Shown piece after piece: positions 1 to 37,061 of a stretch of DNA of 37,061 nt. Where the stretch lies: positions 1-37,061 of the forward strand of contig JACZYW010000004.1 in assembly GCA_022570885.1 (NCBI GenBank), written 5' to 3'. Source of the DNA: Chloroflexota bacterium. Lineage in GTDB: Bacteria; Chloroflexota; Dehalococcoidia; DSTF01; RBG-16-68-14. Both the position numbers and the translations under genes were made by a program. Numbering within the stretch: the first letter of the stretch is position 1; each line of letters starts with the position of its first letter. The notes under the pieces are model-generated. The model did no database searches. It had not been told where the DNA came from and saw nothing but the letters and a program-made list of their open reading frames with translations.

Positions 1-1
1 C

Positions 2-46
2 GGCGGTAATGTGATGGGCAATGTGATGAACATGGGAACGTGGTAG
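2..46 (+). CDS. C-terminal tail of a possible upstream gene (partial)
   Basis: An open frame enters from the left edge and stops at TAG one base before the TTG start of the next gene. It reads a short Gly/Asn/Val/Met-rich tail ending in Gly-Thr-Trp. The tight spacing suggests translational coupling to the GT2 gene, but only 14 codons are visible, so neither the function nor the reality of the gene can be judged. Confidence 0.25.
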   Translation, partial: GGNVMGNVMNMGTW

Positions 47-47
47 G

Positions 48-839
48 TTGAAGCTCTCGCTCCTTATCCCCGTGCTTAACTACGAGGAGGCCCTTGGCGA
101 GACGATCGAGCGCCTGCGCGAGGCGTTGGGCGGCGACGTGGAGATCCTCGTGGTCTTCGACGTGACGAAGCCAGAGTTTCAGGAGCAGGTCGAGCGGCTA
201 AGGATCGAGCTGGCCGAGCGGTTCGATGTCCGTTCGCTCGTCCGGCTCGACGAGCGGGGCTTCGGCTCCGGGCTGCGCTACGCCGCGCAGCACGCGACCG
301 GCGAGGCGCTGCTGCCGATCATGGCGGACCTCTCCGATGATGTGGCGGCCATCCCCACGATGCTCCAGAAGATCGCCGATGGAGCGGATGTCGTCGTCGG
401 CGCTCGCTACGTGGAGGGTGGGCGAATCGTGGGAGACACGCCGAAACAGCGGCTCTCGCGTTGGTATACCTGGCTTATGGGTACCCTGACCACGGTCAAG
501 TGCGGAGACGCCTCGAACAGCTTCAAGATGTACCGCCGAGAGGTCTGGGAGGCAGTTGAGCCGAGAGGGCAGTCGTTCGACCTGTCAGTAGAGCTGGTGG
601 TGAAAGCTGCCGCCCTCGGCTATCGTATCGATCAAGTGCCCGCCACGTGGGTGAACCGGCAGGCGGGCCGCTCGAACTTCAGGATGGTGGGCGAGTTGTG
701 GAACTACGGCCGCTGGCTGCTCCTCGCTATGCTCCGCCTCCCGTCCCGCTGGGTGATCGTCGCCGGGTTTGGGCTGCCGTTGCTGGTGAGCTGGGCGGTG
801 TGGCGCAGGCCGCTCGCTCGGGCGTCGCAGCGGCCATAG
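48..839 (+). CDS. GT2 family glycosyltransferase, polyprenyl-phosphate mannosyl/glucosyltransferase-like
   Basis: A 263-aa GT-A-fold enzyme likely to move a sugar from a nucleotide donor to a polyprenyl phosphate or related acceptor at the inner membrane face. It opens with the GT2 strand 'LSLLIPVLNYEEAL' near residue 3. It has an acidic metal-site candidate 'MADLSDD' near residues 92-98 and the 'GARY' segment seen in DPM1/DpgS-like enzymes. The end is hydrophobic ('WVIVAGFGLPLLVSWAV'), a likely membrane anchor. The start is TTG, because the frame is closed just upstream and no ATG precedes the catalytic motif. The nucleotide-sugar dehydrogenase follows after 20 bp. Polyprenyl-sugar synthases commonly feed GT-C enzymes, and two GT-C-like proteins lie 3 kb downstream. 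The family is clear; the sugar is unknown. Confidence 0.85.
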   Translation: MKLSLLIPVLNYEEALGETIERLREALGGDVEILVVFDVTKPEFQEQVERLRIELAERFDVRSLVRLDERGFGSGLRYAAQHATGEALLPIMADLSDDVAAIPTMLQKIADGADVVVGARYVEGGRIVGDTPKQRLSRWYTWLMGTLTTVKCGDASNSFKMYRREVWEAVEPRGQSFDLSVELVVKAAALGYRIDQVPATWVNRQAGRSNFRMVGELWNYGRWLLLAMLRLPSRWVIVAGFGLPLLVSWAVWRRPLARASQRP

Positions 840-859
840 CGAGACAAAGGAGGCGCATC

Positions 860-2164
860 ATGAACCCTGCAGCGTTACTCGATAAGGTCAACCGCGGCGA
901 TTTCTGCGTCGGTATCGTTGGCCTCGGACGGGTAGGCCTTCCGCTTGGTATCGCCTTTGCCCGCAAGGGCATCCGCGTCATCGGGGTCGATCGGAACGAA
1001 GAGCTGCTCGCGCTCGTCGGAGCTGGGACGATGCCCTTCTACGAAGAGGATGAGCACGATAGCCTGACGAAGGTCATCGCCTCAGGGAAACTGTCCGTTA
1101 CCAGCGACTATGACGCTCTCCGAGAGGCGGACATTCTGTTTATCACCGTCGCTACCAGCCTCAACATCGAGCAGCGCGTCGACTTTTCCCAGCTCTACTC
1201 CGCGCTGGAGGGGCTCTGCCCTCGCCTGCGGCCGGTCCAGCTCCTGATCCTGCGCAGCACGGTATCGCCGGGCACGCTCGAGAAGATCGTCAAACCATTC
1301 ATCGAAAAGCACACTGACCTGGAGGTGGGCAAGGACATCCTGCTCGCCTCGGCGCCGGAGCGCATCTCGGCAGGGCGAGCCCTTATCGAGTTGGAGACGC
1401 TACCGGAGATCGTGGGCGGTCTCGATTCGATCACCACCGATATCGTCGGCGCGGCGCTGCGAACGCTCAACCCAAAGAAGCTGATCCACCGCACCGACCC
1501 GGTGAGCGCCGAGCTGGCGAAGCTCTTTACGAACGTCTACCGATACGTCACTTTCGCCGTCGCGAATGAGTTCGCGCTGCTTGCGGAGCATCACGGTCGA
1601 AATGCGCACAGCATCATCCGCACGATTAACGAGGGCTATCCTCGCGGCAACATCCCGCTGCCGGGGCCCTGCGGCGGGCCCTGTCTGGCCAAGGACGGAT
1701 ACCTGCTGGTGGAGGAGCTTAGCTACCCCGACTTTATTCTCACCGCCTGGAAGCTCAACGAGGGCGTCCCATCGCATCTGGTGCACCGCCTCAAGGACGC
1801 GCTAAGCAAAGAAGGGAAGCGCCTGGCCGATACCAAGATCGGCGTGCTGGGCAAGGCATTCAAAGCGGACATCGACGATCTGCGGCAGTCGCCGGCGATG
1901 CGCATTATCGAACTGCTCGAGCGAGAGGGCGCGGACGTGCTCTGCCATGATCCGTTCCACGACACGCCCCCGCTGGACGTCGTGATCGAGGACGCCGACG
2001 CGGTCGTGCTCGCCACCAACCATACAGCGTTTCGCGAGCTTCGGCCCGCGGAGATGCGCAAGAAGACCAAGCCGGACTGTATCTTCGTCGACTGCTGGGG
2101 CCAGTGGGACGAGCCAGACGAAGAAGGCCGGATCCTCATGTTCGGAAGGGGGGACGCCACATGA
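860..2164 (+). CDS. nucleotide-sugar dehydrogenase (UDP-glucose/GDP-mannose dehydrogenase family)
   Basis: A 434-aa NAD-dependent enzyme that oxidises the C6 hydroxyl of a nucleotide sugar to a uronic acid. The N-terminal Rossmann motif is 'GIVGLGRVGLPLG' (residues 18-30), followed by 'GVDRN'. The central domain has 'AELAKLFTNVYR' with the expected Lys221 and Asn225. The catalytic-Cys loop reads 'GGPCLAKD' (Cys275), more like UDP-HexNAc dehydrogenases (WecC/WbpA type) than classical Ugd. The UDP-binding C-terminal domain ends near 'DCWGQWD'. The ORF track begins at 647, but ATG 860 has a strong 'AAAGGAGG' site upstream and begins at the conserved region, so I use 860. It overlaps the next gene by 4 bp (ATGA), implying coupled translation. 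The exact substrate cannot be told. Confidence 0.92.
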   Translation: MNPAALLDKVNRGDFCVGIVGLGRVGLPLGIAFARKGIRVIGVDRNEELLALVGAGTMPFYEEDEHDSLTKVIASGKLSVTSDYDALREADILFITVATSLNIEQRVDFSQLYSALEGLCPRLRPVQLLILRSTVSPGTLEKIVKPFIEKHTDLEVGKDILLASAPERISAGRALIELETLPEIVGGLDSITTDIVGAALRTLNPKKLIHRTDPVSAELAKLFTNVYRYVTFAVANEFALLAEHHGRNAHSIIRTINEGYPRGNIPLPGPCGGPCLAKDGYLLVEELSYPDFILTAWKLNEGVPSHLVHRLKDALSKEGKRLADTKIGVLGKAFKADIDDLRQSPAMRIIELLEREGADVLCHDPFHDTPPLDVVIEDADAVVLATNHTAFRELRPAEMRKKTKPDCIFVDCWGQWDEPDEEGRILMFGRGDAT

Positions 2165-3123
2165 TCGTGGTCACCGGGGGCGCCGGATTTATCGGGAGCG
2201 CTGTTGTCCAGGTCTTGACTGAGCAAGGCCACAAGGTTCGTATCGTCGATGACCTCTCGAAAGGGCAGGCGGAAGAGAAGGCCGGCGACCACGAGTTTGT
2301 GCTCGCCGATCTACGCGACGCCGAGCAGGCCAAGCGGGCGCTGGAGGGTGCCGAGGTCTGCATCCACCTCGCCGCGAAGATCGGGGGCATCAGCTACTTC
2401 CACAAGTATCCCGCTACGATCCTGAGCGACAACGGCGTGATGCTATCGAGCGTCTTCCAGGCTGCGGCGGAGCATGGCACCAAGGTCGTCTACGTCTCCT
2501 CATCGATGGTGTTCGAGCGGACGGAGCAGTTCCCCACGCCTGAGAGCGCCGTCGCAGACTCGCCACCGCCGATCACCCACTATGGCTTCTCCAAACTTGT
2601 CGGCGAATACTTCTGCCGCGCCTTCCACGAAGAGCACAACGTCCCCTTCGTGATCTGCCGGCCGTTCAACGCGTATGGCCCCGGCGAGATGCCCGAAGGC
2701 GAGCCCGGCATGGCCCATGTCATTCCGGACTTGATCAAGAAAGTGCTGCGAGGGGACTATCCGCTCGAGATCCTCGGCAGCGGCGACCAGACCCGCTGCT
2801 TCACCTACGTTACCGACGTAGCGGAGGGCATCTGTCTGGCCGGGCTGGACCCCAAGGCGGAAAACGAAGACTTCAACGTCGGCGTGAACACCGAGGCGTC
2901 CATCCGGTCACTGGCGGAGCAGATCTGGCAGCAGTGTGGTCGGGAGGAGCCGTTCTCTCTTCGCCACGCGCCGCCGTTCCAGCACGACATCCAGACGCGA
3001 GTGCCCGACACGTCGAAGATCGAGCGGCTTCTCGGCTGGCGGCCGAAGGTGCAGCTCGAGGAGGGGCTGCGCCGGACCATCGCCTGGATGCAGGACCCGG
3101 CGCGGGCAGAGGTCAAGACGTAG
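2161..3123 (+). CDS. NAD-dependent nucleotide-sugar epimerase/reductase (extended SDR)
   Basis: A 320-aa extended short-chain dehydrogenase acting on a nucleotide sugar. The NAD(P) motif 'GGAGFIGS' is at residues 6-13. The catalytic set is Ser113-115 in 'VSSSMVF' and Tyr141/Lys145 in 'YGFSK'. The stretch 'HLAAKIGGI' followed by 'YPA' resembles GDP-fucose synthase (WcaG) and GDP-mannose epimerases, so it may be an epimerase-reductase rather than a simple 4-epimerase. ATG 2161 is chosen because it overlaps the upstream stop as ATGA and places the Rossmann motif at the N terminus; the track's earlier start adds 19 unlikely residues. It probably works in sequence with the dehydrogenase. Family certain, substrate inferred. 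Confidence 0.9.
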   Translation: MIVVTGGAGFIGSAVVQVLTEQGHKVRIVDDLSKGQAEEKAGDHEFVLADLRDAEQAKRALEGAEVCIHLAAKIGGISYFHKYPATILSDNGVMLSSVFQAAAEHGTKVVYVSSSMVFERTEQFPTPESAVADSPPPITHYGFSKLVGEYFCRAFHEEHNVPFVICRPFNAYGPGEMPEGEPGMAHVIPDLIKKVLRGDYPLEILGSGDQTRCFTYVTDVAEGICLAGLDPKAENEDFNVGVNTEASIRSLAEQIWQQCGREEPFSLRHAPPFQHDIQTRVPDTSKIERLLGWRPKVQLEEGLRRTIAWMQDPARAEVKT

Positions 3124-3129
3124 GACGCG

Positions 3130-3822
3130 ATGCTACCGAAGCGGGCAGAAGCGGACGATCTTCCAAGCCTCTACCGGCATCGATTTGGCGAGGCTGAGCG
3201 GAAGCAGAAGGACGCCCTCTGGAAGGTGCTGTGCGAGCAGTTCCTGCAACGCTACGTCGGGCTCTCGGACACCGTCGTCGATCTGGGCGCCGGCTACGGC
3301 GAGTTCATCAACAACATTCGCTGCGGCAAGAAGTACGCGGTAGATCTGAACGAGGATACCGGCCGGGCTGTCGACGATGACGTGACCTTCCTCAAGAGCA
3401 GCGGCTACGAGCTCACCGCGCTGGACGACGGCTCGGTGGACGTGGTCTTCGCCAGCAACCTCTTCGAGCATCTGGCCTCGAAGGACGAGCTGCTGGCGAC
3501 GCTGAGAGAGATCGAGCGGGTGTTGCGCGCCGGCGGCAAACTCCTCGTGCTCCAGCCGAACATCCGCTATGCCTATCGCGAGTACTGGGACTTCTTCGAT
3601 CACCACCTCCCGCTGAGCCACGAGAGCCTCTCCGAGGCGCTGGAGCTTTCGGGCTTCGACGTCGTCGAGTGCAGGCCACGCTTCCTGCCCTATACGACGA
3701 AATCCCGCCTGCCACAGCATCCGCTGCTCCTCCGGCTCTACCTCCGATTGCCACCGCTACAGTGGCTCCTGGGCAAGCAGATGTTCGTGGTGGGGATGAA
3801 GCGGGCCGGCTCGGCTGCTTGA
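3130..3822 (+). CDS. class I SAM-dependent methyltransferase
   Basis: A 230-aa Rossmann-fold methyltransferase (Methyltransf_11-like). SAM motif I is 'VVDLGAGYGEF' (about residues 49-59), the acidic end of strand 2 is 'VDLNED', and the motif IV region is 'VDVVFASNLFEHL'. 'IERVLRAGGKLLVLQPNIRY' completes the pattern. It starts 6 bp after the epimerase stop, so it is likely the last gene of that operon. The context suggests methylation of a sugar or lipid-linked glycan. The C-terminal stretch 'LYLRLPPLQWLLG' may touch the membrane. The acceptor is not evident. Confidence 0.87.
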   Translation: MLPKRAEADDLPSLYRHRFGEAERKQKDALWKVLCEQFLQRYVGLSDTVVDLGAGYGEFINNIRCGKKYAVDLNEDTGRAVDDDVTFLKSSGYELTALDDGSVDVVFASNLFEHLASKDELLATLREIERVLRAGGKLLVLQPNIRYAYREYWDFFDHHLPLSHESLSEALELSGFDVVECRPRFLPYTTKSRLPQHPLLLRLYLRLPPLQWLLGKQMFVVGMKRAGSAA

Positions 3823-3950
3823 TCACGGCCTTTGCTAGTTAGAACGAGCACAGGCGCTGGGCCTCCTCCCAGACGCGAGGACGGTAAGGACGGCGAGGTT
3901 TGGATCGAAGCGCGGAATCGCCGCAGGCTCGAAGAAGTGGCCACACCACG

Positions 3951-5441
3951 ATGAGCCGCGTTCAGCGATGGGCGCAAGGGCCCGGTGGGCAGGCATTCGT
4001 CGACCGGCTGCAGGCGTTCGCCCCACAACTCGTGCTGGCGGCGATCTTGCTCCTCACCTTCGCCGTGTACGCCCCGACGCTGACCTTCTGGTTCATGCAC
4101 GACGACTTTTTGTTCCTTCGCGCTGCCCAGACCGCCTCCAACCCGTGGGTCTACGTCCGCGACTCGTTCGACTTCCGCAACCCCGGCCCTCCGGCAGACT
4201 TTAGCTTCTACCGTCCGCTCTACCAGGCCAGCTTCCTGGGCTTCTACAAGCTCTTCGGGTTGGAGGCGTGGGCGTACCATCTGCTAAACGTAAGTGTCCA
4301 CCTGGCTAACGTGGCCTTCGTCTGGCTGATCGCGCGCAAGCTGACCGGTCGAGTGCTCGTCGCTCACGGGGCGGCGCTTATCTTCGCCCTCCACCCGGCG
4401 TACACCTCGGCCGTCGCCTGGGTCGCTGCGGGGAATGCCGTGCTGGAGACGTTGCCTTACTTGGCCTCGCTCTGGTTCTTCCTCAAGTATCTGGACGGCG
4501 GCCCCCGGCGACTCGGGTACTACGCCGCGTCGTTCGTGGCGTTCGTGCTGGCGCTGTTGTTCCATCCCGAGGCGCTGATGCTGACGGTGCTGATCGTGCT
4601 GGCGTACCCCCTGCTCTACGCTAGAGGGACTCGCGATCTGCGAACGGTAGGGCCGTGGCTGCGCCTGGTGCCGTTCGTCGTCACCGCCATCGCTTACTTC
4701 CAGATCCAGTCCTGGGTACGGGACCAATCGTTCGAGCAATCGGTCGCGTTTGGGTTTGGGTGGTGGTTCAACGATAACTATCTGCGCTACCTATCGCTGG
4801 CCATCTATCCGCTCGATCCCGGCCGCTCGACCGACTACTCAGCCAGCCACATCGTGTTCACGATCGCCTTCCTGTTTATCAGCGTGATCGTCGGCGTCGC
4901 GGGGCCTCGCCGGGGTCACTCCACCACCTTCGTCCTCTACTGGTTCTATATTGCGCTCATTCCCCTGTCGACGTTCCTTCTCGGCGCTTACAGCCGGAAG
5001 CTCTACACCGCTGGGCCGGGGCTGGCCATCTTGCTCGCGATGTTTGTCGCCGTGGTGTGGGACGCCCGTCCGAGACGGCTCGGAGCCTGGGCGCCGGCGT
5101 TGGCGTTGGCGATCGTCGTCCCCATCGTCGGGGTGATGGTCTGGCGTGGCGTCGAGCTCAGGGCTGGTCATCGGCACGCGATGTTCCAGAGCAGGCAACT
5201 GCTCCAGCAGGTACAGGAGGAGTACCCGAGCCTGCCTCCGGATGCGCGTGTCTATCTGGTGGGCGTGCCTGGGCTACTTACCTTGTTCACGGACAGCTAC
5301 GTGAGGGACGAGCTCAGGCTCTACTACGGCGACATCGAAGTGCGGGCGTTCGGCAACGACGCGCAATTGGCCGAGGCGGATCTTGAGCGCAGCGACGATG
5401 ATATCGTCATCCACTACCGGCCTCCAGGCAGGGCTCCATGA
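3951..5441 (+). CDS. GT-C-fold membrane glycosyltransferase-like protein, copy 1
   Basis: A roughly 496-aa polytopic membrane protein. The first membrane segment ('LVLAAILLLTFAVYAPTLTF') leads directly into 'FMHDDF', an Asp-Asp pair in the first extracytoplasmic loop typical of GT-C enzymes (PMT/ArnT/GT39-like) that use polyprenyl-phosphate sugars. Many further hydrophobic segments follow. The soluble C-terminal tail ('VYLVGVPGLLTLF', 'YYGDIEVRAFG') matches its downstream paralog. The ORF opens with TTG at 3900, but ATG 3951 ('MSRVQRW') aligns with the paralog's 'DRVRRW' and is preferred; neither start has a convincing ribosome site. The 4-bp ATGA overlap with copy 2 indicates a tandem duplication in one transcript. 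GT activity is inferred from topology and motif. Confidence 0.75.
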   Translation: MSRVQRWAQGPGGQAFVDRLQAFAPQLVLAAILLLTFAVYAPTLTFWFMHDDFLFLRAAQTASNPWVYVRDSFDFRNPGPPADFSFYRPLYQASFLGFYKLFGLEAWAYHLLNVSVHLANVAFVWLIARKLTGRVLVAHGAALIFALHPAYTSAVAWVAAGNAVLETLPYLASLWFFLKYLDGGPRRLGYYAASFVAFVLALLFHPEALMLTVLIVLAYPLLYARGTRDLRTVGPWLRLVPFVVTAIAYFQIQSWVRDQSFEQSVAFGFGWWFNDNYLRYLSLAIYPLDPGRSTDYSASHIVFTIAFLFISVIVGVAGPRRGHSTTFVLYWFYIALIPLSTFLLGAYSRKLYTAGPGLAILLAMFVAVVWDARPRRLGAWAPALALAIVVPIVGVMVWRGVELRAGHRHAMFQSRQLLQQVQEEYPSLPPDARVYLVGVPGLLTLFTDSYVRDELRLYYGDIEVRAFGNDAQLAEADLERSDDDIVIHYRPPGRAP

Positions 5442-6946
5442 ACCGAATGTTCATCTTGCGAGCGCTGGCAGACCGTGTCCGGCGATGGGTACAGCAGCCC
5501 CAAGGTCGGAGACTCGCCGCCTTTGGCCAGACGTTTGCGCCGCAGCTGGTGCTGGCGGCGATCCTGCTGATCATCTTCGCGGTCTACGCGCCAACGCTGA
5601 CCTTCTGGTTCATGCACGACGACTTCACGTTCCTGCGCGGGGCGCAGACGGCTTCTGATCCTTGGGTTTGGGTCAGAGAATCGCTCGACTTCCGAAGCGA
5701 GGGACCGCCGGAGGGCTTCGGCTTTTACCGGCCGCTTTACCAAGCCGGCTTCCTCGGGTTCTATAAGCTGTTCGGGCTGGAGGCGTGGGCGTACCATCTC
5801 CTCAGCGTGAGCCTACACCTAGTGAACGTGACGCTCGTCTGGCTCATCGCCCGCAAGCTAACGAATCGACTGCTCATTGCTCACGGAGCGGCGCTCATCT
5901 TCGGCCTCCATCCAGCCTATCCTACGGCGGTGGCTTGGATCACGGCAGGGAACTCGGTCCTGGCGACCGTGGCCTATCTCGGATCGCTCTGGCTCTTCCT
6001 CAAGCATCTGGATGGCGGCCCCCGGCGACTCTGGTACTACGGGGCCTCGCTCTTGGCCTTCGTGGTCGCGCTGCTGTTCCATCCGGAGACATTGGTGCTC
6101 ACAGCGCTGATCGTGCTTGCTTACGGCCTGCTGTACGCGAGAAGCATACGCGACCTGCTGGCCGTCTGGTCGTGGCTGCGGCTGGCGCCATTTATCGTGA
6201 CCGCCATCGCTTACTATCAAATCCAGTCTTGGGTGCGTGACCATTCTTTTACACAGACTACCGGCTTCGGGATCGGGGACTGGTTCGACGTGAACTACGT
6301 GACGAACATGGCGCTAGCGATCTTCCCGTATGATCTCGACACGACCGGCGAATTCATAGCGGCTGGCGCCTTGGTGCTCATCAGCGTTATCGTCGCGCTA
6401 GCTCATACGAAGCCGAACAAACCATACGCAGCCATCTTTGTGGGGTACTGGTTGTTCCTCTGGTTTTTGCCTCTCTCCACTCCGATCCTTGGTGTTCACG
6501 GCCGAAAGCTCTACAGCGCCGGCCCAGCCCTGGCGATTATGGTCGCGATGTTTGGCGCGACTCTCTGGGACGCTCGCCCTCGGCGGCTTGGCGGCTGGGC
6601 GACCGGGTTGGCGTTCGTGCTGGTCGTGATGCTCATGTCCGCTGCGATCTGGCACGGGAACGAGCCCAGGGATAAAACCCGCTCGCGGGCAGCCGCATTC
6701 AAGCACCTGGTCGAGCAAGTGCGGGATGAGCACCCGAGTCTCCCTCCCGGAACTAACCTCTACATCGTCAATGTGCCGGGACAGTTATTGATCGGTGGAG
6801 ATAGGCATGTGCGAAATGCGGTGCGGCTCTACTTTGGCGATGTGGAGGTGCGCGTCTTCCCCAACGAGACGGCGCTCATGCAAGCCGTCAAGCTTGCCAA
6901 CGACGATGTCGTCTTACGCTATCGTGATCCGCTCAGACCCCCATAA
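5438..6946 (+). CDS. GT-C-fold membrane glycosyltransferase-like protein, copy 2
   Basis: A 502-aa polytopic membrane protein and tandem paralog of the upstream gene. It keeps 'YAPTLTFWFMHDDF' and the long block 'GFYKLFGLEAWAYHLL' almost unchanged, while the C-terminal third differs much more. The Asp-Asp pair after the first membrane segment is the probable catalytic/metal site of a GT-C enzyme at the outer membrane face. Both copies end in a similar soluble domain. It overlaps copy 1 by 4 bp and faces the convergent minus-strand gene 27 bp downstream, so it is probably the last gene of this unit. A polyprenyl-sugar donor could come from the GT2 at the start of the window; this link is inference. 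Confidence 0.77.
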   Translation: MNRMFILRALADRVRRWVQQPQGRRLAAFGQTFAPQLVLAAILLIIFAVYAPTLTFWFMHDDFTFLRGAQTASDPWVWVRESLDFRSEGPPEGFGFYRPLYQAGFLGFYKLFGLEAWAYHLLSVSLHLVNVTLVWLIARKLTNRLLIAHGAALIFGLHPAYPTAVAWITAGNSVLATVAYLGSLWLFLKHLDGGPRRLWYYGASLLAFVVALLFHPETLVLTALIVLAYGLLYARSIRDLLAVWSWLRLAPFIVTAIAYYQIQSWVRDHSFTQTTGFGIGDWFDVNYVTNMALAIFPYDLDTTGEFIAAGALVLISVIVALAHTKPNKPYAAIFVGYWLFLWFLPLSTPILGVHGRKLYSAGPALAIMVAMFGATLWDARPRRLGGWATGLAFVLVVMLMSAAIWHGNEPRDKTRSRAAAFKHLVEQVRDEHPSLPPGTNLYIVNVPGQLLIGGDRHVRNAVRLYFGDVEVRVFPNETALMQAVKLANDDVVLRYRDPLRPP

Positions 6947-6973
6947 GCCGAACGCTACGGAGGCGGCTCCGGC

Positions 6974-7984
6974 CTAGGGCTTCGCCTCGGAGCGGCTGAA
7001 CGTGCCAGAGAGCATGTCTCGCCACGACTCGCGCCGGCTCCAGAGGAAGGCCATGCCCAAGATGATGGGTACCAGATTGAAAATTGCGTGGCTTACCAGC
7101 GCGAAGCCGGCGGCATCGGCTCGCTCGACGGCGAAGACGGTGGTCAGGGTTTCGATGGCGATGGCGTGGTACACGCCGATGGCGCCGGGCGACGAAGGCA
7201 CGATCATCCCCAGGGCAGTGGCCACCATCACGAGGAGGGGAGCGGCGTACGTCAACTCAAGGTCGAACGCCAGCAAGACGAAGTACATGTACAGTGACGA
7301 GAACGCCCAGGCTATGACCGACCAGCCGCCGGCCCGAAGCAGCACGGGCGGATGGCCCAGCGTCGCGAAGCCGTCCAGCGCCGCCTCCGCGCTCTCTCGC
7401 AGACGGCCCCGCAGCCTTTCCGGCGCCGGTCGCAGCAGCCATTCGACGACGTGAAGGGCGAACCGCCGCGCCCTGCTTATGGCGGCAAGCAGTGTCGCCA
7501 GCACCAGTATGCTAACGCCCAGCACCAACGCGGGGCCGGTGGCCCAGCTCGGCTCATCTACGAACGGCAGCAGAATCAGCAGCAGCGCGATCACGAGGAG
7601 CACGTCCAGCAGCCGTTCGACGACGATGGTCGTTAGCGCATGAACCCAGCCTACATCCTCGACCTTGCCGATGACGTAAGCACGCCCCAGCTCTCCGACG
7701 CGGAAGGGTAACAGGCTGTTCAGCATGTACCCAACGTTCATCGCCCCGAAGAGGTTGCCCAGGCTAAGTCCGCTTACTGGGTGAAAGAGCAGTTGCCACC
7801 GTCGAGCTCGGAGGACGAGGCCTATGAGCAGCACCGCGAGCGCTGGGAACAACCACAGGTAGTTCGCCGCGGTCAGCGCATCTACGACATCATCGATACG
7901 AAGGCTCCGGGCCGACAGCGCCAGGGCGCCGACGCTTACGGCCACCCCGATCCAGAGGTACGGACGCCTCAGGGTAGTTAACAT
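6974..7984 (-). CDS. UPF0104 / LPG-synthase-type transmembrane protein
   Basis: A 336-aa integral membrane protein of the lysylphosphatidylglycerol-synthase TM family (AglD/UPF0104). Features include 'LRIDDVVDAL' after the first membrane segment and the family hallmark 'LLPFRVGELGRAYVI' near residues 92-106. 'TTIVVERLLDVLLVIALL' and the C-terminal signature 'SSPGAIGVYHAI' also fit. Members are proposed lipid or polyprenyl-sugar transporters or are tied to glycolipid synthesis, which fits beside GT-C genes; no MprF-like soluble catalytic domain is present. A 'GAGGAA' site precedes ATG 7984. It stands alone on the minus strand, convergent with the GT-C pair. Confidence 0.85.
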   Translation of the reverse strand: MLTTLRRPYLWIGVAVSVGALALSARSLRIDDVVDALTAANYLWLFPALAVLLIGLVLRARRWQLLFHPVSGLSLGNLFGAMNVGYMLNSLLPFRVGELGRAYVIGKVEDVGWVHALTTIVVERLLDVLLVIALLLILLPFVDEPSWATGPALVLGVSILVLATLLAAISRARRFALHVVEWLLRPAPERLRGRLRESAEAALDGFATLGHPPVLLRAGGWSVIAWAFSSLYMYFVLLAFDLELTYAAPLLVMVATALGMIVPSSPGAIGVYHAIAIETLTTVFAVERADAAGFALVSHAIFNLVPIILGMAFLWSRRESWRDMLSGTFSRSEAKP

Positions 7985-8100
7985 AACGGTTCCTCGGTTG
8001 GCGAAGACGGGTAAACCCCGTGCCCGCTACCGGCTACCACGATAGCAGATATCGGAAGGGACACCGCCGATGAGAGAACGATGGCTGGAGCAAGGCGTTG
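7985..8100. other. intergenic spacer upstream of the UPF0104 gene
   Basis: A 116-bp gap between two minus-strand genes. It carries the ribosome site for the UPF0104 gene and, on the minus strand, a weak extended -10-like 'TGCTATCGT' around 8039-8047 without a good -35. No other structure was seen. Confidence 0.3.
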
Positions 8101-8909
8101 CTAGCCTTGGTTTCTGGGCAGCTTTGGCCGCCAAACGAATACGTCGACATCGGCTAGCCGCGGCAGGCTGCGGGCCAGCTTATCGACGGCGCGCAGGATG
8201 TTGCTGCTGAGCCTGTCTGGGAGCAGGGAGAGGAACCGGCCCCAACCGGGGAAGCCCCAGAAGAGCGAGACGCCGAAGCACTTCGCTTCGTCGAAGAACG
8301 GCGCGCCCAGCGCGCGTGTATTCTCGTATGTGTATTCAAACGTGTGTTGGCCGAAGGTCACAGGACTATCCCAAAAGAAGAGCTTCTTGCGCGCGGGAGG
8401 CCATACCGCCCGAACGATCCATAGAGCCGCCGGCTAACGCGGATGGAGAAACTTGCGTAATTGTTGATGCTCACCACTGCCCGGCCGGTGGGGGTGAGCA
8501 CCCGGGAAAACTCTCCCATCGCACCCTCGCGATCGACAAAGTGATCGAGGGCCGATTTACAGATCAGAGAATCGAACGCCCCCTCCTTGAACGGAAGCCA
8601 CTCCGCCACGCCCTGCACCAGGTTGATCGGCTGTCCCGCGCTGAGGGCAGATTTCCGGGCGTCTCGTAGCTGTAGCGGCGATGGGTCGAGACCAACTCGC
8701 ACCCAGTCCTCGAAATTGACCGCCGAAATGTCGCGGGCGTCGCCGCAGGCCACATCCAGCACGCGGCCGGCCTTGCCGCCCGAGGCCTCGCGGCGCACGT
8801 GGGAGTCCCAGCGGTTGAAGAGCACGTAGGTATCGAGCGTATCGGAGAAGCTCTCGCAGATCTCCTCCGGGTGCCAGTGGGTCTGATACGCTGTTACATC
8901 AAATTTCAT
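8101..8909 (-). pseudogene. SAM-dependent methyltransferase, frameshifted
   Basis: Two minus-strand frames make up one methyltransferase. Residues from 8909 to 8358 hold motif I 'VLDVACGDARD' and 'CKSALDHF'. The remainder, to 8101, holds 'HTFEYTYE' and 'SLFWGFPGWGRFL'. Both match, in order, the intact methyltransferase at 17501-18328 ('LLDVACGEARH', 'CESALDHF', 'LLWAFPGWGRLL'). The joining residues 'KKLFFWD', matching 'KRLFWD' in the paralog, are read only in the second frame, so one base is missing or two are extra. The likely site is the 'CGCGCG' run near 8390-8400. It may be a true pseudogene, a phase-variable tract or a sequencing error. The SAM-binding half would still be made as a truncated protein of about 183 aa. 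Confidence 0.78.
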
Positions 8910-8934
8910 CGGTTACGACACAAGAGGCTCACTC

Positions 8935-8940
8935 GTTATA
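8935..8940 (-). promoter_or_regulatory. candidate -10 element for the frameshifted methyltransferase
   Basis: On the minus strand this reads TATAAC, about 26 bp upstream of the ATG at 8909. The -35 region is weak, so this is only a candidate. The rest of the 194-bp divergent spacer 8910-9103 shows no other clear element. Confidence 0.3.
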
Positions 8941-9103
8941 CAAGGGATAGCGATGCTCATTGTAGCGGCATGCTCGCCGGAGGAGCAACGGTTCATCGGA
9001 GGAGGCGACCGTCTCGTTGACAGCTTACGGAACGCTGGGTATGCTTCAGTATCCGAGATCCATGGTAACCAGCGACCTCCTTTGAGGGCTGTTCAGTTCG
9101 GTT

Positions 9104-10345
9104 ATGCTACAAAAACTGCGGCGGAAGATCACCTCTCACCCTCGTTATCGACGCGCTAAAGCGTTCCTCAACCCGATGCGTTTCGAGGGCTCGCGGCTAA
9201 CGCTGAAGCGGCTCGCCAATCTCTATCTGGTGAGATACGAGCGCGCTCGCGTTCACACAAAGCTTCGCGGTTATCCGCTCCGGCTCACTATCGAGGCGAC
9301 GAACGTGTGCAACTTGCAGTGCCCTGGCTGCTTCACCGGCGTCGGCGAGCAGGGCCGCAAGCGCTCCCACATGCCGCTGGATCTCTATCGAAGGCTTCTC
9401 GACGAGCTCGGCGACTATCTCCTGCAGCTCGAGTTCTACAACTGGGGCGAGCCGCTCCTCGCCAAGGATATCTACACGATGATCGAGGAGGCGAGCGGGC
9501 GGGGAATCTCCACCGTTGTGAGCACGAACTTCAGCATTCCGTTCGACGCCGCTCGCGCCGAGCGGCTGGTCTCCTCCGGCCTGGCCGTCCTCGGCGTCTC
9601 GATCGACGGCGCGCGGCAGCAGAGCTACGAGCAGTATCGCGTGCGAGGAGACCTGGAGACCGTGCTCGCTAACTGTCGCCTGATGAAAGAGGCGAAGGAG
9701 AAGCTCGGCTCAACGACACCAAACGTCGTCTGGGAGTTCCACACGTTCACGCACAACACGGACGATATCGAACTGGCCAGGTCGATGGCGAAAGAGTTGG
9801 GGATGGGGATCGTCGTGAGCAAAGGGTGGGTGGCCGGACCGGACTGGGAGACCGACGACGAAGATCTCATGCGCTCGATCACGCCGCCACCGTACCGGCC
9901 GGTGCCGTGCGACTTCCTCTGGGAGCGGGCGGTGGTGAACAACGACGGAGGAGTCGCGCCGTGTTGCGGCACATTCTACCGCCAAGACGACATGGGGAGA
10001 CTCAAGATCAGCGCCACGGCCATCGGCAAGTCGAGCTTCAGAGAGGTGTGGAACAACTGGAGCTACCAGCAGGCGCGCGGCTTCTTCCGGTCGCGGACGG
10101 GCACTGAGCAGACGAAAAAGATGGTCTGCTTCGATTGCCCCGCGACGACGATCTGGGAGCGCTACCAGAGCCACCTCAGCGCGGGAGGCGACGCCGAAGC
10201 GTTCGATTCGGAACATTCCACGAACGATGGCTTTAACTACTTCTTCAACCGCCGGCCGGCGAAGAGCGGCCCCGCGAAGGCCGCCGGCATCATCGAGCTC
10301 CAGGAGGTAGGCGCGGCGTCTCCAGAGGCCTCGTCGCGACGATAA
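9104..10345 (+). CDS. radical SAM/SPASM domain protein
   Basis: A 413-aa protein. The radical SAM [4Fe-4S] motif C-x3-C-x2-C is at Cys69, Cys73 and Cys76 ('TNVCNLQCPGC'). It is followed by the 'YNWGEPLL' GGEP-like SAM motif near residues 112-119 and 'SIDGA' at 166-170. A C-terminal SPASM-type cysteine set (Cys269, 287, 288, 342, 345) would bind auxiliary Fe-S clusters. Similar proteins sit in many surface-polysaccharide and aminoglycoside-type clusters, where they do radical epimerisation, dehydrogenation or methyl-related chemistry on sugars or peptides. The partner here is unknown. The N-terminal 50 residues are basic. It converges on a minus-strand methyltransferase only 12 bp away. Confidence 0.88.
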   Translation: MLQKLRRKITSHPRYRRAKAFLNPMRFEGSRLTLKRLANLYLVRYERARVHTKLRGYPLRLTIEATNVCNLQCPGCFTGVGEQGRKRSHMPLDLYRRLLDELGDYLLQLEFYNWGEPLLAKDIYTMIEEASGRGISTVVSTNFSIPFDAARAERLVSSGLAVLGVSIDGARQQSYEQYRVRGDLETVLANCRLMKEAKEKLGSTTPNVVWEFHTFTHNTDDIELARSMAKELGMGIVVSKGWVAGPDWETDDEDLMRSITPPPYRPVPCDFLWERAVVNNDGGVAPCCGTFYRQDDMGRLKISATAIGKSSFREVWNNWSYQQARGFFRSRTGTEQTKKMVCFDCPATTIWERYQSHLSAGGDAEAFDSEHSTNDGFNYFFNRRPAKSGPAKAAGIIELQEVGAASPEASSRR

Positions 10346-10357
10346 ACGCGGCCGTTC

Positions 10358-11188
10358 CTACACGCTCGCGAAGACGATCACGCGGTCGAAGTTGGCGTAG
10401 CGGTCGTAGCAGCCCGGATAGGGCATCGCCTGGCGCACATTCCTGAACCCCGCGTGGCGGAGCATCGTGAACAGGGCGCTCTTGTTCGGTACCAGGGCGC
10501 TGCCGGTCATGGCGGCCAGGGGGCTCTCGTCCCACTCCGGCTCCTCAAGGACGGCGAGGATATCGTTCGTCTCCACCTCTTCCATTCCGGCGATTGTGGT
10601 GACGCTGGGCCCGTCACGCAAGACCTGTGTATCGACGACACACAGCTCCCGTGTCACCGCGCGCAGACGTCGCAGGGCGCCGATCGGGTCCTCAAGGTGA
10701 TAGAGGAGGCCGAGAAAGAGCGTCAGGTCGAAGGCGCCGTACCGCTCCGGGGTCAGGCTGTCGATGTTGGCGACATCGAACGAGATGTTCTTCACCTGTA
10801 ACTGCCGCTTGACGAACTCCGCCTTCTCGATGTTCTGGGGCCGTGCGTCGAAGCCGACGACGGCCTTCGCCCCGCGGCGAGCGATCTCGAAGCCAACGTA
10901 GCCTTCGTTGCAGCCGGCGTCGAGGCAGCTCACTTCGTCCCAGCGCCCGTCGAAGAGCGCATCGATCTCTGGGAGCATCATCCGAAAGCGGGTCTCGTGC
11001 GCCTCGGCTAGCCAGTCGAACTGCAACGGCGTGACGACGCCGTCCGCCAGCTCGAACGGGTACACCCACTTGCCGAACCGCTCCAGCTCGCGCCGTAGCT
11101 CATCGGCCGTGCTCGCCCGAGGCGTGTCTTGCTGAACGAGACGGCGGCCCGCGTTCAGCAGGCGTCGGAGGTTCGTACGTGGGCTCAT
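10358..11188 (-). CDS. class I SAM methyltransferase (CmoB/DUF1698-like)
   Basis: A 276-aa methyltransferase. Before the SAM domain is the segment 'GVVTPLQFDWL'. Motif I is 'CLDAGCNEGYVGFEIARRG', strand 2 ends 'VVGFDARP', and the motif IV region is 'FDLTLFLGLLYHLEDP'. That layout is typical of the Methyltransf_9/DUF1698 group related to tRNA CmoB, but many members sit in glycan clusters and methylate other substrates. 'GGAG' lies 8 nt before the ATG. It is the last gene of a four-gene minus-strand operon and starts 20 bp after the fusion methyltransferase, so a glycan substrate is more likely than tRNA. Confidence 0.82.
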   Translation of the reverse strand: MSPRTNLRRLLNAGRRLVQQDTPRASTADELRRELERFGKWVYPFELADGVVTPLQFDWLAEAHETRFRMMLPEIDALFDGRWDEVSCLDAGCNEGYVGFEIARRGAKAVVGFDARPQNIEKAEFVKRQLQVKNISFDVANIDSLTPERYGAFDLTLFLGLLYHLEDPIGALRRLRAVTRELCVVDTQVLRDGPSVTTIAGMEEVETNDILAVLEEPEWDESPLAAMTGSALVPNKSALFTMLRHAGFRNVRQAMPYPGCYDRYANFDRVIVFASV

Positions 11189-11208
11189 GCGTGATCTCCG
11201 GGAGGCGG

Positions 11209-12603
11209 CTAGCCGAGGAACCTTCGCAGCATGCGGAGCAGCGGGTTGCGCTTGACCGCGCGCGATAGCGATGCGGCCTCCTTGCTCTCGGCCAGGACCT
11301 CTCGCTGGATGTTCGCCAGCTCCTGGAGTCCGGCCTCCAGCTTCACCTCCAGGCGGGCCTGCGCCACCTTATGCTCGGCGCCGATGGCATCGAGGGCCGA
11401 CCGCAGTTCGGAGGCCAGGTAGCGCGTCTGCTCCCAGCGCTGCTCCTCGGCACGAAGGAGCGCCGCAGCGACGTCAGGCTGTTCTGGCGCGACGCCAGTT
11501 GGCCGCGCGCCGCCACCTGCATTCGCTCCGAGAGGCGATTCCGCCCGCGCGCCCGTCGATACGGCTGCGTCGGTCGACCGGCAATAGACCTGGAAGGCGA
11601 GGCTCGCGTCGACCGCTTCGCCGTCGACCCAGAGCTGTCCTTCGGCGTACGCTTTCGTATCGCTCGCCAAGGCGGCCACGGCGTCGCCGAAGACACCGTC
11701 GGGCGACTCCAGCGTGAGCAGATAGCGTTGTCCTGCCGATTCGGCCTGCTCCGGTACGGGAATGGACGCCCAGCCTTCGGCGAGGATGTGGTGGGCGAAC
11801 AGACGGTACGAGGCCACCTCCTGCTGGCCGTCCTCCCGGCGGAGGCGAAACAGCACGTGGCAGTTGTTCAGGCGCCCCAAGTTCGACAGCTTCACGTCGA
11901 TGCGGCTCATCTGGTCGCTGGGGCAGACGAAGCTCTGCGCGATGGTCCGCCCCTGCTTCAGCTCCGGCAGTTGCTGCCCGGCGAGCCGCTGGGAGACCGC
12001 GATGAACGACGGCTGCCAGGCCAGGAGCGGCCCGCTGGGGGCCGTCTCTGGCCACCTAGCCTCGATCGCGCGCATTGCCTCGCGGAAGCGCTCCGCGTCC
12101 TCAGCGCGGGGCGATGGCTTCATCGCGACACCGATCACCGTGCTGGGGAACTCGGCGTCGCCTTGCGAGACCACGAAGCGAGGCTCAAACGTCGTCAGCA
12201 GATAGTCGAAGACCGCGGGGGTGAAGCGCCAGTAGTCCGATGGGAACGAGTGAATCGGGAAGTTCATCACCGACGCAAGCAGCACGACGCCCCCCGGCCT
12301 GAGTGCGCGGCAGGCTTCCTGGACGGCGACGAACGGGCTCTGGACGTGTTCGAGGGTATCGAGCAGGAGGACAGTACCGACCGACGCCTCGCGGAACGGG
12401 AGCTGGTGCGCGTCGGCCAGGCATTCCACGCCCGCGCCGGGACGCATGTCGCAGCCGAGATAGCGGCCGTCTTTGAAGAACGGTCGCACGTCAGCGTACG
12501 CTTCCTGCCCCTCCGTCTGCAGCGCGCCCACCTCCAGCACAGGGTGCGGCAGATCTAAGGTCTCGGTGAGCAGTTGGAGGAACTCCTTGACGTTATCGCG
12601 CAT
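11209..12603 (-). CDS. methyltransferase / beta-sandwich / coiled-coil fusion protein
   Basis: A 464-aa three-part protein. Residues 20-165 are a SAM methyltransferase domain ('PVLEVGALQTEG', 'LLLDTLEHV', 'ALRPGGVVLLASV'). Residues about 215-342 form a beta-rich module ('IAQSFVCPSDQMSRIDVKLS', ending 'LAFQVYCR') resembling carbohydrate-binding sandwiches attached to glycan enzymes. A Pro/Gly-rich linker follows, then residues about 380-450 with heptad-like Leu/Ala/Glu spacing and a basic, hydrophobic end ('LLRMLRRFLG'). The start ATG 12603 is preferred over 12639: it has 'AGGAT' upstream and lies 8 bp after the ABC ATPase stop. By analogy with WbdD in O-antigen systems, it could methylate and so terminate a chain before export. 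That role is inference. Confidence 0.8.
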   Translation of the reverse strand: MRDNVKEFLQLLTETLDLPHPVLEVGALQTEGQEAYADVRPFFKDGRYLGCDMRPGAGVECLADAHQLPFREASVGTVLLLDTLEHVQSPFVAVQEACRALRPGGVVLLASVMNFPIHSFPSDYWRFTPAVFDYLLTTFEPRFVVSQGDAEFPSTVIGVAMKPSPRAEDAERFREAMRAIEARWPETAPSGPLLAWQPSFIAVSQRLAGQQLPELKQGRTIAQSFVCPSDQMSRIDVKLSNLGRLNNCHVLFRLRREDGQQEVASYRLFAHHILAEGWASIPVPEQAESAGQRYLLTLESPDGVFGDAVAALASDTKAYAEGQLWVDGEAVDASLAFQVYCRSTDAAVSTGARAESPLGANAGGGARPTGVAPEQPDVAAALLRAEEQRWEQTRYLASELRSALDAIGAEHKVAQARLEVKLEAGLQELANIQREVLAESKEAASLSRAVKRNPLLRMLRRFLG

Positions 12604-12610
12604 GGCTATC

Positions 12611-13474
12611 CTATCGCTGGGCCGGGGTTTCGGAGGCATCCTCCTGCTGAGTGGTGATTGCCTCGTCGCTCCATCGTTGGAGCAGGGCCCGCCTAAAGGC
12701 CTGCTTAAACTCAGGCGAGGATTCCTTGCGGCGCTCGATATACTCCCTGGTCACCTCGATGGGATCGCCGTCCAGCACCGCCTTCCCGTGCTCGATGAGA
12801 ACGACGCGGCTGGCGAATTCCTTGAGCACGTCCACGTTGTGGGAGACGATGATGATGGTGGTGCCGCGCTGTTGCAGCTTGTCGAAGTGGTCGAAGCACT
12901 TCTTCTGAAATTCGGCGTCGCCCACCGCGAGTATCTCATCGATCAGGAAGATCTCGGGCTGCACATGGATCGCTACAGAGAAGCCAAGGCGTAAAAACAT
13001 GCCGGCGGAGTAGGTGCGCATCGGCTGATCGGCGAACTGCTCCAGGCCGGAGAATTCGAGGATCTCCGGCACCCGCTCTTTCGCCTCCCGCTTGGAGAGG
13101 CCCATGAAGAGGGCGTTCAGGTAGGCGTTTTCACGGCCTGTCGCTTGCCGGTGAAAACCGGCCCCCAGCTCTAGCAGCGCAGCATAGCGACCGTGGATGG
13201 TGACGCTTCCTGTCGTGGGAGGAGAGAGGCCGGCGAGGACTCGGAGGAGCGTGCTCTTGCCCGAGCCGTTGGCGCCGATGATGCCCACGATCTCGCCGCG
13301 GTTGACTGACATCGTCACGTCTCGCAGCGCCCAGAACGGCTCTCGTGGGCGGAGCCGATGCCAGAGCGCCCGCGGACTCGCCACGTCGCTCAGCCGAAAG
13401 GGCTTGACGGGATTCAGGAAGTATCGCTTGGACACCCCGTCTAGCTGCACTGCCAGCTCATCGCTAGAGGGCAT
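12611..13474 (-). CDS. polysaccharide ABC exporter ATPase (Wzt/TagH-like)
   Basis: A 287-aa ABC ATPase that powers export of a finished polysaccharide or teichoic-type polymer. Walker A 'GANGSGKST' is at residues 67-75. The N-terminal part has the typical 'PFWALRDVTMSVNRGEIVGIIG'. 'LLELGAGFHRQATGRENAYLN' is diagnostic of the Wzt/TagH/RfbB group. The ABC signature is 'YSAGM' (155-159), Walker B is 'IFLIDE' (175-180), and the switch His is in 'IIIVSHN'. Only about 35 residues follow the core, so it lacks the carbohydrate-recognition C-terminal domain of long Wzt proteins. It overlaps the permease gene by 11 bp and is followed after 7 bp by the fusion methyltransferase. Confidence 0.92.
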   Translation of the reverse strand: MPSSDELAVQLDGVSKRYFLNPVKPFRLSDVASPRALWHRLRPREPFWALRDVTMSVNRGEIVGIIGANGSGKSTLLRVLAGLSPPTTGSVTIHGRYAALLELGAGFHRQATGRENAYLNALFMGLSKREAKERVPEILEFSGLEQFADQPMRTYSAGMFLRLGFSVAIHVQPEIFLIDEILAVGDAEFQKKCFDHFDKLQQRGTTIIIVSHNVDVLKEFASRVVLIEHGKAVLDGDPIEVTREYIERRKESSPEFKQAFRRALLQRWSDEAITTQQEDASETPAQR

Positions 13475-14294
13475 CGGCGAAGAACCTCTCTAACGTGCGG
13501 AAGGTCGTCACGCCTATCACCACGACGACCACGGTGCCGGCGACGGCTGGCCAGAGATCGAGGCCCGGGAGCGAGCCCCGCAGGAAGAGGTCGCGCCACG
13601 CCTCTAAGAGCGTCGTCATCGGGCTCAGCTTGACGATGGGCTGAAACCGCTCCGGCACCCGCTCGAGCGGGAAGATCACCCCCGAGGTGTAGAACATCAG
13701 GAGGAGCACTACTTCGATGAGCGGCCCCAGATCGCGGAAGAAGACGTTGAGCGCGGCGACGAGCATCCCCAGCCCCATCAGCATGAGCAGTTGCAGGCCG
13801 AGGAGCAGTGGTATGCCCACTGCCCAGGTGATATCAGGGTCGATGCCGGCGAAGAGAACGAAGATGATAAGGATCGGCAGGGTGAGGAGAAATTGAACGG
13901 TATTGAAGAAGACAGCGGACAGCGGCAGGATCAGTCGTGGGAAGCGCACCTTCTTGAGCAACCCGCCGTTGGCGACGATGGCGCTGGCCGATTGCTGGAC
14001 AGCGCCCGAGAACCAGAACCAAGGGAAGAGCCCGGCGAGGAGGAAGACGCCGTAGTTCGCCACGTAGACGTCGCTGCCTTCGACGTCGAGCCGGAGTACT
14101 CGCCCCAGCGCGAAGTAGAGAACCATTCCCAACGCCAAGGGGCGCGCGATCCACCAGATATAGCTGAGCACCGTCCCCTGGTATCGAACCTTCAGGTCAC
14201 GTAGGGTGACCGCAACCAGGAGATCCCACGCTGTCACCATGGACCTCGCCGCTGTCGCCAGGCTGGAGGGTTTCGTCGTTGTTGCTTCCATCAT
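13464..14294 (-). CDS. polysaccharide ABC exporter permease (Wzm/TagG-like, ABC-2 type)
   Basis: An approximately 276-aa inner-membrane permease with six predicted hydrophobic segments. The N-terminal amphipathic signature 'LLVAVTLRDLKVRYQGTVLSYIWWIARPL' is characteristic of the Wzm/TagG/RfbA family. The C-terminal 'VPERFQPIVKLSPMTTLLEAWRDL' fits the same family. It pairs with the overlapping ATPase to form a 2+2 transporter moving lipid-linked glycan across the membrane. The open frame starts TTG at 14300, and ATGs occur at 14294 and 14291; a 'GGAG' abuts them, so the exact start is unsure. It is the first gene of the minus-strand operon. Confidence 0.9.
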   Translation of the reverse strand: MMEATTTKPSSLATAARSMVTAWDLLVAVTLRDLKVRYQGTVLSYIWWIARPLALGMVLYFALGRVLRLDVEGSDVYVANYGVFLLAGLFPWFWFSGAVQQSASAIVANGGLLKKVRFPRLILPLSAVFFNTVQFLLTLPILIIFVLFAGIDPDITWAVGIPLLLGLQLLMLMGLGMLVAALNVFFRDLGPLIEVVLLLMFYTSGVIFPLERVPERFQPIVKLSPMTTLLEAWRDLFLRGSLPGLDLWPAVAGTVVVVVIGVTTFRTLERFFADAL

Positions 14295-14369
14295 CTCCAA
14301 TGTCTAGTCCGGGTCTGTTGCAACCCGTGACGCAGGTTTCATAGATCGTAACACAGAGTATGAAGCTGA

Positions 14370-14406
14370 CGTTACGTTTGTAAAGGCGGAGCATGCCAGC
14401 GTAACG
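14370..14406. promoter_or_regulatory. inverted repeat CGTTACG...CGTAACG in a divergent promoter region
   Basis: A perfect 7-bp inverted repeat with 23 bp between its arms lies in the 201-bp spacer between the divergent exporter operon and the GT2 gene. Another CGTAAC occurs near 14347. The right arm covers the position expected for the -35 of the plus-strand promoter candidate at 14424-14429, so it could be an operator. No known regulator is recognised. Confidence 0.35.
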
Positions 14407-14420
14407 CGCTTTGCCCAGTA

Positions 14421-14429
14421 TGCTATGAT
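14421..14429 (+). promoter_or_regulatory. candidate extended -10 promoter for the GT2 gene
   Basis: The sequence TGCTATGAT combines a TGn extension with a TATGAT hexamer, about 67 bp before the GTG start of the GT2 gene. No clear -35 is present, which extended -10 promoters tolerate. Confidence 0.35.
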
Positions 14430-14495
14430 CGGCAGACCGGTGCCTGAGGAACCGCGTAGCTAGGGGCCCTCAGGGCCGGCGAAGGGACAGGAGCA

Positions 14496-15494
14496 GTGGC
14501 GAACCCATCCGCGCAAGACGCTCGTCCCTCGGTTGCTGTTCTCAGCGTGAACACCGACGGCGGGGCCTTCATCGAGGAGTTTGGGACATCGCTGGCTGGT
14601 GTCACCTATGCCAACTACCGCCTCATCGTCGTCGATAACGCTTCCGCTGACGATTCGCTGGAGATCCTGCGGCGGTCGCAGCCGGAGGCGGTCATCCTCC
14701 AAAACGATGCTAACCTGGGATTCACCGGCGCCTGCAATCGAGGCATTGAACACTGCCTGAGCGAGTCTTTCGACTACGTCCTGTTCATTAACAACGACCT
14801 GGTGATGGAACCCGGCTTCTTGGATCACCTGGTGGCTGCTGCTGATGAGCGGACGATGGCGGTACCAAAATCGTACCTCTATCATCACCCCGGCCGCCTC
14901 GACGACTCCGTAGGGGAGTTCGACTGGCTGCGCGGCGTCTGGAAGCGGCGGATCCTGGGCAAGCGCCCGGACACCGACTTCGACCAGCCCCGTCTCGTTG
15001 AGAGCGCTACGCTCTCCTGCATGTTGGTTCCCACCGGCCTGCTGCAAGAGGTGGGCTCGCTGGACGATAACTTTTTCATCTACTATGACGACACCGACTT
15101 CACCCATCGAGCCCGCCAACGGGGCTATCGCCTTCGCTTCGTGCCGGCTGCGATCATCTATCATCGTAAAGGCGCGACGATAGGCGGTACGAATACCCCC
15201 TTCGGGCTCTACTATCTTACTCGCAACAGGCCGTATCTTATTCGGAAGCATGTTCGCTCGCCCCTACGGCGCGCCCTGTTCTGGAGCTACTTCCTGAGCA
15301 CCCGCCTGCTTCGGCTCATCGGACTTCTCGCCCGGGGCCGAACCGCGCACGCGAAGGCGCTGATCCTGGGCCTCGTCGACTACTGGCGTGGCCGCATGGG
15401 GAAGACAGTCGAGCGCGACCGGTGGCCTGTGCCGGCGCAGCCGGGGCTTAAGATGCCGGAGCAAGAGCGGACGAAAGACCTGACGCAGTCATGA
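14496..15494 (+). CDS. GT2 family glycosyltransferase (rhamnosyltransferase-like)
   Basis: A 332-aa GT-A glycosyltransferase. It has 'VAVLSVNTDG' at the N terminus and the donor-binding 'LIVVDNASADDS' at residues 43-54. 'NLGFTGACNRGI' and the DXD-like metal site 'INND' (98-101) follow. The acceptor-side motif is 'FFIYYDDTDFTHRARQRGY'. This is the RfbN/WsaF-type group, which often transfers rhamnose or related deoxysugars. 'GGACAGGAGC' is just upstream of the GTG start. It heads a plus-strand run with epimerase and rmlD, consistent with making and using a deoxysugar. The donor is inferred, not shown. Confidence 0.87.
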   Translation: MANPSAQDARPSVAVLSVNTDGGAFIEEFGTSLAGVTYANYRLIVVDNASADDSLEILRRSQPEAVILQNDANLGFTGACNRGIEHCLSESFDYVLFINNDLVMEPGFLDHLVAAADERTMAVPKSYLYHHPGRLDDSVGEFDWLRGVWKRRILGKRPDTDFDQPRLVESATLSCMLVPTGLLQEVGSLDDNFFIYYDDTDFTHRARQRGYRLRFVPAAIIYHRKGATIGGTNTPFGLYYLTRNRPYLIRKHVRSPLRRALFWSYFLSTRLLRLIGLLARGRTAHAKALILGLVDYWRGRMGKTVERDRWPVPAQPGLKMPEQERTKDLTQS

Positions 15495-15517
15495 AGCGGA
15501 ACATGGCTGCGTTCCGT

Positions 15518-15523
15518 TACAAT
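15518..15523 (+). promoter_or_regulatory. candidate -10 element upstream of the epimerase gene
   Basis: TACAAT lies 26 bp before the epimerase ATG, in the 55-bp gap after the GT2 gene. The -35 is poor, so an internal operon promoter is only possible. Confidence 0.28.
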
Positions 15524-15549
15524 AGGCTTACTGAAGAGGTGATGATGTC

Positions 15550-16587
15550 ATGACAACGGTTCTCGTTACAGGCGGCGCGGGCTATATCGGTTCGGTCCTT
15601 GTCCGCAAGCTGCTCGCGCAGGGCATGAAGGTGCGCGTGCTGGACCGGCTGTACTGGGGCCGCAAGCCCATCGAAGAGGTGATCGACCAGATCGAGCTGT
15701 TCCACGGCGATATCCGCGATATCCGCGACGAATGGCTCGAGGGAGTCGACGCTGTGTGCCATCTGGGCGGTTTCTCCAACGACCCTACTGCGGAGTATGA
15801 CCCCAAAGCGAACTGGGAGATGAACGCCATCGCCACCGAGCGTCTGGCCCTGGCCTGCAAGCGGCTGGGCGTCCCCCGGCTCACCTTCGGGTCGAGCTGC
15901 TCCGTCTACGATGGGCTGCCCCCGGACGTCGACTACACCGAAGATCAAGAAGTGCAGGCGAAAGGCGCGTACGCCGAAGCGAAATACTACGCCGAGGAGC
16001 GTCTGCGCGAGCTGGCGGATGACAGCTTCTGTCCGGTGATCTTCCGCCAGGCTACCGTCTTCGGCTTCAGCCCACGCATGCGGTATGACCTGGTGGTAAA
16101 CACCTTCGTCAAGGATGCGCTCAAGTCCGGTAGCCTCTATCTGCATGGCGGCGGCTGGATGTGGCGGCCACTAGTCGACGTGGGAGACTGCGCTCAGGCG
16201 CACATCGTCGGCATCCAAGCGCCGGCGGAAAAGGTGCGCGGCGAGATCTTCAACGTGATGCAGGACAACTATCAGATTCGCGCTCTCGCCATGATGGTCG
16301 CGGGCACCCTGCGGCTGGAAGACCGAGACGTTGCTCTGGAGGAGGTGCCCGCGCCTCCTCGCACACGCGACTATCGCTGCTCGAGCGAAAAGATGACACG
16401 GGTGCTGGGCTTCTCGCCCCAAGTCACCGTTCTCGCCTCCATCGCCAACATGCTCAGGTGCATCAACCAGAATGGCTTCACGGAGTTCGATCACCCTCGC
16501 TACTACAACATCCGCTGGATGGAGTTGCTAATCGAGGTTAACGAAAACCTCCGGCCGTTCGAGAGCGTCCTGCGCGAAGGTAAATAG
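15550..16587 (+). CDS. NAD-dependent nucleotide-sugar epimerase/dehydratase (extended SDR)
   Basis: A 345-aa extended SDR. The NAD motif 'GGAGYIGS' lies at residues 8-15, the active-site serines in 'FGSSCSVYDG', and Tyr141/Lys145 in 'YAEAK'. The substrate side has 'NDPTAEYDP' and a C-terminal 'RDYRCSSEKMTRVLGFSP', as in the WcaG/GalE-like proteins common in LPS and S-layer glycan clusters. 'GAGGTGATGATGTC' precedes the ATG. It is followed by rmlD after 2 bp, so the two are co-translated. It probably produces a 4-keto or epimerised sugar nucleotide; the precise reaction is not readable. Confidence 0.88.
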   Translation: MTTVLVTGGAGYIGSVLVRKLLAQGMKVRVLDRLYWGRKPIEEVIDQIELFHGDIRDIRDEWLEGVDAVCHLGGFSNDPTAEYDPKANWEMNAIATERLALACKRLGVPRLTFGSSCSVYDGLPPDVDYTEDQEVQAKGAYAEAKYYAEERLRELADDSFCPVIFRQATVFGFSPRMRYDLVVNTFVKDALKSGSLYLHGGGWMWRPLVDVGDCAQAHIVGIQAPAEKVRGEIFNVMQDNYQIRALAMMVAGTLRLEDRDVALEEVPAPPRTRDYRCSSEKMTRVLGFSPQVTVLASIANMLRCINQNGFTEFDHPRYYNIRWMELLIEVNENLRPFESVLREGK

Positions 16588-16589
16588 CC

Positions 16590-17471
16590 GTGCGCGCGCT
16601 CCTGATCGGGAGCCGGGGGCAGCTGGGGAGCGACCTCTGCCGCATCTGGACCGGCGATCTCGTCGCCCTCTCCCACCAAGAACTCGACGTCTGTGACCGC
16701 GACCAGGTGTACACCACGATCGCCCGCGAGGCGCCGGACCTGGTGATCAACACCGCCGCTTACCATCGGGTGGACGAGTGCGAGAGCAACATCGCTCGCG
16801 CCTTCGAGGTCAACGTCCTCGGCGCGAAGTACGTGGCCGAAGCTGCCCGCCAGGCCGGCGCTGCCGTGATGTTCATCAGCACCGACTACGTCTTCGATGG
16901 CGAACAGGACAGTCCGTACGATGAGGAAGATCCTGGCCGGCCGCTCAGCGTCTACGGCGTATCGAAGCTCGCCGGCGAGCATGTGGTACAGCAGAGCAAT
17001 CCGCGGCACTTCGTCGTCCGTAGCTCCAGCCTCTTTGGGATCGCCGGCGCCAGCGGCAAAGGCGGCAACTTCGTCGAGACGATGCTTCGCAAGGCCCGTG
17101 CGGGGGAGCCGCTGCGGGTGGTGGACGACCAGGTCTCCTCGCCTACGTTCACCGCTGACCTGGCGGCCAAGCTACAGGAGCTTGCGGCGACTGATCGGTT
17201 CGGCCTCTACCACGTGACCAACAGCGGACAGACGTCCTGGTGCCGCTTCGCCGAGAAGATCTTCGAGCTGGTGGGGTTGCAGCCCAGCCTGACCGCGATC
17301 ACCAGCGAGGAGCTTGGCGCGCCCGCGGCTCGCCCCGCGTTCTCCGTGATGGCCAATCGCGCCCTGGCGGAGGCCGGCCTGTCGCTGCTGCGGCCCTGGG
17401 AGGATGCGCTGGAAGCCTACTTGGGCGAGAAGGGGCATCTGGCATCGGCAGTCGCCTCGGGCACGGGGTAG
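16590..17471 (+). CDS. rmlD: dTDP-4-dehydrorhamnose reductase family protein (RmlD-like)
   Basis: A 293-aa reductase of the RmlD substrate-binding family, which reduces a 4-keto dTDP-sugar with NAD(P)H in the last step of dTDP-rhamnose synthesis. The nucleotide motif is 'GSRGQLG' (7-13). Family motifs are 'DLVINTAAYHRVDECE', 'FISTDYVFDG' (95-104), catalytic Tyr122/Lys126 in 'YGVSKLAGE', and 'QVSSPTFTADLA'. The start is GTG, 2 bp after the epimerase. rmlA, rmlB and rmlC are not in this window, so the complete pathway is not shown; a related 4-keto reductase role is possible. The upstream rhamnosyltransferase-like GT2 supports a deoxysugar role. Confidence 0.88.
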   Translation: MRALLIGSRGQLGSDLCRIWTGDLVALSHQELDVCDRDQVYTTIAREAPDLVINTAAYHRVDECESNIARAFEVNVLGAKYVAEAARQAGAAVMFISTDYVFDGEQDSPYDEEDPGRPLSVYGVSKLAGEHVVQQSNPRHFVVRSSSLFGIAGASGKGGNFVETMLRKARAGEPLRVVDDQVSSPTFTADLAAKLQELAATDRFGLYHVTNSGQTSWCRFAEKIFELVGLQPSLTAITSEELGAPAARPAFSVMANRALAEAGLSLLRPWEDALEAYLGEKGHLASAVASGTG

Positions 17472-17500
17472 CCGCCGGCTCTGAGGGACAACATCTCGCT

Positions 17501-18328
17501 GTGGTAGACCTGAAGGCCGTAGACCTGGATTGGAAAACCGAAGATGTTCAGCGCGGTTGGCCGCGAGGTCGCGATACCGGCTGCATTCTGTTTCGCATAG
17601 AGCACGGCTTCTTTCAGACCGCGGCGGGCGGCGTTCCGGGGCAGCTTCTGGATGTGGCATGCGGCGAGGCCCGCCATGCCCCGAAACTGCACCGGCAGGG
17701 CTGGCGCATCATCGGCCTGGAGCCCTCCCCAGCGATGATCGCGCGGGCGAGACGCACGGCTGCTGACGCTGGTACTCCGCTCGACCTGGCGTGCGCCATC
17801 GGTGAAGTTCTGCCTTTCCGAGACGGAACTTTCGACCGCGTCCTCTGCGAATCCGCTCTCGATCATTTTGCCAACCCGGCGGAGGGAATGCGCGAGATCG
17901 CCCGCGTTCTCAAGCCGGGCGGCCATGCCATTATCGCCACCGTCAACTACGGGGGTCTGTCCTGTCGCGTGAGCCGTCTGCTCTACGCGCTGGGAAGGAA
18001 GCTGAGATGGATCTCATCGGACAAGAGGCTGTTCTGGGACACGCCCGTGCCCCACGAGCACACGTTTGAGGCCAACCTGCCGACGTTGAAGCGTTTCGCC
18101 GGCTCTTGGCTGGAGCTGGAAGAAGTGTACGGCGTTTCGCTCCTCTGGGCCTTCCCCGGCTGGGGCAGGCTGCTAGATCGCCTTCCTCACGCCATCGCCT
18201 TCAAGCTTCTGAACGGACTCGACCGCGTCGCGCGGAGAATGCCCACCGCGAGCGACTTCCTTGTCATGCGCTGGCGGCGTCCGCTAGAGCTACTGAACGA
18301 AGATGGAGAGAGAGAGCAGGTAGGCTAG
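17501..18328 (+). CDS. class I SAM methyltransferase (intact paralog of the frameshifted gene)
   Basis: An approximately 275-aa methyltransferase. Motif I is 'LLDVACGEARHAPKL', strand 2 ends 'IIGLEPSP', 'LPFRDGTFDRVLCESALDHF' follows, and the distal part has 'KRLFWDTPVPHEHTFE' and 'LLWAFPGWGRLL'. The same blocks occur in the frameshifted gene at 8101-8909, so the two are paralogs. The ORF track starts at 17240 inside rmlD, where the translation is unlike protein. GTG 17501 is the first plausible start after the rmlD stop, with a distant 'GAGGGA'. It lies 29 bp after rmlD, probably in the same transcript. Its end overlaps the convergent next gene by 3 bp. The acceptor is likely a sugar or glycolipid. 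Confidence 0.83.
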   Translation: MVDLKAVDLDWKTEDVQRGWPRGRDTGCILFRIEHGFFQTAAGGVPGQLLDVACGEARHAPKLHRQGWRIIGLEPSPAMIARARRTAADAGTPLDLACAIGEVLPFRDGTFDRVLCESALDHFANPAEGMREIARVLKPGGHAIIATVNYGGLSCRVSRLLYALGRKLRWISSDKRLFWDTPVPHEHTFEANLPTLKRFAGSWLELEEVYGVSLLWAFPGWGRLLDRLPHAIAFKLLNGLDRVARRMPTASDFLVMRWRRPLELLNEDGEREQVG

Positions 18329-18942
18329 CTCGTCTTGACCCCGTCCTTGGTCGCTCTCAGGATCAGGTCCGCTTCCTCAATACCCACAATCGGCCCCCAG
18401 AAGCGTTCGCAGACGTACTGCCAGCGGCGGTTGCGGTTGGCGAAGGTATCGAACAGCATGTTGATCACCCGCCGCGGCCACGAGAGCAGCAGCTCCGTGT
18501 TGCGATCGGTGAGGGTGAAGTTCAGCTTCGCCCGCTCGATGCGGAAGCGGGCCTTCGAATAGTAGGCGAAGGCGGCGCCGTCGAAGTACGTGTCGTCGAA
18601 GTAGGCGAAGGTGGCGATGGAGAGGCCGCGGCGGTGGGTGGGATCCTTCCAGGTCACGAAACTCGAGGCGGCGTGGGGCGCTTTCACATAGACCAGCGCT
18701 CCTGGCCGGCAGACGCGCCAGATCTCACCCATCGTCGCCAGGAAGTCGTCCATGTGCTCCAGGATGTGGTAGGAGTAGACGGCATCGACGGAGCTATCCT
18801 TGAACGGTAGCCCGTGGTTGAGGTCCGCCACAACGTCCACGCCGGGCACCGCCACGGTGTCCACGCCCAGCGCGCCCTTCATCTTGCGAACGCCGCACCC
18901 AAGGTCGACCGTGATGCGCCGGGAACGGTTGCGTTTAGCCAT
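18325..18942 (-). CDS. class I SAM methyltransferase, small
   Basis: A 205-aa protein with 'ITVDLGCGVRKMKGALGVD' as SAM motif I plus the acidic strand-2 end. 'LPFKDSSVDAVYSYHILEHM' and 'IWRVCRPGALVYVKAPH' follow, a pattern seen in the predicted-SAM-methyltransferase family of glycan clusters. ATG 18942 is preferred to 18957 because 'GGAG' lies 9 nt before it. Its 3' end overlaps the convergent upstream gene by a few bases. It is monocistronic on the minus strand with its own promoter candidate. The substrate is unknown. Confidence 0.83.
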   Translation of the reverse strand: MAKRNRSRRITVDLGCGVRKMKGALGVDTVAVPGVDVVADLNHGLPFKDSSVDAVYSYHILEHMDDFLATMGEIWRVCRPGALVYVKAPHAASSFVTWKDPTHRRGLSIATFAYFDDTYFDGAAFAYYSKARFRIERAKLNFTLTDRNTELLLSWPRRVINMLFDTFANRNRRWQYVCERFWGPIVGIEEADLILRATKDGVKTS

Positions 18943-18983
18943 CGATACATGCTCCATAGAACTCGATCTGTCGTTCGCCCATC

Positions 18984-18989
18984 ATTATA
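18984..18989 (-). promoter_or_regulatory. consensus -10 (TATAAT) for the minus-strand methyltransferase
   Basis: On the minus strand this is a perfect TATAAT, 42 bp before ATG 18942. The -35 match is weak. It lies back to back with the plus-strand promoter candidate at 19028-19057. Confidence 0.45.
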
Positions 18990-19027
18990 CACAACGCTTC
19001 TCCCGTTACAGAGCGGGCGCTGGTACG

Positions 19028-19057
19028 TTGAACGAACGAACAGGCGGCTGCTACTAT
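19028..19057 (+). promoter_or_regulatory. candidate promoter TTGAAC-18-TACTAT for the tandem GT array
   Basis: A -35-like TTGAAC at 19028-19033 and a -10-like TACTAT at 19052-19057 are separated by 18 bp. Transcription would start about 23 bp before the first glycosyltransferase ATG at 19087. Overlapping 'GAAC' repeats fill the spacer ('GAACGAACGAAC'). Confidence 0.5.
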
Positions 19058-19086
19058 GAGTCGGCCTCGTTGCCTACTGCTTTTGA

Positions 19087-20496
19087 ATGACTGACGTGAA
19101 ACGTATCCTCATCATTAGCCGCGGCTCCTCCGGCAAATATATGTCGAGTCCGGGTATCCGCGCCTTCGCCATGGCCCGGGTGCTGAAGCAGGCGTTGCCC
19201 GACGCCGAGGTCACGCTCGCGGTGCCGAACCTGTTCGATCGGCCCGAGATCGAGGGCGTGCGAACGGTCACCTACGGGTTCGTCTCGACGCTCTCGCTCA
19301 TCGCCCAGCACGATATCATCATCTCGTCTGGCTTCTCACCGCACTACATCGCCCTCTTCCCGCAGAAGAAGTTCGTGGTCGATCTGTTCAGTATGTACTT
19401 CATGGAGTGGATGGAGCTGACGAAGGGCGAGGCTCGTGACCGGGGCGTCAACCGGACGCTCTGGATGAACGAGAGCCGCACCTATCTGCCGATGCAGCTC
19501 ACCTTCGCCGACTTCGTCCTCTGCGCCAACGAGCGCCAGCGCGACTCCTACATCGGCATGCTGAGCGCCCTCGGCCTCATCGACCCGATCGCGTACGACC
19601 ATGACGATAGCCTGCGCCGGATGATCGACGTGGCGCCGCACGGCGTTCGGCCGGAGAAGCCTCAGCACGATACACAGGTGTTCAAGGGCGTCTTCCCCGG
19701 CGTGAAGGAGAGCGACACGGTGATCATCTGGAACGGCGGTACGGTGCACTGGTACGACCCGGAGCCTTTCCTCCAGGCGCTTCACCTCCTCTCCAAGGAG
19801 CGCGACGATATCAAGGCGCTCTTCTTGGGCGTCCAATACCCCGGCCTCGCCTCGCTGGGCACAGGGTCGCGGTTCAAGTCGGCCTTGCAGCTAAGCAAAG
19901 AGCTGAACCTCTACGACCGGTCGGTCTTCTTCGTGTTCGACTGGGTGCCCCATGAAGAGGTGAAGAACTACCTCATGGAGTCGAACATCGGCCTCTGCAC
20001 CTACTTCGACAATTCGGAGACGCACTTCTCACATCGAACTCGCTTCCTCGATCTCTTCTGGGCGGAGCTGCCGATCATCTGCACCCACGGCGACATTCTC
20101 GCCGAGATGGTGGAGGAGAAGGGGCTGGGCATCGTCGTTCCGCCAGGAGATGTTACCGCCATCGCCGATGCGATCCGCCGTCTCGTCGATGACAAGGCCT
20201 TCCTGAAACAGTGCGTGGAGAACTTGGGGGCGATCAAGCCCTCCCTGGCGTGGGAGGTGACGCTGGAGCCGTTGGTGCGCTTCTGCCGCGACGACACCTC
20301 GTATGCTGTGGCGAAGCGAGAACGGTTTCTCCCGCTCCTCACTCGCATCGCCGACTACCTGCTCGCGCGCCTGGGGCGGGAGGCGCACGCCTTCGCTGAG
20401 ACCGATGACCATGGCTTCATCCCCTTCATCTCGCCACTCGTCTCGCAGTCGGCCAGGTTCTTGTACGAATCGCTACGCAACAGCGACCAGCGATGA
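19087..20496 (+). CDS. GT-B glycosyltransferase (group 1-like), tandem copy 1
   Basis: A 469-aa protein and the most divergent of three tandem paralogs. The N-terminal Rossmann half begins 'RILIISRGSSGKYMSSPGIRAFAMARVL'. The C-terminal half starts 'TVIIWNGGTVHWYDPEPFLQAL' and includes 'FDWVPHEEVKNYL' and 'RTRFLDLFWAELPIICTHGD', equivalent to the donor-binding E-x7-E region of GT4 enzymes but with Asp at the first acid. 'GLGIVVPPGD' follows, as in group-1 glycosyltransferases. No signal peptide is visible, so it likely acts at the cytoplasmic membrane face. It overlaps copy 2 by 4 bp (ATGA). Donor and acceptor are unknown. Confidence 0.82.
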   Translation: MTDVKRILIISRGSSGKYMSSPGIRAFAMARVLKQALPDAEVTLAVPNLFDRPEIEGVRTVTYGFVSTLSLIAQHDIIISSGFSPHYIALFPQKKFVVDLFSMYFMEWMELTKGEARDRGVNRTLWMNESRTYLPMQLTFADFVLCANERQRDSYIGMLSALGLIDPIAYDHDDSLRRMIDVAPHGVRPEKPQHDTQVFKGVFPGVKESDTVIIWNGGTVHWYDPEPFLQALHLLSKERDDIKALFLGVQYPGLASLGTGSRFKSALQLSKELNLYDRSVFFVFDWVPHEEVKNYLMESNIGLCTYFDNSETHFSHRTRFLDLFWAELPIICTHGDILAEMVEEKGLGIVVPPGDVTAIADAIRRLVDDKAFLKQCVENLGAIKPSLAWEVTLEPLVRFCRDDTSYAVAKRERFLPLLTRIADYLLARLGREAHAFAETDDHGFIPFISPLVSQSARFLYESLRNSDQR

Positions 20497-21884
20497 CGAA
20501 GATCCTCGTGCTGAGCCGGGGCGTTGTCGGGCGGAATATGGCCAGCACCGGTATCCGCAGCTACCACCTGGCCAGGGTGCTGGCCGAGCAGCTCCCGGAG
20601 GCGCAGGTGACGCTTGCAGTGCCGAACGAGCCTGACATCCCATCGCCCCACGAGCGGGTGCGCATGGTGCGGCAGGGCAACCCCTTGCGTATCCTGCGCC
20701 TCATGTTCCAGAGCGACCTTATCATCGCGCGCGAGTTCCCGCCGTACGCTATCGCACTCTTCTTCCATAAGCGGTTCGTCCTTGATGTCTACGCCGCTCT
20801 ATTCATCGAATGGCTGACTCTATCAATGAGGGTCCTCGATCCTTCACAACGTAGACTCTGGTACACCTCTCGGCGGCACTTCCTCATGATGCAGCTCACG
20901 CTGGCGGATTACATCTCCTGTTCCGACGAACGCCAGCGCGACCTCTGGATTGGCGCGCTGAGCATCGCAGGCCTGATCCCGCCGCGGACATATGATCGCG
21001 ATACGACGTTGCGCCGCCTCATCGACGTAGCGCCGTACGGGGTGCAGTCCGGCCGTCCTCGCAAGGGCCGCCGAGTGTTGAAGGGCGTGGTGCCGGGCAT
21101 TCGCAAAACCGACAAGGTGGTCATTTGGAACGGCAGCATCATGGAGTGGCTGGATGCGGAGACGGTGATCCGCGCGATGGCAGAGGTGAGCCGCGTTCGT
21201 GATGACGTGAAGCTGTACTTCTTGGGTGTGGAGCACCCCGACTTTGTCACCGGGCTCCTCTTCCATCTACCCCAGCAAGCGGTCAAGCTGAGCGAAGAGC
21301 TTGGCCTCTACGATCGGTACGTTTTCTTCAAATCGGGCTGGGTACCGTACAACGAGATCGGCGACTACCTGGCCGAAGCAGATATCGGCGTCTGTACCGG
21401 CTTCGATAGCCTGGAGGCGCGCTACGCGTACCGCACGCGGTTCGTCGACCTCTTCTGGGCGCAGTTGCCGATCGTATGCACCGAGGGGGATGTGCTGGCG
21501 GAGCGCGTGGCACAAGACCCCCTCGGCGTCGTCGTGCCTGAGCGGGATGTCCAGGCCGTCGCTTCGGGTATCCTCCGCCTCGTCGACGACAAGGAGTTCT
21601 ATCGGCGTTGCAAGAGCAACCTGCTCGCCGTCAAGAAAGAGTTGAGCTGGGAGCGGGTGCTGGCGCCCATCGTCGAGTTCGCCCGCAATCCGGAGAGCAT
21701 CGCCGCCGATAAGCGCGAGCGGCTGCTTCCCCTTCTCCGGCGCGCCACCGCCTACGAGCTCTCCCGCGGCCTGGAGAAGATCGCGCTGCTTACGCGCCAG
21801 CGGCTGCTCCCCGCTCTCGAGCGCTCTACAGTCGATACCATCGGGCGTGTCAGGCGGGTGCTCAAGGACGGGAAGCGAGGGTAG
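20493..21884 (+). CDS. GT-B glycosyltransferase (group 1-like), tandem copy 2
   Basis: A 463-aa paralog of both neighbours. It starts 'ILVLSRGVVGRNMASTGIRS' and continues 'LAEQLPEAQVTLAVPNEPDIP', almost as in copy 3. The middle has 'DKVVIWNGSIMEWLDAETVI'. The C-terminal donor region reads 'GVCTGFDSLEARYAYRTRFV' then 'LPIVCTEGDVLAERV'. The last 60 residues are basic and differ from the other copies, perhaps fixing acceptor choice or membrane contact. It is coupled to copy 1 by an ATGA overlap, and copy 3 begins 11 bp after its stop. Confidence 0.83.
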   Translation: MTKILVLSRGVVGRNMASTGIRSYHLARVLAEQLPEAQVTLAVPNEPDIPSPHERVRMVRQGNPLRILRLMFQSDLIIAREFPPYAIALFFHKRFVLDVYAALFIEWLTLSMRVLDPSQRRLWYTSRRHFLMMQLTLADYISCSDERQRDLWIGALSIAGLIPPRTYDRDTTLRRLIDVAPYGVQSGRPRKGRRVLKGVVPGIRKTDKVVIWNGSIMEWLDAETVIRAMAEVSRVRDDVKLYFLGVEHPDFVTGLLFHLPQQAVKLSEELGLYDRYVFFKSGWVPYNEIGDYLAEADIGVCTGFDSLEARYAYRTRFVDLFWAQLPIVCTEGDVLAERVAQDPLGVVVPERDVQAVASGILRLVDDKEFYRRCKSNLLAVKKELSWERVLAPIVEFARNPESIAADKRERLLPLLRRATAYELSRGLEKIALLTRQRLLPALERSTVDTIGRVRRVLKDGKRG

Positions 21885-21895
21885 CCCTGGCGCTC

Positions 21896-23233
21896 ATGGC
21901 GAAGATTCTCGTCTTAAGCCGCGGCGTCGTCGCCCGGGACATGGCCAGCACCGGCATTCGCGCCTACCACATGGCCCGCGTGCTGGCCGAGCAGCTGCCC
22001 GAGGCGCAGGTCACCCTCGCTACGCCCAACGAGGCCGACATCCCGCCGCCCCATCCGCGCGTCCGCCTGGTTCGCTACGAGAGCCAGTGGGGCAGCGTGC
22101 GTGAGATGCGCGATCACGACATCATCATCTCGCGGAACTTCCCGCCTCACGTGATCTCACTGTTCACCCAGAAGCTGTTCGTGCTCGACTCGTTCACCGC
22201 GCTCTTCATCGAGTGGATGGAGCTGTCGAAGAGGAAGGCCTTCCGAAAGGGGCGAAAGAGCTGGATGGCCGCCAACCAACGCTATTTGAACTTCCAGTTC
22301 ACGCTGGCGGATTACATCATCTGCTCGAACGAGCGCCAGCGCGATGTCTGGGTGGGTGCCCTGAGCGCGCTTGGCCTGATCACGCCCGAGGTCTACGACC
22401 GCGACAGCACGCTGCACGACCTCGTCGGCGTGGTGCCGTACGGCGTCCCGCCCGGCCGTCCAGAGCACACCAAGCAGGTGCTCAAGGGTGTGGTGCCGGG
22501 CATTCGCGAGACCGATACGGTGATCATCTGGAACGGTCTCCTGGTGGAGTGGTTCGACGCTGAGACCGTCATTCAAGCGATGGCCGAGGTTAGCCGCGCC
22601 CGCGACGACGTGAAGCTGTTCTTCCTCGGCACGCAGCACCCGGAATGGGTCACGGGCATAGAGGCGCCGCCCGTGCGGCGGGCGATCGAGCTGAGCAAGC
22701 AGTTGGGCCTGTACGATCGCTCCGTCTTCTTCAACGTCGGCTGGGTGCCGTATCGAGAGATCGGCAACTACCTCAACGAGGCTGACATGGGCATCTGCAC
22801 CGGCTTCGACAACCTGGAGGCGCGCTACTCCTTCCGCACCCGCTTCGTCGACCTGATCTGGGCCGAGCTACCCATCGTCTGCACCCGCGGCGATGTCCTG
22901 GCCGACCGCATCGAACGCGAGCCGCTGGGCGTCGCTGTGCCGCCGGAAGACGCGCAGGCGCTCGCCGCGGGCATCCTCCGCCTCGCCGGCGACAAGGACT
23001 ACTACCAGCGCTGCCAGAGCAACCTGCGTACCGTCAAAGAGGAGATGCGCTGGGAGCGGGCGATGGCGCCGCTGGTGGAGTTCTGCCGGGGCGGCAAAGA
23101 GATCGCCGCCTCGAAGCGCCAGCGCCTGCTGCCGCTGCTCCAGCACTCGGCGCTCTACCTGCTCGGCAAGACGCTGACGCGGGTGGCGCAACGAGGCGAG
23201 CCCGGCCCATTCGAGACGGCCTCGCTGGGCTGA
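21896..23233 (+). CDS. GT-B glycosyltransferase (group 1-like), tandem copy 3
   Basis: A 445-aa paralog closest to copy 2. It begins 'KILVLSRGVVARDMASTGIR', has 'FNVGWVPYREIGNYLNEADMG' before the donor-binding region, and ends the core with 'LPIVCTRGDVLADRIEREPLG'. The Asp in 'RTRFVDLIWAELP' replaces the first Glu of the classical E-x7-E motif, as in the other two copies. No strong ribosome site is seen, so it may rely on coupling with copy 2. Three such genes in a row suggest sequential addition of similar sugars in one repeat unit; this is inferred. Confidence 0.83.
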   Translation: MAKILVLSRGVVARDMASTGIRAYHMARVLAEQLPEAQVTLATPNEADIPPPHPRVRLVRYESQWGSVREMRDHDIIISRNFPPHVISLFTQKLFVLDSFTALFIEWMELSKRKAFRKGRKSWMAANQRYLNFQFTLADYIICSNERQRDVWVGALSALGLITPEVYDRDSTLHDLVGVVPYGVPPGRPEHTKQVLKGVVPGIRETDTVIIWNGLLVEWFDAETVIQAMAEVSRARDDVKLFFLGTQHPEWVTGIEAPPVRRAIELSKQLGLYDRSVFFNVGWVPYREIGNYLNEADMGICTGFDNLEARYSFRTRFVDLIWAELPIVCTRGDVLADRIEREPLGVAVPPEDAQALAAGILRLAGDKDYYQRCQSNLRTVKEEMRWERAMAPLVEFCRGGKEIAASKRQRLLPLLQHSALYLLGKTLTRVAQRGEPGPFETASLG

Positions 23234-23258
23234 GCGCGAGCACGGAGGCAGGAGGCCG

Positions 23259-23603
23259 GTGCGCATCCACAACGTCACTCAGGGCACGGAACTGGCGAGC
23301 GCAGCCCGCACGGCTCGGGCCTTTTGGCCGCGGCTGGTTGGCTTGCTAGGGCGCTCGTCGCTCCAGCCGGGCGAGGCGCTGGTGCTGGAGCCCTCCAGCT
23401 CGGTGCACACGTTCTTCATGCGCTTTACTATCGACGTCGTCTACCTCGACCGATCGAGCCGGGTAGTGAAGGCGGTCTCCGCGCTGCGGCCCTTCCGGAT
23501 AAGCGTGGGGCCCCGAGGCGCCCGATCCGTCATCGAGCTTCCGAGCGGCACCATCGCCATTACGCGCTCTGCTGTGGGCGACGAGCTGGCATTCGAGGAT
23601 TAA
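23259..23603 (+). CDS. DUF192 family protein
   Basis: A 114-aa small beta-rich protein of the DUF192 family. 'ARTARAFWPRLVGLLGRSSL' is the typical opening, followed by 'EALVLEPSSSVHTFFMRFTIDVVYLD' (the family's conserved 'HTFFM.F.ID.V.ld' block) and 'VIELPSGTI'. Family function is unknown. Many members carry a signal peptide, which this one lacks. Start GTG 23259 follows a strong 'GGAGGCAGGAGG' site. It sits 25 bp after the glycosyltransferase array and could be its last gene, or the link to the adjacent Tad region, where DUF192 genes are sometimes found. Confidence 0.85.
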   Translation: MRIHNVTQGTELASAARTARAFWPRLVGLLGRSSLQPGEALVLEPSSSVHTFFMRFTIDVVYLDRSSRVVKAVSALRPFRISVGPRGARSVIELPSGTIAITRSAVGDELAFED

Positions 23604-23614
23604 GGAATCCGACT

Positions 23615-23638
23615 GAGTTTAGCCGTCTAAGGAAACTC
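23615..23638 (+). terminator. weak inverted repeat after the DUF192 gene
   Basis: GAGTTT and AAACTC form an imperfect stem with an inner TTAG/CTAA match, 12 bp past the DUF192 stop. No T-run follows, so a factor-independent terminator is doubtful, but it separates the glycan half from the Tad half. Confidence 0.25.
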
Positions 23639-23650
23639 TAGAGAATTCAT
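23638..23650 (+). promoter_or_regulatory. CTAGAG(A/C)ATTCAT motif, copy 1
   Basis: This 13-bp sequence recurs at 26289-26301 with one mismatch. The copies lie 112 bp and 82 bp upstream of the vWA-FHA gene and the second atypical regulator respectively. A shared regulatory site is plausible; no known regulator consensus is recognised. Confidence 0.4.
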
Positions 23651-23761
23651 GAGAGCTATCGGCACACAACTCACAGCGTTCGCGATCTATCCAACCCAAT
23701 GCCGTACGATACTAATAGATCGAGAGAGCGGCGAACGAGTAGTGATTGAAGGGGCTCAACG

Positions 23762-25258
23762 GTGAGTTGGCCACGATTTATACGTGATCGACGAGCGATC
23801 CTCCTTACGGCGCTGGCGGTGGCGCTGGCTGTCTGTTTCGGGCAGATCGCCACTGCCCAGGAGACGGCTAGCATCTCCATCGACCAAGTGATCGTCCAGG
23901 AGCAGGACGGTGGCGAAATCACCGTGCTCGTGTCGGCAGTTGACGATGGCAGGCCCATCCTGGGGCTAACTGGGTTCGAGGTGTTTGTCGATGGCCGCGC
24001 TGTTCAACTGGAGTCCGTGAAGCCGGTTATCGATGCGGAAGTCGGCGTCGCTGTCTTGGTGCTCATCGATGTCAGTGAGAGCATGGTTGGCGAGCCTCTG
24101 GCCCAAGCTCGCCGGGCTGCCACGCTATTCGTCGAAGGACTTGAGAGCAAGGACAGCGCCGCCATTGTTCCGTTTGGCAACGAGGCGCCTCAAGAGGCGC
24201 AGTTCACCACCGACCGTGAAGCGTTGCTAGCTGAGATCGATTCGCTTGAGGCGGAGGGTAGGACGGCCCTCTATGCTTCATTCGTGAGCGCCCTGGAAAT
24301 TGTGAACGGGGCGCCGCTTCCTAGACGCGCGTTAATCCTGCTCACAGACGGCAAGGACTCGGGAGAAAACATCATCAACACGCGGGAGGATGCGCTGCGT
24401 GCAGCGGAAACGTCCAGCTTGCCTATCTTCGCCATCGGCCTGGGCGTGAACGCCGACCTGGACTTCCTGCGGACACTGGTTCAGGATCGGGAAGGTGGAT
24501 TCTACTATGCTCCTGCGCCCGCGGACGTTCTCGATATTTTCGCTGCGATCGGGGCGACGCTGCGTGGGCAGTACTCGCTCACACTACGACTGCCGCCCTC
24601 CGAACGAACGACGCGGGAACTGCTTGTCCGCCTCGAACTTCCGGAAACGACACTAAGCGCCCAGACGACCTTCGCAGTTCCCGATGCCCTCATCGTCATA
24701 GGAGACAACACCAGCACAGGAGACGGCAGCGCTATAGGAGACGACAGCGCCACAGGAGTCGACATCGCCATAGGAGACGACAGCGGCTTCCCGACGCTTT
24801 TGGCGGCCGGCCTGGGTGCGAGCGGGATCGTGATCGCCATCGCCGTGGTCGGCATACTTCGGCGGCGTTCACGAGTCGCGGCCCCCGGCGGCCAGAGAGG
24901 GGAGATCGATGTGCCGCCTCGTCCTGCTCGCCGCGCTCAGCAAACCGCTGCGGTTGTGGGCAGCCTGAAAGTGGTGCAAGGTCCCAATACCGGCGCCAGC
25001 ATCGAGCTGGGCGACGGAGCTGTGGAGATCGGGTCGAGCGACACCTGCGGCCTAACGCTCGATGAAGCGGGCGGCACGGTCAGGGACATCCACGCTAGAG
25101 TGTGGCTCCAGGGCGACCGGCTCATGCTTCACCACCTTGCCAGGCAAGGCCAAACGCTTGTTGGTGACAAAGCGATTGAGTGGGCCACGCTGGACTCCCA
25201 AGATATCCTCCAGATCGGCCCGCACGTGATCATCTTTACCATCGACAGTTCCCCATAA
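23762..25258 (+). CDS. membrane vWA-FHA domain protein
   Basis: A 498-aa protein. A signal peptide or anchor (about residues 10-32) precedes a von Willebrand A domain (about 95-270). The full MIDAS is present: 'DVSES' (Asp103, Ser105, Ser107), Thr168, and Asp196 in 'LLTDGKD'. A Gly-Asp-Ser/Thr-rich repeat linker (314-342) follows, then a membrane segment ('LLAAGLGASGIVIAIAVVGIL', about 346-366) and an FHA-like domain (401-495). The vWA part would face outside and the FHA part inside. The FHA core reads 'IGSSDTC' where the usual Arg is Ser, and the conserved Ser before 'HAR' is lost, so phosphothreonine binding is doubtful. The start is GTG after 'GAAGGGG'. It probably serves pilus assembly, adhesion or sensing next to the Tad genes. 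Confidence 0.87.
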   Translation: MSWPRFIRDRRAILLTALAVALAVCFGQIATAQETASISIDQVIVQEQDGGEITVLVSAVDDGRPILGLTGFEVFVDGRAVQLESVKPVIDAEVGVAVLVLIDVSESMVGEPLAQARRAATLFVEGLESKDSAAIVPFGNEAPQEAQFTTDREALLAEIDSLEAEGRTALYASFVSALEIVNGAPLPRRALILLTDGKDSGENIINTREDALRAAETSSLPIFAIGLGVNADLDFLRTLVQDREGGFYYAPAPADVLDIFAAIGATLRGQYSLTLRLPPSERTTRELLVRLELPETTLSAQTTFAVPDALIVIGDNTSTGDGSAIGDDSATGVDIAIGDDSGFPTLLAAGLGASGIVIAIAVVGILRRRSRVAAPGGQRGEIDVPPRPARRAQQTAAVVGSLKVVQGPNTGASIELGDGAVEIGSSDTCGLTLDEAGGTVRDIHARVWLQGDRLMLHHLARQGQTLVGDKAIEWATLDSQDILQIGPHVIIFTIDSSP

Positions 25259-25269
25259 CCCCGATTTAG

Positions 25270-25303
25270 CCTAACCGAAGCGTAGCTGTACCTAACCGAA
25301 GCG
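25270..25303 (+). repeat. perfect 13-bp direct repeat, 21-bp period
   Basis: CCTAACCGAAGCG occurs at 25270-25282 and again, unchanged, at 25291-25303. The 21-bp period is two helical turns, so both copies face the same side of the DNA, as expected for a tandem-bound dimeric regulator. It lies just upstream of the conserved 52-bp element and the TATAAT promoter. Confidence 0.6.
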
Positions 25304-25308
25304 CCTAG

Positions 25309-25360
25309 CGCATTAGGGCAGATACGCCGCTCTGTAATAGTTGACGTAATCAGCTGTTTA
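25309..25360 (+). promoter_or_regulatory. conserved 52-bp upstream element, copy 1
   Basis: This block matches 28029-28080 at 46 of 52 positions. It includes 'GGCAGATACGCC', 'CTCTGTAA', 'CGTAATC' and 'GCTGTTTA'. The sub-sites CTGTAAT and CTGTTTA are 22 bp apart, and GTAAT recurs at 12 bp, a quasi-tandem layout like OmpR/PhoB-family binding sites. It ends one base before a TATAAT. Copy 1 precedes the first atypical OmpR-type regulator; copy 2 precedes the pilin gene. Confidence 0.6.
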
Positions 25361-25367
25361 CTATAAT
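25341..25367 (+). promoter_or_regulatory. promoter TTGACG-15-TATAAT within and after the 52-bp element
   Basis: A perfect -10 (TATAAT, 25362-25367) follows a TTGACG. The 15-bp spacer is shorter than the usual 17, which suggests activator dependence. It would transcribe the atypical regulator. The leader then has 'TTGGAGG' and a minimal ATG-ACG-TAG at 25400, whose meaning is unclear. Confidence 0.5.
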
Positions 25368-25478
25368 GTCTGATGTGCCATTGGAGGCGAAGGTCTCCGA
25401 TGACGTAGTCACACGCGTGCACTGCCAGATGGGTTGTTAGGCTCAGCCAGGTTGTGCTGGGAAAGGTTAGCCACAGGC

Positions 25479-26219
25479 GTGTTCGAGAACAGTGTTCGAG
25501 ACATTGGCCGCGAGCCAGGAACCTTTTTGTTGCTGCTGTATACCGATGCAGGTCAGGCGGCAACGTTCGTTCGCTGGTTGTCCGAAGGCGGATCTAACGA
25601 GGTGGTGACGTGCCCCTTGTCGCGGCCTATCAGCAGTCTAATTGAGGAGGTTCAGCCGGATCTCATCCTCCTGGAGCCGCCGTCTAACAAAGAGCAGCTG
25701 CTGGAAGCTTGCGACCGTGTCCGGCAGGCAACCGAACGGCCTCTCGTCGTTTTGTCAAGTCTTGCCGAAGAGCTCGCCGTCACTCAGGCCTTGTCAGCCG
25801 GCGCCGATGAATACCTCGTGCTGCCTATTCGCGAACATGAGCTAGTTGCCCGTATCGGGGCTTTAGCACGTCGGATGAGCCGCGCCGGCGCCGTCGCGGC
25901 ACCGGCAGAGTTTGGTGGTATGACTCTTTCAGCGGATGAACAGTCTGCAGAGTTCTGCGGCCGTACATTCCTCCTCTCGCCTATCGAGTTCCGCTTGCTG
26001 GCGTGTCTCGTTTCCGCGCAGGGCAAGGTGGTAACGCATGACTACCTGATGTCTCACGTTTGGGGCGCAGAGTATGTCAATTCACGTCACTATTTGCACC
26101 TCTATATCCGCTACCTGCGGGAAAAGCTGGAGACCGATCGGGCGAACCCACGCCTCATCCTCAGCGAGTGGGGGATCGGCTATCGATTCCAGCCCGTGCT
26201 TGAAACTGAACCTTCGTAG
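25479..26219 (+). CDS. OmpR-type regulator with a phosphoacceptor-less receiver (Asp replaced by Glu)
   Basis: An approximately 246-aa protein. A receiver-like domain (about residues 15-130) is followed by an OmpR/PhoB winged helix (146-236) with 'LSPIEFRLLACLVSAQGKVV', 'HVWG', 'LHLYIRYLREKLE' and 'GIGYRFQP'. In the receiver, the phosphorylated Asp position reads Glu66 ('PDLILLE') and the conserved Lys is Leu115 ('EYLVLP'), so it cannot be activated the usual way; Glu may mimic the phosphorylated state. The acidic pair is reduced to 'YTD'. The start is uncertain: GTG 25479 is chosen, but TTG 25434 would add 15 unlikely-looking residues. It is probably a DNA-binding regulator of the Tad locus, since its promoter element recurs before flp. 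Confidence 0.85.
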   Translation: MFENSVRDIGREPGTFLLLLYTDAGQAATFVRWLSEGGSNEVVTCPLSRPISSLIEEVQPDLILLEPPSNKEQLLEACDRVRQATERPLVVLSSLAEELAVTQALSAGADEYLVLPIREHELVARIGALARRMSRAGAVAAPAEFGGMTLSADEQSAEFCGRTFLLSPIEFRLLACLVSAQGKVVTHDYLMSHVWGAEYVNSRHYLHLYIRYLREKLETDRANPRLILSEWGIGYRFQPVLETEPS

Positions 26220-26239
26220 ACCGCGGTTCTCCGCCGCGT

Positions 26240-26258
26240 TTAGGGCTCTGCTCCCTAA
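26240..26258 (+). terminator. possible weak terminator hairpin after regulator 1
   Basis: TTAGGG and CCCTAA enclose a 7-nt loop, followed by 'GTAATTTCTT'. The stem is short and the T-tract interrupted, so termination would be partial at best. Confidence 0.35.
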
Positions 26259-26288
26259 GTAATTTCTTAACCCTCTCACAGCATTGGC

Positions 26289-26312
26289 CTAGAGCATTCA
26301 TAGAAAATTCAT
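26289..26312 (+). promoter_or_regulatory. CTAGAG(A/C)ATTCAT motif copy 2 with an 11-bp ATTCAT direct repeat
   Basis: CTAGAGCATTCAT (26289-26301) matches the motif at 23638-23650. A second ATTCAT at 26307-26312 gives an 11-bp period with the first, the spacing typical of OmpR/PhoB-family tandem sites. It lies about 70-80 bp before the second regulator gene. Confidence 0.45.
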
Positions 26313-26382
26313 GCCTGGTTCTTGGCGTATTGTCGCGGCGTTAGCGCTAGGCTTGCCCCAAGATTCAAACTAGGGGGCTGGG

Positions 26383-27120
26383 GTGGGTAACCATATTCTC
26401 CTGTTTGATGATTGTGGAGAGGGCGCTGACGGCGTTATCGATCGTCTCGCCCAGTCCGGATTTATCATCAAGCATGTCCGTAACCTAGATGAAGCGGCCC
26501 GCCGATTCCACGATGCTTCGCAGACCCCCATCGTTGCTCTGTTGACGTCTGCTGAGGCTGTCGAGCGGTGCGCGGCCCTGAGATGGATCTGCACATCGCC
26601 GATGATCGTCCTCCTTCGTGACAGTGACGATGACCCTCTCGTCCGCGATGAGACCGTTGCTGCGTGTCTCGAAGCTGGGGCGGATACGGTGATGTCTGCT
26701 GCGCTCGGCCGGCGCGAACTGGCGGCGAGAATCACCGCCGCTATCGGTACCCGGCGGCGAATAGAACCACGACAGCATCGCCGCGAAAGCTTCCCGCCGG
26801 GGGACTCGGTGACCTATCGATTCGGAGACCTCGTGATCGACCCGGCAAGGCATGCGGTCATGGTCTCTGGACAGCACATCGCATTGACTCCCACCGAGTT
26901 TCGACTGCTCGTCGCGCTCGCTCGGCGCTCCGGGAGGACGGCGCGCCACGAAGAATTGGTTGCTGAGGTTTGGGGCGCGCCGGGTAGTCACCGTCACAAG
27001 ATGCTTCGCTTGTATATCAGCTACTTGCGTAGAAAGCTAGAAGCGGGACGAAATCGTCCCCCGCTGGTCGTGAGCCAGCGGGGGATCGGCTACAGGCTCG
27101 CTAACAACGTGCAGTCATGA
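26383..27120 (+). CDS. OmpR-type regulator with a degenerate receiver domain
   Basis: A 245-aa protein. The receiver-like domain (about residues 4-120) keeps an acidic pair ('LFDD', residues 7-10), but Thr55 stands at the phosphoacceptor position ('PIVALLT') and no Lys follows 'GADTVMS'. The C-terminal winged helix (144-239) is well kept: 'LTPTEFRLLVALARRSGRTA', 'EVWG', 'LRLYISYLRRKLE' and 'RGIGYRLA'. It should bind DNA without classical phosphorylation control. The start is GTG after 'TAGGGGGCTGG'. It lies between regulator 1 and a kinase-like gene, 20 bp before the latter, and so probably shares a transcript with it. It is a paralog of regulator 1 in layout. Confidence 0.85.
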   Translation: MGNHILLFDDCGEGADGVIDRLAQSGFIIKHVRNLDEAARRFHDASQTPIVALLTSAEAVERCAALRWICTSPMIVLLRDSDDDPLVRDETVAACLEAGADTVMSAALGRRELAARITAAIGTRRRIEPRQHRRESFPPGDSVTYRFGDLVIDPARHAVMVSGQHIALTPTEFRLLVALARRSGRTARHEELVAEVWGAPGSHRHKMLRLYISYLRRKLEAGRNRPPLVVSQRGIGYRLANNVQS

Positions 27121-27140
27121 ATAGCGAAAGGACGTGCTAA

Positions 27141-28028
27141 GTGGTTGTAAAAGCGCGGATGGATAAGCCCAGGACGCAAGGTCACATTGCTGTCTATGCG
27201 AAGGATGCGCGAAGACGGCAGGCGCTCGCAAGGACCCTAAGCGCGGCTGGCCATTCACACCACGAAGCGGCGACGCCGGCCGAGCTGCACCGGTTGCTGG
27301 ATCACCAGCGGTTTGACGTAGCGGCGTTGATCGTTCGTGACAGCGAGGAGGCGGAGGCGCTCTCTGCCGCGCTCGACGGCGTGCAGCTACCGCTCCATAC
27401 CATCCTGATCGGCAGCGCCAGCGCTCTGCCGCTTACGCTGAAGCGACGCCGTGGCAGCACCTTTCGTTTTGTTCCCGGGCAGCTCACGGCGCGTGAGATT
27501 ACCCACCTCGTCGACAGCAGCATCAGCGCCGGGACGTGGGATGAGGCCGCCACGGACAACGGCAACGGCTCGCATCTAGAGCAGGTTGAGCTGGAGGAGA
27601 TCATCGAACGCGCTGCCGCAACGGTATACAGCGAGGCGAAGCGGAAGCGACAGCGCTTCAACACCGTGGTCTCTGGAGCCCATGGGTACGTGCTCGGCAA
27701 CCCCGCCAAGCTGCGGCACATATTCAGCGCGCTGCTCCGGCTTTTCGTGTCGCTGGCGCCAACCGGCGTCACGGTCTCCATCGACGCCCACGCAGCCCAC
27801 GACAAGTGGGTGATCGATGTCAAGACGTCGGACGGCAAGGCCAGCCGCCGGCCAGTGGCGGACATTGCCGCGGAGCTTCGGGAAGAGCGCGCCGCGTTGA
27901 CGGCGGTAGCGCGTGAGATACGAGAGCAAGGGGGAATGCTCTGGGTAGAGCTAGCAGGGCCGGCGGCCCTGGCGTTGTGCCTGACGTTGCCCCTTCCAGC
28001 GGAAGCGTTAGAGAGCGCGTCCGCCTGA
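27141..28028 (+). CDS. receiver-like / GHKL ATPase-like protein, degenerate
   Basis: A 295-aa protein. The first 130 residues have receiver-like alternation ('HIAVYAKDARRRQALARTLSAAG') but no phosphoacceptor Asp. Residues about 148-290 resemble the ATP-binding domain of a histidine kinase: 'VELEEIIERAAATVYSEAKRKRQRF', 'LGNPAKLRHIFSALLRL' at the N-box position with its key Asn missing, and 'IREQGGMLWVELAG' then 'LCLTLPLP' like the end of HATPase_c. No H-box and no membrane segment are present. It is probably a non-catalytic partner of the two upstream regulators rather than a working kinase. The start is GTG; 'GAAAGGACG' lies upstream. Confidence 0.75.
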   Translation: MVVKARMDKPRTQGHIAVYAKDARRRQALARTLSAAGHSHHEAATPAELHRLLDHQRFDVAALIVRDSEEAEALSAALDGVQLPLHTILIGSASALPLTLKRRRGSTFRFVPGQLTAREITHLVDSSISAGTWDEAATDNGNGSHLEQVELEEIIERAAATVYSEAKRKRQRFNTVVSGAHGYVLGNPAKLRHIFSALLRLFVSLAPTGVTVSIDAHAAHDKWVIDVKTSDGKASRRPVADIAAELREERAALTAVAREIREQGGMLWVELAGPAALALCLTLPLPAEALESASA

Positions 28029-28080
28029 CGCATCATGGCAGATACGCCCCTCTGTAACAGTTGGCGTAATCGGCTGTTTA
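28029..28080 (+). promoter_or_regulatory. conserved 52-bp upstream element, copy 2
   Basis: 46 of 52 bases match 25309-25360; differences are scattered single changes. It starts at the stop codon of the preceding gene, 162 bp before the pilin ATG. The TATAAT found after copy 1 is not conserved here, so the shared part is probably a protein-binding site rather than just a core promoter. The remaining leader (28081-28220) shows purine-rich tracts but no gene. Confidence 0.6.
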
Positions 28081-28220
28081 GTGAGTGAAGGGAGGTGGGG
28101 GCCAGGAAAAATACAACAAGCAGTTCCCATGACGGTACGGCAAGGAGAGCAACCGTCCAGAGGGGCATAGGCAAGGCAGGGACTGGCCTGAACAAACCGA
28201 ACAGACAGAACAAGAACATC

Positions 28221-28238
28221 ATTATTAGGAGGAATAAT
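28221..28238 (+). promoter_or_regulatory. pilin ribosome binding site in the loop of an A/T inverted repeat
   Basis: ATTATT and AATAAT flank AGGAGG exactly, three bases before the pilin ATG. The RNA could fold with the strong Shine-Dalgarno sequence in the loop. The all-A/U stem is weak, so it may present the site rather than hide it. Confidence 0.5.
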
Positions 28239-28241
28239 CAC

Positions 28242-28487
28242 ATGGCATTCATGAACACCGCGCTGTTGCGCATGATGACCGCGGTCTCCGGCCTGCGTGC
28301 TCGGTTCTCCGAGGAGCGGGGCCAGGACCTGCTGGAGTACGCCCTGCTGGGCGGCCTGATCGCCGCGGCACTCGTGGCGGCCGGAGTCCTGATCGCCTAC
28401 ACCGGTGGGGTCACGGCGATGGCCGACGGCATCGCCAACTGCATCGACTTCGACAACAGCGTTGGCTCGGAGTGTAATCCTTTCTAA
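28242..28487 (+). CDS. flp: Flp-type pilin precursor
   Basis: An 81-aa pilin, the subunit of the Tad/Flp pilus. A basic leader ends in 'ERG'; the prepilin cleavage site is Gly27|Gln28, giving mature 'QDLLEYALLGGLIAAALVAAG' with Glu at +5 and Tyr at +6, the Flp hallmark. The hydrophobic helix is residues 30-53. The tail contains Cys67 and Cys78 ('NCIDF', 'ECNPF'), which could form a disulfide loop, not typical of short Flp pilins. The ORF track starts at 28095, but ATG 28242 has AGGAGG upstream and gives the right pilin size. A strong hairpin follows the gene, consistent with high expression. Confidence 0.92.
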   Translation: MAFMNTALLRMMTAVSGLRARFSEERGQDLLEYALLGGLIAAALVAAGVLIAYTGGVTAMADGIANCIDFDNSVGSECNPF

Positions 28488-28504
28488 GCTGGAATTGAAA
28501 GGAA

Positions 28505-28544
28505 CGCAGCGGCAGGGAGGCCTTCTCGGCTACCTGCCGCTGCG
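28505..28544 (+). promoter_or_regulatory. intercistronic 12-bp-stem hairpin between flp and tadE
   Basis: CGCAGCGGCAGG and CCTGCCGCTGCG pair perfectly around a 16-nt loop, 18 bp after the pilin stop and 11 bp before the tadE ATG. No U-run follows, so it is more likely an RNA-stability or processing element or an attenuator that raises pilin over TadE levels than a full terminator. Confidence 0.65.
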
Positions 28545-28554
28545 CACCGCAATC

Positions 28555-29016
28555 ATGATTGAGAAGCTGTTTAGCTGTGTGAGAAGCCCGAGGGGCCAGG
28601 CGCTGATCGAGTTCGCGTTCATCCTGCCGATCATGCTCGTCTTTCTCTTCGCCATCGTCGACTTCGGCATCGCGATCGACAGGCGGATCACGCTGCAGCA
28701 TTCGGTCCGGGAGGGGGCTCGCTATGCGGCGGTCCACTCGAACGAACTGGACATCAAGCAGAAAACAGTTGACCAGGCACAGGGCATTATCGGCCTTGCC
28801 GATGTGGACGTCTGCTACATCGATGGGGACGACAGCAACACCAGCGTCGGTGACCCGGGTGATGCCGTTCGCGTCGGCGGCAGCTTCACTTGGGACTTCC
28901 CGATCATGAAGGAGATCTTCTCGGCCTTCGGCGTGCCGTCGCTATCGATTGAGATGACTCCGTGGGGCACGGCCCGCCTGGAGCGGAGCGTCACAGGAGC
29001 TATCGCATGTTCATAA
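28555..29016 (+). CDS. tadE: TadE-like pseudopilin
   Basis: A 153-aa minor pilin-like protein. A short basic leader ends at Gly14, and the mature part begins 'QALIEFAFILPIMLVFLFAIVDFG', matching the TadE signature with Glu at +5. The rest is a soluble domain ('REGARYAAVHS') that would face outside. ATG 28555 is chosen because it gives the correct leader; the track's 28405 start lies within flp in another frame. There is no clear ribosome site, and the hairpin ends 11 bp upstream, so translation may depend on RNA structure. It overlaps tadG by 10 bp. Confidence 0.88.
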   Translation: MIEKLFSCVRSPRGQALIEFAFILPIMLVFLFAIVDFGIAIDRRITLQHSVREGARYAAVHSNELDIKQKTVDQAQGIIGLADVDVCYIDGDDSNTSVGDPGDAVRVGGSFTWDFPIMKEIFSAFGVPSLSIEMTPWGTARLERSVTGAIACS

Positions 29017-30218
29017 CACGCATCGTGCGCCGTCTCAGCGAGCAGAGAGGACAGACCTTGATCTTCTTTGCCGGCATCTTCACGGTCATCGCGATCGTCG
29101 GCGCCATCGTAATCGATTTTGGCGTCTGGTTCAGCGAGCGGCGCGGCGCGCAGACGGACAGCGACCTGATCGCTCTGGCCGGCGTGTACGAGCTGCTGAC
29201 CACCGGCAGCGCGTATGCTGACGTTGACATCGCGACGCAGCAGTCCGCCGTCGCGAATGGTATCGACCCCGTCGAGGACCTTCAGAACCTCGCGGTGAGG
29301 AGCCTGGAGTTTCCCGACGGGTACGAGACCGATCCTGACTACTGTCACACTGCAACGGACACCGGCGGCAGACTAAACGCCGTCGTGCTGGACGTTGATC
29401 ACGATTCGCAGGCATTCTTCGCGGGCATCTTTGGGATCGGGACGCCGGATATCGGCGCGCACGCCTGCGCCCGCGCCGGCTCGCTCCGCAGCACCAGCGG
29501 CCTCAGGCCCTGGGCGGTCGCCAGGTTTACGAGCGACTGCTTCGAATGGGATGAGGAGCTGGGTCAGTACGTTCCTCAGTTTGGCCAGGAGTGCATCTTC
29601 CGCATCGACAACTCGTCTCAGGTTGGCTCGATTCGCCTGGGGCCGGACGAAGGCGATGACTGCAGTGGTACCGGCGGCGCCGGCGCGAGCGTCTATCAAG
29701 AAAACATCATTGAAGCGTCGCCTTCTATCTGTGAGATCGGTGACATGGTCGATGTGGAGCCGGGCCTGAACGAGGGTCCGACGAAGCAGGCGCTGGCAAT
29801 CTTACTATCAACCGAGGGGGAATGTGACGAGTTAAACTCGTTTTCTCTAAACTTGGCGGAGCCTGATGGGATCGACGACTTTGTGGAGTCGTTTATACCG
29901 GTGTCCGGCATCATTGGCCCGGACGAGACGTATTTGGATGCAAACTGCAAGACACCGCGGGCAATCAGCCTTGTGATCGTCGACGAGTTCGATGGTCTCG
30001 GCTTCGACAGTGTGCCAATTGTAGGCTTTGCCGCGTTCTTTCTCGTCGCCTGTGACGTGCTCGATAACGACGGCAACGTGATTGAGATCAGCCGGGACTG
30101 CGATTTCTCTGGCTCAAAGTATCAGATTCGGGGCTTCTTCATGAGCATTCTGCTGTTGGAGGGGGACATCGGTGCTTTTGATCAGTTTGGCACGAAGGTG
30201 ATTAGGCTCGCTGAATAG
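29007..30218 (+). CDS. tadG: TadG-like pilus assembly protein
   Basis: A 403-aa protein. A basic N terminus with 'EQRGQTLIFFAGIFTVIAIVGAIVIDFG' forms the membrane anchor, followed by 'GAQTDSDLIALAGVYEL', the usual TadG 'Q-x-D/A-aD-x-x-ALAGA' block. The large remainder is a predicted extracytoplasmic domain with several Cys ('DCFEW', 'ECIF', 'DDCSG'), perhaps disulfide-bonded. It lacks Glu at +5, so it is not a processed pilin. ATG 29007 is preferred because 'CAGGAGC' lies just upstream; it overlaps tadE. TadG family members are thought to help anchor or assemble the Flp pilus. Confidence 0.83.
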   Translation: MFITRIVRRLSEQRGQTLIFFAGIFTVIAIVGAIVIDFGVWFSERRGAQTDSDLIALAGVYELLTTGSAYADVDIATQQSAVANGIDPVEDLQNLAVRSLEFPDGYETDPDYCHTATDTGGRLNAVVLDVDHDSQAFFAGIFGIGTPDIGAHACARAGSLRSTSGLRPWAVARFTSDCFEWDEELGQYVPQFGQECIFRIDNSSQVGSIRLGPDEGDDCSGTGGAGASVYQENIIEASPSICEIGDMVDVEPGLNEGPTKQALAILLSTEGECDELNSFSLNLAEPDGIDDFVESFIPVSGIIGPDETYLDANCKTPRAISLVIVDEFDGLGFDSVPIVGFAAFFLVACDVLDNDGNVIEISRDCDFSGSKYQIRGFFMSILLLEGDIGAFDQFGTKVIRLAE

Positions 30219-30235
30219 AGCAGGAGGAGAGACAG

Positions 30236-31063
30236 ATGGCACAAGCAGTAGCAGGTTCAAGGCCGGAGAGTAGAAACCGTACGATGATCGTCGCGGCGGT
30301 CGTCTTTGCGGCCATAGCGGCCCTGCTCCTCTTCGTCGCGCTGCAGAACAGCGGCGGAGGTGGGGACAGCGCGAGCGCGCCCGTGGTCACGGCTGACGTG
30401 GTCGTCGCCACTGGAAACGTCAGCGCCAACACGATACTGACGGCCGAAATGATCGAGGTGAAGTCGATACCTGTCGACCAAGCGCTGACGGGTGGCTACA
30501 CCAGCATCGATACGGCGGTTGGTCTACCCGTTCGCTATCCGTTGCAGGCGGGCGAGCAGCTAACGACGTTTAAAGTTGGCATCGAGGCGATCGCGGATGA
30601 GAAGGATCTGGCGCTCGTCCTCGATAACGGAATGCGCGCCTTCGCCGTGTCTGCGAGCGAGGTCACTGCCGTTGGTGGCCTGCTGCTTCCCAAGAACTAT
30701 GTTGATGTGATCGCGGTCTTCCAGAACGAAGAGGGCGACATTGTGAGCGTCGTCACCGTCCTCGAAAACATACAGGTGCTGGGAGTAGCGCAGGAGGCGC
30801 TTGAGCCTGTGCCCGCGAACGTAGGCGATTCCGACGCGAGCGGAAGCGAGACCGGCATCCTCGGCCAACGGTCGGATGGGGTGGAGAGGCAGCCGCGGGC
30901 GCGCTCTGTCACGCTGGCGGTCACGCCCGATCAGGCGCAGCTGCTTGCAGGGCTGCAGACGGATGACATCAACCTCTGGCTCTCATTGCGACCTTTTGAT
31001 GACGACGCAAGCGGCCCGCAAGGCGCCCTAAGCGCAGAGCAGTTCCAGGCCATATCGCAATAA
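30236..31063 (+). CDS. cpaB: Flp pilus assembly protein CpaB (RcpC)
   Basis: A 275-aa protein. One N-terminal membrane segment ('MIVAAVVFAAIAALLLFVAL') is followed by a low-complexity Gly/Ser stretch and a SAF-like domain: 'VVVATGNVSANTILTAEMIEVKSIP', 'VGLPVRYPLQAGEQL'. The RcpC part has 'MRAFAVSASEVTAVGGLLLPKNYVDVIAVF' and the C-terminal 'SVTLAVTPDQAQLLAGLQ'. CpaB is a periplasmic/outer-face component of the Tad machine, often interacting with the secretin or wall. 'CAGGAGGAGAG' precedes the ATG, 17 bp after tadG. Confidence 0.92.
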   Translation: MAQAVAGSRPESRNRTMIVAAVVFAAIAALLLFVALQNSGGGGDSASAPVVTADVVVATGNVSANTILTAEMIEVKSIPVDQALTGGYTSIDTAVGLPVRYPLQAGEQLTTFKVGIEAIADEKDLALVLDNGMRAFAVSASEVTAVGGLLLPKNYVDVIAVFQNEEGDIVSVVTVLENIQVLGVAQEALEPVPANVGDSDASGSETGILGQRSDGVERQPRARSVTLAVTPDQAQLLAGLQTDDINLWLSLRPFDDDASGPQGALSAEQFQAISQ

Positions 31064-31084
31064 GGCGTAGGAGGAAGACGACAC

Positions 31085-32347
31085 ATGGCGAAGTTACCAG
31101 GGATCTTCATCGTTGACCCAGACCCAGACGCCCGGTACCAGATTCAGCAACTGATACCGCAAACGGGCTTTGCCGTCAGCGGCCAGTCCGGTTTAGGTAC
31201 CGAGGCAGTCGCGCAAGTGACCGAGGCCGGGCCGGACATCATCCTCTGCGGCCTCAAGGAGCCGGTGGCTCGCGTGGTGCAGACCATCGAGTCCATCGCC
31301 TACGCGCTGCCGGAGACTCCGATCATCGTCTACGCCGATACGGCCGATCTAGACATCATCCGCAAGGCGATGCTCGCCGGCGCGCGCAATTTCCTTGAGA
31401 GCCCGCTACAGCCTGACCAGCTCAAGCGCGCCTTCTCCGCGACGCTAGAGGCTGAAGAACGGCGCCATCTACGGCAGGCTAACAACTCCATCCTTGGGCC
31501 GCATGGCGCGATCATCACGGTCTTTGGGGCAAAGGGCGGCATCGGCAAGACGACCCTCGCAGCGAACCTCGCCGTGGCGTTCGTTCGCCAGGCTGGCCAA
31601 TCCTGCGTGCTGGTCGACGCCGACGACTCGTTCGGTGACGCGGCCGCCACGCTCGCCGTCACGCCGGAGCAGACGCTTATAGACGGGTTGCGGGAGCTCG
31701 ACAACGAAGGCGGCGACGTTAGGAGCTGCCTAAGCTACCACAACAGCGGCCTGGCCATCGCTTCGGCGCCGGAAGACCCGCTCCAATGGCGCCAGGTCAA
31801 AGCCAACCGGTTCCAGGAGATGCTGCATCAATTGGCGCGCCAGTTCGATGTTGTCCTTGTCGATACTGCCGGAACGCTTGGCGAAGTGACTCAGGCTGCC
31901 CTGGAGGCGGCGTCGCTCGTGCTATGGCTCACCACACCCGATTACGCCAGCGTTCGCGATTCGCTCCAGGCTCTTCGGGCCGTTCGAAGTCTTGGCCTTG
32001 CCGATGACCGCATCCGGTTCGTGCTCAATGTCACGTCACCGGAGTTCGCCGTGAACCCGGCTACTATCGAGGACGCGATCGGCATGCCGCTCTTCTGGAC
32101 GATTTCCTATGACCGGCTGCTCCGGCAGAGCGGGCTGTTGGGGCAGGCGATCGTCGATGCCCATCCCAACAGCGCGGCCGCGCGGCAGTTCTCAGATCTT
32201 TCGCGGGTGCTAAGTGGGTTGCCGCTGGTACCGCGCAAGGCTGGCCTGTTGAGCCGGGTCTTCTCCAGCCGCAATGGGAAGGCGGAAAAACCGGAGAAGC
32301 TTGAGGAGACTAAAGGCATTGAAGTTGGAGAAGAGGCGTCAGCATGA
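31085..32347 (+). CDS. tadZ: TadZ/CpaE-type localisation ATPase
   Basis: A 420-aa protein. The N-terminal atypical receiver (about residues 5-125) has no phosphoacceptor Asp ('PDIILCG'), as usual for TadZ. A ParA/MinD ATPase domain follows with the deviant Walker A 'KGGIGKTT' (150-157), 'CVLVDADDSFGDAAATLAV' and 'FDVVLVDTAGTLGEVTQAAL'. TadZ places the Tad machine at a site in the cell, often a pole. The C-terminal 40 residues are charged (Lys/Glu-rich). 'TAGGAGGAAG' precedes the ATG. It overlaps tadA by 4 bp (ATGA). Confidence 0.92.
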   Translation: MAKLPGIFIVDPDPDARYQIQQLIPQTGFAVSGQSGLGTEAVAQVTEAGPDIILCGLKEPVARVVQTIESIAYALPETPIIVYADTADLDIIRKAMLAGARNFLESPLQPDQLKRAFSATLEAEERRHLRQANNSILGPHGAIITVFGAKGGIGKTTLAANLAVAFVRQAGQSCVLVDADDSFGDAAATLAVTPEQTLIDGLRELDNEGGDVRSCLSYHNSGLAIASAPEDPLQWRQVKANRFQEMLHQLARQFDVVLVDTAGTLGEVTQAALEAASLVLWLTTPDYASVRDSLQALRAVRSLGLADDRIRFVLNVTSPEFAVNPATIEDAIGMPLFWTISYDRLLRQSGLLGQAIVDAHPNSAAARQFSDLSRVLSGLPLVPRKAGLLSRVFSSRNGKAEKPEKLEETKGIEVGEEASA

Positions 32348-33681
32348 CCGAAATATTTACCGCCAGCCAAGTTGAAACTCCGCCAATGGTGGGCGAAGAT
32401 GCTTCGCTCAACGTGGAGCAGGCGGCCTTGGTGCACCGGGTGCATCAACGGCTTATTCAGGACATTGACATGGTGGCGTTGGAACAGCAGCCCCCCGAAG
32501 ACGCTCGCAAGGCCATCGAAGCGACTGTGCGCGCTCTCATAAGCGAGATGGCGAGCGGTCTGTACGGGGAGACGAAAGAGGCGTCTGTGAAGGCGGTCCT
32601 GGACGAAGTAGTCGGACTCGGCCCCATTCAGTACCTAGTCGACGACCAGACGGTATCTGAGATCATGATTAACGCCACTGATGAGGTGTACTTCGAGCGA
32701 GACGGCATCATCTACCTCTCGGCCGCCCGCTTCCGCGACAACGAGCATATCATGCGGATCGTCGAGCGCATCATCGCTCCGCTCGGTCGCCGCGTCGATG
32801 AATCGTCCCCATACGTGGACGCCCGGCTGCCGGACGGCTCGCGGGTGAACGTGGTGATTCCACCCCTCGTCCCGCGCGGACCGACGGTCACCATCCGTAA
32901 GTTCCGCCCAGACATGTATACAGCAGACGACCTGATAGCGAACGGAACGTTTACGGAATCGATCGGGAGCTTCCTACGCGCATGCGTTCGGTTGCGCCTC
33001 AACATGGTACTCTCCGGCGGTACTGGCACCGGCAAGACCACGCTACTGAACGCCATTTCAACGTACCTACCGAGCAGCGAGCGCATCATCACCATCGAGG
33101 ATCCCATAGAGCTGAAGCTGCAGCAGAAGCACGTTATCTCGATGGAGGCCCGCCCGCCGAATATCGAGGGCCACAATCAAGTGACGCAGCGCGATCTGGT
33201 TCGCAATGCGCTTCGCATGCGGCCGGACCGCATCATCGTCGGTGAGGTGCGCGGGCCAGAGGCCTTCGACATGATGCAGGCGATGAACACCGGCCATGAA
33301 GGCTCGATGACGACGGTGCACGCGAACACCACACGAGACGCTCTCGCTCGCATCGAAAACATGATCCTGATGGCGGCGCTGGACCTCCCGATCCGCGCCA
33401 TCCGCGAGCAGATGGCGTCCGCGCTCCACCTAGTCATACAGCTCACGCGCTCTAGCGATGGCCGTCGCCGGGTGACCAACATTGCGGAGATTACCGGCAT
33501 GGAGAGCGACATCGTCACGATGCAAGACCTGTTTCGTTTCGAGCAGACAGGCGTTGATGATCAAGGGCGCGTGCAGGGCGACCTAGTGCCGACGGGCATC
33601 AGGCCTACGTTCGCCGAGTTGTTTGAGCGGTCGGGCGTAGATTTCGACTGGGGTGCGGTAGCAAGGGCGAACTGGGGGTAG
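32344..33681 (+). CDS. tadA: Tad secretion ATPase (TadA/CpaF)
   Basis: A 445-aa type II/IV secretion ATPase that powers pilus extension and perhaps retraction. An N-terminal all-alpha and beta domain ('GLGPIQYLVDDQTVSEIMIN') precedes the RecA core. Walker A is 'GGTGTGKTT' (225-233), the Asp box 'ITIEDPIELKLQ', Walker B 'RIIVGEVRGPEAFDM' and the His box 'TGHEGSMTTVHANTT'. All catalytic motifs are intact and length is normal for CpaF. It overlaps tadZ by 4 bp, and tadB starts 4 bp after its stop. Confidence 0.95.
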   Translation: MTEIFTASQVETPPMVGEDASLNVEQAALVHRVHQRLIQDIDMVALEQQPPEDARKAIEATVRALISEMASGLYGETKEASVKAVLDEVVGLGPIQYLVDDQTVSEIMINATDEVYFERDGIIYLSAARFRDNEHIMRIVERIIAPLGRRVDESSPYVDARLPDGSRVNVVIPPLVPRGPTVTIRKFRPDMYTADDLIANGTFTESIGSFLRACVRLRLNMVLSGGTGTGKTTLLNAISTYLPSSERIITIEDPIELKLQQKHVISMEARPPNIEGHNQVTQRDLVRNALRMRPDRIIVGEVRGPEAFDMMQAMNTGHEGSMTTVHANTTRDALARIENMILMAALDLPIRAIREQMASALHLVIQLTRSSDGRRRVTNIAEITGMESDIVTMQDLFRFEQTGVDDQGRVQGDLVPTGIRPTFAELFERSGVDFDWGAVARANWG

Positions 33682-33685
33682 TACT

Positions 33686-34660
33686 ATGTTGGCATTTGCT
33701 GCAAGTGCGTTTGTATTCCTGGCGATAGTTACCGGGGCCATCGCCGCGTTTGGTCCGAGCCGCTTTGGACGAAGTAAGTCCGAGGAGCGAATCCTCAGTC
33801 TGCAGCCAAAGCAAGGCCCAACGGGAGATAGCTCGATTGGTCCGTCGTTTAAGCGGTCGCACTCATCCATCCCGACGCTTCGCTCACTGCTGAGCGACAG
33901 CGAATGGGCAGAATCGACAGCTCACGACCTGCAGCAGGCGAACGTCCACCTTCGCGTTGGCGAATACCTACTGATACGGTTCATATTGAGTGCGGTTCTC
34001 TTCTTTGTCGTTGTACTGGTGTTCCGGTTTCACCCACTAGGCATAGTGCTTGGGCTGGCCGCCGCGGGAGCCGGATATATGGTGGCCCCCTTCTATCTGC
34101 AGATGTTGCGACGCAGGCGACTGGCCAAGATCGAGAATCAGCTCGTGGAATTCTTGCCAATGCTCGCCTCGTCGCTCCGCTCCGGATTTGCGTTTCAGCA
34201 AGGCGTTGAGCTTGCAGCTCAGCAACTCGATCCGCCGTTGGCTGATGAGCTCATGATCTTACTGAACGATACGAACTTAGGCGCGACGATGGAGGATGCG
34301 CTGCTGCAGATGGGAGAGCGTGTTGGCAGCATTGACTTCGACATGATGATCACAGCGATCCTCGTCCAGCGCAATACCGGTGGCAACTTGGCCGAGGTTC
34401 TTGAGCGGGCCGCGGAGACGCTGCGGGAGCGGGAGCGCGTTCGCGCCGATCTCCAAACGCTGACTGCTTCGGCGCGACTCACCGGCCTCATCTTGTCGGT
34501 ATATCCTGCGCTAGTCGGTTTGCTGTTGTTGCTCATCATGCCTTCTCTCTGGGGTGTGATGTTTACGGAGACGATCGGACGGATCTTCCTCGGCGTTGCT
34601 CTTGGCCTTCAAGGGATCGGTTTCTTGGTCATGCGCCGCGTCATGAGATTCGAGTTTTAG
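33686..34660 (+). CDS. tadB: Tad inner-membrane platform protein TadB
   Basis: A 324-aa GspF/T2SSF-domain membrane protein. It has one N-terminal segment, a pair near residues 95-137 ('LLIRFILSAVLFFVVVLVF'), a cytoplasmic T2SSF domain and a C-terminal segment pair. The T2SSF domain includes 'LVEFLPMLASSLRSGFAFQQGVELAAQQL' and 'ALLQMGERVGSIDFDMMITAI', then 'QRNTGGNLAEVLERAAETLRER'. With TadC it forms the platform on which TadA acts. 'GGGGGTAGT' lies just before the ATG. A linker of about 40 polar residues separates the first membrane segments, longer than many relatives. Confidence 0.92.
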   Translation: MLAFAASAFVFLAIVTGAIAAFGPSRFGRSKSEERILSLQPKQGPTGDSSIGPSFKRSHSSIPTLRSLLSDSEWAESTAHDLQQANVHLRVGEYLLIRFILSAVLFFVVVLVFRFHPLGIVLGLAAAGAGYMVAPFYLQMLRRRRLAKIENQLVEFLPMLASSLRSGFAFQQGVELAAQQLDPPLADELMILLNDTNLGATMEDALLQMGERVGSIDFDMMITAILVQRNTGGNLAEVLERAAETLRERERVRADLQTLTASARLTGLILSVYPALVGLLLLLIMPSLWGVMFTETIGRIFLGVALGLQGIGFLVMRRVMRFEF

Positions 34661-34670
34661 GAGGAAGCGG

Positions 34671-35588
34671 ATGTTACTCGATCTTAGTATCGCAATCTCT
34701 GCCTTCCTCGCGTTCGTCCTCTTCGGGCTCTGGGCGCTCCAGGGCGTCGGTGGCCCGGTGGAGGCTCGGATTCGGGCGTTGGGCCAGGGCCGGACAGGCC
34801 GGGACGGTCAGTCCAGTGAATCGGTGACGTTTCAAGCTCGTATTGTAGCGCCACTCATCGAATCAATCGGCCGCCGAGTAGCGGCAGCGCTACCGGGGGC
34901 CTTCCTGAAGCGGACGGAGCACCAGCTGGTGCTTGCGGGCCAGCCGATGAGTGCAACGACGTTCTACGCCCTCATGTTTTCGATTGGCGCCCTGCTAGCC
35001 GCAGTGTATGTGCTGATGATTGTTACTGTCTACAACGGCCTACCGCCTGTCTTGGCGCTGGTGCCTGGCGTAATCTTCGGCTTCATAGGCATGTACATGG
35101 TGAGCTTCTGGCTATCTTCTCAGGCGCGTTCGAGACGGAAGGCGATGGCGCGGGGGCTGCCCGATTCCATGGACCTGATGACGATCTGTGTGGAAGCCGG
35201 CCTCGGCCTGGACGCCGCCTTCCACCGGGTCTCGGAGAAACAGCGGGGGCCGTTGGTAGACGAGATCCGCCAAATGTTGCGAGAGATTGGCCTTGGGAAA
35301 TCGCGACGCGACGGCTTGCTGGATCTTGCCGACCGCACAGATCTTGAGGAAGTTCGCACCTTCGCCAATGCGGTCATCCAGGCGGAACAGCTAGGCACCA
35401 GCCTTGCCCAAGTCCTGCGGGTTCAGTCTGAGCGCTTGCGCGTTCGGCGCAGACAGCTGGCGGAACAAGAAGCGAGAAAAGCGCCGGTAAAGATGGTGTT
35501 CCCCCTGGTGTTCTGCCTTATGCCATCGCTCTTCATCTTCATCTTAGGGCCGATCGTGGTTAATCTGATCGGTTTTCTGTCCGGCTAA
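34671..35588 (+). CDS. tadC: Tad inner-membrane platform protein TadC
   Basis: A 305-aa T2SSF-domain protein related to TadB. The signature is 'LPDSMDLMTICVEAGLGLDAAFHRVSE', then 'ANAVIQAEQLGTSLAQVLRVQSERLRVRRRQLAEQEARKAPVKMVFPLVFCLMPSLFIFILGPI'. This C-terminal block with the basic stretch and Pro-containing membrane segment is typical of TadC. 'TAGGAGGAAGCGG' precedes the ATG. It overlaps the next gene by one base (TAATG), so that gene is coupled. Confidence 0.92.
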   Translation: MLLDLSIAISAFLAFVLFGLWALQGVGGPVEARIRALGQGRTGRDGQSSESVTFQARIVAPLIESIGRRVAAALPGAFLKRTEHQLVLAGQPMSATTFYALMFSIGALLAAVYVLMIVTVYNGLPPVLALVPGVIFGFIGMYMVSFWLSSQARSRRKAMARGLPDSMDLMTICVEAGLGLDAAFHRVSEKQRGPLVDEIRQMLREIGLGKSRRDGLLDLADRTDLEEVRTFANAVIQAEQLGTSLAQVLRVQSERLRVRRRQLAEQEARKAPVKMVFPLVFCLMPSLFIFILGPIVVNLIGFLSG

Positions 35589-36973
35589 TGAAAGAGCTTG
35601 AGGTCATGGAAACTGAGCGTGTCGCGGAGGACTACTTTGAGGTGCTCGGCTTGCTGCCGACTGCGCCCCATGACCTAGTCGTCGAGGTCTACTGGCATTC
35701 GGCGCATCGGCTCCAAGGAGCAGCCAGCACGGATCCATCTGCGCAAGCCATGCTGGTGCGACTCAACCAAGCGTACGCTTGGTTGACAAACCCAGGCGAC
35801 GACCAGCGCGCCAACCTGCTGCAACATCCGTCGCTTGAGAAGCACTACGAGACTGTTACGACCAAGCGACGGGGCTGGCTGGCGCGTCTTATGAGGGGAG
35901 CGCCGAAACCTGTCCAGGCTTCGCCCAACCACTGGGAATTGCTGGACCTCTTACCATCCGCCTCGCCCGAGCTAGTCAAACTGGCGTACGACTTCTGGCG
36001 CCGCCGGCTGCGCGGCAGCCTGGGCGAAGGCGCCGATCCGGCTCTAGCGAGGCTTTCCGAGGCCTATCAGGCGATCGTAGCGGCGGCAAGCGCTTCACCC
36101 GATCAAGCCGATGCGGGCCTTGAGTCGCTCGACAGCTCGAACGAGGTTCAGCAGCAAGCAGCGAATGAGACCGAACCACCAGCGCTTGCTGACCCGCAGA
36201 CCGACGTGAGCACAGACTCGGAAGAGGTCGAACCACCAGCGCTTGCTGACCCGCAGACCGACGAGAGCATAGACTCGGAAGAGGTCGAAGCGCTGGAAGA
36301 ACAGCCCGCTCGCAGCCCCCGGGCCTCACGAGCCTGGCTGGCCATTGCCTCCACATCCAGAGCAGCCGGTCAGCGGACAAGGCGTTTGCTGGCCGGCGGC
36401 CGGGAGCGGATCGGGAAGTGGGCTTCAGACCCATTTCACGAGTACGACCGCCAGGCGCAGCTCGAACTTGAGCTTCAAATACCGGACATCGGCGATGAGC
36501 GCTTGCGCTCGCTGGCTAGCGTGGTCGAAACTGAGCGCCCCCGCATCGACGAGAACCGTTCTCAGGCCCACCTCGCGCTCCCGTCGAGCACATTCGAAGG
36601 CGACACAGAGGGGCCACTCGAAGGAGTTGCCGAGCGTGATCAGGCAAGTCCTGTAGCCAGGCTTGTCGCGGAGAACGGTATGAGTTGGGCGATAGGCGAG
36701 GAGGCGCTGAGTATTGGCAGCGATCCCACATGCGACATCACGGCCGGTGACGGAACGGCTGACGCGGAGCATGTGACGGCTCGCATCTGGGCCCGAGGCA
36801 AGCAGGTTGTGCTCCACGCATTGGCGCCAGAACCGTCAGTTCTGGTCAATGGGCAGCGCGTGACCTGGGCGATTCTGGAGGATGGCGATGCAGTACAGGT
36901 ATGTGGTATGATGCTTCGATTCGAGGTGTACATAACGGGGGAAGGACGGACAGCAGATGTCGCAGGTGGATAG
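35588..36973 (+). CDS. double J-like / FHA domain protein downstream of tadC
   Basis: A 461-aa soluble protein. Two DnaJ-like helical domains lie at about residues 15-78 ('DYFEVLGLLPTAP', 'RLNQAYAWLTNP') and 115-166 ('HWELLDLLPSASPELVKLAYDFWRRR', 'RLSEAYQAI'). Neither keeps His-Pro-Asp, so Hsp70 stimulation is unlikely. A 19-residue acidic repeat ('EPPALADPQTD') occurs twice at 196-233. The C terminus (about 356-448) is an FHA-like domain with 'LSIGSDPTCDI', where Ser replaces the usual Arg and the 'SxxH' Ser is lost. It is coupled to tadC by TAATG. It may be a scaffold for the Tad platform or for partner proteins; no function is established. Confidence 0.8.
   Translation: MKELEVMETERVAEDYFEVLGLLPTAPHDLVVEVYWHSAHRLQGAASTDPSAQAMLVRLNQAYAWLTNPGDDQRANLLQHPSLEKHYETVTTKRRGWLARLMRGAPKPVQASPNHWELLDLLPSASPELVKLAYDFWRRRLRGSLGEGADPALARLSEAYQAIVAAASASPDQADAGLESLDSSNEVQQQAANETEPPALADPQTDVSTDSEEVEPPALADPQTDESIDSEEVEALEEQPARSPRASRAWLAIASTSRAAGQRTRRLLAGGRERIGKWASDPFHEYDRQAQLELELQIPDIGDERLRSLASVVETERPRIDENRSQAHLALPSSTFEGDTEGPLEGVAERDQASPVARLVAENGMSWAIGEEALSIGSDPTCDITAGDGTADAEHVTARIWARGKQVVLHALAPEPSVLVNGQRVTWAILEDGDAVQVCGMMLRFEVYITGEGRTADVAGG
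36173..36286 (+). repeat. 57-bp tandem repeat inside the J/FHA gene
   Basis: Two in-frame 57-bp units, starting at 36173 and 36230, encode the acidic 19-residue repeat. They differ at only a few positions, so they look recent and could expand or contract without breaking the frame. Confidence 0.75.
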
Positions 36974-37061
36974 CAAGAACCCTAGCGAGAACCACGCACA
37001 ATTGAGCGTTAGCAGAATCATGAAACGTCGCCGAATCGGCGCTTTCGTAGCTGGCAAATGC
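36957..37061 (+). CDS. partial gene, N-terminal 35 codons of an unknown protein
   Basis: An open frame starts with ATG 36957, overlaps the J/FHA gene by 17 bp, and runs off the right edge without a stop. It begins 'MSQVDSKNPSENHAQL' and continues with a basic 'MKRRRIGAF'. 'GAAGGACGG' lies about 10 nt upstream. The overlap suggests one more gene of the same operon. Too little is visible for a family call. Confidence 0.55.
   Translation, partial: MSQVDSKNPSENHAQLSVSRIMKRRRIGAFVAGKC

Follow-up and report, generated by a model that had tools for sequence, protein, structure and literature searches.

We analysed a 37,061-nucleotide stretch of DNA (hereafter the window), which is one contig of the 2.34-Mb draft genome (G000) of a Chloroflexota bacterium. 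It contains three adjacent genes, here called P1, P2 and P3, which lie on the same strand, 5′ of flp and the Tad genes. All three open reading frames were recovered, and the features of the region are as follows.

23762..25258, + strand: gene for a VWA-FHA protein, conserved next to the trio in both families, f1 and f61
25302..25360, + strand: 59-nt repeat, copy 1, 5′ of P1
25479..26219, + strand: P1, OmpR-type regulator with a pseudo-receiver and an intact winged helix (residues 163-237)
26238..26260, + strand: terminator-like stem-loop 3′ of P1; chance alone predicts about as many in the region
26296..26325, + strand: conserved element ATTCATAGAAAATTCATGCCTGGTTCTTGG, a tandem direct repeat with an 11-bp period and a candidate OmpR-type operator for P2-P3
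26383..27120, + strand: P2, OmpR-type regulator with a pseudo-receiver and an intact winged helix (residues 163-239)
27141..28028, + strand: P3, a receiver-like N half without the Asp and a C half like the CA domain of histidine kinases
28022..28080, + strand: 59-nt repeat, copy 2, at the end of P3 and 5′ of flp
28242..28487, + strand: flp pilin gene, the first gene of the tad cluster (ATG at 28242); relatives have a homologue in the same position
30236..35588, + strand: linked Tad machinery (CpaB, CpaE, CpaF, TadB, TadC)

The window's family, f1, comprises G000, G001, G002, G003 and G005; f61 is another family within its class (G201, G220, G271 and G283). P2 and P3 are 20 nt apart in the window, and the two genes overlap in G201 and G283. 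No membrane segments were seen in the sequences of P1, P2 and P3. P1 and P2 are two of the five recognisable OmpR-type winged-helix genes of the window's genome, which has eight recognisable HATPase_c domains elsewhere. Two other genes of the cluster may be mentioned here. CpaE (31085-32347) contains a further Asp-less receiver within 7 kb (D11 kept, Gly56 at the Asp site, Ser106 at the Lys site), and after TadC, at the cluster's far end, a second FHA-type gene (35588-36973), whose product is of low complexity in its central part and FHA-like at its end, is conserved in G005.

At the positions equivalent to CheY D12/D13/D57/T87/K109, P1 carries Y21/T22/E66/S93/L115 and P2 carries D9/D10/T55/L78/A106; at the Tyr position of the receiver they have Tyr112 and Val103, respectively. 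Compared with a canonical phosphorylatable receiver (Asp57, Lys109 and the acidic pair of CheY), P1 has none of the required residues and P2 retains the acidic pair only. The Ser/Tyr coupling pair (Ser93, Tyr112) is kept in P1. As a control, both Asp and Lys are present in 53 of the 63 OmpR relatives picked up by the same query. The receiver of P1 matches Pfam with an E-value of 1.6e-5, under the Pfam cut-off, and is recognised by hhalign at 99.6%. That of P2 has no Pfam match; the profile of its N-domain aligns with canonical receivers with a probability of 99% (hhalign, E 5e-19), and its AF2 model is a complete (beta-alpha)5 receiver with Thr55 immediately after beta3. Since this fold is complete and Thr55 lies directly past beta3, no Asp pocket is hidden elsewhere in P2. 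Both proteins correspond to what is called a pseudo-receiver, a domain with the receiver fold from which the phospho-acceptor Asp or further key residues are missing.

The winged helices (PF00486) score 76.4 bits in P1 (E 1.8e-21) and 69.5 bits in P2 (E 2.7e-19), against a cut-off of 26.2. In P1, the acidic and basic residues D110, E121, R125 and R132 of the alpha4-beta5-alpha5 face are invariant. A retained Ser/Tyr pair together with residues of this face is what is expected of a protein that dimerises in the manner of PhoB.

The C half of P3 has the CA fold of histidine kinases according to its AF2 model (pLDDT about 80-91 over most of it), and Foldseek returned the VanS CA domain (TM 0.83) and also DivL. 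The N-box Asn is replaced by Leu201 and the G1 Asp by Thr229, the G2 box is deleted, and the H-box is absent from every f1 P3. P3 has the CA fold but neither the H-box His in a DHp domain nor the N, G1 and G2 boxes that define a histidine kinase. The N half resembles a receiver weakly (hhalign 54%; AF2 pLDDT mostly <55, in a model whose alignment included CA sequences and left out close P3 homologues, which limits it for this half). It also gives a weak match to KaiA_N (PF21714; E 0.0024, 18.4 bits against a cut-off of 27), which falls to 13 bits in the P3 of G001 and is not listed in that of G005. As this match is below the cut-off and absent in some relatives, we rejected P3 as a KaiA-like clock protein. 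No recognisable sensor domain was found in P3, and a sequence search of solved structures gave nothing meaningful. At E 1e-18, a 400-genome sample of the phylum gave no match to P3 outside the window's genome, and a class-wide search found clear homologues in f1 and f61 only.

A preliminary description of the locus had proposed three adjacent signalling proteins without phosphorelay residues, and this holds for P1 (E66, L115), P2 (T55, A106) and P3 (no H-box, L201, G boxes gone). It had named an intact Asp pocket elsewhere in the fold as the observation that would speak against this, and neither the alignment with canonical receivers nor the AF2 model of P2 revealed one. The absence of Asp and Lys from both receivers is confirmed, with the correction that P2 keeps D9/D10 and P1 its Ser/Tyr pair. 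For P3, a GHKL-like CA fold without the N-box Asn and H-box was found as described, while the receiver-like N half was matched weakly. The description of well-conserved output winged helices agrees with the PF00486 scores. In published surveys, about 2% of REC-OmpR proteins are without the Asp (PMC4395418) and 0.9% of HisKA domains are without the His (PMC12632262); at such rates, three phosphate-blind genes in a row are not due to chance. The residue loss across the trio is one evolutionary event or a series of them.

In the three other f1 genera represented by G001, G005 and G002, the order P1, P2, P3, flp, TadE, TadG, CpaB, CpaE, CpaF, TadB, TadC is kept. The VWA-FHA gene precedes P1 in this order; it was not seen in G002, whose sequence partly reads N. 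For the close pair G001/G005, dN/dS is 0.32 for P1, 0.47 for P2 and 0.36 for P3, with 0.19-0.35 for the linked tad genes. Judged by this pair, P1-P3 are under purifying selection. The winged helix of P2 gives 0.66 in the same single pair, and constraint on it may be relaxed. In G003, P3 is gone and P2 stops after its receiver, with loss of the winged helix, and P1 and tad are retained. This indicates that the full trio is not indispensable and that decay is still ongoing in places. The truncated P2 homologue of G003 (L071:9549-9900) consists of the receiver only and has Asn in place of the Asp.

The Asp site itself varies. Among the five f1 proteins it reads T/A/A/Q/N in P2 and E/E/E/D/L in P1, where the Asp belongs to G002. 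P1 has tad-linked orthologues in four other f1 and four f61 genomes, and there are two paralogues. Among P1 relatives (n = 11), Lys and the acidic pair are never present (0/11 each) and Asp is found in 3/11. Because the site drifts in this way, Glu66 is one state of several. The prominence that the preliminary description gave to Glu66, as if it were a special device, is reduced, and a conserved phosphomimetic role for it is rejected as a general rule: orthologues, close relatives among them, carry Asp, Leu or Ala. The two P1 paralogues are found in G001, away from tad (L069:6819-7580; L070, G001:C106), and their Asp sites carry Glu and Ala, respectively; the latter paralogue is followed by a 759-aa gene with a sigma-factor-like start.

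Less decayed trios are found in f61. They adjoin the VWA-FHA gene, here located after P3, in three of the four genomes, and flp is within reach in G201 and G271, with further tad genes in G201 (the contigs of G220, G271 and G283 end early). The f61 P3 proteins carry an H-box (HDLR) in 3/4 cases, the His being Phe in G271, and their HATPase_c domain is recognisable (E 7e-11 in G201); at their N-box, Asn has already given way to His, Tyr or Phe. At the phosphorylation site, P1 has Asp in G201, Glu in G220, Ala in G271 and Asp in G283, and P2 has Asn, Ser, Asp and Asp in the same genomes. Lys or Arg is kept at the Lys position of the f61 P2. The CA halves of P3 from the two families are homologous (hhalign 98%, E 2.6e-13). 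In our tree, P1 of f1 and f61 form one clade (support 100/95), and the P2 proteins group together with weaker support. Given this clade and the H-box, HATPase_c domain and occasional Asp of the f61 trios, the ancestral module most likely comprised one kinase and two regulators, encoded at or near a tad locus. Lys and the acidic pair of P1, missing from all P1, were most likely the first to go; the Lys of P2, the H-box and the Asp sites would have followed, lineage by lineage.

Regulators of the OmpR/PhoB family typically recognise direct repeats arranged in tandem with a spacing of about 11 bp. Across eight genomes, the P1-P2 gaps contain 30 direct repeats of period 11 where 5.0 are expected (z 6.9, 0/300 shuffles), an excess to be read with an effective sample smaller than eight, as 3/8 of the gap sequences are homologous. 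The other periods tested in these gaps show no comparable excess. Within the gap, ATTCATAGAAAATTCATGCCTGGTTCTTGG is conserved in three genera while its flanks diverge, and it occurs once per genome; it was not found 5′ of flp in the window's own genome. The f61 form of the motif is TTCTAACN4TTC. Its sole exact copy in G201 (2.6 Mb) lies 5′ of flp, and the P1-P2 gap of this genome has a copy with one mismatch; G271 has four exact copies genome-wide, one in the P1-P2 gap and one 5′ of flp. As the motif was derived from the P1-P2 gaps, its presence 5′ of flp is independent of how it was defined.

For the genome of the window, the only such link is the 59-nt repeat 5′ of P1 and of flp. It has just these two copies in this genome, which are 86% identical, and the relatives have none. 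Copy 1 contains TTGACG (25341-25346), with TATAAT just downstream (25362-25367), which is promoter-like; no -10-like box follows copy 2. The P1 promoter region thus looks as though it had been copied in this lineage and set before flp. We rejected it as an ancestral operator since it is present in the window's genome only. Separately, the flp leader (28085-28241) is conserved in three genera. A hairpin in it is kept through a base-pair change (GACGGT..ACCGTC versus GACGGC..GCCGTC), and folding z-scores range from -1.6 to -3.0, which is compatible with a possible structured leader RNA. A known riboswitch was rejected, there being no Rfam match.

We lean clearly towards reading the trio as the remnant of a module of one histidine kinase and two response regulators, which would have lost phosphotransfer, kept its DNA-binding outputs and now control the adjacent Tad locus without Asp or His phosphorylation. 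This reading builds on the pocket loss, the ancestry shared with the f61 trios, purifying selection, linkage, and OmpR-style 11-bp repeats 5′ of P2 and, in f61, of flp. That P1 and P2 are regulators independent of phosphorylation is very likely. The Tad locus is quite likely the target of the trio. The preliminary description had read the trio as a two-component module that became a non-phosphorylated switch, which is well supported by the f61 trios with their H-box His (3/4), HATPase_c domain (E 7e-11) and some Asp. Its further proposal, dedication to the Tad locus, is backed in part, by linkage to tad or VWA-FHA and by putative operator sites 5′ of P2 and, in f61, of flp.

In the mechanism that we propose, P1 would be a constitutively competent dimer by virtue of the acidic Glu66, Ser93, Tyr112 and the kept alpha4-beta5-alpha5 residues, and P2 would act with it, possibly as a heterodimer. 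P1, or perhaps P1-P2 dimers, would bind the operator-like sites unphosphorylated, with feedback on P2-P3 and action on flp. P3 would be a pseudokinase scaffold free of nucleotide, and it would gate P1 or P2 through direct contact. MirA inhibits Rem, and WhiI pairs with BldM (PMC12632262); by analogy with these pairs, and from its close position 3′ of P2, P3 is the obvious candidate for a binding partner that would either hold back P1/P2 or let them act, or would form a complex with them. We put forward its role as a protein-contact gate tentatively.

Alternatively, P1 and P2 could be plain constitutive DNA binders whose output is set by their amount through autoregulation, with P3 a bystander or an inert relic. 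A Glu in place of the Asp can act as a phosphomimic, and constitutive dimerisation and DNA binding are known from many Asp-less regulators (PMC12632262); moreover, operator-like repeats lie within the trio's own P1-P2 gap, and G003 lives without P3. However, a role for P3 is favoured by its retention beside P2 in three other f1 genera, its dN/dS of 0.36 and its invariant core, and other lineages have Leu, Asp or Ala in place of Glu. We consider this alternative unlikely.

A small-molecule sensor, whose ligand would sit at the dimer interface or in the pocket once used for phosphorylation, is less probable again. Ligand sensing by a pseudo-receiver has been reported for JadR1-type regulators. 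The pocket region of P2 is still a folded receiver in the AF2 model, and polar residues are kept (the E/S/Y constellation in P1, the acidic pair in P2), but the would-be pocket residues vary by genus (T/A/A/Q/N in P2, E/E/E/D/L in P1), a variability not usually expected where a ligand site is conserved.

We regard as very improbable that the trio is decaying, without a regulatory role, on its way to loss. The drift of the catalytic sites, the loss of P3 and half of P2 in G003 and the dN/dS of P2, the highest of the cluster, would fit such decay. Against it, reading frames and gene order are intact over four genera (one with sequence gaps), dN/dS is well below 1, the winged helices are strongly conserved and the operator-like intergenic element is conserved amid diverged flanks. 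Finally, that phosphorylation persists by an unusual route (for example through the P1 Asp of G002 or another residue, with another kinase or acetyl phosphate as donor) is scarcely credible: Asp is present in P1 of G002, G201 and G283 and in P2 of G271 and G283, Lys or Arg is kept in f61 P2 and eight HATPase_c domains exist elsewhere in the genome, but Lys and the metal-binding acidic pair are missing from all P1, and both P1 and P2 of the window lack Asp at the site.

Other atypical regulators were found as well. In the window's genome, a GlnR-like OmpR-type regulator whose Asp and Lys sites are occupied by Asn and Tyr (L116, G000:C114:1970-2638) lies directly 5′ of ammonium-transporter-like, PII-like and two glutamine-synthetase-like genes. 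In G173 (L115, G173:C68), two adjacent OmpR-type regulators have degenerate pockets, with Asp/Tyr and Ser/Gln at the Asp/Lys sites; we rejected them as another Tad trio, since they lie beside a sortase-like gene near ftsA/ftsZ-like genes and not tad. Thermoflexus and relatives have a nearby OmpR-type pair in every locus fetched (L010, L012, L013, L014); the second regulator of the pair retains the Lys but has Glu in place of the Asp.

Pseudo-receivers, pseudokinases and the Asp-less CpaE are already known. Like P1 and P2, the Asp-less OmpR/PhoB regulators ChxR, HP1043, RitR and CmrT combine a receiver fold lacking key residues with a winged helix; in this group Glu is the commonest replacement and activity free of phosphorylation is expected (PMC4395418, PMC12632262). 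The window differs from them in having two such regulators side by side with an inactive kinase-derived partner, and in an Asp site that varies between close relatives. CmrRST of Clostridioides difficile likewise unites one histidine kinase and two OmpR-type regulators, one of them atypical, in one operon, but its kinase and one regulator appear canonical (PMC12632262), whereas P1, P2 and P3 are all without the chemistry. DivL and other pseudo-histidine kinases are, like P3, kinase-derived, and are used for protein contact (PMC4211667); unlike DivL, P3 is without any H-box segment, in place of which its N half is receiver-like. CpaE/TadZ shares with P1 and P2 an Asp-less receiver in the same cluster, but it carries a ParA-like ATPase and no DNA-binding domain. 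BldM and WhiI of Streptomyces are also two atypical regulators and work unphosphorylated as homo- or heterodimers (PMC12632262; PMC4125116). In contrast to the window's regulators, they have no linked kinase relic. Their output domain also belongs to a family different from that of P1 and P2.

What is new is a kinase and both its regulators that are all phosphate-blind and Tad-linked, with intermediates alive, for which no description was found in the literature searched; no paper on Chloroflexi, Tad pili and response regulators was found either. We lean, if only slightly, towards seeing here a complete "pseudo-two-component system", in which kinase and both regulators would lack the phosphorelay and still work a Tad-pilus cassette, with living relatives at intermediate stages. 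How pseudo-receivers switch was called a mystery in a 2025 review (PMC12632262). The locus offers every part of the former pathway, a likely operator and target, and relatives that range from partly intact to fully phosphate-blind, so that what replaces phosphorylation is testable here with three small proteins.
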